The notes under the pieces are model-generated. The model saw nothing but the letters and a program-made list of their open reading frames with translations, did not search any database and had not been told where the DNA came from. From Acidobacteriota bacterium (lineage in GTDB: Bacteria; Acidobacteriota; Thermoanaerobaculia; Thermoanaerobaculales; Sulfomarinibacteraceae), in contig JAJDNH010000166.1 in NCBI GenBank assembly GCA_022340775.1, positions 1 through 60,532 of the forward strand: a stretch of 60,532 nucleotides of DNA, written 5' to 3'. Both the position numbers and the translations under genes were made by a program. Within the stretch, counting starts at the first letter, position 1, and each line of letters starts with the position of its first letter. This document shows positions 1 to 60,532 of the stretch, piece after piece.

Positions 1-71
1 GTCGCGCGGGGGTTCCGTATCACTCCTATGAGGGCTTCCCAGTGCTTCGGCTCCTCAAGCTGGGGGTGGAG

Positions 72-435
72 ATGAAGAGGAAACACCTGTTTGTTTTCTA
101 CTGCTCGCTGCTCGTGCCCATGAGTGTCCTAGCCCACATCATTCACTCGCAATCTACTGCGACCGGCGATACGCCAGCCACCGCCGTGCTCTTCGCGTCT
201 CGGTGTCCTCAACATACCGTCAAGTATGCCTGCGGCACCTCGATGCTCAGAACCCAGCGCTGACAAGCGTCTCGCCGGTCTCGCTACGATCGCTCATGAA
301 TAATGCGGGCCAGCCGGCATCGGAGCGGGGCGCGCCACCGGCCTGCCTGCGCTCGGCGTGCTTCTCGGCATAGCCATCGGTATTGAGGTCTCCTACCTTC
401 TGTTGCGCTTCACCTCCCCCGGCGACACCCCGTAG
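72..435 (+). pseudogene. Small two-helix membrane protein gene split by a MITE-like insertion
   Basis: An ATG at 72, after a purine-rich GGGGGTGGAG, opens a signal-like hydrophobic N-terminus (MKRKHLFVFYC...) that runs into the repeat at 131. After the repeat, a second hydrophobic stretch (GVLLGIAIGIEV...) in another frame ends at TAG 433-435. Removing exactly 131..311 (181 bp) joins CT to AGCC and gives one continuous 60-residue frame with two hydrophobic segments and a natural stop. Seen: both halves and the arithmetic of the join. Inferred: this was one gene that the repeat entered. No family is recognised. The present frame reads through the repeat and stops at 263, so any product today would be chimeric. 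Confidence 0.45.
131..311 (-). repeat. MITE-like element, copy 1 (181 bp)
   Basis: Full-length copy in reverse orientation relative to the copies at 41068 and 54538. Its ends are imperfect inverted repeats (AGCCCACATCATTCACT at the left; the complement of GGCCCGCATTATTCATG at the right). It carries the shared core ending in CGATCGTAGCGAG (read on the minus strand) and a central hairpin at 196..245. The tetranucleotide AGCC lies at 131-134 and again at 312-315. One of these is inside the inverted repeat, so a target duplication cannot be claimed. There is no ORF of transposase size, so any movement would need help from elsewhere. Confidence 0.8.
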
Positions 436-605
436 CCCCGACCGGGCCTCACCTGGGCCAGGGCTGCAGCGCCTCCCCGCCCTTGCTACAGTTGCTGTGC
501 AGGAAACCTGGACCGAATGAGCGAGCACAAGAACGAACCCGACCGGTGCTCGAAACGGCAGGGAGCGGAACCGCCCGAGCCGGAGGGCCTCGTGAGGCGA
601 GCGGA

Positions 606-1880
606 ATGAGAGCCGATTCAAGACATGAAACGGTTTCCTCCGGCCTGCCTCCCCGGCGAGCGGGGTTGAGCACCCGATCCATTGCCGCGGTCATCCTCTT
701 CCTGGGCCTCGTCTACGTCGGGGTCGTGTTCGGCTTCGGATACGGGGGCCATGTGAGCGAGACGATGCTCTCGCTGCAGGACGCCCGGCAGTACCAGGCC
801 GTCGCCGACTGGCTCGTGAACGAGCAGCCGACACGGGCGACGCTCATCCGACCGCTCCTCTACCCCGTCGTGCTCGCCCTGATCGAGCCTGCCGCAGGAA
901 TCCGCGGCGTCTGGATCGTGCAGGCTCTGTTCTGGCTCGCGGGCGGGTTGCTGCTCTTCAGCGCGCTCCGGACCTTCACGCAGCGGACGGGGGCGGCCGT
1001 CGTCGGGTTGCTGCTCTACGCCACCAACCTGACCCTGGTCCTGCTCACTCTGCATGCGATGCCCGAGACACTCGTCACCTTCGGACTCACGGCCTACGTC
1101 TGGGTGGTCGCCGCCCGCCGCCGCCTCGGGACCGACCGCGCGCTCCTGATCCTGCTCGCGCTGTCGGCGGTCCTGGCCGCGACCAAGCCCTCGTACGTCG
1201 GCCTGTTCCTCGTCATCGCCGCCATCGAGGTCGTACGTCTCGTCCGGCTGTCCTCGTCGCGCGCCACACGTGCGGCCTGGATCGTGGCGGCCTGTCTCCC
1301 GGTGCTCCTCCAGCTCGGGATCATGGGGATCCGCCACGGTGTGCTCGGCCTGTCGACGATCGGCGGGGCGGCGGTCCGGCGCTACTCGGGGGCCGAGCTC
1401 TACCGTGAGCTCCACGGCGGGTCGCTCGGCGAAGCGCGAGCGCAGGTCGAGCCGATGAGCAGCGGGCAGCTGGCGAGCATGGCTCTCGATGCGCCGGGCA
1501 CGACCGTCCGCGTCTGGCTGCGGCTGGTGCGCGAGAACATCAGTGCAAGGTCCCCGGTCACGGACATCCCGGCAGGTCATCCCGCCCTTTCCGGGCTCAT
1601 GCAGAGGATCAACGCGGGCTACCTCGTCCTGCACCTGGTCATGATCCTCCCGACCCTCGCCCTGCTGGCCATCCTCGTCAGACGACGGCGCGTCCAGGAG
1701 CTGACCCGGCTCGCGCTGCTCGCCGTTCCGGTCGTCTGCGTGATGGCGACCGCGGGCCTGACCTTCATGCAGGGGGACCGGATCGTGCTGCCGTCTTTGC
1801 CGGTGTGGATCAGCCTCTACGCCGTGGTCCTCGCCTCCTGGTGGAGAATGTTCTCGCGCAGAGGCGACTCGAGCCGGTAG
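606..1880 (+). CDS. GT-C-like multi-span membrane protein (putative glycosyltransferase)
   Basis: A protein of about 424 aa with roughly nine or ten hydrophobic segments spread over its whole length. The first helix is followed by an outer loop with an Asp-containing LQDARQY stretch and later RPLLYPVV. That arrangement is typical of GT-C enzymes (ArnT/PMT-like), which use polyprenyl-phosphate sugars, where an acidic residue in the first loop is functional. I chose ATG 606, preceded by GAGGCGAGCGGA. An upstream ATG at 483 in frame would add 41 polar, Arg-rich residues with no Shine-Dalgarno. Family membership is inferred from topology and loop pattern only; substrate unknown. The gene ends 85 bp before a convergent vWA gene, with a strong hairpin between them. 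Confidence 0.6.
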   Translation: MRADSRHETVSSGLPPRRAGLSTRSIAAVILFLGLVYVGVVFGFGYGGHVSETMLSLQDARQYQAVADWLVNEQPTRATLIRPLLYPVVLALIEPAAGIRGVWIVQALFWLAGGLLLFSALRTFTQRTGAAVVGLLLYATNLTLVLLTLHAMPETLVTFGLTAYVWVVAARRRLGTDRALLILLALSAVLAATKPSYVGLFLVIAAIEVVRLVRLSSSRATRAAWIVAACLPVLLQLGIMGIRHGVLGLSTIGGAAVRRYSGAELYRELHGGSLGEARAQVEPMSSGQLASMALDAPGTTVRVWLRLVRENISARSPVTDIPAGHPALSGLMQRINAGYLVLHLVMILPTLALLAILVRRRRVQELTRLALLAVPVVCVMATAGLTFMQGDRIVLPSLPVWISLYAVVLASWWRMFSRRGDSSR

Positions 1881-1912
1881 CAGCCCACCCGCGCAGCAAG
1901 GTGGGAATAGTG

Positions 1913-1938
1913 AGGGACCGGGGCGAGCCCCGGTCCCT
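1913..1938. terminator. Hairpin between convergent genes
   Basis: A near-perfect 26-nt palindrome with arms AGGGACCGGGGC and GCCCCGGTCCCT around a GA centre. It lies between the stop at 1880 (plus strand) and the stop at 1965 (minus strand). No long T-run follows on either side, so it is either a bidirectional terminator of a GC-rich genome or an mRNA 3'-end barrier. Confidence 0.6.
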
Positions 1939-1964
1939 GTTGCGATCTCGAAAGGTGCGGGCGC

Positions 1965-4244
1965 TCACTCCTTCGCGGGCTGGTTCTTCTGGAGGTCCCT
2001 GGCCTGCCGGATCATGTCGCCCAGCTCCTGCACCCGCGGGTCGCCGGCCAGGTGGCCCCGCAGCCGATCCAGGTGGCTCAACACCTCGCCGAGGGTATCG
2101 TGCTTGGCCCAGAAGGAGTGCTTGAGGATCTCCGCGAACTCGCCGACCACGGACGCGAGCTGCAACCGGGACGAAGCGTCGTCCCAGCTGCGCGCCAGGT
2201 CACGGGCCCGCAGGCGGCGCTCGATCTCGACGAAGTCCTCACGGCCCGTGGGCCGATAGCGCAGCCGCAGAGTCGCCACCAGGCGGTGACCCGGGATGCG
2301 CGGCTTCAGCTTGACCTCGTACAGCGCGGTCACGGTCTGCCCGGCGCCGACCTCGCCGGCGTCCACGGTCGGGTCGCGGAACCTGTTGTCGGCGATGTCG
2401 CGGTTCTCGTAGCCGAGCAGGCGCCAGCGCTCGACCGTCTTGGGGTCGAACTCGACCTGGGAGCGCGCGTCGTGGGCGATGGTCAGGAGGGTCCCAGTCA
2501 GCTCCTCGACGAAGATCCGGTGGGCCTCCTCGAAGTCGTCGACGTAGGCGTAGCGACCGTCGCCGGTGTCGGCCAGGCGCTCCATGAGGGTGTCGTTGTA
2601 GTTGCCCATGCCGAAGCCAACGGTGGTCAGCTCGACGCCCTTGGCGGCGTCCTGACGGATCCGCTCGAGGATGGAGTCGGCGCTCGTATTCCCCACGTTT
2701 GCCACGCCGTCGGAGCACAGAATGACGCGGACGATCGACTTCCGGGATGCCTCGCTCTCTTCGGAGCCGTCGCGGTACTGCTCCGCCATCCGGTAGGCCA
2801 GGACCAGCCCCTGCTCGGCGTTGGTCGAGCCGCCGGGCCGGAGGCGGTCGATGGCCTGCCGGATCGCCTCGTGATCGTGTGTCGGCTCGAGCAGCACCCG
2901 CCCCTGGGAGCCGTACACCACCAGGCCGACCCGATCGTCGGGGCGGAGCTGGTCGAGCAGGGCCTCGAGGGCGCGCTTGACCAGCCCGAGGCGGTTCTCG
3001 CGGGCCATCGAGCCCGACACGTCAACGGTGAAGATCAGCAGGGCGGGCGGGCGGGCGGAGGCGTCGACCTCGCGTGCGGCGATGCCGAAGCGCAGGATGT
3101 AGGAGCGCTCCCGGTCGCCGAACGGGTCGGGGGCGCCCTCGGCGGACAGGCGGAAGTCGTTGCGGCGCGGCGCCGGGTCGCCGTAATCGAAGGCGTTGAT
3201 GAACTCCTCGACGCGGATCGCCGAGGGCGGCGGCAGGTGGCCGTCGTGCAGGTAGCGGCGCGTGATGGTGTAGGAGCCCGTGTCGACGTCGAGGCCGAAG
3301 GTTGAGAGACGGTCGTCCTCGGTGTCGACGAACGGGTTGACGCCCGCGGAGCTGAAGAAGACATCGCCGTACGGCTGGTCGTTGGGCTCGGTGGTGCCGC
3401 CGGTGGAGGGCGGTACGGGCTGAGCGTTTCCGACTGCAACCTCGGAGTAGAAGGCGGGCTGCCCTTTTGCTTTCTCTTGGGGCACCGTCTGGGGGCTCAG
3501 CGTCGCGAGAGTAGGAGGTGTCGGCACCACGCCGGACACCACGACCTCTTCTTTGAACGCCGACTTCAGGGTCACGTCGACGCTCTCGTTCTTCTTCCCC
3601 ACCTCGAGGTCGCGGCGCTGCACGGTCTGGTAGCCCGGCAAGGAGACGTCCGCCCGGTAGCGGCCCGGCTCGAGGTTGTTGACGCTCACCTTGCCCTCGG
3701 CGTCGGTCATCTTGGACTGCTCCTTCGGCATCTCCGGGGAGGAAAGGACGACGGTCGCACCGGGCAGAGGCCTCTTCCCCACGTCGCTCACTTGCAGGGT
3801 CAGGCCGCCGACTGCCTTGGAGGTTGCTGCCGGCGTCGACCGCGCGGGCTTGACCGGCTCTACGTCTGCTGTCTCATGGCCCTGTCCGACCGGCACTCGC
3901 GAAGCCGTCGGAGTGTCAGCGGGCTGTGCGGACCCTGCCTCCTGAGGAGTCGGTACGGGCGCCGGCAGCTGCTGCGGGCGCACATGGATCGGCCTCAGGG
4001 TCTTCTCACCGGGACCCGTCGGGCCCATCTTCCAGGTCACGACGCCGGTCAGGGCGAGCAGGAGGACGGCGGCGGCCGCCGCCCACCACTGGTAGCGTAT
4101 GCCCCGGCGGGGGCGGAAGGCGCCGTTCTTGTCGGCGTCCAGGTCTTCGGGGATCTCCTCGATGATCCGCTTTGTGAGCCCTTCCGGGGGCTCGGGCACG
4201 GAGATGTCTCGGAGCCGGCGCTCGATGTCGTCGGTGCGTTTCAT
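1965..4244 (-). CDS. vWA-domain membrane protein (YfbK-like) with anti-sigma-like N-terminus
   Basis: 759 aa. Residues 1-50 are polar and cytoplasmic-looking, and 52-71 form one membrane helix. About 75-140 is a Pro/Thr-rich linker and about 143-225 a carboxypeptidase-regulatory-like beta domain. From about 310 comes a YfbK-type N-terminal region and then a vWA domain with an intact MIDAS (DVSGSM starting at Asp408). A C-terminal region of the type found in YfbK proteins follows. The ATG at 4244 overlaps the stop of the upstream sigma gene as ATGA, so the two are translationally coupled. This suggests the protein's cytoplasmic end acts as anti-sigma factor while the periplasmic part senses or binds. 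A longer frame to 4616 exists but overlaps the sigma gene. Confidence 0.85.
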   Translation of the reverse strand: MKRTDDIERRLRDISVPEPPEGLTKRIIEEIPEDLDADKNGAFRPRRGIRYQWWAAAAAVLLLALTGVVTWKMGPTGPGEKTLRPIHVRPQQLPAPVPTPQEAGSAQPADTPTASRVPVGQGHETADVEPVKPARSTPAATSKAVGGLTLQVSDVGKRPLPGATVVLSSPEMPKEQSKMTDAEGKVSVNNLEPGRYRADVSLPGYQTVQRRDLEVGKKNESVDVTLKSAFKEEVVVSGVVPTPPTLATLSPQTVPQEKAKGQPAFYSEVAVGNAQPVPPSTGGTTEPNDQPYGDVFFSSAGVNPFVDTEDDRLSTFGLDVDTGSYTITRRYLHDGHLPPPSAIRVEEFINAFDYGDPAPRRNDFRLSAEGAPDPFGDRERSYILRFGIAAREVDASARPPALLIFTVDVSGSMARENRLGLVKRALEALLDQLRPDDRVGLVVYGSQGRVLLEPTHDHEAIRQAIDRLRPGGSTNAEQGLVLAYRMAEQYRDGSEESEASRKSIVRVILCSDGVANVGNTSADSILERIRQDAAKGVELTTVGFGMGNYNDTLMERLADTGDGRYAYVDDFEEAHRIFVEELTGTLLTIAHDARSQVEFDPKTVERWRLLGYENRDIADNRFRDPTVDAGEVGAGQTVTALYEVKLKPRIPGHRLVATLRLRYRPTGREDFVEIERRLRARDLARSWDDASSRLQLASVVGEFAEILKHSFWAKHDTLGEVLSHLDRLRGHLAGDPRVQELGDMIRQARDLQKNQPAKE

Positions 4245-4852
4245 GATTTCACCTCCAGCGTGTCCCTGAGGATCGCCAGAGCCTTTCGCAGCCTCTTGCG
4301 CAACGCCTGCTCGGAGATTCCTTCCGCCGCCGACAGCTCCCGGACCGGCACCTCGCCCCAGAAGCGTGCGGCGACGAGCCGCCGGTGGGGATCGGGGAGG
4401 CCGAGAACCGCCCGCATGAGCCTCTCGTCCTGCTGGGCGCGCTCGGTCAGCGCCTCGGCGTCCGGATCCTCGCTGCGGACCCGGGCGGCGAGCCCATCCT
4501 CCATCGGCACCACCGGCCGCGGCCGCCGCCGGTGGTTGAGCCAGGTGGTGTAGGCGATGCGGAACGCCCAGGTGGAGAAGGCACTGCGGCCGTCGAAGCT
4601 CGGCAGGGCGGCCCACGCCTTGCGGTACGTCTCCTGGGTCAGGTCCGCGGCCACCTCCTCCTCGCCGCCGGTGAGGCGGAAGAGGAGTGCCCAGATCCGG
4701 CGGTAGGTGTGACGAACCAGCTCCTCGGCGGCGCCCCGGTTTCCGTTGCGCAGGCTCGCCAGAAGAACGTGTTCGTCCGCCTGCCCGGGTGGTGCGCCGG
4801 CGGCCGGTTGATCCAAGGGCGGCGATTGGGTCATGATGGCTGCGATCCTCAT
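4241..4852 (-). CDS. ECF-type RNA polymerase sigma factor
   Basis: 203 aa with sigma region 2 (AADLTQETYRKAWAALPSFDGRSAF...) and region 4 (LPDPHRRLVAARFWGEVPVRELSAAEGISEQALRKRLRKAL) joined by a short acidic linker; no extra domain. It directs RNA polymerase to alternative promoters and is normally held by a co-encoded anti-sigma factor. The start at 4852 has AAAGAGG five bases upstream; a second ATG seven codons in is less well placed. The stop overlaps the start of the vWA gene (ATGA), so these two form one operon. I could not identify the target promoter motif. Confidence 0.92.
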   Translation of the reverse strand: MRIAAIMTQSPPLDQPAAGAPPGQADEHVLLASLRNGNRGAAEELVRHTYRRIWALLFRLTGGEEEVAADLTQETYRKAWAALPSFDGRSAFSTWAFRIAYTTWLNHRRRPRPVVPMEDGLAARVRSEDPDAEALTERAQQDERLMRAVLGLPDPHRRLVAARFWGEVPVRELSAAEGISEQALRKRLRKALAILRDTLEVKS

Positions 4853-4948
4853 GGTACCTCTTTGGACACCGGTCAGGCGAAAAGCGAAACCTGCAAAGGT
4901 CGCAGCCTGCCTCAGCCGCGGGCTCGGCAGAGCTGCAGGTGAGCCCTG

Positions 4949-5509
4949 ATGCTATGGGCGCTGCTCACTATCATCGGTCTGCTGACCCTGCCAATCGGAC
5001 GGGCGCAGATCTACCGCCTGCAGGGCAACAAGCTCAAAGTTCGGAGGCGAGCCGGTCCTGAGAACGCGATCTCGTTGGAGACGGATGTGGGCATCTTCAG
5101 CCTTAGCCCGAGCAAGAGAACGTTGTCATGGCGCGATGGCAACGGCATCACTCACGTGGTGCCGTTCGACCGCATCAGGAGAATCCGTCTCGACGCCGTC
5201 AACCGGGAGGACCTGATCACGGAGATCGGGCTGGGCTTCGAGCCCTGGGACCTGTTCGAGAGCTCCAAGGACGCGACCGAGTGGTGGACGGTCCTGCTCG
5301 AGCTCGACGACTTCGCCGAGGTGCCGCTGTTTCGCGTGGGTCAGTATCAGCACAGGGAGCTCCCCTACCAGTGGCTCATCGACCTCGAGAAGGCCGTCCT
5401 GGTCACGCTCGGGGCGATGAAGTACGTGGACGAGCGCGCGAGGCACGTCCGCTGGCAGATCAGGGACCTCTTCGCCGAGGCCGGCAAGTCGGACCTGATC
5501 GACGCCTAG
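4949..5509 (+). CDS. Hypothetical protein with N-terminal membrane anchor
   Basis: 186 aa. One hydrophobic helix (about residues 2-16) precedes a soluble part beginning YRLQGNKLKVRR, rich in beta-prone segments, then an amphipathic C-terminal half (LEKAVLVTLGAMKYVDERARHVRW). The pattern near ISLETDVGIFSLSPSKRTLSWRDGNGITHVVPFD resembles small PH-like membrane-anchored proteins, but that is only a resemblance. It is divergent from the sigma operon (97 bp apart) and convergent with the CARDB gene. The start at 4949 has AGGTGAG at a fitting distance. Function unknown. Confidence 0.6.
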   Translation: MLWALLTIIGLLTLPIGRAQIYRLQGNKLKVRRRAGPENAISLETDVGIFSLSPSKRTLSWRDGNGITHVVPFDRIRRIRLDAVNREDLITEIGLGFEPWDLFESSKDATEWWTVLLELDDFAEVPLFRVGQYQHRELPYQWLIDLEKAVLVTLGAMKYVDERARHVRWQIRDLFAEAGKSDLIDA

Positions 5510-5588
5510 GAACGGGTGCCGAACCTCTCTCCGGCAGCTCCTTCAGCCACCTCCCGTCCGTGGAGGGCGCCGTCTGCGGTACCCGCTC

Positions 5589-8099
5589 CTAGGGCGCCAC
5601 GGGCGCGACGTAGGTCGGGTCGCCGGTGGACTCGTCGATGACCGAGGCGTAGGTCGTCCAGTGCGTGGGACAGCCGCTGGTCAACCTGACGCGGATCCAG
5701 GCGCCGTTGATGACCGTGGACCCGAGACCCATGTCGGCGAAGATGTCGGTGATCTGGTCGAAGGCGCCCGAGCGGGTGTAGCTCTTGGTCGCCAGCAGCG
5801 TGCCTCCGCTGCTGTAGATGCTGACCTCAACGGTGAAGGAGCCCGAGGACGCCTGAACCAGGCCGAGGTTGGTGTGGTACTGGCCGGGGCCCGAGTGCAC
5901 CATGGGCAAGATGAGCTCGCTGGCGCAGCTCGAGCCGATCGGCTCGGCGGCGATCCCCTGACCGTACCGGCCGACCCCCGTCACGTCGTTGTAGGTCCGG
6001 GTGGTCACCACCGGTCCCGGCGAGTCGGCCACCACGTACATCATCCCGCTGGTCGGGCGAAGACCGGAGAGCGGATCGTCCATGAACCAGCCCTGGTTGG
6101 GGGACAGACTGATCGGACCGGCCAGCAGGACGCCCGGCCAGGAGGCTCCCTTGGCAACGTAGTAGACGTTGACGGTGTGGGTGCTGCTGTCGGGGTTGAC
6201 GACGGAGACCTGGGTCTTCCAGTTCGCGTGGTTGAGGCCGGTGAGCGACGCGACGGCGGCGATCAGCCAGTTGGTGACGCCGCCTCCACCGCCTCCGCTG
6301 CCGATGGTGATCTGGGCCACGCAGTAGTTGTCCGCCTCGCTGGTCTCGGGGACCTGGTTGCCGACGTCCGCCATGAAGCCGAGGTAGTAGACGCCGTCGG
6401 AAAGCCCGCTCAGTGGAACGGTCACGCTCTGGGTACCGCTGTCATAGCCGGCCGCCCAGCCTCCGGGCACGTCGAGGCCGCTGATCAGCTGGTCCGATCC
6501 GTCGAAGGTCTGGTCGGCGGAAACGAAGGTGCCCCACGAGAAGTAGGCCGCACCGGTGGCGCCGGTGTTCTGGGCGCGGTAGCTCAGCTGGACCGAATCG
6601 CTCGAGCTGGCATGGTCGGGAGTGACCGAGCACCCGGTGACCTTGAGGTTGGGCTTGGAGGAGCTGCCGACGACGGTGATCTGGTGGGCAGCCGTGTTGT
6701 TGCCTTCGTTGGTCTCGCTGACGGCGCCGCCGTTGTCGAGGAGAACGCCGACCCAGTAGGTTCCGGGCGCCACGCTCGCGGGGATGTTGACCTGGCGGGA
6801 GAAGATCCGGGCGCCGAACTGGTCTCCCGCTGAAAGGGTGCTCGACTCGGGAACGGTCTGCAGGAGCGTGTCGGAGGTGCTGATCCCGGCGTCGCTGGAG
6901 AGGTAGACGCCGGTGCTGAAAGCCGACCCGACGGAGCCGCTGCCACCGACGTGGGCCTCGTAGTAGTACCCGAGCTGTCCACCCACGGCCACGGTGTCGA
7001 AATCGCTGTCGACGCTGTCGGCCACCAGGTCGACAGTCCCGGTGCCTCCGCCGCCGGTGTTGTAGTAGAGGGTGATGGTCCACTGATCCAGGTAGGCATA
7101 CTCGGCGCCATAGAGGTTGCAGACGCCGAGCACGTAGTCGAAGTTGACCGGGAAGCCCGCCCAGTCCGGGAGGCCGGTCAGCGACCTGGTGTGCCAGTTG
7201 TGGCCCGAGTAGGTGCCGTTGTAGAGCGAGACCGTGCTGAGCCACAAGCTCCCCAAGCTGCGCGCCACCGATGACTTGTAGCGCGAGGTGTCGACCGAGT
7301 GGTAGACGGTGTAGCTGACGTCGAAGGTGGTGATGACGGCATCGGAGGGGGCGCTGGTCACCTGGAGGATCAGGCCGATCCACGACTCGCACACGTAGTT
7401 GGTGAAGACAACGTCGTAGGTGGTTGACGTTGAGACCTGTCCGCTCGCCAGCTCGGCCGACAGCGAGCTGGCCTGGATGAACGGCTCTTGGCGAACGGTC
7501 CAGGGGAGGATGGCGGGGAGGCGCGGGTCCGACTGCCGCAGCAGGAGCCGGCCCTGCTCGTCCCGCAGAACGGTCGCCCAGCGCTCCTCGGCGCCGGGGG
7601 CGAGGGTCAAACGGATCATCTTCTGGAGACGCGCGGCGCCGGCCGGGATCACGCGCGCCCCGTCAGCGCCGGCCACCAGCCACCAGTTGGCCTGCAGCTC
7701 GTCGCCGGTCTCGGGATCCGTCGCGAAGCTCGAGAGGACCCCACGATCTCCCGGCGCCAGCCCGCTCACATCCAGGGTCAGAGAGGTCGAGCCGGCGTTG
7801 GAAGCCCGGAGGACCCACCGCTCCGTGGCGTCCAGCGTAGCTCCCTGGGAGCGGGTCCACTCGTGTTCGAGACCGTTGGCCTCGCCCAGGCCCGCAGGCA
7901 GGGTCAGCTCGATGCGGTCGGCAGGCCGGAGCCGCCCGACGCTCACCGAAATGGACGAGGTGCCCGGGACTGGAGCGGCTGCCAGCTCCGGAAGGTGCAG
8001 CGGTGGCCGAGCCGAGTCGGCGGCCAGGCCGACCCCCACTATAAGCCACAAGGCACAGCCTGCAAGAGCGACGATGGGACGCGAGGGACCTCTTTCCAT
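5589..8099 (-). CDS. Secreted CARDB-repeat protein with C-terminal acidobacterial-type beta domain
   Basis: 836 aa. A signal peptide spans residues 1-27 (hydrophobic core ALAGCALWLIVGVGLA). The first 350 residues form a beta-rich region, followed by two CARDB-like modules. Each has the ending pattern typical of the family (VSETNEGNNTAAHQI and VPETSEADNYCVAQI). A Gly-rich linker then leads to a C-terminal module of about 210 residues (VASLTGLNHANWKTQVSVVN...). The last module ends ASVIDESTGDPTYV, which matches the ASVV.(D/E)DTGDATF endings of the secreted proteins at 15941 and 17010. CARDB modules are extracellular adhesion or binding folds. RBS CGGAGG precedes ATG 8099. The exact ligand is unknown. 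Confidence 0.75.
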   Translation of the reverse strand: MERGPSRPIVALAGCALWLIVGVGLAADSARPPLHLPELAAAPVPGTSSISVSVGRLRPADRIELTLPAGLGEANGLEHEWTRSQGATLDATERWVLRASNAGSTSLTLDVSGLAPGDRGVLSSFATDPETGDELQANWWLVAGADGARVIPAGAARLQKMIRLTLAPGAEERWATVLRDEQGRLLLRQSDPRLPAILPWTVRQEPFIQASSLSAELASGQVSTSTTYDVVFTNYVCESWIGLILQVTSAPSDAVITTFDVSYTVYHSVDTSRYKSSVARSLGSLWLSTVSLYNGTYSGHNWHTRSLTGLPDWAGFPVNFDYVLGVCNLYGAEYAYLDQWTITLYYNTGGGGTGTVDLVADSVDSDFDTVAVGGQLGYYYEAHVGGSGSVGSAFSTGVYLSSDAGISTSDTLLQTVPESSTLSAGDQFGARIFSRQVNIPASVAPGTYWVGVLLDNGGAVSETNEGNNTAAHQITVVGSSSKPNLKVTGCSVTPDHASSSDSVQLSYRAQNTGATGAAYFSWGTFVSADQTFDGSDQLISGLDVPGGWAAGYDSGTQSVTVPLSGLSDGVYYLGFMADVGNQVPETSEADNYCVAQITIGSGGGGGGVTNWLIAAVASLTGLNHANWKTQVSVVNPDSSTHTVNVYYVAKGASWPGVLLAGPISLSPNQGWFMDDPLSGLRPTSGMMYVVADSPGPVVTTRTYNDVTGVGRYGQGIAAEPIGSSCASELILPMVHSGPGQYHTNLGLVQASSGSFTVEVSIYSSGGTLLATKSYTRSGAFDQITDIFADMGLGSTVINGAWIRVRLTSGCPTHWTTYASVIDESTGDPTYVAPVAP

Positions 8100-8280
8100 G
8101 GTGCTCGACCTCCGTGTTGGAACTGTGGAATCAGTATCGCGCCGTCAGCCTGCCTTGGCAAGCAGCTCCCCGCGAGCGGTTCTATCGCGCCGGTACCGAG
8201 TCTCCGTGGATGGCACCCTGCGGTACCCGTCCCGACCGCCCTTTCGGTCGGCGACGCAAAGTGATACCCTGTCTCAAACA

Positions 8281-9516
8281 ATGGAGAAAGCCGAACGTAC
8301 CCAAACCACAGGAGCCGGAGGAGCCGTGCAGCGCACCGTCCAACAGAATGTCAGTCGGCCCGGAAGAAACGGAGAGGCCCTCCAGATCGAGTCCGAGGGT
8401 TCGCCGGCTCGGGCACCCCGGTTGAGCGCCGCAGCTTTGGCCGTTGCGTTCATGGTAATGACAGCCGGAGCCTTCGCCGGACAGGTCAACCACAAGGAGG
8501 GCGCGCGCGAGGCCGCCAAGGCGGCCCTGGAGCGGAGCGTCCGGAGCATCCTGGAGCCCGCGCTGCGAAAAAGCGCCGGGGTCGGTTTTCGCAGCTTCCA
8601 ATGCGAGCTCCCGGGCCAGCTGGGTGCCGGGAACCGCTTCCAGTGCGAGGGCATCGACGAGGACGGCGACTGGCTCGGCTACTCGATCCGAATCGAGGAG
8701 GACCGCTCCGCGACCGTGGTGCTGGCCTCCGAGCGGGCGTCCGCGCTCGACGCCGAGACAAGGGCGACCCTCGAGGCACCCTGCCGGAGGTTTCTCGACC
8801 GCTACCAGGCCCGCGACTGGGCCGCCCTGGACGCTGATCTGCATCCTGCGCTGAAGGCGGAGAAGACCTACGCGTCCGCCAGCTCGGACCTGCGCGAGGT
8901 ACGAGAGCTGTTCGGCGGGATCCGCTCGGATCGGCTGGAGGTTCACGCCGTCGACGAGTCCAGCCGCAACCAGCTCGTGTACACGCTCGACTGCAAACGC
9001 GGACGTCTGTCCGCGCGGTTCGGGCTCGAGCAGGACGACCACGGGATGTGGCGCGTCATCGCCTTCCTGGTCTCGGCGCTCCCCGGCTCGCGCGAGCAGG
9101 CGATGCTGCTCGAGAAGGCCGGGCGCAAGAGCTTGGCGGAGACGATCGGCGCGCCGGTAGCCGGACTGAACGCCCCGCTGGAACGGCTCATGCGGCCCGG
9201 AGACGCGGTCGAAGGCGTGGTCGAGCTCGAGGATGGCAAACGGATGCCCGTCCGCATCGCGCAGACCGGCTGGAAGGACGACTTCGACCCGGTGGACTAC
9301 AGGTTCTCGATCCTCGACGTGACGTGGCTGGTGCGCCGTGCTCTCGCGCACCGGCTGCCGGCGCCGATCACGGTTCGGTGCAACGACGCGGTGGTGCCGG
9401 ATGGTGGCGAGACCGGTTGCACGGCAACCGGAGCGGATGGCACGCGCCTCGATTTGGAGGTTACCCGTTCTGGAGGCGCACACCGGATGCACCGACGTGC
9501 GCCGCAGGGCGGCTGA
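8281..9516 (+). CDS. Secreted or anchored protein with two Cys-pair (DUF4333-like) modules
   Basis: 411 aa. After about 48 polar residues there is a hydrophobic segment (SAAALAVAFMVMTAGAFAG), then an Ala/Glu-rich helix. A Cys-pair module follows (SFQCELPGQLGAGNRFQCEG...), then a middle region like an NTF2/SnoaL fold (FLDRYQARDWAALDADL...). A second Cys-pair module ends the protein (VRCNDAVVPDGGETGCTATG). The C...G...F.C pattern recalls DUF4333 modules of surface proteins; this assignment is mine by eye and tentative. ATG 8281 was chosen because the longer frame upstream overlaps the divergent CARDB gene; no strong Shine-Dalgarno is visible. It may share the 181-bp divergent promoter region with the gene at 8099. 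Confidence 0.6.
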   Translation: MEKAERTQTTGAGGAVQRTVQQNVSRPGRNGEALQIESEGSPARAPRLSAAALAVAFMVMTAGAFAGQVNHKEGAREAAKAALERSVRSILEPALRKSAGVGFRSFQCELPGQLGAGNRFQCEGIDEDGDWLGYSIRIEEDRSATVVLASERASALDAETRATLEAPCRRFLDRYQARDWAALDADLHPALKAEKTYASASSDLREVRELFGGIRSDRLEVHAVDESSRNQLVYTLDCKRGRLSARFGLEQDDHGMWRVIAFLVSALPGSREQAMLLEKAGRKSLAETIGAPVAGLNAPLERLMRPGDAVEGVVELEDGKRMPVRIAQTGWKDDFDPVDYRFSILDVTWLVRRALAHRLPAPITVRCNDAVVPDGGETGCTATGADGTRLDLEVTRSGGAHRMHRRAPQGG

Positions 9517-9628
9517 GGCACGCCGGCGCCCCCGGCCGTGGGGAACCTCCGGGGAACACGCGCGGCCATGGTCCTGTTGCGAGGAAAGATCGTCCTGTGA
9601 GGACGAGACATGCGACCTGGAGGACCCC

Positions 9629-10291
9629 ATGGCCACAGCAATCGTCACCGGCGCCAACCGCGGCATCGGTCTCGAGCTCACCCGCCAGCTCATTACACGC
9701 GGCGACACGGTGTTCGCGGTCTGCCGCAAGGCATCTCCGCCGCTGGCTGCCACCGGCGCCAACGTGGTTGCAGGCATCGACGTCACCGATGACGAGTCAA
9801 TCAGCCGCCTGGCCGACAGCCTCGACGGCGACGCCATCGACCTGCTCATCAACAACGCCGGCATCCTCAGCCACGAGAGCCTCGACGACCTCGATCTGGA
9901 GCGCATCCGCCGGCAGCTCGAGGTCAACGCCCTCGGCCCGCTGCGCGTCACCGCCGCTGTGTTGCCCAAGCTTCGCCGCGGGGCCAAGGTCGCGCTCGTC
10001 ACCAGCCGCATGGGCTCTATCGCCGACAACTCCTCCGGCGGCAGCTACGGCTACAGGATGTCGAAGGCCGCGCTCAACATGGCCGGTGTGTCCCTGGCAA
10101 GGGACCTGGCCGACCGCGGAATTGCGGTCGCCATCCTCCACCCCGGCTACGTGCGCACCGGCATGACCGGCGGCCAGGGACTGGTCGGCGCCGAGGAGTC
10201 GGCGGCCGGGCTGCTGGCGCGCATCGACGCACTGACCATGGAGAGCTCCGGGAGCTTCTGGCACGCAAACGGCGAGCCGCTTCCCTGGTAG
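9629..10291 (+). CDS. Short-chain dehydrogenase/reductase
   Basis: 220 aa classical SDR. It has the NAD(P)-binding TGANRGIG at residues 7-14, NNAG in the middle and the catalytic Y-x-x-x-K (YRMSK). It resembles the carbonyl/sniffer-like SDR group that acts on diverse carbonyl substrates; the substrate cannot be read from sequence. GGAGG seven bases upstream fixes the start at 9629. The preceding frame is open from 9338 but overlaps the previous gene. The sequence ends with a short tail (FWHANGEPLPW) common in this subgroup. Confidence 0.88.
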   Translation: MATAIVTGANRGIGLELTRQLITRGDTVFAVCRKASPPLAATGANVVAGIDVTDDESISRLADSLDGDAIDLLINNAGILSHESLDDLDLERIRRQLEVNALGPLRVTAAVLPKLRRGAKVALVTSRMGSIADNSSGGSYGYRMSKAALNMAGVSLARDLADRGIAVAILHPGYVRTGMTGGQGLVGAEESAAGLLARIDALTMESSGSFWHANGEPLPW

Positions 10292-10714
10292 GCACCGTCC
10301 CATACCCGCCACACCCGCGGTAGTGTCAGTTCGGCACGCCTTCTCAACACCTGTTTCTTGGCCTCGGAATGTGCAAGACCCGCGTTTCTCGCCGCCAAGC
10401 ATAGGGAAAACCTCCTGTCGCGGCCCGTAGCGTGTGCGCCGAACCAAGCCCCCGCGGCCGGCCCTACCTCCGGTTTCGTCAGCCGCCACGACCAGCCACC
10501 AGTCAAGTGCGCAGGGCCTCGTACCGGGAGCCGGGCGGCCTCGCGGCGGGCAGCCCGCCGACGGCGAGGCCGAAGTGCGTGCGGCCTGCGGTAGTGGAGG
10601 ACGCGGTGACCGCAGCAGTTGCCACGTTTGGCACTGTCTGGAGTCGGTACGGGACTTGCAGACTCTGGAGCCGGTCCGCGCCGCGCCAGCGGCGCCACCG
10701 GCCCGGAGGGGACC
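10292..10714. other. Intergenic region with a strong hairpin
   Basis: No convincing coding frame in 423 bp. It contains a long hairpin at 10537..10571: outer arms GGCCTCGC and GCGAGGCC (8 bp, perfect) and inner arms GGCGGGC and GCCCGCC (7 bp, perfect), separated by a four-base one-sided bulge. Nothing else stands out; the long minus-strand frames here look like high-GC shadows. Confidence 0.5.
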
Positions 10715-11500
10715 ATGACACCTCATCGTGAGCACAGCACCGACGCGATCCGAGCTCGGCTTGCCGAGCATGAGCTGAGCTGGGACAGAATCCGCGACCG
10801 CATCGCACACGCCTCCGGCCTTGGCGTGGAGGGCACGCCCGGCCGGCACCTCGGACCGTACCTCGCCGTCGGCGGCCACCCCAAGGCGGGACAGGAGGAG
10901 CTGGCAGGCCGGGTCGGGACGGCTCTCGGCTGGCAGGTGGTCGCGGACGAGGTTGTCGACCTGGTCGCCGAGCACCTGCAGCTCAACCCCACACTTCTCC
11001 ATCTCCTCGACGACCGCTCCAGCAGCTGGGTGACCGACGTCCTGGGCGAGTTCTGGCCCCACGAGGTTCCGACCCGGGACGCCTTCGTCGGCCAGCTGAA
11101 GCAGGTGGTTCAGCTTCTCGCCATGCACGGCGACGTGGTGTTCGTCGGCCACGGAGCTGGTTTCTTCCTGCCGCCGCAGTACGGCCTGCACGTCAAGCTG
11201 GTGATGAGCGACGCCATGCGGATCGACCGCATCCGCGCCAGCGAGAACGTGGACGAGGCCGCGGCCCATCGGCGGCTCGGCGAGCTGGCCCGACGGCACG
11301 AGGCGCTGCTGGTGCGGGCACTGGGCCACGACGGCACCGACCCGAGGTGGTACGACCTGGTACTGAACTCGGCGCGACAGCCGATCGAGGTGCTGGCCGA
11401 TGTCGTGGTTGCGGCGTGCAGGCGAACCGGCCTCGTCAGAGACGGGCTCGCAGCATCGGCCTCCAGCAGAGGCGGTACGGTGGGCAGTACTGAAGGGTGA
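10715..11500 (+). CDS. Cytidylate kinase-like protein
   Basis: 261 aa. From residue about 48 the layout follows the cytidylate-kinase-like family (Cytidylate_kin2). There is a degenerate P-loop (GGHPKAGQEELA), then LGWQVVADEVVDLVAE, a middle region with FVGHGAGFFL, and LHVKLVMSDAMRIDRI, with a late RWYDLVLNSAR. The family phosphorylates nucleotides or related substrates; true substrates are mostly untested. Here the P-loop lacks the classical GK(S/T), so catalysis is uncertain. ATG 10715 has GGAGGGG six bases upstream. It lies 283 bp before the H+-ATPase on the same strand, perhaps co-regulated. Confidence 0.75.
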   Translation: MTPHREHSTDAIRARLAEHELSWDRIRDRIAHASGLGVEGTPGRHLGPYLAVGGHPKAGQEELAGRVGTALGWQVVADEVVDLVAEHLQLNPTLLHLLDDRSSSWVTDVLGEFWPHEVPTRDAFVGQLKQVVQLLAMHGDVVFVGHGAGFFLPPQYGLHVKLVMSDAMRIDRIRASENVDEAAAHRRLGELARRHEALLVRALGHDGTDPRWYDLVLNSARQPIEVLADVVVAACRRTGLVRDGLAASASSRGGTVGSTEG

Positions 11501-11783
11501 GCAAGCCGACAGGGGTCCACGAAGATGACCCAGCAGCTGCGACACGGGAAAACCTCGCTGTTCGAGAAACCGGGGACGACTGCTTAGAGCGGCCGCCCGG
11601 AGCTGTCGGCTTGGTCGTCGGCGGACCGCCCGGTACAAGCGCGCAAGCAGCGCGGGCCCCGCACCGAGTCGGTAGGGCGCCTGGCGGCCGACCCCGGCGA
11701 CGGACAAGGGCCGGAGGGAGGTCGGACTGATCCGTCCGACCTCTCCGGCCAGCAGAAGCGCAAGGCACAGGAGGAGACACGAC

Positions 11784-14330
11784 ATGGCCACATCCCCAAC
11801 AACAGGACCGCGCTCCGGCGAGCAGGCGCCGGACTTCACTACGATCAGTCTGGAAGATACGCTGGACCAGCTGCAGACCTCGATGGATGGCCTGAGCGCT
11901 TCAGAAGCCGACCGGCGTCTCCAGCAGTACGGCCCCAACGTCCTGGCCGAGAAGAAGGTCAGTCCGATCCTGCAGTTCCTCTCGTACTTCTGGGGGCCGA
12001 TTCCGTGGATGATCGAGGTGGCGGCCATCCTGTCGGCCATCGTCCGGCACTGGCCGGAGCTTGCCATCATCCTGGTGTTGCTTCTGTTCAACGCGGTGGT
12101 TGGCTTCTGGCAGGAGCATCAGGCGGCCAACGCCGTGGAGGCCCTCAAGAAGCAGCTGGCGATCAAGGCCAGGGCGCGACGCGGCGGCCAGTGGACCGAG
12201 GTGGACGCAGCCGATCTGGTGCCCGGCGACATCATTCGCCTGCGGCTCGGTGACGTCATCCCCGCGGACCTCAAGCTGGCCGAGGGCGAGTACCTGAGCG
12301 TGGACCAGTCCGCTCTGACCGGCGAGTCGCTGCCCGTGGACAAGAAACCCGGCGACGTGGCCTACTCCGGCTCGGTGGCCAAGCAGGGTGAGATGGTCGG
12401 TGTGGTCACCGCCACCGGCTCCGCCACCTTCTTCGGCAGGACCGCCAAGCTGGTTTCGGAAGCCAAGTCGGTCTCCCATTTCCAGAAAGCGGTGTTGCAC
12501 ATCGGCGACTACCTGATCTACCTGAGCCTCGGGCTGGCCGCGTTGCTGCTGCTGGTGCAGCTCTTCAGGGGCGCTCACGTGCTCACCCTGGTGCAGTTCG
12601 TTCTCATCCTGGTCGTCGCCGCCATCCCGGTAGCGATGCCGGCCGTGCTCTCGGTGACCATGGCGATCGGCGCCAGGGCTCTGGCCAGGCTGAAGGCCAT
12701 CGTCACCCGGCTCGAGGCGATCGAGGAGATGGCCGGCATGGACATCCTCTGCTCGGACAAGACCGGCACCCTGACCCAGAACCAGCTGACGCTGGGCGAG
12801 CCGGTGCTGTTCGATGCCGAAGCGCCGCAGGCCCTGATCCTGGCCGCCGCACTGGCCTCCAAGGCCGAGGACCGGGACGCCATTGACCTGGCGGTGCTGG
12901 GCGGACTCGCCGACCAGCGGGTCCTGGCGGACTACAAGCAGCTCAAGTTCGTGCCCTTCGATCCGGTGGGCAAGCGCACCGAAGCCTCGATCGAGGATGG
13001 CCAGGGGCGTTCCTTCACCGTGACCAAGGGTGCGCCGCAGGTCGTCATGACCATGAGTCACCTCGATGCAAAGGACCAGAAGCGGGCCGAAAGAACGGTC
13101 AACGAGCTCGCTGCCAGGGGCTACCGCACTCTGGGTGTGGCCAGAAACGACGGCGGCGATGACTGGCGGTTTCTGGGCATCCTGCCGTTGTTCGATCCCC
13201 CCCGTGAGGACTCGGCCGAGACCATCGAGCAGGCCGGCAAACACGGTGTCAAGGTCAAGATGGTCACCGGCGACAACGTCGCCATCGCCAAGGAGACGGC
13301 GGCCCAGCTCGGGCTGGGGGCGGATGTTCATCCGGCCGACGAGCTCTTCACGGGCAGCACGGACCGGGCGCTGGACCCTCAGCAGACCGAGGCCATCGAG
13401 GCTGCCGACGGCTTTGCCCAGGTCTTCCCGGAGCACAAGTACAAGATTGTCAAGGCGCTCCAGTCTCTGGGCCACATCGTGGGGATGACCGGCGACGGCG
13501 TCAACGACGCGCCGGCCCTCAAGCAGGCCGATAGCGGGATCGCGGTGAGCGGCGCGACGGACGCCGCCCGGGCCGCCGCGGACCTGGTCCTGACCGCCCC
13601 CGGCCTCTCGGTCATCGTCGGAGCGATCGAGGAGGCGCGCAAGATCTTCGAACGCATGAACAGCTATGCGATCTATCGCATCACCGAGACGATCCGCATC
13701 ATGTTCTTCGTGGTGCTGGCGATGATGGTGTTCAACGTCTACCCGATCACCTCCATCATGATCATCCTGCTGGCCGTGCTCAACGACCTGCCCATCATGA
13801 CCATCGCCTACGACAACACCTGGCTGGATCCAGAGCCGGTGCGCTGGGACATGCGGGGGGTGCTCACTCTGGCCACGACCCTGGGCCTGGTCGGCGTCGT
13901 CGAGACGTTCGGCATCCTGGTCATCGCCAAGCTGGTCCTCCATCTCAACCCCGGCCAGATCCAGTCCTTCATCTATCTCAAGCTCGCGGTGGCCGGACAC
14001 CTGACCCTTTTCGTGGCCCGGACCAGGCGGCCATTCCTCAGCAAGCCCTACCCGGCCCCCATCCTGCTCGGCGCCATCCTGACCACGCAGGTGCTGGCGG
14101 TCTTGATCGTGGCCTTTGGGTTCCTGGTGGCGCCGCTTCCCTGGCCCTACATCGCCCTCATCTGGGGCTACTGCCTCGTCTGGGTGTTTATCGAGGACTG
14201 GGCCAAGCTGGGCGTGTACCGCCACCTGAGTCCCAGCGTCCCGCGGAGCCACTCCTTCCTGAATCGAATCCAGGAGTCCGCTCACCCCTTCGGACACCTG
14301 CACGGCGCTCGCTCGCAAAGAACCCGGTAG
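11784..14330 (+). CDS. Plasma-membrane proton-efflux P-type ATPase (P3A)
   Basis: 848 aa, full length for the family. In order: the N-terminal cation-ATPase segment (LSASEADRRLQQYGPNVL), a first membrane pair, the actuator domain with TGES (QSALTGESLPVDK), and the phosphorylation motif CSDKTGTLT with Asp325. TGDGVNDAPALKQAD in the P-domain and six C-terminal membrane segments complete it. The pattern matches fungal/plant-type H+-ATPases also found in bacteria and archaea, which pump protons out at the expense of ATP. The ending IEDWAKLGVYRH is typical of bacterial members. AGGAGGAG lies nine bases before ATG 11784. Conserved residues all look intact. Confidence 0.93.
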   Translation: MATSPTTGPRSGEQAPDFTTISLEDTLDQLQTSMDGLSASEADRRLQQYGPNVLAEKKVSPILQFLSYFWGPIPWMIEVAAILSAIVRHWPELAIILVLLLFNAVVGFWQEHQAANAVEALKKQLAIKARARRGGQWTEVDAADLVPGDIIRLRLGDVIPADLKLAEGEYLSVDQSALTGESLPVDKKPGDVAYSGSVAKQGEMVGVVTATGSATFFGRTAKLVSEAKSVSHFQKAVLHIGDYLIYLSLGLAALLLLVQLFRGAHVLTLVQFVLILVVAAIPVAMPAVLSVTMAIGARALARLKAIVTRLEAIEEMAGMDILCSDKTGTLTQNQLTLGEPVLFDAEAPQALILAAALASKAEDRDAIDLAVLGGLADQRVLADYKQLKFVPFDPVGKRTEASIEDGQGRSFTVTKGAPQVVMTMSHLDAKDQKRAERTVNELAARGYRTLGVARNDGGDDWRFLGILPLFDPPREDSAETIEQAGKHGVKVKMVTGDNVAIAKETAAQLGLGADVHPADELFTGSTDRALDPQQTEAIEAADGFAQVFPEHKYKIVKALQSLGHIVGMTGDGVNDAPALKQADSGIAVSGATDAARAAADLVLTAPGLSVIVGAIEEARKIFERMNSYAIYRITETIRIMFFVVLAMMVFNVYPITSIMIILLAVLNDLPIMTIAYDNTWLDPEPVRWDMRGVLTLATTLGLVGVVETFGILVIAKLVLHLNPGQIQSFIYLKLAVAGHLTLFVARTRRPFLSKPYPAPILLGAILTTQVLAVLIVAFGFLVAPLPWPYIALIWGYCLVWVFIEDWAKLGVYRHLSPSVPRSHSFLNRIQESAHPFGHLHGARSQRTR

Positions 14331-14368
14331 ACCTGAGAAGTCCATGCCACCGAAACCGTCCGACGGTC

Positions 14369-14461
14369 CCCGTGTTACCCGGGTCGTCATAAACCGGCTC
14401 GCGGTCCACGGCGCCCAGCGAACGAGACCACCAGAAAGGGCGTAAAATGAGGTAACACGGG
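14369..14461. promoter_or_regulatory. Perfect 11-bp inverted repeat upstream of the haem lipoprotein gene
   Basis: CCCGTGTTACC at 14369-14379 and its exact complement GGTAACACGGG at 14451-14461 flank 71 bp. The right arm ends a few bases before the Shine-Dalgarno GGAGGAGG of the gene at 14478, and a TAAAAT box lies at about 14443. The pair could be a long-stem leader RNA, two operator half-sites or the ends of a tiny insertion. Confidence 0.4.
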
Positions 14462-14477
14462 TTGAAAGGAGGAGGCG

Positions 14478-15107
14478 ATGAGGTGGCGAGTGAGTGGTGT
14501 CGTACTGGTGGCCGCGACGCTCGCAGTGGGGTGCTCGCGCCAGGCCGAGGTCAAGCCCGCCCCAGAACCTGCGGCGACCGAAGCCGCGTCCCATGCGGAA
14601 TGGACGAAGGTGGCGGTCGCAGACATGACGCCTGAGCAGAAGGCCGAGCAGCAGAAGTGTGAGGAAGCGGTCAAGACGATGAGCGGGCGCCTCATGAGTG
14701 AGCTCACGACGGCCCTCGACTCCGGGGGTCCCGCGGGCGCCATCGAGGTGTGCCGCTCGCGTGCGCCGGAGATTGCTGCGGCCATCTCCAATGAGTACGG
14801 CCTCCTGATCGGGCGTACCTCGTTCCGGCTCCGCAACCCTGCCAACGCGCCGCCGGAATGGGCGGCGAAGCTGGTCGAGGAGCGCGTGGCAGAGCCGACC
14901 TGGCTGGCCAGCCCCGACGGACGGCTCGGCGGCCTGCTGCCGATCCGCCTCAAGGCCGAGTGTGGGATGTGCCACGGCCCCAAGGAGCAGATCGCGCCCC
15001 AGGTGCTGTCCACCATCGAGGAAAGCTACCCCGACGATGCCGCAACAGGTTTCAAGGAGGGCGACCTGCGCGGCTGGTTCTGGGTCGCGACCCCGTCGAG
15101 GACCTAG
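14478..15107 (+). CDS. Lipoprotein with Tll0287/DUF3365-like haem-binding domain
   Basis: 209 aa. A lipoprotein signal peptide has its lipobox near residues 15-19 (TLAVGC), then a short charged linker. The rest matches the Tll0287-like (DUF3365) domain: helix with GAIEVCRSRAPEIA, the GRTSFRLRNPANAPPEWA stretch, a single CxxCH haem site (CGMCHG) and a C-terminal GDLRGWFWVATP. These proteins bind haem c in the periplasm and are thought to sense or carry electrons. RBS AAAGGAGGAGG is strong. The neighbour at 15222 is also a lipoprotein, 114 bp downstream on the same strand. Confidence 0.85.
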   Translation: MRWRVSGVVLVAATLAVGCSRQAEVKPAPEPAATEAASHAEWTKVAVADMTPEQKAEQQKCEEAVKTMSGRLMSELTTALDSGGPAGAIEVCRSRAPEIAAAISNEYGLLIGRTSFRLRNPANAPPEWAAKLVEERVAEPTWLASPDGRLGGLLPIRLKAECGMCHGPKEQIAPQVLSTIEESYPDDAATGFKEGDLRGWFWVATPSRT

Positions 15108-15221
15108 CCGCCGCGTGGCCGCGGCGAAGGTCAGTCGTCCCTCGACTGCGGGCCCCTGCAGGCCGCCCCGGGGTGGAGGCGGTGAGGCCGGCGGACGTCG
15201 CCGGATAGTAAGGAGTACCCG

Positions 15222-15893
15222 ATGAAGACCCTGAAGCTGCTGGTCGGGGCCGGGCTGGCGTTGGTTCTTGCCGCTTGCGTCCTCAAGACCACCCGTCACA
15301 CCGTGTACCTCGAACCCGACGGCTCGGTAGTCTGGACCGTGCTCGAGGAGGACGTCCACTCAGATGCCCGGACCGCTGTCGACCGGCGGAAGGAGGAGTG
15401 TGACTGGCTGGCGGCGGTCCATGCGGGCGAGCACGGCGTCGCCCGTGGGCTTGCCCTGCTCGGCGGCGATCCGGTGTCGCGGGTACTGCGATCCGAGCGG
15501 CCGTTCGTGGTCTGGACCGAGGCCCGCTTCGACTCGTTCGAGGAGCTTGCCACGCGCCTCGTGAGCGACCTCCAGCTGCCGGCCCGGCTCGACGTCGACA
15601 GCGGCGCCGGTGGCGGTGGCTTCACCCTCGAGCTCGACCTCGCCGCCGCGGAAGGGATGGACGGCGGCGACAACCCGCTCATCGAGCTACTCGACGGCAT
15701 CGAGAACGCACGCCTCGTGCTGCCGGAAGGCGAGTTCGTCTCGGCCGAGGGGTTCGAGCTGGACGAGAATCGCCGAACGGCCCGGCCTTTGGCGCCGCCG
15801 GACGAGGTCCTGGAGGCCAAGGCCGGCACGATCCGGTGGTCGCTGCACTGGACGACCGCAAGGAACGCGGCAAACCCACCTCCGCTCGGCTGA
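15222..15893 (+). CDS. Hypothetical lipoprotein
   Basis: 223 aa with a clear lipoprotein signal (hydrophobic core LLVGAGLALVL and lipobox LAAC at Cys19). The mature part is acidic. It starts with a beta segment around YLEPDGSVVWTVLEEDVHSD and has helix-rich middle parts and a GAGGGG loop. I do not recognise a family. AAGGAG nine bases before ATG 15222 supports the start. It is convergent with the secreted paralog at 15941 and 47 bp from it, and it probably works in the cell envelope. Confidence 0.75.
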   Translation: MKTLKLLVGAGLALVLAACVLKTTRHTVYLEPDGSVVWTVLEEDVHSDARTAVDRRKEECDWLAAVHAGEHGVARGLALLGGDPVSRVLRSERPFVVWTEARFDSFEELATRLVSDLQLPARLDVDSGAGGGGFTLELDLAAAEGMDGGDNPLIELLDGIENARLVLPEGEFVSAEGFELDENRRTARPLAPPDEVLEAKAGTIRWSLHWTTARNAANPPPLG

Positions 15894-15940
15894 CCGGAGG
15901 CGAGAGTCGAGGCTCGCTGCCCGGTGATCTGGGCCGACCC

Positions 15941-16777
15941 TCAGAGCACTCCCGCGTTGGGTGCGGTTCCGAAGAGGAAGGTCGCATCTCCGGTGTCATC
16001 CCGGACCACCGAAGCGTACGCATAGAACACATCGGCATTATCGTTTCCGACAGGGTTCGTGTCGATAGCCAAGTCGTCTCTTGCCGGGAGGTTCCAGAGC
16101 TCGGCCACCTTGTCCAGCTGCAGCAGCTCGTGCGGGCTCAGGGTCACGGTGTGGTCGCTGAGGGTCTCTTGGGTCGTCACGTCCCGCACGGTGATGTCGA
16201 CATCGAAGGTCCGATCTGTCGGGTTCGCGATTCCGACCGAGAGGCGGTTGCCGGCGGCTGTCGAAACGCCAGAGATGAAACCCTGCCTCGACAACCGATA
16301 CTGGGGGATCCCCGGCACCGCTTGTCCGAACTGCCCCGCAGGATCGCCGGTGTTGTAGACCCGGGCCCGCACCTCCATGTAAACCGAGGGCGACGAGACG
16401 ACCAGCAGGCCCTTGGAGTCGTTGAGGCCGAAGGTCTGGAGCACGATATCGGAGAAGTACTGCCCCCCGTAACCAGCAATGGTCATCGACCGCGTCAGCT
16501 TGCCGCCGGCGGCCGGGTAGTAGGTCAGCGTGAACTCACCTGCTGGGCTCCCCGTGTTCGTCACCCACACGTCGGACTTCCAGACGGTACTGTTGTAACC
16601 ATGAGTGTGAACGACGACAGGGACCACGACCTGGGTGGAGTCGATCTCGAACGCGCTGGTTGGTGTCGCGCTGAGGGCGCCCAGCAGCAGCACCGCCACA
16701 ACGGGCCCGAGATACCGGCCGAACCTCCGGCCCGGCCACGCCAAAGCCCTCGACCAAAACGAAGTTGCTCGCCACAT
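15941..16777 (-). CDS. Secreted beta-sandwich protein, tandem paralog A
   Basis: 278 aa. A signal peptide or anchor (LGPVVAVLLLGALSATPTSA) is followed by FEIDSTQVVVPVVVHTHG and then two beta-sandwich-like halves. The stretch RARVYNTGDPAG and the ending ASVVRDDTGDATFLFG are nearly the same in the neighbour at 17010 (RARVYNTGNPAG, ASVVREDTGDATFLFG). The same C-terminal pattern ends the CARDB protein at 5589. ATG 16777 was chosen over 16879 because AAGGAGG sits ten bases upstream and the signal peptide then follows normally. Function unknown; secreted or surface role inferred. Confidence 0.75.
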   Translation of the reverse strand: MWRATSFWSRALAWPGRRFGRYLGPVVAVLLLGALSATPTSAFEIDSTQVVVPVVVHTHGYNSTVWKSDVWVTNTGSPAGEFTLTYYPAAGGKLTRSMTIAGYGGQYFSDIVLQTFGLNDSKGLLVVSSPSVYMEVRARVYNTGDPAGQFGQAVPGIPQYRLSRQGFISGVSTAAGNRLSVGIANPTDRTFDVDITVRDVTTQETLSDHTVTLSPHELLQLDKVAELWNLPARDDLAIDTNPVGNDNADVFYAYASVVRDDTGDATFLFGTAPNAGVL

Positions 16778-17009
16778 CGTGCAAACCTCCTTGTGTTGTC
16801 CTGGTACATCGCGTGCGGTGTGCCGTGTATCTGCAACATGAGGATGAGCTTGGGTATTGCGTCGCAGGCTCAGCCGCAAGTCGCGGAACGATGTGTACGC
16901 CTCTGGACCGAGCGGTGAACACCGAGGTCCTTGCTGAATAGACGAAAGCTCAGGACCTCAAAGCACGGCTACGGTCGGCCCGGCTCGACCGCGACGGGAT
17001 GATCCGCGC

Positions 17010-17843
17010 CTAAGCGGGACCGGGGGCGGGGGTGGTCCCAAAGAGGAAAGTCGCGTCCCCCGTGTCCTCCCGTACCACCGACGCATAGCCGTAGAACACC
17101 GCGTTCGGGTCGGTCGCCACCGTGGTGAACTCGACGACCAGACTGTCTTGCTGCGGGAGGTCCCATAAATCGGCCACCCTGTCGAGCTGAACCAGCTCGT
17201 GGGGGCCGACCGTCACCGTGACCCCGTAGAGCTGCGAGCCGGTGTCGTCCTTGACCTTGATGTGGAGGTGGAGCACGTAATCGGTCACGTTGGCGACGCC
17301 GACGGACAACCGTGTTCCCGCGGCGGTCGAGACCCCGGAGATGAAGCTCTCGTTGCTGAGCCGATCCATCGGGAGACCGGGAAAGGCCTGCCCGAACTCA
17401 CCCGCCGGGTTGCCGGTGTTGTAGACACGGGCCCGAACTTCCACGCTGGCCGATGGTGTCGAGACGATCAGGATCCCCTTGGAGCTGTCGAGGCCGAAGG
17501 TCTCGAGCACGATGTCGGGGAAGTAGTACGAGTTGTAGGAGTCCAGGCTCATGGTCTTGGTCAGCTTGCCCCCGTCCGACGGGTAGTAGGTCAGCTTCAG
17601 GTCCGAGGTGTTCCCGAACGGGTTGGTGATCCAGATGTCGGTCCTCCACTGGGTATCGTTGTAGCCCTTGATGTGGACGATGACCGGCACCACCACCTGG
17701 CTGGAGTCAATCTGGATCGCCGGGGCCGGCGCTGCGACGGCGGCACAGAGAACGGCGGCCGCCGCGAGGACGCGGAATGTCCGCCCGGGCGCTCTGCGCA
17801 TCCCTGGAAAGATCTTCGATGGACTCAGAAGTTGGCGCCGCAT
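17010..17843 (-). CDS. Secreted beta-sandwich protein, tandem paralog B
   Basis: 277 aa. N-terminal Arg/Lys residues and a hydrophobic segment (VLAAAAVLCAAVAAPAPA) form the signal peptide. The mature part opens IQIDSSQVVVPVIVHIKG and lines up with paralog A end to end without large gaps. The two genes lie head to tail, 232 bp apart, so they arose by tandem duplication. GAGGAGG lies ten bases before ATG 17843. The 347-bp region upstream is shared with the divergent gene at 18191 and carries palindromes. The ligand or partner is unknown. Confidence 0.75.
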   Translation of the reverse strand: MRRQLLSPSKIFPGMRRAPGRTFRVLAAAAVLCAAVAAPAPAIQIDSSQVVVPVIVHIKGYNDTQWRTDIWITNPFGNTSDLKLTYYPSDGGKLTKTMSLDSYNSYYFPDIVLETFGLDSSKGILIVSTPSASVEVRARVYNTGNPAGEFGQAFPGLPMDRLSNESFISGVSTAAGTRLSVGVANVTDYVLHLHIKVKDDTGSQLYGVTVTVGPHELVQLDRVADLWDLPQQDSLVVEFTTVATDPNAVFYGYASVVREDTGDATFLFGTTPAPGPA

Positions 17844-17940
17844 GATGAGGACCTCCTCGTGTCTCGCTCGTACACCTCGCCGCGAAATGACGTCCTATCG
17901 TAACACCGGAGGAGTGCCCCGACCATGAGGACCCTAGGCC

Positions 17941-18008
17941 GGACATGTCCCCCTACGACGCTCTTCTCCGGTCACCCATTTGGGTGATGGCGTCTGGCGG
18001 CAGACGCC
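17941..18008. promoter_or_regulatory. Cluster of palindromes in a divergent intergenic region
   Basis: Within the 347-bp gap 17844-18190 there are three perfect dyads: GGACATGTCC (17941-17950), TCACCCATTTGGGTGA (17972-17987), and a hairpin with arms GGCGTCTG and CAGACGCC around GCGG (17989-18008). They could be regulator sites or an RNA leader for either neighbour. An A-rich tract (GAAAAAAC) follows at about 18030. I see no small gene in the gap. Confidence 0.4.
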
Positions 18009-18190
18009 CTACCTTGCTGCAAGTGATCGGGTGAAAAAACGAACAACGTCAACGGCGCGATGCCCAGTGACGAGCGCTCGTGTGGATGACGCCGGTCTTC
18101 CGGCTGTCAGCCCGGAGAATCCCGCCATCCTCACGCACCCGGTCGCGCGCTCATCGTGGGCGGATCGCCGAAGAAAAAGGGGGGCATGTC

Positions 18191-20398
18191 ATGCCGAAGA
18201 CCACCAAGACACTCACCGGAGAGCGACTCAAGGCGATGCAGAAGACGCGCTCGCAGCTGCTGGCGCGCGGCTTCGCCAGCCAGCTCTCCAAGACCAAGGC
18301 GCTGCAGGCCGAGCTCGGATTCTCCGGCATCACGCACTGGGAAGAGCTGGCCTGCGTGGGCTACAACCCACAGCTGTCCCAGCTCGAGGCTGTGGTGCAG
18401 ATCAAGCAGCCGAGCGGCTACTCCGGCGGCCCGTGCACCAACGGCTCGACCGAATACGTTCGCTTCTTCGTCGACTGGGGTGACGGTGACGGGTTCCAGA
18501 ACGTTGGCCTGACCAGCCTCAAGGCCTACGACATCTCCGACACCCCGCCGGGGCCGCAGCACCCGCTCTCACAGATGGTGTTCCTGCAGCTCGACGACGA
18601 CGCACATCGTTTCTGGTGCTCCCAGCCGATCCTGCCCACCGTTCGCGCGGTCCTCGGATGGAACGAGATCCCTTCGCTCGACCCCAACGAGCTGCCGCAC
18701 TACGGCAACGCCATCGACGCCGACATCCAGCTCGAGCCGAGGTCCTGGACCGTCCTGGGCCTGGTCGAAACCGGCCTGATCCAGACCAAGCTGGCACTCG
18801 AGGGGCTGGAGCTCGAGGCCGAGCTGCCGAAGCCGAAGCCCAAGCCGGTTGCGTGGAGCGCCCTCAAGAAGGCGTACGCCAAGGCCGAGGTGCCGGACCA
18901 CCGGCTGGTCTACGAGGCCGTCTACCCGATGGTCAATGCGGAGGCGGTGGCGCCGCTCGCAGCCTTCCAACCGGATCTCGCGTCCATCGCGGAGCTCAAG
19001 ATCGACATCGCCAAGGTGATCGACGTCCTGGCATCCGCGAAAGCCAACACCACCTATGAGGAGGTGATCTGCGCCGGGCTCAACTCCGCCGCCGACACGG
19101 TCGGCGCCGTGATCCACGTTCGCAAGCCGTCCGGCTACAGCGGCACGTTGTGCCAGAACGGCTCCAAGGAGTACGTGGCGTTCTGGGCCGACTGGAACAA
19201 CAACGGCACCTTCGACGAGTACCTCGGGACCGCCGAGGTCGAGGTTCACGACATCGGTACCATCCCGGCCGGCGGCCTCTATTACAGCGTCATGATGCCG
19301 GTCAACCTGGCGGGCCGGATCAAGAAGTGCAACGAGCCGAACATCGTCCGGATCCGCGCGGTCCTGTCGTGGGCCGTCACACCGTCGACCACCGACCCCA
19401 ACGCCCTCAACTACTGGGGCAACCGGATCGACCGGCTGGTCCGGATCCGTCACTCGACGGCACCACAGGGCACCGGCCTGATGGACCTGCTCTACTTCGT
19501 CGGCAACGTACCGGTCGAGAACATCGACCCGACCACCCACCTCGCCAACCCGTCCTCCGGCCTGCTCAACCCCAACAACTGCTCTCAGCCGGCCATGGAC
19601 CGCCCGTTCGGTGGGAGCGTCTCGATCAAGGGCCGGATCTACAACACCGGCCCGGCCGGCAACGTCCACTACCAGGTCCAGTACCGGCCGCACGCCGGCG
19701 GCTCGTGGGCGCCCGTGGCCACATCGGTCACCTTCCGCCTGGCCCATCCTAACCCCTTCGACCCGCTGTACCCCCACGAGATCAAGACGGTGATCAGCCC
19801 TGACGGCTGGTTCCCCTACCTCGAGGACATGACCGTCTCGCCGCCGATCTTCGAGGAGCGAGCGCTGCTCGCCGTGTGGAGCACGGGCTCGCTGGAGGGC
19901 CACTACGACCTCCGCCTCATCTACACGGATGACGACCCCTACGATCCCTCGGCCGTGATCCACGCCTCCGACATCGTGACCATCGTCCTCGACAACACGA
20001 ACTTCACCGTCAACCCGGTTGCGACTAACGCCGTGGACACCGGCTACGCCCTCGACCTCGTGATCGACGGCGGCGACTGCCACAGCTACGCGCAGAACGC
20101 CACCATCCACGGCCACCTGCGGGCCCGCGACAAGCACTTCTGGAGGTGGGTGCTCGAGCTGCAGCCAACGACCCACACCCACGGCCTCCAGGCCTCGCCA
20201 AGGTGCAAGAGCTATGGCTCGCTGTCAGACCAGGGGCCGACCAACGACGCCTGGCAGCTCGCCATCACCCAGGGCACGGCCAAGCTCGACAAGTGCGGGT
20301 ACACGCTCACCCTGTGGGCCTACGACCGCACGATCGTCAACAGCAACGGCGCCATCGTCCACTGGGCCAAGAAGGCGGTGGGCTTCTCGGTCATCTGA
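18191..20398 (+). CDS. Uncharacterised 735-aa protein with duplicated domain
   Basis: No signal peptide is visible. Two repeats, about residues 48-190 and 287-425, share the order W/Y-EE..C.G, KPSGYSG or QPSGYSG, C.NGS.EYV.F..DW, a region with DI, a stretch ending RIRAVLSW or TVRAVLGW, and YWGN or HYGN. Between them lies a Lys-Pro-rich linker (LPKPKPKPVAW). The C-terminal 300 residues are beta-rich with GDCHSYAQNATIHGHL and cysteines. I do not know the family. The conserved Cys pairs and DW turns suggest a binding beta fold. ATG 18191 follows GGGGGGCATGTC. The product may be released by a route not needing a Sec signal, or be cytoplasmic. Confidence 0.7.
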   Translation: MPKTTKTLTGERLKAMQKTRSQLLARGFASQLSKTKALQAELGFSGITHWEELACVGYNPQLSQLEAVVQIKQPSGYSGGPCTNGSTEYVRFFVDWGDGDGFQNVGLTSLKAYDISDTPPGPQHPLSQMVFLQLDDDAHRFWCSQPILPTVRAVLGWNEIPSLDPNELPHYGNAIDADIQLEPRSWTVLGLVETGLIQTKLALEGLELEAELPKPKPKPVAWSALKKAYAKAEVPDHRLVYEAVYPMVNAEAVAPLAAFQPDLASIAELKIDIAKVIDVLASAKANTTYEEVICAGLNSAADTVGAVIHVRKPSGYSGTLCQNGSKEYVAFWADWNNNGTFDEYLGTAEVEVHDIGTIPAGGLYYSVMMPVNLAGRIKKCNEPNIVRIRAVLSWAVTPSTTDPNALNYWGNRIDRLVRIRHSTAPQGTGLMDLLYFVGNVPVENIDPTTHLANPSSGLLNPNNCSQPAMDRPFGGSVSIKGRIYNTGPAGNVHYQVQYRPHAGGSWAPVATSVTFRLAHPNPFDPLYPHEIKTVISPDGWFPYLEDMTVSPPIFEERALLAVWSTGSLEGHYDLRLIYTDDDPYDPSAVIHASDIVTIVLDNTNFTVNPVATNAVDTGYALDLVIDGGDCHSYAQNATIHGHLRARDKHFWRWVLELQPTTHTHGLQASPRCKSYGSLSDQGPTNDAWQLAITQGTAKLDKCGYTLTLWAYDRTIVNSNGAIVHWAKKAVGFSVI

Positions 20399-20413
20399 TC
20401 AACCAGAGCGCGA

Positions 20414-20446
20414 CGGCGGGCCGGCCCGGCCGGCCCGCCGTTTCCC
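20414..20446. terminator. GC-rich terminator hairpin between convergent genes
   Basis: Perfect 11-bp arms CGGCGGGCCGG and CCGGCCCGCCG around a five-base loop, followed by TTTCCC. It sits 16 bp after the stop of the 735-aa gene and 42 bp before the convergent stop at 20488. Good candidate for a factor-independent terminator of the plus-strand gene. Confidence 0.7.
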
Positions 20447-20487
20447 TCCTTTGCCAAGAGCCCTCTGGAACACCTCAAGCTGCCCGC

Positions 20488-21825
20488 TCAGCCTCCCGCG
20501 GGCGGCGCAGTCAGCAGCGCGATCATCGCGCGGGTCGCCTCGCCGGCCGTCCGGAAGTCGCGGCATGTCTCGGCCAGAAGAGCGCGCTCCTCGGCAGCCG
20601 GCACTGCGCGCATGACCTCGTTGATGTGGTAGTCAGGCGCGGTCTCGACGTCATAGGACGGATCCTCGGTAAGGTGGGGGCCGAAGGCCTTGACCACGGC
20701 GGCTGAGAGCGCAGGGGCGTGGGCCGCGGATAGGGCCATCACCGCGCTCGCCATCGCGCTCGGGTCGTCGGCCGGCAGGCCTGGTCCCGAGCTTGACAAG
20801 CACCGGGCGAGATCGGCATACGGCTTCGCATCCTCGACGTAGGACTTCTGCAGGGTGTAGGCTGCAAAGTCCTCGTACAGGAAGTGTCGGTTCTCGACCA
20901 GCTGGGTGGCCCGCGCCTGCATTGCAGCTTTGTGGAAGGACAGGATGTAGCGCAGGTAGTAGCCAACGCCCGCGCCGGGAAACGCTCGCGTGTGGTACGG
21001 CTGGGCAAGATCCTGGACGTAGTGGAGGGCCCAGGCGCCGAACCGCCAGCCCCAGTACGCGTGCCCGGTCCGGAACGCGAAGCGGGCAAGACGGGTGAAC
21101 AGGTCGATGCGCTCGAGCGGCATGCCGTCGGCGAGCTTGGGGACGAAGGTGCGGACGAGCCACGGCTCGTGGACGAACTTCATGTGGAATGCCGCCTGGC
21201 TGGAGACGCCCATCGATTTGCCGTACGGCTCGGTGCCGTAGCCGTACTCGGGGTGGCTCCACAGGTCGCGGTCCATCCCCCAGTCCGGCTCGTCGGAGTA
21301 GGTCCGCAGAATCTCGCCGACGCTCAGCATCGAGCCGGGTGGCGCCGCGACGAAGTCCTTCTGCAGGGGCGGATGCGGCTTCAGGTACGCCGAGACGTCC
21401 TTCAGGGGAAGGACGTGATCCGCCCGCGGCTCGGATGGCAGCAGGCGCAGCACGTAGGGCACCTTGGTCGCAGGGTTGAGGCGCAGAGCGGCCAGGAGCT
21501 CGGCGCGGGTCGGGGTCGCGGGATCGCAGCTCCGACGCACGTGCCGGCCCGGCACCCCGTGGAGGTCGAGCCAGTCGTAATAAGCCGCAATCTCGCCGGC
21601 CAGGCCGGACCCCTCGGCCTCCAGGAAACTCTCGAGGGACTCGACCTCCACCTGCTGCCCAGAAACCGCCTTCTCCGCCGGCGTCTGCAACGCACGGTCG
21701 GTCACCAGGTCGTGGCACTCCCATGCGCCGGCAGGGCTCGGCCAGAGAAGAGCCAGGGCAAGCGCCAAGCCGGTCGCACCCGCACCTGCAGCCAACCTGA
21801 AGGCGGAACAGAGCCCCCTTCTCAC
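20488..21825 (-). CDS. Secreted zinc phospholipase C / S1-P1 nuclease-like enzyme
   Basis: 445 aa with a GTG start. The signal peptide (GLALALALLWPSPAGA) ends just before WECHDLVTDRAL, so the mature protein would start with Trp, as in zinc phospholipases, where the N-terminal Trp is a metal ligand. ALHYVQDLAQPYHTRA has the H-x3-D-x5-H spacing of the family's zinc sites. Other His/Asp ligands are plausible but not all assigned. The family cleaves phospholipids or nucleic acids outside the cell. No in-frame ATG exists near the signal peptide, and upstream codons would run into a repeat, so GTG 21825 is the likely start although its RBS is weak. Confidence 0.7.
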   Translation of the reverse strand: MRRGLCSAFRLAAGAGATGLALALALLWPSPAGAWECHDLVTDRALQTPAEKAVSGQQVEVESLESFLEAEGSGLAGEIAAYYDWLDLHGVPGRHVRRSCDPATPTRAELLAALRLNPATKVPYVLRLLPSEPRADHVLPLKDVSAYLKPHPPLQKDFVAAPPGSMLSVGEILRTYSDEPDWGMDRDLWSHPEYGYGTEPYGKSMGVSSQAAFHMKFVHEPWLVRTFVPKLADGMPLERIDLFTRLARFAFRTGHAYWGWRFGAWALHYVQDLAQPYHTRAFPGAGVGYYLRYILSFHKAAMQARATQLVENRHFLYEDFAAYTLQKSYVEDAKPYADLARCLSSSGPGLPADDPSAMASAVMALSAAHAPALSAAVVKAFGPHLTEDPSYDVETAPDYHINEVMRAVPAAEERALLAETCRDFRTAGEATRAMIALLTAPPAGG

Positions 21826-21851
21826 GCCGCGAGCGTAGCACTCTAAACCCC

Positions 21852-21918
21852 GGCCCGGATCACCCGCCCGCGATCTGCCGGCCAATCTCGCTGCGATCGC
21901 TCTTGTATCATCCAGGCT
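21852..21918 (-). repeat. MITE-like element, 67-bp deletion derivative
   Basis: Carries both ends of the family (GGCCCGGATCACCCGCC at left; TATCATCCAGGCT at right) and the CTCGCTGCGATCGCTC core next to the right end, but lacks the central part with the hairpin. It lies 26 bp upstream of the phospholipase-like start and 82 bp upstream of the nitrilase start, inside a divergent intergenic region. Confidence 0.65.
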
Positions 21919-22000
21919 AAGAGTGGGTTGGGAATCAACCCGGGTGCCCGCGCCTTGGAAGCTGAGGAAACCATCCCAGGCCGCGAGCAAGGAGCGCGTC

Positions 22001-22945
22001 ATGCCGAAGATCGCCGTCGTCCAGCACCCCCCGATTCTGCTGAACCGAGCTGCCACCCTCGAACGAGCCGTTGGGCTCGCCGAGGAAGCAGCCACCGCCG
22101 GCGCCGAGCTGATCGTCTTCCCCGAGACGTTCGTCCCCGGCTACCCGACCTGGATGTGGCGCCTGCGCCCCGGCAGCGACATCAGGCTGACCGAGCAGAT
22201 CCACGCTCGGTTGGTCGCTAACGCGGTTGACCTTTCCGCGGACGATCTCGCGCCGCTGCGAGCTGCCGCCAGGAAGCACGGGGTTCACGTCCTGTGCGGG
22301 ATCGACGAGCGCGACGACCGGCTGAGCCGTTCGACGCTCTACAACACCTACGTCACGATCGGACCCGACGGGGAGGTCCGCAACCGGCACCGGAAGCTGA
22401 TGCCCACCAACCCCGAGCGGATGGTGTGGGGCTTCGGCGATGCGTCCGGGCTGCGCGTGCTCGACAGTCCGTGCGGCCGGCTCGGCGCCCTCATCTGCTG
22501 GGAGAACTACATGCCGCTGGCGCGCTACGCGCTGTACGCCCAGGGCGTCGAGCTGTACGTGGCGCCGACGTGGGACTGCGGCGACGGCTGGATCGGCAGC
22601 ATGCAGCACATCGCCCGGGAGGGCCGGTGCTGGGTCGTCGGCTCCGGCACGTCACTGCAGGGATCCGACATACCCGCCGACTTTCCGGGGCGCGACCAGC
22701 TGTACACGGACGAAGACGAGTGGATCAACCAGGGCGACTCGGTGGTTGTCGAGCCGGGTGGAAAGCTCGCCGCAGGGCCGCTGCGGAAGGAGCACGGCAT
22801 CGTGTACGCCGACGTCGAGCCGGCGCGGGTCGCGGCGGCGCGGCGGAGCCTCGACGTGGCCGGCCACTACTCTCGCCCGGACGTCTTCCAGCTCACGGTG
22901 CGGACCTCGCCGCAGACACCGTTCGCGCTCGACAACGACAGCTGA
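22001..22945 (+). CDS. Nitrilase / carbon-nitrogen hydrolase (branch 1-like)
   Basis: 314 aa with the complete Glu-Lys-Cys triad: Glu42 in FPETF, Lys132 in HRKLMPT and Cys166 in LICWENYMPLARY. The motif around the Cys and the following LYVAPTWD are those of true nitrilases (branch 1), which hydrolyse nitriles to acids. A cyanide or aryl-nitrile substrate is possible but unknown. Length is normal for the family. AAGGAG nine bases before ATG 22001 fixes the start. The next gene starts 107 bp downstream on the same strand but is functionally unrelated. Confidence 0.9.
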   Translation: MPKIAVVQHPPILLNRAATLERAVGLAEEAATAGAELIVFPETFVPGYPTWMWRLRPGSDIRLTEQIHARLVANAVDLSADDLAPLRAAARKHGVHVLCGIDERDDRLSRSTLYNTYVTIGPDGEVRNRHRKLMPTNPERMVWGFGDASGLRVLDSPCGRLGALICWENYMPLARYALYAQGVELYVAPTWDCGDGWIGSMQHIAREGRCWVVGSGTSLQGSDIPADFPGRDQLYTDEDEWINQGDSVVVEPGGKLAAGPLRKEHGIVYADVEPARVAAARRSLDVAGHYSRPDVFQLTVRTSPQTPFALDNDS

Positions 22946-23051
22946 GCAGCCGAGCGGACACGGCCCGCAGCGGGCGCCGACGGGCCGCCTTGGTATCGTT
23001 GGAGCGGGCCACCATGCTGAGACCGCTGCACCGGTTCACGAAAGAGGCCGC

Positions 23052-24362
23052 GTGACGATCGCCCGCAGGATTGCCGACGCTCTGATGCGCGACCGGCGCC
23101 GGCTCGCTGCAGCGCTGATGATCGCAGCCTTCATCCCGATCGGCGTCTATCTCACGCGCCACTCGTCGGGCCAGCCCGCAGTGTCGTGGATGAACATCTA
23201 CGCCCCGCAGGACTTCACCAGCGCCAGCTCCCTGTGGAGGTTCCTCAGGGACCTGGGGGTGCCGATCCCGCCCGTGATCGCTACCGCGGAGATCCTCGAC
23301 GTTCTCCACACCGGCAACGCTACCTTCGTGACCGGCTTCCTCTATCGCGCGGCACTGGTCGGCGTGTACGTCGTTGCCATCCTCCTATCGGGGCCGTCGC
23401 CCCCGCGGATGGCCGCCGCCTTCCTGCTGTCCATTCTCTTTCTTTGGGCAACCACCATCGTGCACCGCGGCAACCCCCAGACCTACGACATCTTCTTTCC
23501 GCTGTTCGTCCTCCTGTTCGTGGCTCTCTTGCTGCTGGGGTCGAAGGCGGAATCGAGGACGAGGACGGCCTGCCTGCTCGTGTCCTCGGGGTTCTTCCTG
23601 TCGATGGCCGAGCTGGCGCGTCCGTTCTTCCTGTTCCTTCTGCCTCTGCCTTTGGCGTATGCGTACTTCTTGCTGCGTCGCAAGGGTCGGCGCTCCCTGC
23701 TCTGGGTGCTGGCTCCGGTTCTTCTGCTTTCCGGTTCCTGGCACGCGTACATCCTGGCCGCGCACGGGCAGGTGACGTGGACCAACCACGGCGGCTTCAA
23801 CCTCTACCACGTGTGGAAGGACGAGCCTGAGTTCCAGGTGCCGAAGCTCGTCAACGAGATCCACGCGGCTCCCCTGGCGCCCGGCAGGTGGGCAAACCTC
23901 AACACGCCCGAGCACACGGAGAACAGCAGGCGCCTGGCGCGGGCCGTTGCCGGCTACGTGCTGCGTCACCCGGTGCGGAGCGCCGTCCACGTGTTGCAGC
24001 GGTTCGGGGAGGTCGTCGTCAACGTACCCACGCGAACCTATGGCTACAACCCACAGGATGCGATCCTCGAGCCGTACCGGCTGCTGGTGCAAATCTGCTT
24101 CGCGCTCTCCCTGTGTGGCGCAGCCCTCATTCTGGGTGGAATGCTGCGAGACCGGAAGAGGATCCCTTCTCTGCTGGGTTCTCCCGATGTACTCCTGGTC
24201 CTGGTGGGCCTCGCGACGCTCACCGTGCTGACGGTCGGCGAGCGCTACGAAGAGGCCCGTTTCCTGGTCACCGTTCTCCCGTTCTGGGCCGCGGTGCCGC
24301 TGCCGAGGCTGCGCTGGATCAGCTCGGGCTCGACCCGTGCCTCTTCATCTCCGAGCTCATGA
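23052..24362 (+). CDS. Multi-span membrane protein, GT-C-like
   Basis: 436 aa with about nine hydrophobic segments (for example LAAALMIAAFIPIGVYL, LVGVYVVAILLSG, LPLPLAYAYFLL) and a large soluble loop (TNHGGFNLYHVWKDEPEFQV...). It resembles dolichyl-phosphate-mannose mannosyltransferase-like proteins in layout, with GERYEEARFLVTVLPFWA near the end recalling the R-F/Y-x-x-P end of such enzymes. GTG 23052 is preceded by GAGG; the longer frame upstream overlaps the nitrilase. The assignment is topological. Similar in plan to the protein at 606 but not an obvious paralog. Confidence 0.6.
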   Translation: MTIARRIADALMRDRRRLAAALMIAAFIPIGVYLTRHSSGQPAVSWMNIYAPQDFTSASSLWRFLRDLGVPIPPVIATAEILDVLHTGNATFVTGFLYRAALVGVYVVAILLSGPSPPRMAAAFLLSILFLWATTIVHRGNPQTYDIFFPLFVLLFVALLLLGSKAESRTRTACLLVSSGFFLSMAELARPFFLFLLPLPLAYAYFLLRRKGRRSLLWVLAPVLLLSGSWHAYILAAHGQVTWTNHGGFNLYHVWKDEPEFQVPKLVNEIHAAPLAPGRWANLNTPEHTENSRRLARAVAGYVLRHPVRSAVHVLQRFGEVVVNVPTRTYGYNPQDAILEPYRLLVQICFALSLCGAALILGGMLRDRKRIPSLLGSPDVLLVLVGLATLTVLTVGERYEEARFLVTVLPFWAAVPLPRLRWISSGSTRASSSPSS

Positions 24363-24449
24363 ACGAGGCGCTCGATGGGGACTCCGGTACGATCGACTCT
24401 CACCGGCTGTTCTCACAAGCCGAGACGTGAGAAGAAAGCGAGACGACTC

Positions 24450-24956
24450 ATGGACGACAGCTCAACCCCCACCTACGACGGTGCCTGCACCTGTGGCGCG
24501 GTGCAATACCGGCTGACGAGCGAGCCGCTCTTCGTCCACTGCTGCCACTGTCGTTGGTGCCAGCGCGAGACCGGGTCAGCGTTCGCGATCAACGCAATGA
24601 TCGAGGCCGACCGCGTGGTCCTACTCGAGGGCGAGGTGGAGGTCGTGCCGACGCCGTCTGCCAGCGGCAAGGGCCAGAAGATCAGTCGCTGCCCGAGCTG
24701 CCGGGTCGCACTGTGGAGCAACTACGCCGGGGCGGGAGACGCAGTCCACTTCGTGCGCGTCGGCACCCTGATCGAGCCCGACCGGCTGCCTCCGGACATC
24801 CACATCTTCACGTCCTCGAAGCAACCGTGGGTTGTTCTCCCGCCTGGCGTCCCGTCCGTCCCCGAGTACTACGACCGCGACCGCTACTGGCCGCAGACCA
24901 GCCTCGAGCGCCGGCAGGCCCTGCTGGACAGGCTCGATCGCCGGTCAACGGGGTGA
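24450..24956 (+). CDS. GFA-family zinc protein
   Basis: 168 aa. Cysteine clusters fit the GFA (glutathione-dependent formaldehyde-activating-like) fold: CTCGAVQY near residue 12-15, CCHCRWCQRETG near 30-40 and CPSC near 79-82. The end is a long GVPSVPEYYDRDRYWP tail, common in this group. Members bind zinc; enzyme activity is shown for few. ATG 24450 has GAAGAAAG and GCGAGA upstream, a moderate RBS. The 3' end overlaps that of the convergent STN gene by 12 bp (24945-24956). Confidence 0.9.
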   Translation: MDDSSTPTYDGACTCGAVQYRLTSEPLFVHCCHCRWCQRETGSAFAINAMIEADRVVLLEGEVEVVPTPSASGKGQKISRCPSCRVALWSNYAGAGDAVHFVRVGTLIEPDRLPPDIHIFTSSKQPWVVLPPGVPSVPEYYDRDRYWPQTSLERRQALLDRLDRRSTG

Positions 24957-25598
24957 GAACGTCAGGACACCGAGCTTCGTCTCGGCCCACGTGCATCCGG
25001 CCTGGCTGCACAGCCGATCCAACACCTCCCGAACCGGCGTCTCCTTGACCGTCAGGCTCACAACGCGGTCGTCGAGCGCCTCGTCGATCAGCACCTTCCG
25101 GTTGGTGATGCCACCAACCGTGCGAAGCACAGAGGTCAGCTTGGCCCCCTCGAGCTTGAGGTCGACTGGCTGGTCGAGTGACGCCGGCTGCTCGTGGTTC
25201 GTCTCCTTACGAGCAGCGGCGTCTTTGGCAGGGCTCACCACCAGCAGATAGTCGTCGCCGTCGCGCCTCCACGTCAGCGAGCACTCCAGGCTCTCGCAGA
25301 TGGCTCGGAGGGTGGTGCGCACCGTGACGTCACGCAGGCAGATCGTCAGCTTGCCCTCGATGCCAGGCTTCACCTTGACGTGCACTACCGGGCCTGCCGG
25401 CGAGCCCTTTCCGGGCGACGCCAGCAGCTTCCCGAAGGTCTCGAACACCTTCTGGGGGACGGCATCGCGGAGCTCGAGTGAGATGCGATGGTCGAGCGCG
25501 GGGATCGGCGGTCCCTCGCCCCCGGCTGCCGCCGGGACCGCTGTTGAGAGCGCGACACCGACTGCAACAGCAGCCACGAAGAGTCTGATCCTGGTCAT
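24945..25598 (-). CDS. Secreted protein with two STN (secretin/TonB short N-terminal) domains
   Basis: 217 aa with a signal peptide (LFVAAVAVGVALSTAVPAAA). It has two STN-like repeats of the type found at the N-terminus of secretins and FecA-type receptors. The first is about residues 35-120 (VHVKVKPGIEGKLTICLRDVTVRTTLRAICESLECSLTW) and the second about 140-215 (VDLKLEGAKLTSVL...VSLTVKETPVREVLDRLCSQAGCTW). There is no barrel or channel part. It is last in an operon with an ECF sigma factor and a small membrane protein, each overlapping by ATGA. This suggests a periplasmic partner of an anti-sigma switch, as STN domains do in FecA signalling; this is inference. Confidence 0.8.
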   Translation of the reverse strand: MTRIRLFVAAVAVGVALSTAVPAAAGGEGPPIPALDHRISLELRDAVPQKVFETFGKLLASPGKGSPAGPVVHVKVKPGIEGKLTICLRDVTVRTTLRAICESLECSLTWRRDGDDYLLVVSPAKDAAARKETNHEQPASLDQPVDLKLEGAKLTSVLRTVGGITNRKVLIDEALDDRVVSLTVKETPVREVLDRLCSQAGCTWAETKLGVLTFSPR

Positions 25599-25933
25599 TG
25601 TGCTTCTCCTCTCATGACGATCATGCGTGTTTGATCGGCGTCGACGCCCGCATCGGGCCCCACGATCCAGGTGGTTCCCGTGGATGAAACGCCGACGACC
25701 AGGCCGTCTACCGAGTACACCTCGGAGGCCCGAGCTGGCGAACCAGGGCGCGGCGACAGGATCGCGAGGGTGAGCAGGCCCGCCACTGCCAACGACCCGA
25801 GCGCGATCGCTCCCACCCTTCGCTGAGGACTGCCGCCTCCCTGCCTCAACGCTCGCTCGGCCACCCGGGCGGCCATCGCGGGCGCCGGTGACAACGCCCG
25901 GCGCAGCACGGTGTCGATCTGTTCCTCGTTCAT
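25595..25933 (-). CDS. Small membrane protein, probable anti-sigma partner
   Basis: 112 aa. A cytoplasmic-looking N-terminus (MNEEQIDTVLRRAL...) is followed by one membrane helix (GAIALGSLAVAGLLTLAIL) and about 45 periplasmic residues. Its ATG overlaps the stop of the sigma gene (ATGA at 25930-25933) and its stop overlaps the next start (25595-25598). Position, size and topology are those of membrane anti-sigma factors, but there is no recognisable zinc-binding HxxxCxxC motif. Role inferred from context. Confidence 0.75.
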   Translation of the reverse strand: MNEEQIDTVLRRALSPAPAMAARVAERALRQGGGSPQRRVGAIALGSLAVAGLLTLAILSPRPGSPARASEVYSVDGLVVGVSSTGTTWIVGPDAGVDADQTRMIVMRGEAQ

Positions 25934-26415
25934 GGTGCACCTCCGTCGAGCGCCGCCACGAGGCGCTGTCTCGCCCGATGTACCCGCATCTTCAAGGCCG
26001 GCAGCGAAACTCCGAGCACCGAGGCGGCGTCGCGGTAGTCCATCTCGGCAACTGCCACCAGCAGGAGCGCCTCGCGGTCTCGGCGCGACAGCCGGCTTAC
26101 AGCACCGAGCACGCGCTCGAGCTCGCTACTCTGCTCGGCCCTGAGGTGCGGCTGCGGCGCCGTGACTGGGGCAGCGTGAGCCTCGAATGGTGCCAGCAGA
26201 CGCCTCCGCACGATCGCCCGTACGGCCCTCCGGCGCGCGACTGCGAACACAAACGCCTCCGGAGACCGAGGAGCTCCTTTCCGGCGCCACCGCTGCACGA
26301 GCGCGGCCAGCGCGTCCTGGGCGGCGTCCTCCGCGAGCGCGACGTCGCGGATCAGCCCGCGGCAGTACGCAATCACTCGCGGCGACAGCTCGTGGACCAC
26401 CGACTCGATCTCCAT
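25930..26415 (-). CDS. ECF-type RNA polymerase sigma factor
   Basis: 161 aa. Region 2 (ELSPRVIAYCRGLIRDVALAEDAAQDALAALVQRWRRKG) and region 4 (LSRRDREALLLVAVAEMDYRDAASVLGVSLPALKMRVHRARQRL) are intact and short, a minimal ECF. ATG 26415 gives the usual N-terminus; a GTG at 26460 would add 15 residues. No clear Shine-Dalgarno precedes either. It is the first gene of a three-gene overlapping operon with a membrane protein and an STN protein, so it is probably held at the membrane and released by a periplasmic signal. Confidence 0.88.
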   Translation of the reverse strand: MEIESVVHELSPRVIAYCRGLIRDVALAEDAAQDALAALVQRWRRKGAPRSPEAFVFAVARRRAVRAIVRRRLLAPFEAHAAPVTAPQPHLRAEQSSELERVLGAVSRLSRRDREALLLVAVAEMDYRDAASVLGVSLPALKMRVHRARQRLVAALDGGAP

Positions 26416-26513
26416 CGCTGTCAATGTACCCGGAGTTGGCCCGCGGTCACACTTGCGCACCCTCTGGGCACCCGCACGCGTCTGCGGAATAATGCTGGAT
26501 GGGAAGGAGCCCG

Positions 26514-28226
26514 ATGGACGAAAGCGTGCGCAGGTTGCTGGCAGTTGCGCGCGGGGACGAGCCCGCCGACCTCTTGTTGGCGGGCGGAACCCTGGTCGAC
26601 GTGCTCAGCGGCGAGCTACGCCGCGCCGACGTGGCGGTCGTCGGTGACCGGATTGCGGCCGTGGGTCCCGCACGCGAGGCGCGCGAGACCGTCGATGCCG
26701 GTGGTCGCTTCCTGATGCCCGGCCTCATCGACGCCCACGTGCACCTCGAGAGCAGCCTCGTCACGCCGCTGGAGTTCGCCCGCGCCGTCGTACCCAGGGG
26801 CACGACCACCGTGATCTGCGACCCGCACGAGATCGCCAACGTGGCCGGAATGGACGGCGTGCGCTGGATCCTGGACGCGTCGGAGGACCTGCCCCTGACC
26901 GTCCTCGTGAACGCCCCGTCGTGCGTCCCCGCGAGCCACCTCGCCGGCTCCGGCGCAGCCCTCGACGCCGCCGAGCTCACCGAGCTCGGCCGTCACCCGC
27001 GCGTGCTGGGCCTGGCCGAGGTGATGAACGTGCCGGGCGCGGTCCTTGGCGACGAGACGCTGTGGGCGAAGATCGATGCGTTCCGAGGACGACCGCTCGA
27101 CGGCCACGCGCCGGGGGTGAGCGGTGGTTGGCTGCAGGCCTACGCCGCCGCGGGAATTCTCACCGACCACGAGTGCACGAGCGTGGACGAAGCTCGGGAG
27201 AAGCTGCGGCTCGGCATCAACATCCTCCTCCGGGAAGGGACCGCAGCGCGCAACCTTCTCGACCTGTTGCCCATCCTCTCGCTGCGGACGATCGATCGCT
27301 GCGCCCTGTGTACGGATGACCGTCATCCCCAAGACCTGGTCGTGCGGGGACACATCGACCACCTGGTCCGTCTCGCCGTCGGCGCCGGGCTCGAGCCCCT
27401 CGATGCTGTCCGTCTTGCAACCCGAAGCCCGGCGGGCATCTACGGCCTCCCGGACCGCGGAGCGATTGCACCAGGGCGGGTTGCGGATCTCGTCGTGTGC
27501 GACGACCTGCGCGAGCTCCGGCCTGCCGCGGTGTACGCTCGAGGGCGCCTGGCGGCACGGGCAGGCGAGCCGGCGGGAGCCTGGCCGGAGGCCGCCGAGT
27601 CGCCCCGTCTCGGCGCCCTCACGGTGAACACAGACCGTCTCGACCTCGAGATCCGGGGCCCCGACCGTCCCGTCCGCGTCATCGATGCCACGCCCGGTCA
27701 GCTGGTCACCGCCTGCGCGGCGCGTCAAATGCCGTGGCGGGATGGCCTGCTGGTGCCCGACCCCGAGGCGAGGGTCGCCAAGCTGGCCGTGATCGAGCGC
27801 CACCGGGGCAGCGGAAACATCGGCCTCGGCTTCGTGCGCGGCCTCGATCTCTCACGGGGTGCGATCGGCGGCACCGTCGCCCACGATCATCACAACCTGG
27901 TGGTGGCGGGAATGGACGACGAGAGCATGGCTACCGTTGTCCGGGCCCTGGCCGCGGCCGGCGGTGGGCTCGCTGCTGCCGTAGGGACCCGCGTGCTCGC
28001 ACTCCTCCCCCTGCCGGTCGGCGGCCTGATGACCGACCGGCCGCTGGCCGAGGTGTGCCAAGAGCTGGGCCACCTGTTCGCCGCCGCGCGCGAGCTTGGA
28101 AGCTCTCTCGAGGATCCGTTCATGCTTCTCAGCTTCCTCGCCCTGGAAGTCATCCCCGAGCTGAAGCTCACCGACCGTGGGCTCGTGGATGTCACCCGGT
28201 TCGAGATCGTGCCGCTGTACGCTTGA
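26514..28226 (+). CDS. ade: Adenine deaminase
   Basis: 570 aa, the usual length. Metal-dependent amidohydrolase: N-terminal beta barrel part (LLAGGTLVDVLSGELRRADVAVVGDRIAAVG), DAHVHLESSLVTP with the metal-binding His pair, CDPHEIANV, VMNVPG, TDDRHP, then the C-terminal adenine-deaminase domain (GGTVAHDHHNLVVAGM). It converts adenine to hypoxanthine and ammonia in purine salvage. ATG 26514 has GGAAGGAG six bases upstream; ATG 26499 is less likely. The divergent ECF operon starts about 100 bp away. The next gene follows 16 bp downstream. Confidence 0.95.
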   Translation: MDESVRRLLAVARGDEPADLLLAGGTLVDVLSGELRRADVAVVGDRIAAVGPAREARETVDAGGRFLMPGLIDAHVHLESSLVTPLEFARAVVPRGTTTVICDPHEIANVAGMDGVRWILDASEDLPLTVLVNAPSCVPASHLAGSGAALDAAELTELGRHPRVLGLAEVMNVPGAVLGDETLWAKIDAFRGRPLDGHAPGVSGGWLQAYAAAGILTDHECTSVDEAREKLRLGINILLREGTAARNLLDLLPILSLRTIDRCALCTDDRHPQDLVVRGHIDHLVRLAVGAGLEPLDAVRLATRSPAGIYGLPDRGAIAPGRVADLVVCDDLRELRPAAVYARGRLAARAGEPAGAWPEAAESPRLGALTVNTDRLDLEIRGPDRPVRVIDATPGQLVTACAARQMPWRDGLLVPDPEARVAKLAVIERHRGSGNIGLGFVRGLDLSRGAIGGTVAHDHHNLVVAGMDDESMATVVRALAAAGGGLAAAVGTRVLALLPLPVGGLMTDRPLAEVCQELGHLFAAARELGSSLEDPFMLLSFLALEVIPELKLTDRGLVDVTRFEIVPLYA

Positions 28227-28242
28227 GGGAACCGGAGGTCTG

Positions 28243-28803
28243 ATGGCCCGTCACGTCTGTCCGTGGTGGCTCGGATACTGGCTGGTCAACCCGTTGCGAC
28301 GCCTGCTCGAAAACCCGCGCGAGATTCTCCAGTCGTTCGTACGCGAGGGGATGACCGTGCTCGAGCCGGGCTGCGGCATGGGCTTCTTCACTCTCGACCT
28401 GGCGCGCCTGGTCGGGCCGTCCGGCCTGGTGGTCGCCGTTGACCTGCAGGAGCGCATGCTGGCGGGCCTGCGACGCCGTGCCGCACGGGCCGGGCTGCTT
28501 CAGCGCATCGACATCCGTAAGGCCGGTCCCGAAGGCCTGTGCATCGGTGACTTGGAGAATCGCGTTGACCTCGCGTGCCTGCTTCACATGGTCCACGAGG
28601 TGCCGGACCAGGCGGCGTTCTTCGCCGAGATCTCTGCGGCCCTCAGGCCGGGAGGGCGTCTCCTCATCGTCGAGCCGAAAGGACACGTCTCGCAGCCGGC
28701 CTTTGAGGATTCGCTCGCGATGGCTGCCCAGCAGGGGCTGATCGCTGTGGATGCTCCAGCGCTGCGCAGCGGCAGGGCGGCGGTCCTGATCCGAGCGGGG
28801 TAG
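28243..28803 (+). CDS. Class I SAM-dependent methyltransferase
   Basis: 186 aa. Glycine motif I is VLEPGCGMGFFT, motif II VVAVDLQERML, then LENRVDLACLLHMVHEVPD and the late LRPGGRLLIVEPKGHVS. It resembles UbiE/Methyltransf_11 proteins that methylate small molecules. The N-terminal CPWWLGYWLVNPLRRL is found in a family of such enzymes in anaerobes. GGAGG six bases before ATG 28243. It lies 16 bp after adenine deaminase, so probably on the same mRNA; the metabolic link, if any, is unclear. Confidence 0.88.
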   Translation: MARHVCPWWLGYWLVNPLRRLLENPREILQSFVREGMTVLEPGCGMGFFTLDLARLVGPSGLVVAVDLQERMLAGLRRRAARAGLLQRIDIRKAGPEGLCIGDLENRVDLACLLHMVHEVPDQAAFFAEISAALRPGGRLLIVEPKGHVSQPAFEDSLAMAAQQGLIAVDAPALRSGRAAVLIRAG

Positions 28804-28972
28804 GAGCACCTGCATCCGCGAAGAGGCGCGGGTTAACCTCACCTTCAGCCGACGTTCGCACCAGCTTCAGAACTCGTGGGCATCGTGACCTCGCAAGCGA
28901 CGCCCGCGCAGGCACAGCTGCGTTCATGATACTGTCGCAGGCTCAGGGACCATGTCACCGGAGGGTCGGACG

Positions 28973-30676
28973 ATGTCTCGCATCACGCCTCGCGATGCCC
29001 TCATCTTCCTCCTCTCGGCAGTCTTCACGGCGGGACTGACGTTCGCCACGGTGGAGTTGCCGCGGGTGGCGGACAGCTTCCTGCAGGAGACAGTCCAGAC
29101 CCCCGGCTTCGACTCTCACGCCGACCGTGTCAGCCATCTGAAGACCGAGCTCTTCATCGCTCACTTCCACGTCAGAGCTCTCGGATACGGCTGCTTTGCG
29201 GCCATGGTCTTGCTCGTGGTTGCAGGCTTCGCCACCCGGCGAGCAGGGCTCGCGGCGGCGGGAGGCCTGGCCTTCATCCTGCCGCTGTTCGCCCAGTTCG
29301 CCGGCGTGATGTTCTTCCTGGCCGGGCTCGGCCTGCTCAACGTCGTCTGGCTGCCGGTGCTCGACCTGTCGCTGGAGCTGTCCCGTCTGGGTCTCGTGAT
29401 CCGGGTCCCGTACGACCTGCTCAGACGGCTGCTCGGCACTCTCGGTGTCAACGGCTATTGGCCGGTCGTCCTGATCCTCGTCTCCTCCGGGCTCCTGATC
29501 TTCTTCCTCGGGACGTTCGCCTGGCTCTCGGCCCGTGTCCGTGGGCTGCCGATCGCCGAGCGGTCGGTGTACCGGTTCTCCCGTCACCCCCAGTACCTGG
29601 GTTGGATCGTGTGGAGCTACGGCCTCTACCTGCTGTTGGAGCGCGGGATGTACCCGAGGCGCTCATGGGGAATCAGCGCGTCGCTCCCGTGGCTGCTGTC
29701 GACCATGGTCATCCTCGCCGTCGCGATGTTGGAGGAGCTGCAGATGAGGCGGCATCACCCGGAGGCGTACGAGCGGTACCGTCGCTCGGCTCCGTTCCTC
29801 CTGCCCTTCCCGGCCTGGATCGGGAGGCTGATCGCGCTGCCCTGCCGAGTGCTCTTCGGTCGGGACCGCCCCGAACGCAGGCGTGAGGTGGCGGCGGTGG
29901 TGTCGCTGTACACGGCGCTTCTCATGACGGCCTCGATCCTGCTCTACGGCGGCGGCGCGGGGGCCATCGCCGCGCACGTCCTCCCGTCCCGGTGGCTGTC
30001 CGCGAGGGCTCAGAGCCTGGCCGTCGAAATCCGGCGGGAGCAGGACCCGCGGCGCAGGTGGTCGCTCGCCGATCGGCTCGCACGGTCGGGCGCCACGGGA
30101 GTCCGGCCGATGCTGAGCCTGCTCGCCGACGAGAGCCCCGAGCTGCGCGTGCTGGCCGCTAGGCGAGCCGGACGGATGCACTCCGAGAGCACCCTGCGCG
30201 CGCTCCAGACGGCGCTCGCCGACCCGGTGGCCGACGTCCGCTACTGGGCCCTGCGCAGCCTCTCGGAGGTCTGCAGTCAGGAGTGCATCGGTCCGGTCGA
30301 GACTCTTCTCCACGACCCCGAGGTGCACATCCGCGTCACGGCCATGACGCTGCTGGCCGACCTCGGCTCCCCCGCGATGGGCGGCACGGCTACCGAGCTT
30401 CTCTCCAGCCCCCATGCGTGGCAGCGCGCGGCAGCGGCGGATGCCCTGGGGGCTCTTGGCGCTCCGCCGGCCGTGACGATGCTTGCGACAAGGCTCGACG
30501 ATCCCGAGCCGGCGGTGCGACGGTCGGCAGTGCTCGCACTGCTGCGCGTCGGTACCGGGGAGGCCGCCGCAGCCCTTCAGCCAGCCACCCGCGACGACGA
30601 CTGGGAAGTACGTCTGTACGCCGCCGAGGCACTGCGGCGTATCCCCGTGCCGCAGCGGGCCTCGGCCCCCAGGTAA
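28973..30676 (+). CDS. Isoprenylcysteine/phospholipid methyltransferase-like membrane protein fused to HEAT repeats
   Basis: 567 aa. The N-terminal half has six or seven membrane helices. It ends in the ICMT/PEMT signature: YRFSRHPQYLGW, then LEELQMRRHHPEAYERYRRSAPFLLPFP, which forms the SAM-binding site of that family. After a further membrane helix (ALLMTASILLYGGGAGAIAA), about 200 residues form HEAT-like repeats (VRPMLSLLADESPELRVLAARRAG, LQTALADPVADVRYWALRSLSE and so on). HEAT repeats bind other proteins. ATG 28973 has GGAGGG eight bases upstream. The fusion is unusual; substrate (lipid, isoprenoid or protein) unknown. Confidence 0.8.
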   Translation: MSRITPRDALIFLLSAVFTAGLTFATVELPRVADSFLQETVQTPGFDSHADRVSHLKTELFIAHFHVRALGYGCFAAMVLLVVAGFATRRAGLAAAGGLAFILPLFAQFAGVMFFLAGLGLLNVVWLPVLDLSLELSRLGLVIRVPYDLLRRLLGTLGVNGYWPVVLILVSSGLLIFFLGTFAWLSARVRGLPIAERSVYRFSRHPQYLGWIVWSYGLYLLLERGMYPRRSWGISASLPWLLSTMVILAVAMLEELQMRRHHPEAYERYRRSAPFLLPFPAWIGRLIALPCRVLFGRDRPERRREVAAVVSLYTALLMTASILLYGGGAGAIAAHVLPSRWLSARAQSLAVEIRREQDPRRRWSLADRLARSGATGVRPMLSLLADESPELRVLAARRAGRMHSESTLRALQTALADPVADVRYWALRSLSEVCSQECIGPVETLLHDPEVHIRVTAMTLLADLGSPAMGGTATELLSSPHAWQRAAAADALGALGAPPAVTMLATRLDDPEPAVRRSAVLALLRVGTGEAAAALQPATRDDDWEVRLYAAEALRRIPVPQRASAPR

Positions 30677-30742
30677 ACCTTCCGCGGTGAGCCCGTATCT
30701 CTCATGAGTGTAAACCCAACCCACCCAGTAAAGGAGGCCGCC

Positions 30743-31801
30743 ATGTTATGGAGACCGTCAGGCGCCTGCAGGTCTCGCCGGCTCGCGTCTCTCACTGCAC
30801 GAGAGGCCGTCCAATGTGGGCTCGCCGTGCTCGTTCTCACCAGTCTCGCCTGTACACCCGCTAGAGAAAGGCCGGCAGCTGCGCCCCAGGCCCCGCGCGG
30901 CGCCTGGCTGGGGCAGGAAACGCCCGGCGCCACACCGGTTCAGTTCGCGCCCGGCATCGTCGACACCGATCTCAACCAGCGCGACACGGCGTGGACACCC
31001 GACGGTCGCGAGCTCTACTACTCGTTGGCCAACGGCAGCGCAGGAACGATCGTGCGCCTGCGCCAACTGGCCGACGGCTCGTGGTCGCTCCCCGAGATCC
31101 CGTCCTTCTTGGAAGGTGAGCCCGCCCTCGAGCCGTTTGTCACCCCGGACGGCCGTTGGTTCTACTTTGCCTCTCCGCGCCCGCTCCCGGGGGAAACCGA
31201 GGCGGGCGACTGGAACCTGTGGCGCGCCCCCCGCCGTGACGATGACTGGGGCCAGCCGGCGCCACTGCCGGCCTCGATCAACGCCGCTGGCGACGAGTTC
31301 TACCCCACCCTGACTCGCGGCGGGGACCTGGTGTTCACGGCCAAGCGGGAAGACAGCCTCGGTGGCGAGGACCTCTATCTCGCCCGCGCCGACGGCGACG
31401 GGTTCGCCGCACCCGAGAACCTCGGCCCGCAGATCAACAGCCGTGGCCCCGAGTTCAACGCCCTGATCGAGCCGGAAGGTCGCTGGATCCTGTTCGGCTC
31501 GGCGCGACCGGGAGACGCCGGAGGCGGCGACCTCTACATCAGCTTCGCCACCGACGAGGGCGGCTGGACCCCTGCGAGGGCACTGCCCGAACCCCTCAAC
31601 TCTCCTGCGCTGGACTACTGCCCGGCGCTCTCGCCAGATGGCTCACAGCTCTTCTTCACCAGCCGCCGGATCCCGGCCGGCACGCCGAGGCCGACGACTT
31701 ACCGCGCGCTGGTGGCGCAGCTCCACACCGCAGCCAACGGCAGCAACAACCTGTGGTGGGTGGATGCCGGGGTTCTCGCGAAACTGCGCCCCGCAACGTG
31801 A
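30743..31801 (+). CDS. PD40-type beta-propeller lipoprotein
   Basis: 352 aa. A signal with the lipobox LTSLAC (Cys about 37) is followed by a WD40-like PD40 propeller. Repeats carry the pattern WTPDGRELYYS, VTPDGRWFYFAS, LTRGGDLVFTAKR, IEPEGRWILFGSARP and LSPDGSQLFFTSRR. This is the propeller type seen in TolB-like and outer-membrane-linked proteins. ATG 30743 was chosen because AAAGGAGG lies six bases upstream; an upstream ATG at 30704 would add 13 residues. It is likely anchored in the envelope, binding partners or glycans; no enzyme residues are seen. Confidence 0.85.
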   Translation: MLWRPSGACRSRRLASLTAREAVQCGLAVLVLTSLACTPARERPAAAPQAPRGAWLGQETPGATPVQFAPGIVDTDLNQRDTAWTPDGRELYYSLANGSAGTIVRLRQLADGSWSLPEIPSFLEGEPALEPFVTPDGRWFYFASPRPLPGETEAGDWNLWRAPRRDDDWGQPAPLPASINAAGDEFYPTLTRGGDLVFTAKREDSLGGEDLYLARADGDGFAAPENLGPQINSRGPEFNALIEPEGRWILFGSARPGDAGGGDLYISFATDEGGWTPARALPEPLNSPALDYCPALSPDGSQLFFTSRRIPAGTPRPTTYRALVAQLHTAANGSNNLWWVDAGVLAKLRPAT

Positions 31802-31866
31802 CGACGGACGCGGGCAGCGGTAGGATCGTTTCCTGAGATCCCTGTAGGGCCCAGAAGGAGGGGGGC

Positions 31867-32343
31867 ATGAAGAAGACCATCCGGTTCCGGCTGAACGGAA
31901 AGCCCACGACGCTGGAAACCGACGGTGATCGGACGCTGCTGTGGGTGCTGCGGACCGATCTCGGGCTCACCGGCACCAAGTATGGGTGTGGCGAGGCCAT
32001 CTGCGGAGCATGCACGGTGGTGGTCAACGGCGAGGCAGTGCGCTCCTGCAGCGTACCGGTCTCATCGGTCGACGGCGCCGAGGTCGTCACTATCGAGGGT
32101 CTGACCCGTGGCGGCAAGCTCCACCCGCTGCAGGAGGCGTTCATCGAGCACGGCGGCTTCCAGTGCGGCTACTGCACGCCAGGGATGATCATGAATGCCT
32201 ACGCCTTCCTGCGCGCGCATCCCAAGGCATCGCGGGAGGAGATCGTCAAGGGCATGGAGGACAACCTGTGCCGCTGCGGGGCCCACCAACGGATCATCGC
32301 CGCGATCGAGGAGGTAGCGCACGGGGCCGGAGGTGCGTCATGA
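31867..32343 (+). CDS. (2Fe-2S) small subunit of an IorA-like molybdopterin oxidoreductase
   Basis: 158 aa. Two iron-sulfur clusters are encoded: the plant-type site YGCGEAICGACTV with a later Cys, and the helical site CGYCTPG...CRCG. It passes electrons from the molybdenum cofactor of the partner subunit at 32340 to an acceptor. The stop overlaps the start of the large subunit (ATGA at 32340-32343). AAGGAGGGGGG precedes ATG 31867. The pair matches isoquinoline 1-oxidoreductase or aldehyde-dehydrogenase-like enzymes; the substrate is open. Confidence 0.93.
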   Translation: MKKTIRFRLNGKPTTLETDGDRTLLWVLRTDLGLTGTKYGCGEAICGACTVVVNGEAVRSCSVPVSSVDGAEVVTIEGLTRGGKLHPLQEAFIEHGGFQCGYCTPGMIMNAYAFLRAHPKASREEIVKGMEDNLCRCGAHQRIIAAIEEVAHGAGGAS

Positions 32344-34472
32344 CCCAACGACACGGCATTGACCGCCGCCAGTTCGTCAAGCTCGTGGGCGGTGGGGTGG
32401 TGGTCCTGGTGACTACCAAGCCGTCCGCTCTCCTCGCCCAGCGGCGTCGGCTCTACCCGGAGGACCTCAACGCCTACCTGCGGATCGCCGAGGACGGCCG
32501 GGTGACGGTGTTCACGGGCAAGATCGAGATGGGCCAGGGAGTCATGACCTCGCAGCCGCAGATGGTGGCTGAGGAGCTGCGCGTGGCCTTCGACGCGGTG
32601 GAGATCGTGATGGGCGACACCGCCCGCTGCCCGTGGGACATGGGTACGTTCGGCTCGCTGACGACGCGCATGTTCGGGCCGGTGCTGCGCGCGGCAGCGG
32701 CCGAGGCACGGGCCGTGATGCTGCGGCTCGCCGCCGAGAAGCTGGGCGTGCCGCGCTCCAAGCTGGTGGTCGAGAACGGCGTCGTGTCGGTCACCGGCCA
32801 ACCTACACGCAAGGTCACCTACGGCGAGCTCGCCAAGGGCAGGCGAATCCTGCGCACGGTGGACGACAAGGCGGTGCTGCGCAAGGCGTCCGAGTTCACC
32901 GTCATGGGGACCTCGCCTCTGCGCCTCGACGGGCACGACAAGGTGAGCGGCGCGGGCCACTACGCCGGCGACGTACGGCTGCCCGGAATGCTGTACGCCC
33001 GCATCCTGCGCCCGCCGGCACACGGCGCCAAGCTGACCAAGCTGGACACCTCGGCGGCCGCCAAGATCCCCGGGGTGACCGTGGTCAACAAGAAGGATCT
33101 GGTGGCGGTGCTGCACGCTGATCCCGAGACCGCTGACCAGGCACTCTCGCGCGTCAAGGCGTCGTGGGACAAGCCGCAGCCGCCGTTCGACACCGAGACC
33201 GTGTTCGACCACCTGGTGAAGGTGGCCGGGAAAGGCGAGGTGACCAGCTCCCGTGGCGATGTCGCGGCAGCTCGCACCGCCGCCGTCCATGTCTTCGAGT
33301 CGACGTTCCACAAGGGTTACGTGGCGCACGCGCCGATAGAGCCGCACACTACGATCGCCGACGTCAAGAGCGGCAAGGCGACGGTGTGGGCGTCAACCCA
33401 GACCCCGTTCCCGACCCGCGACCGCTTGGCCGAGGAGCTGGGCCTCGATCCCAAGAACGTCCGCGTGATCACGCCCTACGTCGGCGGCGGTTTCGGCGGC
33501 AAGAGCGCCGGCCTGCAGACGTCTGAGGCCGCCAAGCTATCGCAGATCACCGGCAAGCCGGTGCAGGTCAGGTTCAGCCGCGCGGAGGAGTTCTTCTACG
33601 ACACCTTTGATCCGGCGGCGGTCGTCAAGCTGGTCTCGGGGCTTGACGCGAATGGCAAGGTCTCGCTGTGGGACTACCACGTGATCGCGGCGGGCGATCG
33701 CGGGGCGGCAGTGTTCTACGACATTCCCAATGTGTCGATCAGCGTTGCCGGTGGTTGGCACGGCCGCGGCAGGGACCTGCACCTGTTCGGCATCGGTCCG
33801 TGGCGGGCCCCGGGCGCCAACATGAACGTCTTCGCCAAGGAATCGCAGATCGACATCATGGCCGCTGCGGCGAGAATTGACCCGGTGGAGCTGAGGCTGC
33901 GCAACCTGACCGACGAGCGCATGCGGCGGGTGCTGCAGGCGGCCGCCAAGGCGTACGGTTGGAAACCGCGCGTAGCGCCCGCGGGCAAGGGGCGCGGGCG
34001 CGGCGTCGCGTGCGGGATCGATGCCGGTACCTACGTGACGCTGATGGCCGACGTCACGGTGGACCTCGAAAAGGGAACGGTGCACGTCGACCGCGTGGTG
34101 GCGGCCCAGGACATGGGAATCATCGTCAACCCCACCGGCGCCAAGATGCAGATGGAGGGGTGCGTCACACAGGGGCTCGGCTACTGCCTGTCCGAGGAGC
34201 TGCGCTTTACCGGCGGCGAGATCCTCGACCGCAACTTCGACACCTACCTCCTGCCCCGGTTCTCGGCGGTTCCGAAGATCGAAACCGTCCTGGTGCGAAA
34301 CGACGAGCTGGATCCTCAGGGCGGCGGCGAACCTGCGATCGTGCCGATGGGTGCAGTCATCGCCAACGCCGTCTTCGACGCCACCGGGTTGCGCTTCTAC
34401 CGCCTGCCGATGACGCCCGAGCGCGTGCGCGCCGCCCTGGCGAAGAAGGGAGCGACCGCAGCCGCGACATAG
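32340..34472 (+). CDS. Molybdopterin-binding large subunit, IorB-like
   Basis: 710 aa. The N-terminus carries a Tat-like signal (DRRQFVKLVGGGVVVLV), so the folded enzyme is exported with its cofactor. The domain order of IorB proteins follows: LYPEDLNAYLRIAEDGRVTVFTGKIEMGQG, a second barrel, PYVGGGFGGKS, GPWRAPGANMN and a late GGGEPAIVPMG with the presumed catalytic Glu. There is no FAD subunit and no cytochrome c gene beside it, so electrons leave by an unlinked acceptor. The small subunit has no Tat signal and would be carried along. Substrate unknown (aldehydes or N-heterocycles in the family). Confidence 0.92.
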   Translation: MTQRHGIDRRQFVKLVGGGVVVLVTTKPSALLAQRRRLYPEDLNAYLRIAEDGRVTVFTGKIEMGQGVMTSQPQMVAEELRVAFDAVEIVMGDTARCPWDMGTFGSLTTRMFGPVLRAAAAEARAVMLRLAAEKLGVPRSKLVVENGVVSVTGQPTRKVTYGELAKGRRILRTVDDKAVLRKASEFTVMGTSPLRLDGHDKVSGAGHYAGDVRLPGMLYARILRPPAHGAKLTKLDTSAAAKIPGVTVVNKKDLVAVLHADPETADQALSRVKASWDKPQPPFDTETVFDHLVKVAGKGEVTSSRGDVAAARTAAVHVFESTFHKGYVAHAPIEPHTTIADVKSGKATVWASTQTPFPTRDRLAEELGLDPKNVRVITPYVGGGFGGKSAGLQTSEAAKLSQITGKPVQVRFSRAEEFFYDTFDPAAVVKLVSGLDANGKVSLWDYHVIAAGDRGAAVFYDIPNVSISVAGGWHGRGRDLHLFGIGPWRAPGANMNVFAKESQIDIMAAAARIDPVELRLRNLTDERMRRVLQAAAKAYGWKPRVAPAGKGRGRGVACGIDAGTYVTLMADVTVDLEKGTVHVDRVVAAQDMGIIVNPTGAKMQMEGCVTQGLGYCLSEELRFTGGEILDRNFDTYLLPRFSAVPKIETVLVRNDELDPQGGGEPAIVPMGAVIANAVFDATGLRFYRLPMTPERVRAALAKKGATAAAT

Positions 34473-34571
34473 TCTCTGGAGTAGACCGGCGCTTCTGCCT
34501 GTTTCCTCCATCGGGCCCGTCCGCTCGGGGGCGGCGGTCCGAATACGACTCGCGCAGACTGGAGGGACATC

Positions 34572-34781
34572 ATGAAGACGAACATGGGAGCGGCCGATCG
34601 CATCATCCGGCTTCTGATCGTGGCGGTGGTGATCGTGCTGTACTTCACTGGAACCATCCACGGCACCCTCGCCATCGTCCTCGGCATCATCGCCGCGATC
34701 TTCCTCATCACCAGCCTGGTGGGGTTCTGTCCGGCCTATGTGCCGCTCGGCATCTCCACCGGCAAGAAGAAGCAGACCTGA
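34572..34781 (+). CDS. DUF2892-like inner-membrane protein
   Basis: 69 aa with two hydrophobic helices (LLIVAVVIVLYFTGTI, LAIVLGIIAAIFLITSLVG) and the short end FCPAYVPLGISTGKKK. MKTNMGAADRIIRL and FCPAY.P.G are the DUF2892/YgaP-membrane signature, also found fused to rhodanese. GGAGGG precedes ATG 34572. Small membrane protein of unknown role. Confidence 0.88.
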   Translation: MKTNMGAADRIIRLLIVAVVIVLYFTGTIHGTLAIVLGIIAAIFLITSLVGFCPAYVPLGISTGKKKQT

Positions 34782-34876
34782 GGACGTGCGCGCGGTCGTC
34801 CGCGCCCCGCGCCGGCTGGTCGAGCCCCCTGGTCGCCAACCGTGACCGCTGCACGCCTTCGTCAGGGAGGCCCGTA

Positions 34877-36217
34877 ATGACCGACTCGAAACTCGACCAC
34901 GCCATCGCCACCTCTATTCTCGCCATCGATACCGTCTGGGGCGGCGACGTCATGAACCCTTCCGGAACGGGCCGCTTCATCGCTGACTCGTGGTGCTCCG
35001 ACGAGCCCCTGCCGGAGGCGTACTCGCATGCCAGGGCCGCGGCGGTCCGCGCCGCGGGCGGTCTCTCCGCATCCGAGCCGGACCGTACGGCGCTGGAAGC
35101 CTACATCGAGGCGATCGACGTCCCCGGGGCGATAGGAGAGCTGCGCGACGGCGCAGCCGCAGTGGGCGGCCCGCGGGGGGAGTTTCTGGCCGGGCTCGGC
35201 GAGTGCCTCGAAGTGATGTGGGATCTAGCCCTCGAGGTCCTCGACCGCGGCGAGCCGGTTCCCTACGAACGTTCCGTGCTCGCCTCGACCGCCGCCCCGC
35301 CGACGCAATCCGACCCGCGCACGCAGCGCGAACGCCTCGGGGCCCTGCTCGGCCGCGCCGGCTACCCCGCCGACAACGACGCCGATCTGCTTGACGCCGC
35401 CGACGCCTGGCGCGGCGAGCGCATGGTCCCTCCGCCCACGATCCCGGCGCTCGGCCGCGCCTTCATCGCCGAGCTGGACGCCGCGACCGTGGCGAAGGTG
35501 TTGCCCCACCTCCCGGCCGAGGTGCACGGCGTCCCACGCTCCAACGTGGAGTTTTTGGCCATCAAGGACGCATGGTTCTCGGGCTCGATGAACTACGTCG
35601 GCCGCGCCCGCACCGCCGACGGCCGACCCGAGTACGAGGCCACGTACGAGATCAACGCGTCGCTCGAGATCTCGGTGCCGGAGTTCGTCCAGCTCGTGAG
35701 CCACGAGGTGGTCCCCGGCCACGTCACGACGTTCGCCTACGTTCAACACCTCTACACGCTGGGCAAGGTCGGCTTCGAGGGCACCATCCTGACCATGAAC
35801 AGCCGCTACTCGACACTCGCCGAGGGAATCGCCAACAATGCCATCCTGATGGCACACGGCGTGACCGAGATCGACCAGCTGCCGGACGAAGATCTCCAGA
35901 TCGGCACCCTGCTGGCGCTGCTCCAGGACGATGCCAAGAACCAGGCCTCGTACCTCACCTGGCAGGAGGGCTGGGCACAGCCTGACGTCGAGGCAGTCCT
36001 GCGCCGCGACTTTGTGGTCTCCGAGGAGCGGGCGGGAAAGCTGTCCGGACCGTGGGCGAAGCACCCGATCCTGGGCCGGATGTACCTGCCGGCCTACCGG
36101 GCGGGGACCGAGAAGGTTGCCGAGCTGCGACGCGTACGTTCCGACGCCGATGTCCTGCCGGCGCTGTATGGCTGCCGGGGGCTGGTGGACGTGGCAACCG
36201 TGGACCGCGTGCTGTAG
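34877..36217 (+). CDS. DUF885-like metallopeptidase
   Basis: 446 aa. Mostly helical with the metal site SHEVVPGHVTTF near residue 275 (HExxPGH), the variant HExxH motif typical of DUF885-family peptidases. A later Glu/Asn-rich helix (STLAEGIANNAILMAHG) probably gives the third ligand. No signal peptide, so cytoplasmic. GGGAGG lies six bases before ATG 34877. The family includes dipeptidases and carboxypeptidases; the exact specificity is unknown. It lies 95 bp after a small membrane protein and 40 bp before a GNAT gene. Confidence 0.75.
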   Translation: MTDSKLDHAIATSILAIDTVWGGDVMNPSGTGRFIADSWCSDEPLPEAYSHARAAAVRAAGGLSASEPDRTALEAYIEAIDVPGAIGELRDGAAAVGGPRGEFLAGLGECLEVMWDLALEVLDRGEPVPYERSVLASTAAPPTQSDPRTQRERLGALLGRAGYPADNDADLLDAADAWRGERMVPPPTIPALGRAFIAELDAATVAKVLPHLPAEVHGVPRSNVEFLAIKDAWFSGSMNYVGRARTADGRPEYEATYEINASLEISVPEFVQLVSHEVVPGHVTTFAYVQHLYTLGKVGFEGTILTMNSRYSTLAEGIANNAILMAHGVTEIDQLPDEDLQIGTLLALLQDDAKNQASYLTWQEGWAQPDVEAVLRRDFVVSEERAGKLSGPWAKHPILGRMYLPAYRAGTEKVAELRRVRSDADVLPALYGCRGLVDVATVDRVL

Positions 36218-36257
36218 CGCCGTTCGGCGCCAGGACCGCTCACCGAAGGAGGGTCTG

Positions 36258-37124
36258 ATGCAGGGCTCCTTTGCCGAAGACCCCGGTCTCCTCGGCCGGC
36301 TCATGGATCTTCTCGATCTAGTCTTCCCCGGCTTGGCGCGGGGCGCCGACCGCGCCCGCATCCTGGGCGCGCCGTGGGAGCAGGTCTCGACGCCGTTCAT
36401 CGCCACCGACGCCGGCCGCCTCGTCTCCCACGTGGGGCTCATCGAGCTGCCGCTGGTGATCGAAGGGAGGTGCCAGATCGTCGGCGCCATCCATGGCGTC
36501 GCCACGCACCCCGAGCACCGCCGACGTGGGCACTACCGCCGGCTGATGGAGGAGGTGCTCGAGCACTGCCAGGATCGACTCCCAACCCAGATCCTGACCA
36601 CCGAGCACCCCGAGTACTTCACCCCGTTCGGCTTCCGCGTGGTGCCCGAGCACGTCTTCACCGTGCCCAGCCGCCGCCCTGCCGGCCCCGGCCAGGTGCG
36701 CCTTCTCGACCTCGACGACAACGACGACGTGACTCTCCTCCACCGCCTCCTGGAAAGCCGGACGCCGGTCTCCAGCCGGCTGGGAGTCGTTCGCGAGCAC
36801 GGAGTCTTCTGCTTCAACGAGGGCCGCCGACCGCTCCACTACGCCCCGGACCTGGATGTCGTTCTGTGCTTCGAGCAGGAGAACGAGAAGGTAACCCTGT
36901 ATGACGTGGTTGGTCCCGAGCTGCCGCCGCTCGACGCCGTGCTCGACCGCCTCCCGGGACCGGTCTCTTCGGTCACCCTGGCCTTCGCACCCGACCGGCT
37001 CGCACCCGACGCGACCCCGGTCCCGGGCTTGTTCAACCACGACGGACCTTCGTATCTCATGGTGCGTGGCTCCCTCGGCGAGGCCAACGAGCCGTTCGCT
37101 CTTCCACGTCCGGCTCGGACGTGA
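36258..37124 (+). CDS. GNAT-family N-acetyltransferase (Eis-like layout)
   Basis: 288 aa. The N-terminal GNAT domain has the acetyl-CoA motif HGVATHPEHRRRGHYRRLMEE near residues 75-100 and TEHPEYFTPFGFRVVPEH after it. A second half (RLLDLDDNDDVTLLHRLLES...) looks like a degenerate GNAT or partner domain, as in the Eis-type two-domain proteins. Substrate unknown. GAAGGAGGG precedes ATG 36258. Same strand as the peptidase, 40 bp apart. Confidence 0.82.
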   Translation: MQGSFAEDPGLLGRLMDLLDLVFPGLARGADRARILGAPWEQVSTPFIATDAGRLVSHVGLIELPLVIEGRCQIVGAIHGVATHPEHRRRGHYRRLMEEVLEHCQDRLPTQILTTEHPEYFTPFGFRVVPEHVFTVPSRRPAGPGQVRLLDLDDNDDVTLLHRLLESRTPVSSRLGVVREHGVFCFNEGRRPLHYAPDLDVVLCFEQENEKVTLYDVVGPELPPLDAVLDRLPGPVSSVTLAFAPDRLAPDATPVPGLFNHDGPSYLMVRGSLGEANEPFALPRPART

Positions 37125-37161
37125 CAATGTATGAGATCATCCGGGGAGAGGTCTTCTCGGC

Positions 37162-37566
37162 ATGAGCATCCACGTTGTGCGCCTGGGCACGCCGCGACTT
37201 CACAACGAGGGCCTGCGCATCGGCACCGTCCGCCGGCCACCGCGCGGCGTCCCCAAGGAGCGCTTCGCGCTCGATGACTGGTACGACGTCTGGCTGCCGA
37301 ACCTGGCGCCGAGCGCCGAGCTGGTGAAGCAGGCCCGGACCGCGGCCACGTCGCGCGAGTGGCAGGTGTTCGTCCGCAAGTACCGGGCCGAGATGGCGAC
37401 GCCGGAGGCGGCGCGGGTGCTCGACCTGCTGGCGGCGTTGTCCCACGAGACTGACTTTTCGGTCGGCTGCTACTGCGAGGACGAGTCCCACTGCCACCGC
37501 TCGGTGCTGCGCGCGCTCCTGGCCGAGCGTGGGGCGGACATCGCCCCCCACCCAACCAGTGATTAA
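37162..37566 (+). CDS. DUF488-family protein
   Basis: 134 aa. The pattern IGTVRRPPRGVPKERFALDDWYDVWLPNLAPS and the late YCEDESHCHRSVLRALL is that of the YeaO/MarR-associated DUF488 branch, with the conserved CxxD..xCHR cysteine/histidine cluster. Function is not known. GGGGAGAGG lies 13 bases before ATG 37162. The stop codon TAA (37564-37566) is formed by the junction of two 8-bp repeat units (see the array at 37558), so the last two residues, Ser-Asp, are encoded by that array. Confidence 0.82.
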   Translation: MSIHVVRLGTPRLHNEGLRIGTVRRPPRGVPKERFALDDWYDVWLPNLAPSAELVKQARTAATSREWQVFVRKYRAEMATPEAARVLDLLAALSHETDFSVGCYCEDESHCHRSVLRALLAERGADIAPHPTSD

Positions 37567-37591
37567 GTTATTAAGATGTTAGGTAATTAGG
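37558..37591 (+). repeat. Octamer array A at the DUF488 stop codon
   Basis: Four contiguous 8-bp units: AGTGATTA, AGTTATTA, AGATGTTA, GGTAATTA, followed by GG. The unit consensus RGTNAYTA is very AT-rich in a GC-rich region. The TAA stop is the last two bases of unit 1 plus the first of unit 2. Because 8 is not a multiple of 3, stops occur in several frames along the array. Confidence 0.75.
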
Positions 37592-37669
37592 TTTCCATAC
37601 CCCTCCAGACATAGTAACTGCTACGCGCTCCACGCCAAAACAGAGGTATGATGGTGTTCTGGAGTCAGC

Positions 37670-38110
37670 ATGGAAGCCATCGAGGTGGTCCGGCATTTCG
37701 TCGAGGCCATGAACCGGCGTGACGTCGAGGCGATGGCCGGGTGGATGTCGCCCGACCACGTTCTGATCGACGGAGAGGGCGACCTCGTGGCCGGCGGCGA
37801 ACGGCTGCGAGCCGCCTGGAAGGCATACTTCTCCCTGTTCCCCGACTACGCCATCACCATCGAGGAGATCTTCGCAGCCGGGGACTCGGTGGCGGTCTTC
37901 GGGACTGCTGAGGGCACCTACGCACCCGACGGCAGAATGGACCCCACGAACCACTGGACCATCCCCGCCGCCTGGCTCGCGGTCCTCAAGGGCGAATCCA
38001 TCGCATCCTGGCAGGTCTACGCCGGCACCGAGCCGATCCGCAGGATCATGGCGAGGTACCGGGAGGAACGATCGCGGGCCGGAGAGGATGAGGACCTAGG
38101 AAGTAACTAA
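37670..38110 (+). CDS. SnoaL-like (NTF2-fold) protein
   Basis: 146 aa. NTF2-like small domain: VVRHFVEAMNRRDVEAMAGWMSPDHVLID, a central LRAAWKAYFSLFPDYAITIEEIFAAGDSVAVFG and a final WQVYAGTEPIRRIMARY. The fold is used by ester cyclases, isomerases and plain binding proteins; no catalytic set is certain. CTGGAG lies seven bases before ATG 37670 and a TATGAT box at 37647. The stop TAA (38108-38110) sits at a repeat-unit junction exactly as in the DUF488 gene, and the last residues (GSN) are encoded by the array and its edge. Confidence 0.85.
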   Translation: MEAIEVVRHFVEAMNRRDVEAMAGWMSPDHVLIDGEGDLVAGGERLRAAWKAYFSLFPDYAITIEEIFAAGDSVAVFGTAEGTYAPDGRMDPTNHWTIPAAWLAVLKGESIASWQVYAGTEPIRRIMARYREERSRAGEDEDLGSN

Positions 38111-38217
38111 GTTGTTGAGTGATTAAGTTGCCCCCGCCCCCCCCAAAGACGCGAGACGTACCCCCCCCAAGAAGAAAGAAGAGAGAGGAGAGGCCGCCAC
38201 CCACCCGCAGTGAACGG
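38102..38217 (+). repeat. Octamer array B plus C-rich and purine-rich tract
   Basis: Units AGTAACTA, AGTTGTTG, AGTGATTA (38102-38125), then AGTTGCCCCC, a run of C tracts with AAGACGCGAGACG, and a purine tract of GAAGAAAGAAGAG type near 38170-38190. A strand-reversed version of the same order lies at 51100-51271. No gene is present; convergent genes flank it. Confidence 0.65.
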
Positions 38218-39132
38218 TCATTCGACGGCTGTCGTTCCCGGCGATTCACAGGTCGAGCGGCCGGGCACGACCACCTCCAGTGCGCCCGGCTCGATGGCGA
38301 AGCGCACGGATGGGGGCTTCAGGGACCAGTCGTTGCCGTCCAGATGGCAGGGGAGCGGCTCGTCGAAGTACAGCTCAAGGTACGGCGCCTGCAGCTCGAG
38401 GCTGCCCGGCATCTGAGCCAGCGTGCCGCGCAGCCCGGCCACCAGACGTGGAATCCGCCGCAGCGCACCCATTCCCTCCACCAGGCAGGCGTCCAGCAGG
38501 CCGTCATCCGGGACCGCTCTCGGGGTCAGGCGAAAGCCGCCCCCGGTCGAGGGCCCGTTGTGGACCGCGAGGATCGTCATCGTGCCCTCGTAACGGCGAT
38601 CCGGTGTTTCCAGTCGGACCACCGGAGCGGGGTAGCCGAACAGCGACGCAATGGCCGTCACCAGGTAGGCGGCAATGCCACGGACGACCTTGATCCGCGC
38701 TGCGCGGCGGCTGATGTCGCCGGTCAGGCCGATGCCTATGGCGTTGAGCACCAGGTGGCCGTCGACCGCTATCAGGTCGACGCGACTGGTCCGGCCCGCG
38801 AGCAGCGTGGCAGCCGCCTCGTCGAAGCCGAGCGGAATCCCGAGCGTACGGGCTGCATCGTTGCCGGTGCCGAGGGGAAGCACCCCGAGGCGCCCGCGGC
38901 CGGCGCGAAACAGCCCCTCGGCCGCCTCGCACACGGTGCCGTCCCCGCCCATAGCCACCACCGTCTCACAGCCCTCCTCAATCGCCCGTTGAGCGAGCTC
39001 GGTTGCGTGCCACGGCGCCTCGGTGAACACCGCTGGAGCCTCGACACCGAGGGCCCGGAGCCGTGCCTCCCGGCGCGGCCACTCCCTGCCCACACGACCG
39101 CCCGCAGCCGCAGGGTTGACGATGATGCGCAT
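38218..39132 (-). CDS. Diacylglycerol kinase/LCB5-family lipid kinase
   Basis: 304 aa. It begins MRIIVNPAAAGGR, then has the catalytic-domain motifs VVAMGGDGTVCEAAEG and LPLGTGNDAAR, then the beta-rich C-terminal half. These kinases phosphorylate lipids (diacylglycerol, sphingoid bases or polyprenols) with ATP. No membrane helix. The ATG at 39132 overlaps the stop of the HD gene by one base (TGATG), so it is coupled. Together with PBP4 upstream it suggests a small envelope operon. Lipid substrate unknown. Confidence 0.9.
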   Translation of the reverse strand: MRIIVNPAAAGGRVGREWPRREARLRALGVEAPAVFTEAPWHATELAQRAIEEGCETVVAMGGDGTVCEAAEGLFRAGRGRLGVLPLGTGNDAARTLGIPLGFDEAAATLLAGRTSRVDLIAVDGHLVLNAIGIGLTGDISRRAARIKVVRGIAAYLVTAIASLFGYPAPVVRLETPDRRYEGTMTILAVHNGPSTGGGFRLTPRAVPDDGLLDACLVEGMGALRRIPRLVAGLRGTLAQMPGSLELQAPYLELYFDEPLPCHLDGNDWSLKPPSVRFAIEPGALEVVVPGRSTCESPGTTAVE

Positions 39133-39683
39133 CACGGCTCGAGCCGCGCCACGAACGGCTCGTAGGTCATGAAGTCGGCGTGATGGACAATCCACGCCTC
39201 CGTGGTCCGGGCCACCATGTCGCCCTCGCCGGCGTGGGTTGCAACGATGTGGCAGACCGCATCTGGCAGCCCGCACTCCATTGCCAGCGCCACGCCGGTG
39301 AACGGGTGCCGGAGGTACTTGCCGCGGGCGCTCTGCCGCGTCCCACCGTTCGGATCCGCTTCGTACTCCAGCAGCTTGCCGACATCGGCGAGGATCGCAC
39401 CGGCGACCAAGACATCATCGTCGACCGGGAGTGCATCGCCGCAGAACTCCCGGATCTTCGCTCCCGAGGAACGAGCGACGTGGACTACCAGACGCTTGTG
39501 GGCGAGGAACGAGACCGGGCAGCCCGGGACCTTGAGTGTGAATGGGATTTGCGCCAGGTCCGCGGGCTCAAGCGGCGAGAGCTCGAATGCCCGCACCCAG
39601 CAGTCGCGGACCTTCGTCCTCAGCTCACCATCGTCGATCCACTCCAGCTCGGGCCACAGTCGCTCGACCTCGTCGGCCAGCAT
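39132..39683 (-). CDS. HD-domain-like protein with an altered metal motif
   Basis: 183 aa. The helical layout and later HPFTGVALAMECGLP...CHIVATHAGEGDM match small archaeal-type HD phosphohydrolases. Where the family has L-H-D-(I/V)-G-K, this protein reads ILADVGKLL, so the metal-binding His is Ala while the Asp is kept. Early His residues (SFLAHKRLVVHVARSS) remain. It may have weak or changed metal binding, or bind ligands only. It lies between dacB (18-bp gap) and the lipid kinase on one minus-strand operon. Confidence 0.78.
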   Translation of the reverse strand: MLADEVERLWPELEWIDDGELRTKVRDCWVRAFELSPLEPADLAQIPFTLKVPGCPVSFLAHKRLVVHVARSSGAKIREFCGDALPVDDDVLVAGAILADVGKLLEYEADPNGGTRQSARGKYLRHPFTGVALAMECGLPDAVCHIVATHAGEGDMVARTTEAWIVHHADFMTYEPFVARLEP

Positions 39684-39700
39684 TCCGCCTTCCTTTCAGG

Positions 39701-40933
39701 TCAGTCGGGCAACCCCGTAACCTCCACCTTCGCATCCGACAGCACCATCGGGGCCCCGCACGGCTTGCCACGCACGCCCCCAAGCCGGATCATCAGGTTG
39801 ATGACCCACCTCTGCTCGCGCTTGCGCCAGCGATCGATCTTGTCGCCGGCGTCGGTCGCGGCGACACAGAACAGGACGTCGCCGCCCATTACGGTGTTGA
39901 AGTAGCCCGCGAGCACCGCCACGCCGCCGTCCGTCTCACCCAGGGTACCGGTTTTCAAGGTCATCGCCCCGGCGTAATCCGAGCTGGCCAGTTTCGGAAA
40001 CATGCGGGGAACCGGCCCCTGGTCGCAGCCGGGCACCGGTAGCAGATCACGCGGCCTGAGATTGTAGGCGGTGATCGCCCTGCGGAACTCGCGCAGCATC
40101 TTGACGACCAGCTTCGGCGTCATCTGGTTCGAGCCCTCACCGCAGGCGGTCTCCAGTCGGATCTTGTGGTCCGTGTCATCGAGCTTCTCGCGCAGGAACG
40201 CCTGCAGCTGAGCGGCCCCACCGAGACCGTCGGCGATCCGCTCGATGTCGTTGTTGGAGAAGACGTTGAACCGCTTGAGGATGACGGAGAGCGGGTTCGA
40301 GAGGTGGCGAAGGAGGGGTTTCGCCAGCACGCCCCGCCCCAAGTGCACCTCCCCGCTGACCGCGATCGCCGGCGGGCTGCCCACATCCCAGCCCCGACGC
40401 TTGCACTGCTCCTCCCACTCGGCCCGCTCGTCGGCCGTCCAATGATCCGGATCGAGCAAGTGCAGCAACCTTTCGCCGGCTTGCAGAGAGCGCACCGCCG
40501 GGTTGGGCGACCGCTTGAAGGGACCGCCCTCCCAGCCGAGCCAGAACTTCCCCTGGATCACGATGCCGCCGTCGACCTTTCGGATCCCCAACTGCCTGAG
40601 CTCGCGGGCGACCAGAAAGGCGTTCTCGGGTTGGAAGTCGGGGTCGTCGCCCCCGGTCACGACCAGTGATCCGTGGATGACCCCAGCCTCGCGGTTCCAG
40701 CTGCCGTCGTATCCGAACAGGGTCGTGAAGCGGTGGTCGCCACCGAGGCGCTCGAGCGCCCACCAGGTGGTCGCCACCTTGGTCACAGACGCAGGGTTGA
40801 ACTCCAGATCCGCGTGCGAGGCGTTGATCTGGGCGCCTCCCGCTGACTCGACGTCCCAAATCAGGTTGGCCTGGCCCGTGCCGCAGACCGCGACTCCCAG
40901 GAACGCTGCCACGAGTAGTCTGGTGTACTTCAT
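39701..40933 (-). CDS. dacB: D-alanyl-D-alanine carboxypeptidase/endopeptidase (PBP4, S13)
   Basis: 410 aa with a short signal peptide. The three penicillin-binding motifs are present: S49-V-T-K52 (NPASVTK), S-N-N in FSNNDIE, and K-T-G in LKTGTLGETDGG. Residues between motif 1 and motif 2 hold the insertion typical of S13 enzymes (GSLVVTGGDDPDF...). It trims or cleaves peptidoglycan cross-links in the periplasm. It is somewhat shorter than E. coli DacB. ATG 40933 has no strong Shine-Dalgarno; a TATATC/TATCAT stretch lies just upstream. First gene of a three-gene operon. Confidence 0.9.
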   Translation of the reverse strand: MKYTRLLVAAFLGVAVCGTGQANLIWDVESAGGAQINASHADLEFNPASVTKVATTWWALERLGGDHRFTTLFGYDGSWNREAGVIHGSLVVTGGDDPDFQPENAFLVARELRQLGIRKVDGGIVIQGKFWLGWEGGPFKRSPNPAVRSLQAGERLLHLLDPDHWTADERAEWEEQCKRRGWDVGSPPAIAVSGEVHLGRGVLAKPLLRHLSNPLSVILKRFNVFSNNDIERIADGLGGAAQLQAFLREKLDDTDHKIRLETACGEGSNQMTPKLVVKMLREFRRAITAYNLRPRDLLPVPGCDQGPVPRMFPKLASSDYAGAMTLKTGTLGETDGGVAVLAGYFNTVMGGDVLFCVAATDAGDKIDRWRKREQRWVINLMIRLGGVRGKPCGAPMVLSDAKVEVTGLPD

Positions 40934-41067
40934 GTCGCCGAATGATATACCAACGGACGGGAACGGGGGAACCGGCCCGACCAAACCTCCCTGGGCGACC
41001 TTCGCTCGAGAGAAACGAGCCGAAGCAACGCCAGACCTCCAAGCGGAGCAACAGCTCGTCCGAGTTG

Positions 41068-41249
41068 AGTCCGGGTCGTCCATGAGCGATCGTAGCGAGA
41101 CCGGCGAGGCGTCTGTCAGCGCAGGGTTCTGAGCGTCGAGCTGCCGGAGGCATACCTGGAAGGTATGTTGAGGACAGCGAGACGAGAAGAACACGGCGAT
41201 GGCTGGCGTATCGCTGGTCGCAGTAGATCGCGAGTGAATGATCCGGGCT
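41068..41249 (+). repeat. MITE-like element, copy 2 (182 bp)
   Basis: Full-length copy. The 5' end AGTCCGGGTCGTCC and the complement of the 3' end GAATGATCCGGGCT form imperfect terminal inverted repeats. Central hairpin at 41134..41184. It fills most of the 314-bp gap between dacB (start 40933) and the DprE1-like gene (stop 41248). The terminal CT of the element and the next base A form CTA, the complement of that gene's TAG stop. Confidence 0.82.
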
Positions 41250-42678
41250 AGGGAAGGAGCAAGCGGTCGGCGAGGGCAGAACGCAGGAGGCGCCCGGGAT
41301 CGGTGCGCTCCTTGATGGCGGCGAAGCGCTCCAGCTGCCCATCGCGGAAGGTGGCTCGGTACAGCTCGCCGGGCAGGGCTGCGTCCTTGGCCGGATAGAA
41401 CCGGCCGCCGGCCTCGACCACAGGCTCAGCAAGATCGGCGACCAGCCGCCACAGGCGGTCGCGGTTCGAGGCCGTGACCGGGAAATCGAGCGCCAGCGAG
41501 AATCCGTCGACGGCGTGCGTCAGCAGGAAGGGGTCGGGGCGGTGCCGCTTGAGCACAGCCAGGAACGAGGGCAGCCCGGCCCGGCGGCACAGCTCGAGCT
41601 GGCGCGCGAACACGCCCTCGGCCTCGGCCACCGGCACGAACGACTGGTGCTGGATGAGGCCCCCCGGGAGGTACACTCGCTCCCAGTTCGGCACGTAGTC
41701 GAGCAGGAACGAGAACTCGGCCAGCGTCTGGCGGTACCGCTTGTCGTTGCCGATCGTGCTCCCGAGTCGAAACTTGACTGCGTTGATGAGGCGCATCCCC
41801 GGCCGGTTTGTGAGGGGCTTGAGGAACCTCCAGAGCAGCGCCTTCGGGACCACCCCTGCCAGCCTCGCCGGCAGGTCCTGCGCCTCGGCCCGCAGGCTTT
41901 CCTGGGCGGCCGGGTCCTCATCTGCCTTGACGTGGTTGGCGAAGTGGAGCAGCCCGCGACCGCTGCGCCCGCCGCTGGCGAAGGCATCGATCCAGCCGAC
42001 CACGTACTCCCACCGATTCTTCGCGTCGTCGGCCAACCGCAGCATCGTGGCCAGGTCCTGGGCCGCAACCGCATGCACCTCGAGGCGGCCGGAGTGGACC
42101 CGCTTGAGCCGAACTCGGGCGCCGACGATGACCCCCAGCTGGCCGAAACCGCCGATGACGGCGTGGAAAAGCTCCCCGTCGGTCTCGGGCGTCACCGTCC
42201 GCAGTTCGCCGGACGGTAGCAGCATCGTGAGCTCCAGGCAGTGCTCCCCGAGTGTGCCGCGAGTCCAGTTGTTCTTGCCGTGAACGTTCATCGCCAGACC
42301 GCCACCGAGAGTCGGCGTCATGGTGCCGGTGACGACCTCTGGCCACCAGCCATCCGCGAGGACCGAGCGCCACAGGTCGTGGAAGGTCACGCCGGGCTCG
42401 ACTTGGGCGACCCCGTTCGAGGCATCCCAGCCGAGGATACGGTTCATCTCTGAAAGGTCGAGGACGACAGCTTCCGCGAGCAGCGCAGCATCGCCGTAGC
42501 TGCGGCCCGCCCCGCGCAGCACCACCGGCACGCCGCGGCTGCGGGCAAGCTCCAGCACCTCGCGTATCTGGCCGACGTTCGTCGGGCGGTAGACATAGCC
42601 GGCGGCGCCGGCCGCTCTGCCCCAACCCTCGACCCATTCGACCTGCCGGCCCGGTAGCGCGTCGCGCATTCGGCTCAT
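41248..42678 (-). CDS. FAD-linked oxidase of the DprE1 type
   Basis: 476 aa. VEGWGR, LRGAGRSYGDAAL (FAD binding), NVHGKNNWTRGTLGEH with a His at 133, IQHQSFVPV, then DGFSLALDFPV and GGRFYPAKDAALPG line up with mycobacterial DprE1, which oxidises polyprenylphosphoryl-ribose at C2'. The Lys of AKD and the HGKN His are conserved; the Cys targeted by benzothiazinones (GWNICVDF in DprE1) is Ala here. The start at 42678 overlaps the SDR stop (ATGA). With the adjacent DprE2-like SDR it would make polyprenylphosphoryl-arabinose. Comparison is from memory of the M. tuberculosis sequence. The stop lies on the end of a repeat. Confidence 0.82.
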   Translation of the reverse strand: MSRMRDALPGRQVEWVEGWGRAAGAAGYVYRPTNVGQIREVLELARSRGVPVVLRGAGRSYGDAALLAEAVVLDLSEMNRILGWDASNGVAQVEPGVTFHDLWRSVLADGWWPEVVTGTMTPTLGGGLAMNVHGKNNWTRGTLGEHCLELTMLLPSGELRTVTPETDGELFHAVIGGFGQLGVIVGARVRLKRVHSGRLEVHAVAAQDLATMLRLADDAKNRWEYVVGWIDAFASGGRSGRGLLHFANHVKADEDPAAQESLRAEAQDLPARLAGVVPKALLWRFLKPLTNRPGMRLINAVKFRLGSTIGNDKRYRQTLAEFSFLLDYVPNWERVYLPGGLIQHQSFVPVAEAEGVFARQLELCRRAGLPSFLAVLKRHRPDPFLLTHAVDGFSLALDFPVTASNRDRLWRLVADLAEPVVEAGGRFYPAKDAALPGELYRATFRDGQLERFAAIKERTDPGRLLRSALADRLLLP

Positions 42679-43427
42679 ACCTTCAGGTACTTGAAGATGA
42701 ACGAGGGGATCGAGCGGACGACCAGGCTCACCAGGCGCCAACGGGCCGGGACGTAAGCGGTCGAGACACCCCGTCCGGCCTTCCTGAGGATGATCGCCGC
42801 GGCGCGGTCGGCGGACACCACCATCGGCAGGTTCTTGAAGTCCGCCACCATCGGCGTGTCCACGAACCCGGGCTTGACCGTAACGACCTTGACACCGCGG
42901 CGGCCAACCCGGTTGCGCAGTGCTTCGAGGTAGGTGTGCAGCGCCGCTTTCGAGGTGTTGTAAGCGGGCGCGCCCGAACGCCCCCGGTCCCCGGCCACCG
43001 AGCCGATGCCCACGATCGTCCCCTGCTGCAGCCGCCAGAACCGCTCGGCGGTCGGGTTGAGCCAGGCCATCGCACCAAGCAGGTTGACCTCGATCATGTC
43101 GACGTCCTTGTCCGTGCTGTACTCGGTGAACGAAACCGGGTGGCCGACGCCGGACGAGTAGATCACGAGGTCGAGCCCGCCAAGCGCGCGGGCGATCTCC
43201 TGCAGCAGCACCGGGACCTCGTCGCGGTGGCAAACGTCGTGAGCGAAGGTCAGGGCCCGCTCCTCGCCCGCGGCCCGGTTGATGTCGCCCGCGATCTCGG
43301 CCAGCCGCTCGCCGCGCCGCGCGACCAGCGCGACCCGCGTCCCCTCGGAGGCGAGGTGGCGCGCGAGCGCCTCACCGATGCCCGACGAGGCGCCGATGAC
43401 GAGCGCGTGGGCGAACCGTCGGGTCAC
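42675..43427 (-). CDS. SDR of the DprE2 type
   Basis: 250 aa. Cofactor motif GASSGIG, catalytic Y-N-T-S-K, and the membrane-proximal ending WRLVSLVVRSIPSFIFKYLKV, which matches the end of DprE2 (RHIPRSIFRRL). DprE2 reduces the keto intermediate made by DprE1, so the two together epimerise ribose to arabinose on polyprenyl phosphate. GTG 43427 has GGAGG ten bases upstream; the longer frame from 43517 has no RBS. Overlap of four bases with the oxidase gene supports a working pair. DprE2 versus other membrane SDRs is a probable, not certain, call. Confidence 0.82.
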   Translation of the reverse strand: MTRRFAHALVIGASSGIGEALARHLASEGTRVALVARRGERLAEIAGDINRAAGEERALTFAHDVCHRDEVPVLLQEIARALGGLDLVIYSSGVGHPVSFTEYSTDKDVDMIEVNLLGAMAWLNPTAERFWRLQQGTIVGIGSVAGDRGRSGAPAYNTSKAALHTYLEALRNRVGRRGVKVVTVKPGFVDTPMVADFKNLPMVVSADRAAAIILRKAGRGVSTAYVPARWRLVSLVVRSIPSFIFKYLKV

Positions 43428-43557
43428 GTGGCCCACCCTCCACGGATCGCCCGCGCGAGGGCTCGAGACCCGCCCATCGTCAAGGACCTCATCATCACGC
43501 CTCCCTCCACCGACCATCGCCGTTGTGTTGGCCCGCGCCTCGCGTCATTGTAGCGTC

Positions 43558-45462
43558 TCAGGATCCGGGGACGCCGGTCGCCGCTTCGGCTACCGCGAAG
43601 CGGAGGCCCGCGGCTGCCTCCTCGACACGCCGCTCGTACTCGTCGGAGAAAACCAGCTCCCGGAGCCGTTCGGAGGCCGGCAGCACCATCGCGCACCCCT
43701 CCCAGGTCACCGGCTCGCCGCTCGCGGCATCGACTACTCGTCCCCGTTCGACGAGTGCCGTGGCTTCCGCCAGCGGCACGTTGGCAAGCGCCGCCTGCAG
43801 GGCGCGGAAACGAGCCTCGTGCTCGGGCCGGAGGAACCGCACCAGCTTCCGGCTCTGGGCCGCGACGTGGTAGTGCGAGGGAACATAGAAGATCCCGTCG
43901 AGGCCGACCATCTCCCCTACCATCACCAGCCAGCCCAAGACCTCCTTGAGGATTCCGAGCCCGGGATGCTGCTGGCCAGGAAGCGGCGGCCGGTCGTCCG
44001 AGAAACGGGTGCGCGGGTTCTGCAGCAGCAGCCACTCCAGGGCCAACACCTCCATACCCGGCACCGCCCTCTGGCTGCGGTTGGCCCGCAGCTCGAGCAG
44101 TAGCTCGTTGCGACGCGGGTCGCTCCACAGGCGCAGCGTGTGCCCGAGCGGGTGCGACAGCTCGAGGTCCGCCATCGGGTTGTTGAAGCCACGGGCGCGC
44201 AGCTCGGCGAAGATCCCGAGCCGCTCCAGCAGTAGCTCGACGCCGCTGCGCGTGAGGTAGCCGAGGAACCTCGTCTGCCTCGGTATCCCCGGCACGATCC
44301 CCACCAGGTCGTCTTCGGTCAACCGCCACTCGTAGGGTCCGGGCTCGAGCGTCAGCTCCGCCGGGTCCAGCTGCCGTGTCAGCCGGCGCAAGCGCATCAG
44401 CACCAGCTCGTCATTGTCCGGCGGCTCGACGGACTTGTCCGTCAGCAACCAATACAGGAACCGGGCGCTGTGTCGCCAGGCGCGGTCGCCGTAGCCGCCG
44501 CCGAGGACGATCACGGTGGGTACCGACCGCCGGTCGTGGCGGAGCAGCTCGATCACGAACTGGTCCCGCCGGAGCAGGCCCTCGGATGAGATGCACCAGT
44601 TCCCGAGGCGGTCTCCGGCTGCCACATCGGCGCCGGCAAGGTAGATGACGAGGCCGGGGTCGACCTCTTCGACGACTCCGGGAAGGGTCTTCAGCAGCGT
44701 CCCCAGGTACAGCTCGTCGGTGACGTCTTCGCCGAGCGCGATGGCGGTCGAGGCCACCGCTTCGGTGTCGCCCCAGTCGGCGTTGTGGACCGAGTAGGTG
44801 TAGACGGTCGGATCCTGGGCGAACACCGCCCTCGTTCCGTTCCCGTCGTGCAGGTCGAGATCGATCACTAGCACCGGCGCCCTGAACCCGTGCTCGCGCA
44901 GACGAGCCACGGCAATCGCAATGTCGTTGAAGATGCAGAACCCCATCCCCTGATCGGGCAGCGCGTGGTGGAAGCCGCCGCCGAGGTTGACGCCGACGCC
45001 ACCAGTCATCAGTGCCAGCCGCGAGGCCTGGATCGTCCCTCCAGCCATCCGCCGCTGCAGGTCGAGCAGAGGCTCGACAGCTGCCGGCCCCACCGGCGAG
45101 CCCAGGATCCTGCCGACCACCTCGGGTTGCTGGACTGACTCGATGTACTCCGGCGTGTGAACCAGCAGCAGGTGGTTGAGCGATGCCCGACGCGGTACCG
45201 AGAGGTCGGAGTCCTGAACCAGGCCTTCCTCGCTCAGGAAAGCCAGGATCCTCTCGGCCCGTCGGGGATCCAGGGGAACGTCCGGCATCTGGTGGGTGTA
45301 GTCGCGGTGGTAGACGAACCGCACACCCCGGCGACGGGCGCATCGGCGGAGCCAGCGCCAGCGGCGGCGAAACGCCCGGCGTAGCCGGCACAGCCAACCA
45401 CAGGGCCCACGCAGGTCGGCATCGCCGTTCTCCCCTGCCGTCGGACCTGGTCTGCTGCTCAT
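43558..45462 (-). CDS. Histone-deacetylase-family protein with extra C-terminal domain
   Basis: 634 aa. The deacetylase domain runs from about residue 47 (VRFVYHRDYTHQMP) to about 350. Zinc and catalytic residues look intact: GGGFHHALPDQGMGF, DLDLHDGNGT, LAGADVAAGDRLGN and GGGYGDRAW. Bacterial members act on acetylated amines such as polyamines, acetoin-like or N-acetyl sugars. Residues about 380-634 form an additional domain (NPMADLELSHPLGHTLRLW...GLGILKEVLGWLVMVGEM...) that I do not recognise. The first 46 residues are Arg-rich. ATG 45462 is six bases after a TATACT box, so a leaderless mRNA is possible; a GTG near residue 47 is the alternative. Confidence 0.8.
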   Translation of the reverse strand: MSSRPGPTAGENGDADLRGPCGWLCRLRRAFRRRWRWLRRCARRRGVRFVYHRDYTHQMPDVPLDPRRAERILAFLSEEGLVQDSDLSVPRRASLNHLLLVHTPEYIESVQQPEVVGRILGSPVGPAAVEPLLDLQRRMAGGTIQASRLALMTGGVGVNLGGGFHHALPDQGMGFCIFNDIAIAVARLREHGFRAPVLVIDLDLHDGNGTRAVFAQDPTVYTYSVHNADWGDTEAVASTAIALGEDVTDELYLGTLLKTLPGVVEEVDPGLVIYLAGADVAAGDRLGNWCISSEGLLRRDQFVIELLRHDRRSVPTVIVLGGGYGDRAWRHSARFLYWLLTDKSVEPPDNDELVLMRLRRLTRQLDPAELTLEPGPYEWRLTEDDLVGIVPGIPRQTRFLGYLTRSGVELLLERLGIFAELRARGFNNPMADLELSHPLGHTLRLWSDPRRNELLLELRANRSQRAVPGMEVLALEWLLLQNPRTRFSDDRPPLPGQQHPGLGILKEVLGWLVMVGEMVGLDGIFYVPSHYHVAAQSRKLVRFLRPEHEARFRALQAALANVPLAEATALVERGRVVDAASGEPVTWEGCAMVLPASERLRELVFSDEYERRVEEAAAGLRFAVAEAATGVPGS

Positions 45463-45468
45463 GTCCGC

Positions 45469-45498
45469 AGTATAGCTTGCCGCATCGCGGCATTCCAG
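45469..45498 (-). promoter_or_regulatory. Putative promoter and operator of the HDAC-like gene
   Basis: On the minus strand a TATACT box ends six bases before ATG 45462, placing the likely transcript start at the ATG (leaderless). Between it and the presumed -35 region lies a perfect dyad TGCCGC-GAT-GCGGCA (45478-45492), the position where a repressor would block polymerase. The -35 (TGGAAT) is weak. Confidence 0.4.
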
Positions 45499-45574
45499 CG
45501 CATCCCTGGAAGCGCGCTGAGCAGGCGGATCAGAACAATCTCACAGGACGGACTGAGCTACGATGGGGTGAGGC

Positions 45575-45640
45575 GACCGCGAAGAGCCGGTCAGTAGGGA
45601 ATCCACGGCGGTCCGAAACCGCTGTCTCAAGGAGACTGGA
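45575..45640 (+). promoter_or_regulatory. Structured leader of the PTPS/QueD gene
   Basis: Three successive stems precede ATG 45649: GACCG/CGGTC (45575-45579 with 45588-45592), CGGCGGT/ACCGCTG (45606-45612 with 45618-45624; loop CCGAA; one G-U pair) and GTCTC/GAGAC (45624-45628 with 45632-45636; loop AAG). The last stem-loop contains AAGGAG, a Shine-Dalgarno-like sequence. Stems 2 and 3 share G45624, so they compete at one base. This could be a metabolite- or protein-controlled leader. Confidence 0.4.
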
Positions 45641-45648
45641 GTACGGCG

Positions 45649-46068
45649 ATGCCAATATCCCTCACCGTCAAGGTCGCTTTCGAAGCCGCCCACCGCCTCC
45701 ACAACCCGGACCGGACAGACGGCTGGAACCGCGATCACTTCGGAAAGTGCAACAACCTGTACGGCCACGGGCACAACTACGTGCTCGAGGTCGAGGTCGG
45801 AGGCGAGACCGACCCCGACACCGGATACCTGATGGACATGAAGGAGCTCAAGGGGATCCTGCGCCGGGTCGTGGTTGACGAGGTTGACCACCGCCACCTC
45901 AACCACGAGGTTCCTTGGCTCGAGGGGACCAACCCCACGGCGGAGAACCTGGCCACGATCTTCTTCCGGCGGGTGGCTCCGGAGCTGCCGCCGGGCGTCC
46001 GCCTGCGAGCGGTCACGGTCCACGAAACCGACCGCAACAGCGCCACCTTCCGCGGGGAAAAGGAATAG
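45649..46068 (+). CDS. 6-pyruvoyl-tetrahydropterin / 6-carboxytetrahydropterin synthase family
   Basis: 139 aa. Zinc His ligands are in FEAAHRLH and YGHGHNY, the catalytic Cys in FGKCNNLYGHGH, the DHRHLN stretch near the middle, and the catalytic Glu in VTVHETDRNS. FGKCNN..GHGHNY and HETDRN are closer to the 6-pyruvoyl-tetrahydropterin synthases of biopterin synthesis than to E. coli QueD (HKCGRLHGHSF). So a pterin role is as likely as queuosine. No other queuosine or pterin genes are in the window. Divergent from the HDAC-like gene. Confidence 0.9.
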   Translation: MPISLTVKVAFEAAHRLHNPDRTDGWNRDHFGKCNNLYGHGHNYVLEVEVGGETDPDTGYLMDMKELKGILRRVVVDEVDHRHLNHEVPWLEGTNPTAENLATIFFRRVAPELPPGVRLRAVTVHETDRNSATFRGEKE

Positions 46069-46100
46069 ACCGTGGGCTCTCTCCGCGGCACCACAACGCT

Positions 46101-46195
46101 CAGATCGCAGAGGTCCAGCCGCCGGAACCGGGCAAACAGGATCCCCTCACCAGATGCGGTCCCGCGGTGGGGCGGGGGTGGGGCGGAAGGAGGCG
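46101..46195 (+). repeat. Second interspersed repeat, copy 1
   Basis: Shares CAGATC..CAG.GGTCC..GCC, then TCCCCTCACCA and CGGTCCCGCGGTGGGGCGGGG with 54392..54475, in the same orientation. It lies about 100 bp from a MITE-like copy, as the other does (about 60 bp). No inverted ends or coding sequence seen. Confidence 0.6.
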
Positions 46196-46296
46196 AGCGG
46201 AGCGGCCCCTCGGGACCGGCACGACGGACCGAGGCTAGCCTCGAGGACCGACTGACGGTTCCCGAGGAGTGCGGCCGCAGGCCGCGGATCTGCCTG

Positions 46297-46405
46297 AGCC
46301 CGAGTCCTCCTGTCGTCACTCACTGCGAGCGGCGGCATGCCACCTAGTGCCGTGCCTTTCGCATCTCACGGGTCTCGCTACGATAGCCCGCGGACAATCC
46401 GGGTC
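46297..46405 (-). repeat. MITE-like element, 109-bp deletion derivative
   Basis: Matches copy 1 from its left end (AGCCCGAGTCCTCC...ACTGCGAGCGGCG...GCCGTGC) and at its right end (GGTCTCGCTACGATAGC...AATCCGGGTC). The central hairpin is missing. In the full copy the lost segment lies between two CGTCTC repeats, so recombination between them would give this form. Confidence 0.65.
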
Positions 46406-46425
46406 AGCTGATTGGAGCGACGGCG

Positions 46426-47598
46426 CTACAGCTCTCGTAAGGCGGAGGCGACTGGGAGGCGGGCGGCGCGCAGGGCCGGCAGGAGGCCGCCGACCAGCCC
46501 CATCAGCAGCGCGAACGCCATGCCGGCGCCAAGCAGTCCCGGCGTGACCTTGAAGGCAAATGCCAGGTGGGAGAACGTCTGCCAGTTCATGGTCCCGGTG
46601 GTGTAGCCGTTGATCGGGAGCACCACCAGGCAGCCGAGCACGCCTCCAGCCAGTGCGATGAAGAGCGACTCGGCCACGAACGACGTCACCACCGAGGCGC
46701 TGCCAAAGCCGAGCGCGCGCAGGGTGGCGATCTCCCGGGACCGCGCCGCCACCGCCGAGTACATCGTGTTGAGGGCGCCAAACACCGCGCCGATCCCCAT
46801 CACCAGGGCGACCAGGAAGCCGAGGACCCGGATCAAGGTCGTCACCGTCTGCGACTGCTTGGCGTAGTAGGCACTCTCGCGGTCGACCTGCACCGTGAGC
46901 CTGGGGTCCGAGGTCAGCGCGTCCTTGAAATCGGTGAAGGCCGCAGATGAGGTGAGCCGAACCGTCGCCGACTGGAAGATGTTCTCCGGCCGCTTGTAGG
47001 TCTGGTTCAGCACCCTGGCATCACACCACAGCTCGGAGTCGAAGGCACTGCCGCCAGCGTCGAAGATGCCAACAACCTTCCACGTCTGGCCTCCGAACGC
47101 CACCGGCACTCCGAGTCCCAGCCCGCCGTAGATCTTCTCGGCGTTGCTGCCGACAACCAGCTCGGTCAGGCCGGAGTGGAAGAACCGGCCCTCGACGATC
47201 TTGACCTGCGGCCGAACCTGCAACACGGACGGTGACACGCCGCGTACCTGCACGTTGGCGTCGGTGCCCGTGCTCTTGAGTGGAAAGGGGGCAATCACCA
47301 CCACCTCGCCGCTGATCAAGGGAGCGCCCTCCGCCGTCCGCGCCACCTGCAGGGCGTCACCGATCACCTTCACCTGGTCGAGATCGACGACGCTCCCCAG
47401 CTCGGCCGCGGCTCCGGCCCGTCGGACGATGGCGTTGCGTGGCGAGCCCGAGGCTGCCAGCGTCGCCTGGAAACCTCTCGCCATCGACAGCATGGCCACG
47501 AAAACGCCGACCGTACCGGCGATGCCGAGCACCGCCACCAACGCCGCCGTCCACCGTGCTACCACGCTGCGGACGTTGTAGGACAGCGGGATCGCCAT
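46426..47598 (-). CDS. ABC transporter permease (FtsX/MacB-like), second of two
   Basis: 390 aa. N-terminal membrane helix (WTAALVAVLGIAGTVGVFVAML), a large periplasmic domain of about 220 residues, then three helices at the C-terminus with FGALNTMYSAVAARSREIATLRALGFG, the coupling region of the MacB/FtsX family. The three-helix end LLGAGMAFALLMGLVGGLLPALRAARLPVASALREL is typical. With the partner permease, ATPase and membrane-fusion protein upstream it forms a MacAB/Dev-type exporter. Stop CTA at 46426-46428 is close to a MITE-like end. Starts 3 bp after the partner stop. Confidence 0.92.
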   Translation of the reverse strand: MAIPLSYNVRSVVARWTAALVAVLGIAGTVGVFVAMLSMARGFQATLAASGSPRNAIVRRAGAAAELGSVVDLDQVKVIGDALQVARTAEGAPLISGEVVVIAPFPLKSTGTDANVQVRGVSPSVLQVRPQVKIVEGRFFHSGLTELVVGSNAEKIYGGLGLGVPVAFGGQTWKVVGIFDAGGSAFDSELWCDARVLNQTYKRPENIFQSATVRLTSSAAFTDFKDALTSDPRLTVQVDRESAYYAKQSQTVTTLIRVLGFLVALVMGIGAVFGALNTMYSAVAARSREIATLRALGFGSASVVTSFVAESLFIALAGGVLGCLVVLPINGYTTGTMNWQTFSHLAFAFKVTPGLLGAGMAFALLMGLVGGLLPALRAARLPVASALREL

Positions 47599-47600
47599 GC

Positions 47601-48743
47601 TCACACCCTCCTCAGCGCGTCGACGATCTTGAGCCGCATGGCGGTCACCGCCGGCACGATCCCGGACAGCACACCCACCATCGCCGCCAGCAGAAGGCCA
47701 AGCGCCATCTTCCAGGGTGCGAGGTAGAAGATCGGCAGCAGCCCCCCCGTCGGGTCTCCGCTCAGGGTGAACGCCTTCGCCAAGCCGAGCCCGATCACGC
47801 CCCCCAGCAGGGCCAGCGTGAGAGCCTCGGCCAGCACCAGACCGAGCACGCCGGCATCGGTAAAGCCCACGGTCTTGAGGACGGCAAGCTCGCCGATCCG
47901 TTCGCGCACCGCCATCGCCATCGTGTTGCCGGTGACCAGCAGCAGGGTGAAGAACACCACACCGCCGATCGACAGGATGATGAAGCGGATGTTGCCGATC
48001 TGCTTGGCGAACGAAGCCGCGAACGCCTTCTCGGTGTCGGTGTGGGTCTCCCACGCCGAGTTGGCAAAACGGGCATCAATCGCCTTGACGACGTCGACCG
48101 CGTGGTCCGGATTGTCCACGCGGACCACGTACCAGCCGACGTAGCCCTTGAACCATTCAGGCCCGCGCTCCTCCAGATACTTACGGTGGAACCAAAACTG
48201 TGTTGTGTCGTCGTCCGGACGCTTGCCGGTGTAGATGCCGTCGAGGTTGAACTCCCATGTCCCCGGGAAGATCGTGCCGCGCAGTGGGATCCGGTCCCCG
48301 ACCTTCCACCCGAACCGCTTGGCCGTGGCCTGTCCGACAACGCACCCCTCGCGGTCGCCCAGGAACGTCTTCCACTGCGCGGGCGGCACCGAGTACTCCG
48401 GATACATCTTCAGGAAGCTCTCGGGGTCGATCGCGAACTGGGGAAAGAAGTTCCTCTCGTCCTGGTAGACGCCGCCGAACCACGAGGCATAGGTGACCGC
48501 GGTGACACCGGGAATCTGCAGCAGCCGATCGCGGTAGGCGATCGGCAGCGGCTGGATCAACGACACCCGGTTGATCACGACCAGGCGATCCGCCCCCGCC
48601 ACCTCGACACCCTGGCTGAGGGCCGTCTCGACCGTGACCAGCAGTCCGAACAGGAACAGCGCCACCGCGATCGAGCCCAAGGTCAGAAACGCGCGCGTCT
48701 TCTTGCGGAAGAGGTTGCGCACGATCAGGGGCAGGTACTTCAT
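47601..48743 (-). CDS. ABC transporter permease (FtsX/MacB-like), first of two
   Basis: 380 aa. The same layout as its neighbour: one N-terminal helix (AFLTLGSIAVALFLFGLLVTV), a periplasmic domain and three C-terminal helices with GNTMAMAVRERIGELAVLKTVGFTD. The start at 48743 overlaps the ATPase stop (ATGA). Two different permeases in the operon suggest a heterodimer, as in DevCA or LolCE. Exported substrate unknown; a lipid, peptide or glycolipid is usual. Confidence 0.92.
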   Translation of the reverse strand: MKYLPLIVRNLFRKKTRAFLTLGSIAVALFLFGLLVTVETALSQGVEVAGADRLVVINRVSLIQPLPIAYRDRLLQIPGVTAVTYASWFGGVYQDERNFFPQFAIDPESFLKMYPEYSVPPAQWKTFLGDREGCVVGQATAKRFGWKVGDRIPLRGTIFPGTWEFNLDGIYTGKRPDDDTTQFWFHRKYLEERGPEWFKGYVGWYVVRVDNPDHAVDVVKAIDARFANSAWETHTDTEKAFAASFAKQIGNIRFIILSIGGVVFFTLLLVTGNTMAMAVRERIGELAVLKTVGFTDAGVLGLVLAEALTLALLGGVIGLGLAKAFTLSGDPTGGLLPIFYLAPWKMALGLLLAAMVGVLSGIVPAVTAMRLKIVDALRRV

Positions 48744-49465
48744 GAACCGGCGTTCCCCTGGGGTGAATCGACCAGTGCGCCCTTCTCCAGATGGAGGATC
48801 ACGTTCGCCCACTCGGCCGCGCGCGGGTCGTGGGTCACCATCAGCACCGTCTTGCCGTGCTCGGACACCAGTGCCGAGATCAGGCCGAGGATCTCGTCGG
48901 CACTCTTGCGGTCGAGGTCACCCGTCGGCTCATCGCAGAGCAAGAAAGTCGGGTCGGCGACGATCGCGCGCGCGATCGCGACCCGCTGCTCCTGTCCGCC
49001 GGACAGCTGCCTCGGGTAGTGTTTCATGCGGTCCGACAAGCCCATCAGTGACAGCGCCGTCTCGACGTGCCGCCGGCGCTCGGCCCGCGACAGGTTGGTC
49101 AAGAGCAGCGGCAGCTCGACATTCTGGAAGGCGGTCAGGACCGGGATCAGGTTGTACATCTGAAACACGAAACCGACGTGGCGCGCCCGCCACCCCGTCA
49201 GGCGACGACCCGACATGGCGGTCACCGTGTCCTCGCCGACCCTGATGCTGCCGGCCGACGGCGTGTCGAGGCCGCCAAGGAGGTTGAGGAGCGTGGTCTT
49301 ACCGGATCCGCTGGGGCCCATGAACGCCACGAACTCGCCCGCCCCGACGTCCAGGTTCAGCCCCTGCAGCACGTGGATCTCCTCGCTGCCGCGGCGATAG
49401 GTCTTGTCCAGGTTCCTGACCCGGATCAGACTGCCGTCGACGTCGCTGCCGTCAACTCTCACCAT
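48740..49465 (-). CDS. ABC transporter ATP-binding protein (LolD/MacB-type)
   Basis: 241 aa with Walker A GPSGSGKTT, Q-loop region FVFQMYNLIP, signature LSGGQEQRVAIARA and Walker B FLLCDEPTGDLD, then the H-loop MVTHD. Powers the adjacent permeases. The start at 49465 has GGAGG five bases upstream; an ATG four codons earlier has none. The gap to the membrane-fusion gene is 60 bp. Overlaps the permease start by four bases. Confidence 0.95.
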   Translation of the reverse strand: MVRVDGSDVDGSLIRVRNLDKTYRRGSEEIHVLQGLNLDVGAGEFVAFMGPSGSGKTTLLNLLGGLDTPSAGSIRVGEDTVTAMSGRRLTGWRARHVGFVFQMYNLIPVLTAFQNVELPLLLTNLSRAERRRHVETALSLMGLSDRMKHYPRQLSGGQEQRVAIARAIVADPTFLLCDEPTGDLDRKSADEILGLISALVSEHGKTVLMVTHDPRAAEWANVILHLEKGALVDSPQGNAGS

Positions 49466-49525
49466 GTCGTCCTCCACGTGGGGCCCTGGGAAGGCACATG
49501 CTTCCCCTTCCGCGGTAGCCTCGCG

Positions 49526-50749
49526 TCATTCGCGGACCTTGACTCTCTGCCCGTCCTCGAGATTCTCGGGCCCGGCCACGACCACCTTTTCGCCCGGCTC
49601 GACACCGGCGAGGATATCGACCTCTGAGCCGTGCCGCTGTCCCAGCGAAACCGCCCGCCTGGTGATGGTGTCGCCGGAGAGGACGAAGGCGACGCTCTTC
49701 CCATCCAACTTTCGGATCGCGGTCTGGGGAACCACTGCCCTTACCGGAGCGGTACCGGGCTTCCGCTGGGCCGGCTCGAGGAACGTCACCTTCACACCCA
49801 TGTCGGGGAGGATGCGCGGGTCGAGCTTCTCGAACGAAATCCGCACCTTGACCGTTGCCTTCTGGCGGTCTGCGGTCGGGATTACGGTCCGCACGTGGGC
49901 CGGGATCCTCCAGTCGGGGTAAGCGTCCAGAACCGCCTCGACCCGCTGCCCAGGGGTCACGCGGGCGATGTAGGACTCGTTGACATCAACCTCGATCTCG
50001 AGAGAGCTCATGTCCACAATCGTCGAGATACCGGTGCGCGTGAAGCCGCCGCCCGCTGACACCGGCGAGACCATCTCACCGGGCTGCGCGTCTTTCGACA
50101 CCGCCGTACCGGCAAACGGCGACCGGATCACGTAATTGTCGAGGTCCTGTTGTGCCACGGCCAGCTGAGCTTCGGCTGCGTCGAGCTGCTGCTTGGCGAC
50201 CTCCAGGCGCGCTTTCAGGCTGTCAACGGTGGTCTCGGCATCGTCCAGTTGCTCCCGGCTCGCCACCTGGTCCGCGGCCAGGCCGTGCACCCGTTTCAGG
50301 TTGCGCTCGGCGTTGGCCAGGTTGACGCGCAGGTCGGCCAGTCCCGCCCTCGCGACGTCGCGCTCGGCCTTGGTGGCGTCGCGGCGTGCCCGGGCATCGG
50401 AGTCATCGAGACGGGCCAGGACCTGCCCCTTCTCGACCTGCATCCCCTCCTCGACCATGACCTCGGACACCCGTCCGGTGACCTTGGCCGCCACTGTCGC
50501 CTTGCGCCTCGGCGTCACGTACCCGCTGGCGTTGAGCACCGCTGTTTCCTGCGACCCAGCGCCTGGCCTGGCCGCGGCGACCTCGACCTCGGCGGTGCGG
50601 CCGGAGCCGAGCACGAAGACGACGGTGGCGGCAAGGGCCACGATGACCGCAACCGTCGCCACCAGGATCCAACGCCCGCCACGGCCCGCCGTCCTCTGAT
50701 GGCGGTCGATCCTGAGCTCTGCGAGGTTCGGCTTCTCGTGCTCGTTCAT
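49526..50749 (-). CDS. Periplasmic adaptor (HlyD/MacA-type membrane-fusion protein)
   Basis: 407 aa. N-terminal membrane anchor (WILVATVAVIVALAATVVFVLG), lipoyl-like half (VTPRRKATVAAKVTGRVSEVMVEEGMQVEKGQVLARLD), a coiled-coil hairpin of about 90 residues, second lipoyl half (VIRSPFAGTAVSKDAQPGEM), and beta-barrel and membrane-proximal parts. It links the ABC pump to an outer-membrane channel. GGGAG precedes ATG 50749. First gene of the exporter operon. No outer-membrane TolC gene lies nearby. Confidence 0.93.
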   Translation of the reverse strand: MNEHEKPNLAELRIDRHQRTAGRGGRWILVATVAVIVALAATVVFVLGSGRTAEVEVAAARPGAGSQETAVLNASGYVTPRRKATVAAKVTGRVSEVMVEEGMQVEKGQVLARLDDSDARARRDATKAERDVARAGLADLRVNLANAERNLKRVHGLAADQVASREQLDDAETTVDSLKARLEVAKQQLDAAEAQLAVAQQDLDNYVIRSPFAGTAVSKDAQPGEMVSPVSAGGGFTRTGISTIVDMSSLEIEVDVNESYIARVTPGQRVEAVLDAYPDWRIPAHVRTVIPTADRQKATVKVRISFEKLDPRILPDMGVKVTFLEPAQRKPGTAPVRAVVPQTAIRKLDGKSVAFVLSGDTITRRAVSLGQRHGSEVDILAGVEPGEKVVVAGPENLEDGQRVKVRE

Positions 50750-51266
50750 CTGACTCCCTGCCGTTCGTATCGTCGGATTCTACAGCATCACGCCCGGATC
50801 ATCCGTCCGCAATCTACTGGAGGCCCAGCCGCGCTTAGGTCACTCCGGCGGCCGCGCGGTCGCGGGGCGACCGCCCGTCTCACGATTCCGGACAGTCGCA
50901 AAGCCACGAGAACAGATCACCGGCCCGACGGCGACTGCCCGGAATCGCTCGAGCCGCCTCTTTCAATCGTGAGGCCGATTCTCTGATCGCCAAGGGCCGA
51001 GATTGCCCCCCTTGACGTTTCTCGCCATCGCCAACCCCTCGTGAATGCCGTTCAGAGAAACATCAAGGACCGCACGTCCGGTTGAACTCCACATGCTCCG
51101 AAACGCAGTATAGGGGGGTACTCCGGGCGGGTGGGGGTCCTCTCACTCTTCACCCCTCAATCTCTGGGGCGGGTTGGGGATGCGTTTCCCGTCTTCCGTC
51201 TTCCGTTTCCCTTCCCCGGGCGGGTGGGGGCAACCTAATTACCTAGTCACTTAATCACTTACCGGG
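50750..51266. other. Long non-coding interval
   Basis: 517 bp without a credible gene. Contains a MITE-like end fragment (50792..50820), an inverted repeat GATTCCGGACAGTCG/CGACTGCCCGGAATC (50884-50898 with 50932-50946; 14 of 15 bases pair), CGGGCGGGTGGGGG written twice, short tandem GTCTTCC units near 51190, and octamer array C at its end. Confidence 0.6.
50792..50820 (-). repeat. MITE-like element, end fragment
   Basis: GCCCGGATCATCCGTCCGCAATCTACTGG matches one end of the family (compare GATCCGGGCT with CAGTAGATCGCG in copy 2). No second end is found within 200 bp, so this is a remnant. Confidence 0.5.
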
Positions 51267-51271
51267 TCACT
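51234..51271 (-). repeat. Octamer array C at a stop codon
   Basis: On the minus strand: AGTGACCCGGTA (51271-51260), then AGTGATTA, AGTGACTA and GGTAATTA (51259-51236), then GG and TTGCCCCC. The TGA stop of the gene at 51267 is inside the first unit. C-rich and purine-rich sequence follows, as in array B. Confidence 0.7.
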
Positions 51272-52013
51272 TCGTCTTCTTGGTGCCCCTCGTGGTCTTC
51301 TTCTCTGTGGGCTTTTCTGTCCCTGTGGCTTTCTTGGCAGCCTTGGCCTTTGTGGTTGCTGTCGCCTTCTTGGTACCCGCAGCCTTCTTAGTGGTCTTGG
51401 TGGCCTTGGTGGCCTTGGCGGTCGTCGCCTTCTTGCCGGTCTGGACGGTCTTCTTCTCCGGCTTTTTCGGCTTCGCGATGGCCGTGCCGCTCTCGTCATA
51501 GCCATCGAGCACCCCGTCGAGACCAGCCCAGAAGGTGCCGTCGGCGACCTTGAGGGTGGCAAGGTAGATGAGCGCCTGGTGGTCGTGCCCTTCGAGCAAC
51601 GCGGAGGCTGCCGTGGCCACCGTCTTGGGATCCGGGTTGTCGGCATCCTCGGGCAGGTCGAGCACACCGTCCTCGTGCGGCAGGCCGACGCCGTCCAGGA
51701 ACTCGACCAGCAGGTTCCGGCGCTGCACCATATGGAGGTGGAACAGGAACTGGAACAGCACCGGCTCAGGGAGGTCCTTGGCCAGGTGAGTCAGGCGACC
51801 AGCCACCATCTCCGCCGACAGCCGGCGCACCGACTGCATCCGGAACTTCAGCTCCTTGGCGAGCACCCCCTGCAGCGCCTGTCTGGCCTCTCCCTCCGCG
51901 TTCTCCCAGGTCACGGTGGCGGCGGAACGCTGCTCGTCCTCCGTCAACAGATCCCAGACGGCAAAGGCTCCACGATCCTCGACCGCTTCCTTGAGGCTTC
52001 GGGTGTCGGGCAT
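51267..52013 (-). CDS. Protein with conserved N-terminal domain and histone-H1-like Lys/Ala/Thr tail
   Basis: 248 aa. Residues 1-175 are an all-helical domain of unknown family (TRSLKEAVEDRGAFAVWDLLTEDEQRSAA...). Residues about 180-248 are low-complexity, full of KKAT, KAAK and TK, with no acidic stretch: a typical DNA-binding tail as in H1-like bacterial proteins (HctB or AlgP type). It may bind DNA or polyanions. The TGA stop lies in an octamer array. Start 52013 is preceded by GGGAGGGG. Confidence 0.75.
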   Translation of the reverse strand: MPDTRSLKEAVEDRGAFAVWDLLTEDEQRSAATVTWENAEGEARQALQGVLAKELKFRMQSVRRLSAEMVAGRLTHLAKDLPEPVLFQFLFHLHMVQRRNLLVEFLDGVGLPHEDGVLDLPEDADNPDPKTVATAASALLEGHDHQALIYLATLKVADGTFWAGLDGVLDGYDESGTAIAKPKKPEKKTVQTGKKATTAKATKATKTTKKAAGTKKATATTKAKAAKKATGTEKPTEKKTTRGTKKTK

Positions 52014-52066
52014 CTTCGTCCCCTCCCTTTCACAAGGACGATACCAGCGCGGGTCTCGGAGGACAA

Positions 52067-53443
52067 TCAGCGCGCCAACGCTCGTCCCTGGTGGAGACGC
52101 TGGATGACGTCACGGCGTTCATCGCGCAGACGCTCCGAGATGGCGACCGTAAACCGCGGGTCGGCCGGCTCCAGGCGACGCAACCTCTCAGGCAGCCGCG
52201 CTATCTCCGCCCCGGCCCTCCGTCTCGCGACAGTCAGCGGCTCGTTCCCGGCCTCGGTACGCTTGCCGTCACGCATCACGGGCACCAACAAGGGCTCACC
52301 CGGAAGCTCCTCGTCGGCGAGCGCGAGCGTGTCCCCAAGCGGCGTACCATCGTCATGGTGCCGTCTCCACACCTGCTTGACACCGGGCCACGTGTCCTTG
52401 TTGGCTGTGAGCTTGAGGCGCCCGAGGCCCTCCAACTCGGCCAGCTTGTAGGCGATGTCCAGAGAAGGAGCGTCGTTCGACGTTCCCATCCGGGTCCCCA
52501 CCCCGAAGGCATCGATCGGGGCCCCGTCAGCCAGCAAATGGGTAATCCGATACTCGTCCAAATCTCCCGATGCGAAGATCTTCAGGCTCGACAGCCCGGC
52601 CTGATCGAGGCGCCGTCGCGCCTCGCGGGAGAGCGCCACCAGATCGCCCGAATCGAGGCGAATCCCGCGTAGCCGACAGCCTTCTCCGAGCTCTGAAGCG
52701 AGGCGGACGGCTTCGTCGACACCTTCGAGCGTGTCGTAGGTGTCGACCAGCAGAACCGTCTCCGGGTACACAGCCGCGAAGCGCCGGAACGCCTCCATCT
52801 CGTCGTCAAGGGCCTGGATGAAGCTATGGGCCATCGTGCCAGTGATCGGGATTCCGTAGCGGCGTCCGGCGAGCACGTTCGAGGTCGCGGCCAGCCCCGC
52901 GATCCAGTACGCCCTGGCCCCCGCCAGGCCGGCGTCCGCACCGTGCATTCTCCGCAAGCCGAAGTCCACAACCCGCCTGCCGCGTGCACCCAGCAGCACG
53001 CGTGCCGCCTTCGACGCCAACATCGTCTGCAGGTGAACCTGGTTCATGAGCAGGGTCTCGATCAGCTGTGCCTGCGGCAGCGGCGCGGTCACCCGCAGCA
53101 ACGGCTCGAGAGCGAAGGCGACGGTGCCCTCCGGCATCGCGTCCACGTCCCCCGTGAACCGAAAGCCGCGTAGCTGCTCCAGGAACTCCGCCTCGAACAG
53201 GCCGGTCGACTCCAGGTAGGCGAGGTCGTCGGCTCCGAAGGACAGGTTTTCGAGGAGCTCGAGCACTGTGCCGAGACCGGCCGTCAGCAGGAAGTTGCGG
53301 CACTCCGGCAGGCGCCGGACGAACAGGTCGAAAGTCGCCGTCTGGTTCATCCCATACGTGTTGTACGCCTGCATCATCGTCAGCTCGTAAAGGTCAACGA
53401 GGAGGGCGACCGATGACAGACCGAACGGAGCATCCACGGTCAC
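52067..53443 (-). CDS. pncB: Nicotinate phosphoribosyltransferase
   Basis: 458 aa. SSVALLVDLYELTMMQAY and the later GTMAHSFIQALDDE contain the signature including the His that is phosphorylated in the family; RLDSGDLVALSREAR and KIFASGDLDEYRI follow. Converts nicotinate and PRPP to NaMN in NAD salvage. Normal length. GTG 53443 is preceded by GGAGG; the ATG at 53479 has no RBS and lies in an implausible Arg/His-rich stretch, so GTG is preferred. Divergent from the SDR at 53569. Confidence 0.95.
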   Translation of the reverse strand: MTVDAPFGLSSVALLVDLYELTMMQAYNTYGMNQTATFDLFVRRLPECRNFLLTAGLGTVLELLENLSFGADDLAYLESTGLFEAEFLEQLRGFRFTGDVDAMPEGTVAFALEPLLRVTAPLPQAQLIETLLMNQVHLQTMLASKAARVLLGARGRRVVDFGLRRMHGADAGLAGARAYWIAGLAATSNVLAGRRYGIPITGTMAHSFIQALDDEMEAFRRFAAVYPETVLLVDTYDTLEGVDEAVRLASELGEGCRLRGIRLDSGDLVALSREARRRLDQAGLSSLKIFASGDLDEYRITHLLADGAPIDAFGVGTRMGTSNDAPSLDIAYKLAELEGLGRLKLTANKDTWPGVKQVWRRHHDDGTPLGDTLALADEELPGEPLLVPVMRDGKRTEAGNEPLTVARRRAGAEIARLPERLRRLEPADPRFTVAISERLRDERRDVIQRLHQGRALAR

Positions 53444-53568
53444 GATCCCACCTCCGGATCGGTGATGCCGCCTCTGCATGCGGCCGAGGCCTCGCCGGGA
53501 GGCGGGCCAGTTTGCACATTGACGAATAGGGGGACGCCGACAAGCTGACGCATGGCTATACTCCCATC

Positions 53569-54360
53569 ATGAAGATCGTACCAGGCACGCCGGCACTGGT
53601 GACCGGCGCCTCCTCTGGGATCGGACGCGAGGTGGCACTGTCCCTGGGTCGCAGGCACTGCCGTGTCGCACTCGTCGCGCGGCGGCGCGAGGCACTGGAG
53701 GAAGTCGCCGAGGGCGTCGCCGACGCCGGGGGGGAGCCGCTGGTCGCACCTGCGGACGTCGCTGACGAGGGCGCGCTCGCAGAGTCCGTGGGCCGGACGG
53801 TGGAGGCATTCGGTGGCCTTCGTCTGGTCGTGGCCAACGCCGGCCTCGGGCGCTACGCGCTGGTCGAGGCACAGGCGCCGCAGATGGCCGAGCAGCTGAT
53901 CCGCGTCAACTACCTGGGCACGGTTGCAACCGTCCGTCACGCCCTCCCCCACTTGCTGGCAGCCACACCCTCGCACGCGGTAGCTGTGGCCTCCTCCGCA
54001 GGACTGATCAGCCACCGCATGAGCTCGGCCTACAGCGCGTCCAAAGCAGCGGTGATCCAGTACCTGGCCGGCCTGCGCCTCGAGGTGCTGGATCGCGGTG
54101 TCGGTGTCACCTGGGTATGCCCGGGCCCGGTTGACACCCCCTACTTCGACCAGTCGAACCTCGATCCCGATCGGGACCTGCCACTGCTCGCACGCCGACT
54201 CGTCCGCCGTCTGCAGCCGGACGAGGTGGCGAGGGCTCTCGTGCGAGCCGTTGAGAGAAACCGCCCCGAGGTCACGCTGCCGGCGATGATGCGTTTCTTC
54301 GTCTGGACCCGGCGCATGACACCCAGGCTGGCCGACTGGATGATCCGCAGATTTCCTTAA
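53569..54360 (+). CDS. Short-chain dehydrogenase/reductase
   Basis: 263 aa. TGASSGIG near residue 12, VANAG, catalytic YSASK, and a C-terminal extension ending with MMRFFVWTRRMTPRLADWMIRRFP, a positively charged amphipathic end that may touch membrane. Like the bacterial DHRS7-type reductases that act on lipids or steroids. The start ATG 53569 lies just after a CATACTCCCATC context without a strong Shine-Dalgarno. Substrate unknown. Confidence 0.87.
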   Translation: MKIVPGTPALVTGASSGIGREVALSLGRRHCRVALVARRREALEEVAEGVADAGGEPLVAPADVADEGALAESVGRTVEAFGGLRLVVANAGLGRYALVEAQAPQMAEQLIRVNYLGTVATVRHALPHLLAATPSHAVAVASSAGLISHRMSSAYSASKAAVIQYLAGLRLEVLDRGVGVTWVCPGPVDTPYFDQSNLDPDRDLPLLARRLVRRLQPDEVARALVRAVERNRPEVTLPAMMRFFVWTRRMTPRLADWMIRRFP

Positions 54361-54714
54361 CCCGCGTTGGCCCCCTCGAGGGATGCAGCCGCAGATCACA
54401 GGTCCGCCATACCCCGGTCCCCTCACCAAGGACGGTCCCGCGGTGGGGCGGGGATGGGACTGAAGGCGGCAAACGGCCACCCCGCCGCGGGCCAGGAAAC
54501 CAAGAAATCTCAAAGACTAGAGTCCGGAGAATCTTCGAGCCCGGGTTATCCGGGCGCGATCGTAGCGAGAGCGGCGAGACGCTTGTCAGGGCTGGGATCT
54601 GAGCGTCGAGCTGCCGGAGGCATACTCCCTGTATGTTGAGGACAGCGAGACGCAAAGAGCACGGCCCTGGCTGGCGTTTCGTCGCTCGCAGTAGTTCGGA
54701 ACGGATGAGCCGGG
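54361..54714. other. Repeat-filled interval between convergent genes
   Basis: Contains the second interspersed repeat (54392..54475) and MITE-like copy 3 (54538..54716). No gene seen. Confidence 0.6.
54392..54475 (+). repeat. Second interspersed repeat, copy 2
   Basis: Same motif as 46101..46195: AGATCACAGGTCCGCC, CCCCTCACCA and CGGTCCCGCGGTGGGGCGGGG. About 60 bp before MITE-like copy 3. Confidence 0.6.
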
Positions 54715-54716
54715 CT
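54538..54716 (+). repeat. MITE-like element, copy 3 (179 bp)
   Basis: Full-length copy: AGCCCGGGTTATCCG at the 5' end and CGGATGAGCCGGGCT at the 3' end are 15-bp imperfect inverted repeats (13 of 15 match). Central hairpin at 54604..54652. The 3' CT plus the next A is the complement of the TAG stop of the gene at 54715. Confidence 0.82.
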
Positions 54717-55794
54717 AAACGAGGTACTCGCCGTCCTTGATGATCTCGATGCTGCGACCGTCCGCGTGCAGGATCGCCGCACGTCGCACCTGCACGGGGT
54801 TGCCCTTGGCGTAGACGATGTCCTGATGGACGACCGTCTCCGGCGACCGGAAGTCGGCGACTCCGGTCACCCCGCCGAGGTGGTCGGAACGGCCGAACGC
54901 CCAGTGGAAACCGGCCTTCTCGTCCTCGAGCACGTTGCCGGTAACGGCCGCGCGCTCGTTGACGCCGAACGCGACCTCGGCGATGTTGGCCCGCGTCGGA
55001 TCCTCACTGAACATCTCGGCGTAACGATCTGCCACCGATCCCTCGCCCTCGACCATCTGGACACGGTTGGCGCTGACGTGGAAGAGGATGGTCTGCCCCT
55101 CCTCGATCACCGGGATCACGCCTGCCGTCCAAGAAGGATCACCCTCCAGCTCGCCCTCGTACGGAACCTCGAAGGTCTCGCCGGAGGGGAGATTGATGAT
55201 GCGGTCGCCCTCCTTGAAACGCGGCAGGAAGCCATCATCGACCTCTGCCACGCGGTGGCGAAGGTCGAACCAACAGCGGTGACCGGTGGAAAACTCGACA
55301 TCGCACAGGCTCGCTCCGCGCATCGCCTCCGCGATCTCCTGGCACCGGCGGGCGACCTCGGCGTAGTTGGCGGCCAGCGCGGATTCCTCCATCCGTTTGA
55401 GCACTCCGGGCATCGATGCGGCCCTGAAGTCCTCCTTCTTCTCGGCCATGATCGACAGCGGAGCGGTGGCCGAGTACTCGGTCATCGCGATCACCAGGGT
55501 CGAGGCCACCAGGGTCGGCAGCAGCTCGACCTCGGCGCCCTCCAGCCACCCGACAGCGGGCAGATCGGCGTTGTTGGCCCCGGTGGCCGGAAAGCTGAGC
55601 ATCGGGTTAACCGTAAAGGCGCGCTCGTGGGCGAGGCGCGCCATCGCCTCCCGCCACTCCTCGGCCATCTGCCGCCGTTCACGCCACTCGGCGTTATCGG
55701 AGATCCCGTCGTGAGGAAGGTCCACAGCTACCGTGACCACCTCGTCAGGCTGTGGGTCGAAGACGTCGACCAGAAGCTTCTCGAGATTGAACAT
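54715..55794 (-). CDS. M29-type aminopeptidase (thermophilic metalloprotease family)
   Basis: 359 aa. Layout fits M29 peptidases (AmpS/aminopeptidase T): MFNLEKLLVDVFDPQPDEVVTVAVDLP, helical middle, then a metal-binding C-terminal half with SGETFEVPYEGEL, ANIAEVAFGVNERA, KAGFHWAFGRSDHLGG and the late HQDIVY. Conserved Glu, His and Asp ligands appear present. Cytoplasmic, removes N-terminal residues. ATG 55794 has GGAGGG five bases upstream; the longer frame to 56490 overlaps the divergent gene. The TAG stop lies on the end of MITE-like copy 3. Confidence 0.82.
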   Translation of the reverse strand: MFNLEKLLVDVFDPQPDEVVTVAVDLPHDGISDNAEWRERRQMAEEWREAMARLAHERAFTVNPMLSFPATGANNADLPAVGWLEGAEVELLPTLVASTLVIAMTEYSATAPLSIMAEKKEDFRAASMPGVLKRMEESALAANYAEVARRCQEIAEAMRGASLCDVEFSTGHRCWFDLRHRVAEVDDGFLPRFKEGDRIINLPSGETFEVPYEGELEGDPSWTAGVIPVIEEGQTILFHVSANRVQMVEGEGSVADRYAEMFSEDPTRANIAEVAFGVNERAAVTGNVLEDEKAGFHWAFGRSDHLGGVTGVADFRSPETVVHQDIVYAKGNPVQVRRAAILHADGRSIEIIKDGEYLV

Positions 55795-55884
55795 CCAGCC
55801 CTCCAGCTGATTCAATCCGGGCACCTCGCCGTGCCGCGGGGTGCCAATTGTACTCCCGCCGTCGGTTCGCGCTATTCTCCCGGC

Positions 55885-56844
55885 ATGATGAGCGACGACT
55901 CCGCCGCCAACCTCACCGCCGCCGTGGTCGGCACCGGGCATCTCGGCCGCCATCACGTGCGGATTCTGGCCGGCATGGCCGGCATCGACTTCCTCGGCGC
56001 GTTCGACGCCGATGCCGCCCGGCTGCGCGAGATCGCGGCCGAGCATCGGGTGACGGCTCTGGCCGATCTCAACGCCGCGGCAGGGGCCGACATCGTGGTC
56101 GTGGCGACGCCCACCGTCACCCATCGCGAGGTCGCCGGCCGGCTCCTCAGCCGCGGGTGCCACGTTCTGGTGGAGAAACCGATCGCTGCTTCGGTCACCG
56201 AGGCCCGCGAGCTGGTCGAGCTCGCACGCCGCGAAAACCGCGTTTTGGCCGTGGGCCACGTGGAGTACCACAACCCAGCGGTTCAGGCCGCGCTCGGTCT
56301 CGCGGGCGGCGTCCGCTACCTGGAGGCGCAGAGGCTGTCCCCGTTCACCGCACGCTCCGTCGACGTCGACGTCCTGCTCGATCTGATGATTCACGACATC
56401 CAGATCACCCTTGCAGTCGCGGCCGAGGAGCCGTCCGAGATCCGTGCGGTCGGCGTCCCCGTGCTCACCGACAAGGTCGACCTCTGTCACGCGTGGATCG
56501 AGTTCCCGTGCGGTTTGGTAGCCAACCTCACCGCCAGCCGGGTGTCGGCGGAGAGGGTGCGCAAGCTGCGTCTGTTCGCCCGCGACAGCTACTTCTCGGT
56601 CGACTACGCGGAGCAGTCCGTGAGCGCCGCGCAGCTCCTGCGCTCAGAGACCGGCACGCAGATCGCGCCGCGCCCGGTCGAAGTGTCACCGAGAGAACCG
56701 CTGGCCGCCGAGCTGGTCGCCTTCGTGGCACGCTGCCGGGGCGAGGCGGCCCCGATCGTCGACGGCGAGACCGGCACCAGCGCCCTCGCCGCCGCGATCC
56801 GCATCCGCGAGCAGGTCGAGCATAGGCAGCTCCCCCCCCGCTGA
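55885..56844 (+). CDS. Gfo/Idh/MocA-family oxidoreductase
   Basis: 319 aa. Rossmann start AAVVGTGHLGRHHVRIL, then VVVATPTVTHREVAGRLLSRGCHVLVEKPIAA with the conserved EKP Lys, and HVEYHNPAV and DLMIHDIQI in the C-terminal part. GTGHLGRHH resembles GnnA-type UDP-GlcNAc 3-dehydrogenases of lipid A amino-sugar synthesis, so a nucleotide-sugar substrate is likely. Two ATGs in tandem at 55885. Divergent from the M29 gene (90 bp). Confidence 0.88.
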   Translation: MMSDDSAANLTAAVVGTGHLGRHHVRILAGMAGIDFLGAFDADAARLREIAAEHRVTALADLNAAAGADIVVVATPTVTHREVAGRLLSRGCHVLVEKPIAASVTEARELVELARRENRVLAVGHVEYHNPAVQAALGLAGGVRYLEAQRLSPFTARSVDVDVLLDLMIHDIQITLAVAAEEPSEIRAVGVPVLTDKVDLCHAWIEFPCGLVANLTASRVSAERVRKLRLFARDSYFSVDYAEQSVSAAQLLRSETGTQIAPRPVEVSPREPLAAELVAFVARCRGEAAPIVDGETGTSALAAAIRIREQVEHRQLPPR

Positions 56845-56904
56845 GTGCCACCATCCGGCGAGCCCAACCAACGTGGAGTGGGGTTGTTGCCCGGCGAAAA
56901 GCGA

Positions 56905-56932
56905 GCGGGGAAGCGCTCGCGCGCTCCCCCGC
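56905..56932. terminator. Hairpin between convergent genes
   Basis: Arms GCGGGGAAGCGC and GCGCTCCCCCGC with one A-C mismatch around TCGC, midway between stops 56844 (plus) and 56958 (minus). Probable shared terminator. Confidence 0.6.
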
Positions 56933-56957
56933 CTACTTGTTGGGTCGAAGTGAGTCC

Positions 56958-59900
56958 CTACGGCTGGCCTTCGGGAGGATAGGCCGGCAGCAGCGGAGGA
57001 GGCGGCGGCAGCTCCATCGGGTGCGCCTTCAGCTTGTCCAGGATGACCTGGATCCCCTTCTCGAGCTGGACATCCTTGCCAGCCATCACGTCGCCCGGGA
57101 GGTTGTCGACCTCGATGTCCGGGTCAACGCCGTGGTTCTCGATCACCCACTGCGAGTGGAGTCCGTAGAGCGAGTCCTCCGGAATCGTGATGTAGCCGCC
57201 GTCTAGGAGCGGCCAGTAGCCGCGGATGCCGCGAACACCGCCCCAGGTTCTCAGCCCAATCACCGGACCGAGCCCGTAGTGCTTGAAGTAGTACGGGAAG
57301 ATATCCCCGTCGGAAGCCGAGTAGTGGTTGTCCAGGCACACCATGTACCCGTGCATCACCTGCTCGGGAATCTTGAACCGCTGACGCTCGCGGTTGGTCG
57401 CCATGCCGACCAGCACACGGCGCAGGCGCTCGAGAACGATCTGATCGATCTCGCCGCCACCGTTCCAACGCACGTCCACGATCAGGCCCTGCTTCTGGGT
57501 CTGGGGGTAGAACTGACTGATGAACTGCTCCATGCCGACGTCTTCCATATCCGACAGGTACAGGTAGCCGATCTTGCCGCCCGACGCTTTGCTGACCAGG
57601 TCACGGTTGTGGTCGATCCACGCCGCCAGCCTCAGGTTGAGCTCGTCGCCGATCGGCTTGACGGTGACCTGCCGCCGGTTCGTGCCCTTGGCGTCATCCG
57701 CGACGGTCAGCGTCACCGTACGGTGGAGTGTGCTGACGAAGAGACTGTATGGGTTCGTCGGAGCCTCGAGCTCTCGCCCGTCGACAGCGAGCAGGAAGTC
57801 GCCCTGTTTGACGTCGACACCGGGCTCGGTGAGCGGAGAGCGCAGCTCCTCGCGGGAGTTGTCGCCGGCGTATATCTTCTGGAAGTAGTACCGGCCCGAG
57901 CTCCGGTCGAGGGCGAAGTCCACCCCGAGCAGCCCGGTCGGAACGTCCGGGGTCTTGAACCTGTCGCCGCCGCCGACGTAGGTGTGGGAGTTGTGCAGCT
58001 CGCCGATGGCCTCGCCGATAAGGTAGTTCAGATCCTCGCGGCACGCCATCTTGGGGAGGAGCTTCTCGTACTTGGTGCGCACCGCGTCCCAATCGACGCC
58101 GTTCATCTTGGGGTTGAAAAAGAAGTCACGTTCGAGACGCCAGGCCTCGTGGAACATCTCTTTCCACTCCTGGACGGGGTCGATCTGAACACGCATGCCT
58201 GAGAGGTCGAGCTCGTGGGTTTCGGCCTTTCTCCTGGCGGGGTTCTTGTCCGGGCGCGACTCTGCGATGGTGTACGTCTTCTTGTGCGCGTACAGGACGC
58301 TGTTCCCGTCGGCGCTCAGCACGTAGGCGTCGACCGGCTCGGCAAGAACGTGGTCCTTGCGGTCCTTCATCTCGAAGACATGGAGCTGGGGTTGCTCGCC
58401 GGCCAGCGGCTTTGCCATCGTCCGGATGGGAACGGTCCGGTAGTAGACGCGACCCTCGGCCGCAGCCAGCTCGTCGATGTTGCCCGACGGGATCGGAAGC
58501 GGCACAACCCGCTGCATCAGACCGTCGAGGTCGATGCGGATGGGAGCGATCGCACCCGGTTTCCAGGTTTCCTGCTCCTTTACCTTCGCAGCCTCCGGCG
58601 CCCCCTCATCCGAACGCGGTGCGAACGGCGACGCCTCGTCCTTGCGCAGGGTCGCCACGTATACCCCGGCCATCTTCAACGTCGCGACGTTGAACTCGCT
58701 CTGGCTCCAGACCGGGTTAGGGTGGCGGTCCGAGGCGAAGTACAGGTACTTGCCGTCCGGGCTGAACACCGGATCGTAGTCGTTGCTCATGGTGCCACTG
58801 ACGACGGTGGACCTGCCGTCCTTCACGCTGTAGAGGTAGATCCGCCCCATGTAGGTCGAAGCGTCGTCATCCGAGCCCATGTCCTCGGTTCCGGCCTTGG
58901 AGTAGGCCAGCCAGAGGCCGTCGGGCGACCAGCTGAAGTGATGGACCTCCTCGTGCTTGTCCTGGTCCACCCGAACCAGCTTGCGGTCCTTGATGGTCAG
59001 GATCCACAGCACGTGGTCGCTGTCGGAGAAGGCCACCCTGGTGCTGTCCGGCGACCATACCGGGCCGTAGAGGTAGCCGGCCTTGCGGTCGGTCAGGATG
59101 GTCTCGGCGCCCGAGCCGTCGGCCGGACGGATCGCGATCTGCGCCTGGCCCCTCCGATCGGTCGCATACGCCACCCAGGCGCCGTCGGGCGACCAGGCGG
59201 GGTACATCTCGCGCGCATTCGACGTCCGGGTCAGGTCGCGCGTGTTGCCATGCTTGGCGGGCACCGTGAACACGTCACCGCGCGCTCCGAACAGGGCGCG
59301 CTTGCCGTTGGGCGACAGCTCCATGGAGTGAATCGTCTTGGCGGCGGACGCCCACCGCGGGCGAGTCCGCACGCCGTCGGTCGGCACCGTCACCTCGAGC
59401 TTGTGGAGCTTCTCGGAGGGCAGGTCGATGACGTACAGCGAGCCACCGTCCTGGAACACGATCCCGGAGTCGCCGAGGCTCGGCCAGTCCACATCGTAGT
59501 CCTTGAAGTGGGTCAGCTGGCGGAAGCTCTTGCCGTCGAGGTCGTAGGCCCAGATATTGAGCCGCTTCTCCGGCCCCCGGTCAGACGCGAAGTAGATCGT
59601 GTTGTGGTACCACATGGGGTCGGTGTCCGTGCCCTTCCACGTGGTCACCCGCTCGGCCTTGTGAGTCTTGAAGTCATAGATCCAGATGTCCTGCGCGAGG
59701 CCGCCGCGGTAGGACTTCCAAGTCCTGAAGTTGCGGAAGATACGATTGTAGGCAATCTTCGTCCCGTCTGGGCTGTAGGATGTCATCCCACCCTTCGGAA
59801 CTGGGAGCTGCGTCGGCAGGCCGCCGTTCGCAGGAACCAGGAACAACCGTCCGAACCACGAGTTGAAGGTGTCTCGGCGCGACAGCATGAGGACGTTCTT

Positions 59901-60344
59901 GCTGTCCGGGGTCCATGTCACCACCATGTTGTCGGGCCCCCAGCGCAGCGGAGCGTCCTCGACCACGTCGGAGTGGAAGGTGAGCCGGGTGGCCGTGCCA
60001 CCCTCCGCGGGGATGACGTAGACGTCCGTGTTGCCGTCGTACTGGCCGGTGAAGGCAATCAGCTTCCCGTCCGGTGAGAAGCGCGGCATGATGTCGAAGC
60101 CGCCGTCCGTGGTCAGGCGCTGGGCGGTCCCACCCTGCCGGTCGACGCGCCACAGGTTGCCGCCCGCCTCGAAGACGATGCTGTCACCGTGAAGCGTGGG
60201 GTACCGCGTCAACACGTTCTCCGCCGCCCGCGTGGAGCCCGGAACGGCCAGGGCCAACAGGACGACCCCCAGACCCAGAAGCCAGGCGTAGCCGGCTCGG
60301 ACCTTGCGGTTTGCCTTTTCCTCGGTTGAAAAGCGCTTGTGCAT
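56958..60344 (-). CDS. Tricorn-type protease
   Basis: 1128 aa. Signal peptide (LLGLGVVLLALAVPGSTRA). Two PD40/WD40-like propellers fill about residues 30-660 (FSPDGKLIAFTGQYDGNTDVYVIPAEGG and similar). Then come the tricorn C1 domain, a PDZ domain (VDVKQGDFLLAVDGREL) and the C2 domain. Catalytic residues: His in LHNSHTYVGGGD (about 786), Ser in NHYSASDGD (about 1007), Glu in VIENHGVDPD (about 1066), spaced as in Thermoplasma tricorn. It degrades peptides; the signal makes the mature enzyme periplasmic or secreted. AAGGGAG precedes ATG 60344. A Pro-rich end follows (PPPPPLLPAYPPEG). Confidence 0.93.
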   Translation of the reverse strand: MHKRFSTEEKANRKVRAGYAWLLGLGVVLLALAVPGSTRAAENVLTRYPTLHGDSIVFEAGGNLWRVDRQGGTAQRLTTDGGFDIMPRFSPDGKLIAFTGQYDGNTDVYVIPAEGGTATRLTFHSDVVEDAPLRWGPDNMVVTWTPDSKNVLMLSRRDTFNSWFGRLFLVPANGGLPTQLPVPKGGMTSYSPDGTKIAYNRIFRNFRTWKSYRGGLAQDIWIYDFKTHKAERVTTWKGTDTDPMWYHNTIYFASDRGPEKRLNIWAYDLDGKSFRQLTHFKDYDVDWPSLGDSGIVFQDGGSLYVIDLPSEKLHKLEVTVPTDGVRTRPRWASAAKTIHSMELSPNGKRALFGARGDVFTVPAKHGNTRDLTRTSNAREMYPAWSPDGAWVAYATDRRGQAQIAIRPADGSGAETILTDRKAGYLYGPVWSPDSTRVAFSDSDHVLWILTIKDRKLVRVDQDKHEEVHHFSWSPDGLWLAYSKAGTEDMGSDDDASTYMGRIYLYSVKDGRSTVVSGTMSNDYDPVFSPDGKYLYFASDRHPNPVWSQSEFNVATLKMAGVYVATLRKDEASPFAPRSDEGAPEAAKVKEQETWKPGAIAPIRIDLDGLMQRVVPLPIPSGNIDELAAAEGRVYYRTVPIRTMAKPLAGEQPQLHVFEMKDRKDHVLAEPVDAYVLSADGNSVLYAHKKTYTIAESRPDKNPARRKAETHELDLSGMRVQIDPVQEWKEMFHEAWRLERDFFFNPKMNGVDWDAVRTKYEKLLPKMACREDLNYLIGEAIGELHNSHTYVGGGDRFKTPDVPTGLLGVDFALDRSSGRYYFQKIYAGDNSREELRSPLTEPGVDVKQGDFLLAVDGRELEAPTNPYSLFVSTLHRTVTLTVADDAKGTNRRQVTVKPIGDELNLRLAAWIDHNRDLVSKASGGKIGYLYLSDMEDVGMEQFISQFYPQTQKQGLIVDVRWNGGGEIDQIVLERLRRVLVGMATNRERQRFKIPEQVMHGYMVCLDNHYSASDGDIFPYYFKHYGLGPVIGLRTWGGVRGIRGYWPLLDGGYITIPEDSLYGLHSQWVIENHGVDPDIEVDNLPGDVMAGKDVQLEKGIQVILDKLKAHPMELPPPPPLLPAYPPEGQP

Positions 60345-60532
60345 GAGAAGCTCCCTTCTGAAGCTGTTGGTGCTCGAGCGATCGGTCGAACGCTCGCACG
60401 ACTTCCGGGCGCCCGGCGGCCGGACGGCCACCGGACCACCCGACTGCACATCATACGCCTCCCACCGCCGGGCAGGAGGAAGAACTGCCAGAGAATCAAG
60501 AACACAAAGAAGACACAAGGAACCAGAACCAC

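Follow-up and report, generated by a model that had tools for sequence, protein, structure and literature searches.

A palindromic, TA-targeting mini-transposon of the Thermoanaerobaculales and its probable insertion into a membrane-protein frame

The repeat unit of pneumococcus (RUP), 107 bp long, is a proposed MITE mobilised by IS630-Spn1 (PMC2229807), and IS630-type transposons insert at TA, with CTAG as the preferred site (PMC2170065, citing Tenzen and Ohtsubo 1991). ERIC, also called IRU, is a 127 bp enterobacterial repeat (PMC2229807, PMC2759123), and Rickettsia palindromic elements (RPEs) can sit in frame inside genes (PMC2229807). We searched the literature for a repeat of this type already known from Thermoanaerobaculia and found nothing relevant. 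Here we describe a palindromic element of about 180 nt in an Acidobacteriota genome, starting from a copy near the beginning of the window (the whole stretch of 60,532 nt that was analysed, which is contig C241 of the assembly). We consider it probable that the element is a non-autonomous, TA-targeting MITE that at this locus splits an orphan gene or the 3' end of a gene. The family is new; MITEs themselves are already known.

The preliminary description of the locus had treated the piece between two hydrophobic half-frames as a copy of a repeat, and this is borne out. The genome (3.83 Mb, 251 contigs) gives 47 BLAST matches to the element at 77-100% identity, a few of them being fragments of longer copies or opposite-strand matches to the palindrome, and our covariance model, R1, matches exactly 130-312 with 201.7 bits, against 70.3 bits on the opposite strand. 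The same description had placed the join at an AGCC flanking the copy on both sides. This AGCC is not a target duplication: the left AGCC (131-134) belongs half to the flank and half to the end of the element, whose GCCC terminus is conserved in nearly all copies. It is TA that is duplicated instead. Aligned copies from this genome and its relatives have the ends TA/GCCCG...CGGGC/TA, and most of the 60 relative copies carry the duplicated TA at both ends, within YTAR or CTAG. The features of the locus and the other copies in the window are collected in Table 1.

Table 1. Features of the interrupted locus and further copies of the element in the window.
Feature	Coordinates	Strand	Remarks
Left coding-like frame	3..131	+	open to contig start; contains ATG 72 and hydrophobic segment LFVFYCSLLVPMSVL
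Left TA of target site (empty site CTAG)	130..131	+	covariance-model match starts at 130; TA/GCCC boundary in most copies
Element core, 179 nt, GCCC to GGGC	132..310	+	rod-like palindrome; imperfect terminal inverted repeats of ~45 nt
Premature TGA inside element	261..263	+	terminates the interrupted left frame (ORF 42..263)
Right target duplicate, decayed to CA	311..312	+	TA in most copies
Right coding-like piece	313..435	+	40 codons and TAG; strong membrane helix; no plausible start codon of its own
Weak copy remnant	21851..21919	+	covariance model 27.2 bits, E 6.9e-5
Second element copy	41067..41250	-	covariance model; its TA+G is the TAG stop of gene 41248-43233(-)
Internally deleted, decayed copy	46296..46406	+	covariance model 38.1 bits, E 2.5e-7
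Third element copy	54537..54717	-	covariance model; its TA+G is the TAG stop of gene 54715-56490(-)

The consensus folds into a single bulged, rod-like hairpin with compensatory changes in 28 of 41 pairs, and the length of the element is nearly fixed, at 177-181 nt across the bacterial family. A conserved protein encoded on the reverse strand of the element was ruled out, since the central loop varies by 2 nt between copies and the stem positions co-vary. No part of the window matches an Rfam family above the gathering score. Some longer copies are present in the genome (L032, L033, L036, L040 and L041, on G000 contigs C111, C70, C135, C69 and C204, respectively), about 460 nt in length with one of about 370 nt; they have an additional internal domain between CTCAGA and CTGACA that is well conserved among the 460-nt copies and may represent either a nested element or the ancestral state. 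Two further copies (L034 and L039, on G000 contigs C48 and C184) are interrupted by a different insertion, in both cases at one internal position immediately ahead of GCCTGCGG. The window also contains a 59-nt direct repeat (46142-46200 and 54418-54476, 83% identical) that is apparently separate from the element.

Beyond this genome, the covariance model finds the element in all 20 of the searched genomes of the family (Thermoanaerobaculales, Acidobacteriota), most of which have at least 12 matches with 26 candidates scored per genome. Elsewhere in the class it is sporadic, and it is present in 41 of 100 genomes overall; the related genomes include Thermoanaerobaculales bacterium Prado016 and Candidatus Sulfomarinibacter. 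MAGs labelled Bryobacterales and Gammaproteobacteria contain full-length relatives as well. Full-length or partial relatives in MAGs labelled Proteobacteria or Gammaproteobacteria are found at L207, L212, L215 and L222, and the matches under these labels include a short core match in the chromosome-level assembly OY282353.1; such copies may reflect horizontal spread or binning errors.

In size, terminal inverted repeats and dispersal, this noncoding, palindromic, multicopy element of about 180 nt agrees with MITEs, as it does in having a TA target-site duplication and orthologous sites that lack the element. The YTAR/CTAG context of the duplicated TA, seen in copies from this genome and from relatives alike, agrees with the target of IS630/Tc1-mariner transposons, and we infer that the element is moved by an IS630/Tc1-mariner-type transposase acting in trans. 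A DDE_3 search of the element's own genome found two IS630-type genes (L109 and L110; G000 contigs C135 and C237), neither with recognisable matching ends, and for want of matching terminal repeats these two genes were set aside as candidate partners.

Most copies lie at stop codons or between genes. In the genome analysed, 20 copies have a left flank that is strongly coding, and 18 of these are in stop phase, such that TA and the first base of the element form a stop codon (in one of the 18, L013, that codon has decayed). In relatives, 12 of the 22 coding flanks on the left and 12 of the 16 on the right are in stop phase. The two window genes that end in a copy are conserved, and their orthologues have no element there: those of the gene at 41248-43233 terminate at the same point or a few residues away from it, those of the gene at 54715-56490 terminate at the same residue or one residue beyond, and the stop codons used are TGA, TAG or TAA. 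We see no need for a special stop-codon targeting mechanism, given that 3 of the 8 CTAG sites and 4 of the 20 YTAR sites outside gene interiors in this window are already at stop codons. A CTAG/YTAR target combined with selection against gene disruption predicts that roughly 20-38% of copies will be at stops, and the observed share is not far above this; the target preference and selection against gene disruption may thus be sufficient to explain the pattern. Some copies (among L014, L038, L004, L027, L032 and L035) lie directly downstream of sequences resembling tRNA 3' ends (CCA) or hairpin-plus-T terminators.

As the preliminary description had claimed, excision of 131..311 (181 nt) joins 72..130 to 312..435 in one 60-codon frame that runs from ATG 72 to TAG 435; excision of 132..312 yields the identical sequence. 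The joined frame reads MKRKHLFVFYCSLLVPMSVL/AGIGAGRATGLPALGVLLGIAIGIEVSYLLLRFTSPGDTP, and the join (..GTC CTA GCC GGC..) falls on the normal CTAG/TA target of the element, with the right 40 codons in phase with the left frame. Codon-usage log-odds, trained on the long ORFs of the window, are +16.1 for the 43 codons of the left frame from contig base 3, of which +6.0 comes from the 20 codons starting at ATG 72, and +16.4 for the 40 codons of the right piece. The other two forward frames of the left flank score -24 and -25, and across both flanks the remaining forward frames score about -20 to -25; the frame that runs into the element is not coding-like, at -4.1. The joined 60 codons score 22.4, where true gene windows have a mean of 17.9 and 8% of wrong-frame open windows reach the score of the joined frame. 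The start of the proposed 60-residue membrane protein at ATG 72, and hence its length, is not established: the contig begins at window base 1, and ahead of ATG 72 the left frame still lacks a stop and keeps its coding-like codon usage, so that the true start may be upstream, past the contig edge.

That the element can enter genes with precision is a genuine behaviour of the family, as is gene interruption. Of the 96 copies examined, two have flanks that both show coding signal in one and the same phase: the copy at this locus and a copy in a related genome (L173 in genome G011). The joined protein at L173, a long GT87-like membrane protein with a weak GT87 match in which the copy lies close to the C-terminal end, aligns without gaps to uninterrupted relatives in two genomes that lack the element there (58% over 204 aa in G005; 52% over 201 aa in G015); these alignments demonstrate precise TA insertion into coding sequence by the element family. 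The net insertion at L173 is 180 nt, such that the frame stays open (504 aa) and gains 60 residues, unlike the net 181 nt at our locus, which shifts the frame into the premature stop.

The preliminary description had proposed a search of related genomes for an intact homologue of the joined protein, and here its prediction was not borne out in any collection searched. Neither the 60-aa nor the 83-aa product has a homologue in sets of 100, 148 or 396 genomes (relatives and a sample of the phylum), in Pfam, NCBIfam or 84,980 species genomes, or among viral contigs, phages and plasmids, and the 23 residues upstream of ATG 72 have none either. On inspection, the top weak matches of the joined product proved to be hydrophobic chance matches, such as one to a DMT-type transporter. 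Synteny gives no support, since the downstream gene at 606-1880 is not conserved and is nearly unique, with one weak match. Orphan genes are common, and the genomes searched include none of the same genus, so that the absence of homologues weakens the case for a split gene and does not refute it.

We nonetheless take interruption of a gene to be the likeliest reading of this locus, on the basis of codon usage and of the demonstrated analogue at L173; disruption is likely here, if unproven. The element would have entered a CTAG in the 3' portion of a gene whose product was a membrane protein, either small or hydrophobic at its C-terminus. The net gain of 181 nt would shift the frame, so that translation continued through 43 codons of the element and stopped at TGA 263, and the final 40 codons, which include the second helix, would be cut off and left with no usable start of their own. 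The insertion into a membrane-protein frame that had first been proposed thus remains the best reading of the codon phase, the CTAG join and L173, set against a negative homologue search. The main alternative at the level of the locus is that the element is real and the joined frame a product of chance, the copy having landed in a noncoding stretch or at the end of a gene, ahead of the gene at 606-1880. That most copies lie at stop codons or between genes fits this view, as does the lack of any homologue of the joined product. Frame length is weak evidence, since 16% of shuffled flanks give an ATG frame of 60 aa or more that spans the junction, and long chance frames are common in the GC-rich DNA of this window. 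Agreement in phase between the two flanks has, by itself, a one-in-three chance. However, chance does not readily account for two flanks that both carry codon-usage signal in a single phase, found in only those two of the 96 copies, or for the hydrophobicity of the right half (KD19 2.18), which is matched by about 1.6e-4 of open shuffles. The coding left frame also has no stop at the junction, in contrast to 18 of the 20 coding left flanks in this genome. We therefore regard a chance frame as rather unlikely.

If a gene is split, it may be longer than the joined frame. The frame could be the 3' end of a longer membrane-protein gene that begins past the contig edge, a variant of the preferred reading with which it shares part of our confidence, and which we consider possible though short of probable: from base 3 of a contig that starts at base 1 of the window, the left frame has no stop and scores as coding, and the analogous copy in G011 lies close to the C-terminal end of its long GT87-like protein, whereas MKRKHLF... 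looks like a real start, closely preceded by G-rich sequence, and the 23 residues before it have no homologue. A different view of the element itself is that it is chiefly a conserved RNA structure, which spread in some other way and is retained for a role in the 3' regions of mRNAs. The compensatory changes, the nearly fixed length and the sense orientation of the 18 stop-phase copies in this genome speak for such an RNA, but the terminal repeats co-vary as expected of transposon ends, both orientations occur at stop codons in relatives (12 left, 12 right), orthologous loci differ in its presence, and L173 lies inside a gene. The share of copies at stops is, moreover, close to what target choice and selection predict. 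We consider the structured-RNA view very unlikely, and favour a mini-transposon.

The element adds a very widespread, structured mini-transposon family to a class for which the literature searched describes none, and it suggests a route to persistence by landing on TAG or TAA stops and rebuilding the stop, with rare landings inside genes. A stronger proposal is that a preferentially stop-occupying, class-wide palindromic element, structurally constrained and with a net length of often exactly 60 codons, would rebuild stops with its own first G and occasionally add an in-frame 60-residue peptide, and so act as an RPE-like supply of novel tails and inserts for proteins in Acidobacteriota, tolerated at stop codons; we think this unlikely.

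Among the described systems, RUP resembles the element in being short, palindromic and high-copy with a TA target, and differs in sequence, length and phylum, and in that no partner IS with matching ends was found for the element described here. With ERIC/IRU it shares a long imperfect palindrome that is mostly intergenic and at times intragenic with frames fused in frame; the two are unrelated by description, and our element is about 180 nt, with many copies on TAG/TAA stops. RPEs are likewise palindromic and found inside genes in frame, as at L173, where exactly 60 codons are added to a GT87-like gene, whereas the copy at our locus, with its net 181 nt, is frame-shifting and most copies lie at gene ends or between genes. 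Lastly, the element has the TA duplication of IS630/Tc1-mariner transposons and the CTAG preference of IS630, but, unlike them, it encodes no transposase.

Follow-up and report, generated by a model that had tools for sequence, protein, structure and literature searches.

An imperfect hairpin at positions 41134-41184 of the window, the whole 60,532-nucleotide stretch of Acidobacteriota DNA that was analysed, recurs at two further places in the same stretch, and in one of them both sides of the stem have changed together. This raises the question of whether the hairpin is maintained as a structure, in which molecule that structure is selected, and what kind of sequence carries it.

The hairpin and the element around it

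The sequence-only reading had described copy 2 of the hairpin as a stem of CGTC-GA-GCTG against CAGC-GA-GACG under a CATACC/GGTATG cap, and both letters and coordinates are correct. Copy 1 (196-245, minus strand) has GGTG/CACC where copy 2 has GCTG/CAGC, which is a genuine two-sided swap from C-G to G-C, and copy 3 (54604-54652) retains the CATAC/GTATG pairing around a different loop. That reading omitted that CATC in copy 1 (for CGTC) faces an unaltered GACG, by which one pair is broken (A-C). The reported hairpin is not a separate unit but forms the tip of a hairpin that runs end to end through 184 nt. The window contains this element of approximately 184 nt three times in full and once as a 113-nt deletion form, as listed below together with the two genes adjoining copies 2 and 3.

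129..313, minus strand: full copy 1 (central hairpin 196-245), covariance-model match of 201.8 bits
41066..41251, plus strand: full copy 2, subfamily A, end-to-end hairpin, covariance-model match of 191 bits
41134..41184, plus strand: central (apical) hairpin of copy 2, with a tandem G.A/A.G step at 41138-41139 / 41179-41180
41248..42669, minus strand: FAD_binding_4 protein of 473 aa (Pfam PF01565), its TAG stop at 41248-41250 coinciding with the 3' end of copy 2
46295..46407, minus strand: 113-nt deletion derivative in which the inner part of the hairpin is missing, covariance-model match of 31.6 bits (E 1.1e-4)
54536..54718, plus strand: full copy 3 (central hairpin 54604-54652), covariance-model match of 193.3 bits
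54715..56490, minus strand: 591-aa protein with no Pfam match, its TAG stop at 54715-54717 coinciding with the 3' end of copy 3

The whole element folds into a single long imperfect hairpin (MFE of -102 kcal/mol for copy 2 at 41070-41260, z of -8.8 against shuffles), the unpaired internal loops and apex of which are conserved. When copy 2 was used as query against its own genome, a MAG of 3.83 Mb in 251 contigs, 46 matches were obtained, and a covariance model built from 29 full copies recovered about 30 near-full copies in addition to a second subfamily, B, and 113-nt deletion forms. Subfamily B has about 20 copies of approximately 187 nt, is about 47% identical to family A and has the same architecture; its ends read GAGGTCCGG...CCGGACCTC, and the left flank TCGTTCAGAGTCTC is partly conserved. 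Identity is 81-83% within each of the two families and 42-55% to copies from relatives. The element matched none of the Rfam 15 covariance models, either at the gathering threshold or at a relaxed E<=1.

Several copies are rearranged. Short copies akin to 46295..46407 look as if they were deleted between direct repeats of GCGAGACG. In six family A copies, 275-290 nt of additional sequence, with ends like those of B, are inserted at one site, and since the same insertion is found in different A sub-types, recombination among copies is suggested. Three others have a G-rich insert of approximately 90 nt, a possible G-quadruplex, in the apical loop, and in seven cases the left half of a B element lies directly 5' of an A copy as a fused element. 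Two other genomes (G034 and G014) have variants of a different size, approximately 304 and 73 nt, with the same termini as the element.

Covariation and the selected strand

The compensation in the three window copies might by itself be due to chance; the genome-wide set is not. Among the 29 full copies the swapped pair is C-G in 19, G-C in seven and U-G in two, the cap pairs vary between A-U/G-C, U-A/G-C and C-G/G-C, and the tandem G.A/A.G step is replaced on both sides by G-C/C-G in four copies. In a sequence-only alignment of these copies, two-sided changes were found at 24 of 62 pairs, a number reached by none of 500 shuffles, while sliding the partners gave 4-10. Two-sided changes extended to 54 of 57 pairs in a set of 54 diverse sequences, for which the covariation score was 0.60, compared to 0.10-0.13 for slid partners. 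Relatedness among copies raises counts of this kind, and a further analysis therefore mapped the substitutions onto a tree and redistributed them at random. Against this null, 205-270 double compensatory events were observed across the element sets where about 15 were expected (maximum 30); this includes a sequence-only alignment of 103 sequences (205 against 14, maximum 29), and in the own family alone there were 30 where the null gave 2.8 (maximum 9). The central hairpin, with its 16 pairs, showed 11 such events where 0.7 were expected and the highest value in 500 tree-aware simulations was 4; sliding the partners by 1-3 columns left none.

A covariation test of the R-scape type had been proposed for this hairpin. 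A strict tree-aware test of that kind per pair, which has little power on these data, reached E<0.05 at four helix pairs only in the 103 sequences and at no pair in the 29 same-family copies. The strength of the covariation lies in the aggregate. The fold has been retained through hundreds of matched mutations, and the sequence is a real structured mobile element.

The substitutions also discriminate between the strands. G-U pairs outnumbered A-C mismatches by 245:16 in family A, 105:32 in family B and 329:61 in relatives (679:109 overall), an excess of approximately 6-15 fold for the overall and family A counts; these counts rest on a structure derived from the plus strand and favour that strand. 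When restricted to the 46 pairs common to the predictions for both strands, G-U was still in excess (37:15). The plus strand gave the better fold in 108 of 109 copies (30/30 in A, 19/19 in B and 59/60 in relatives). A G-T mismatch on one strand reads as A-C on its complement, so that neither selection on double-stranded DNA nor hairpin-templated repair can distinguish the two. The G-U excess and the preference for folding one strand therefore indicate that the selected molecule is a single strand, either RNA or ssDNA, and that a palindrome in duplex DNA is not what selection acts on.

The element is short and non-coding, has terminal inverted repeats and occurs in many dispersed copies, as expected of a MITE. 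A plain DNA MITE is nevertheless a very improbable account; in this reading a transposase would recognise the palindrome in double-stranded form, and repair templated by the hairpin would create the appearance of covariation. Its length of 100-200 bp and its CTAG/TTAA ends would fit as well, but the one-sided G-U excess in family A and the nearly uniform strand preference refute such a MITE as the sole explanation, and conservation of unpaired loops and apex also speaks against it. The earlier claim of selection on RNA structure, and not just on DNA ends, is accordingly well founded for structure, where aggregate covariation and single-strand bias strongly support it. That the selected strand acts as RNA is likely, and the more natural reading; since the same strand again folds better with DNA parameters, an ssDNA intermediate would fit too.

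Ends, insertion sites and neighbouring genes

One genome has two copies that share 98.9% identity, lie in unrelated flanks and are both bounded by CTAG...CTAG, from which it follows that the element moves and has done so recently; copies in general are dispersed at unrelated sites. Among about 80 unique copies the ends are mostly YTAR (CTAG/CTAG in 23, TTAA/TTAA in seven). The outer letters are directly identical in 41/47 and 37/47 cases, figures that are confounded with inverted repeats since YTAR is palindromic, and the end statistics suggest a target-site duplication. At an orthologous gene pair inspected for an empty site, the element was absent and the intergenic DNA could not be aligned, so that no clean empty site was obtained.

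Genes were called with a home-made codon-usage gene finder, and each copy was read in the plus direction. In the own genome, the downstream neighbour lies on the opposite strand for 24 of 28 A copies and 19 of 20 B copies. For 34 of 59 copies, the 3' end of the element coincides (-4 to +6 nt) with the stop codon of an opposite-strand neighbour, and three further copies adjoin tRNA 3' ends with a gap of 1-4 nt; in total, 37 copies have their 3' end at a stop codon or at the end of a tRNA, compared to one copy for the 5' end (sign test, p about 3e-10). Two other loci, the composite copy L037 and, in another genus, L091 (gap 0), also adjoin tRNA 3' ends, and a few other copies finish by eye at an apparent terminator T-run. 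The rule is weaker in relatives, where at least 16 right ends (13 after removal of duplicates) and at least five left ends coincide with stop codons. There the context is mixed, with the downstream neighbour on either strand about equally often and some copies located just 5' of ribosome-binding sites. Homologues of the FAD_binding_4 protein without the element end 0-8 aa from the C-terminus of the window protein, and those of the 591-aa protein, present in 19 genomes of the family, mostly have the same last residue. Neither flanking gene is thus truncated. In several genomes, tandem short repeats of GGAATTC/GGATTTC type directly follow the stop of the homologue of the 591-aa protein.

This arrangement can be read as a functional 3'-end RNA, in which a transcript reading through from the upstream gene would be terminated or processed by the plus-strand hairpin just short of the point where it would run antisense to the adjacent gene or tRNA, the spread of the element being a by-product. 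We regard this as unlikely, although it is the main rival: in the own genome the element is mostly found between convergent genes, its folded strand directed toward the opposite gene and its 3' end on the stop codon or tRNA end of that gene, and the fold bias is on exactly the strand expected. The mixed context in relatives, including the copies in front of ribosome-binding sites, does not agree with such a role, which furthermore would not require an exact spacing of 0-4 nt; the T-tract of intrinsic terminators is also missing. The fold is constant downstream and upstream of genes, in sense and antisense, and in many genera, which is hard to reconcile with a benefit at each site and fits a requirement of propagation.

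On balance we therefore consider it probable, though far from certain, that we are dealing with a small mobile element, non-autonomous and fixed in size at about 184 nt, the functional form of which is one folded strand. The fold itself would be needed for propagation, as an RNA or ssDNA intermediate, and the folded strand would be recognised in trans by a putative enzyme. New copies would land at YTAR-like sites. In GC-rich DNA, safe sites of this type would largely be stop codons (YTAG, YTAA), which accounts for the location at stop codons, with the element's own TAR end restoring the stop. Effects on neighbouring genes, such as 3'-end protection, processing or a block to antisense read-through, would be secondary. 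Three observations count against the mobile-element reading. Firstly, a palindromic target should give orientation-neutral insertion, yet the ratio here is 37:1 (relatives are less biased), and the YTAR target leaves this orientation bias unexplained. Secondly, a mobilising gene was not found among the Y1, IS1380, reverse transcriptase and IS candidates. Thirdly, the search at the orthologous gene pair gave no clean empty site.

Distribution, candidate mobilisers and known systems

The element was identified in 27 of 40 related genomes, covering nearly the whole family and part of a sister family, and in 59 of 297 genomes (44 of 167 genera) drawn across Acidobacteriota. Many of these carry dozens of copies; counts in relatives are to be read as at least the number found, and the genomes compared include MAGs, which are incomplete. 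Almost all full matches across the phylum are 181-187 nt. The named carriers are Thermoanaerobaculales, Holophagae and further Acidobacteriota MAGs, including Candidatus Sulfomarinibacter, and by these names the genome of the window would be of the Thermoanaerobaculia type. A distinct subfamily of about 50% GC was found in two Candidatus Aegiribacteria MAGs, which possibly reflects either presence across phyla or mis-binned contigs. In a scan of genome contigs, the sequence of an own-genome copy gave no matches, and the apex of relatives gave 39 stretches. None of the phages, plasmids and viral contigs searched matched the element.

IS1380 (PF13701), considered as a candidate parent for a resemblance of the ends, is absent from the own genome, and matching ends were found nowhere else. 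No IS with the ends of the element was found in 60 genomes searched, pairs of ends separated by 1.5-1.6 kb that might have marked a larger IS proved to belong to distinct fragments of the element on either side of host genes, and the recurrent neighbouring proteins were ordinary host genes only, none of them mobiliser-like. A SINE-like retroposon, arising by reverse transcription of its RNA with priming at the 3' ends of genes, would agree with the RNA-like fold and with the joining of the element's 3' end to gene 3' ends. This is the least probable of the readings considered, as reverse transcriptase was detected in only 13 of the 40 relatives, does not parallel copy number and is missing from most element-rich genomes (G001, G004, G005, G007 and G013), and as the copies show neither a 5' truncation series nor a tail.

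Mobilisation as a REP-like element, in which a Y1 transposase (RAYT/TIRYT) would act on the hairpin in single-stranded form, has more in its favour and is still improbable. Y1 genes are present in 31 of the 40 relatives, and the element shares with REP/REPIN sequences the strand-specific hairpin, many copies near stop codons and termini that supply TAG (PMC3733652, PMC3116915). REP termini often provide TAG stops (PMC3733652), and in E. coli, according to work cited in PMC12306157, REPs located <=15 nt from a stop codon lower translation. However, a copy lies near only two of about 36 Y1 loci, approximately the chance level, and no Y1 gene was detectable in the element-rich genomes G007, G018 and G019. 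The Y1 genes moreover have their own, unrelated inverted repeats of 16-34 bp, mostly of the GGTGCCA type. In many Thermoanaerobaculia-type genomes these repeats lie about 1 kb apart and are mostly of the GGTGCCAGG/GGTGCCACG type. A REP is a hairpin of 20-40 bp with an unpaired GTAG at its foot, whereas the element is a several-fold longer, single 184-nt hairpin with GYAG in an internal loop and not at the foot.

Small bacterial repeats are usually viewed as dead remnants of DNA transposons. Here, a precise single-strand fold and its length are kept across a phylum, with covariation typical of functional RNAs, which makes it testable whether small repeats propagate or act as folded RNA or ssDNA. 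We tentatively raise the possibility that this is a selfish, RNA-like bacterial element of a new class, with a size-locked 184-nt fold, that would spread through the phylum (possibly beyond it, given the two Aegiribacteria MAGs) as a folded single strand by means of a putative enzyme, and insert at gene 3' ends including those of tRNA genes. A covariance model could annotate many unlabelled intergenic regions of Acidobacteriota, and a precise question arises as to what leads a mobile element to stop codons and tRNA ends.

Integron attC sites are imperfect palindromes adjoining stop codons, and their bottom strand is folded. The element resembles them in being an imperfect palindrome beside stop codons with one folded strand. 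In contrast to attC sites, no cassette arrays and no conserved attC core at the ends were seen, and the element is tRNA-adjacent too, its copies lying singly beside ordinary genes. Acido-1 and Acido-Lenti-1 (RF01686, RF01687) and Solibacter-1 (PMC2864571) are likewise candidate structured RNAs of Acidobacteriota; the element has no Rfam match and thus differs from the first two, which the comparison covers (Solibacter-1 is not in Rfam). There is also a likeness to the bacterial MITE-like repeats ERIC/IRU, NEMIS/Correia, RUP and YPAL (PMC2229807), which are likewise intergenic sequences of 100-200 bp in high copy number, frequently with TA-containing inverted termini and with a transcript forming a stem-loop over its whole length. 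The element is distinguished from these by a parent IS that was not found, by conserved loops and apex, by very strong single-strand covariation, and by a phylum-wide occurrence at a nearly constant 181-187 nt.
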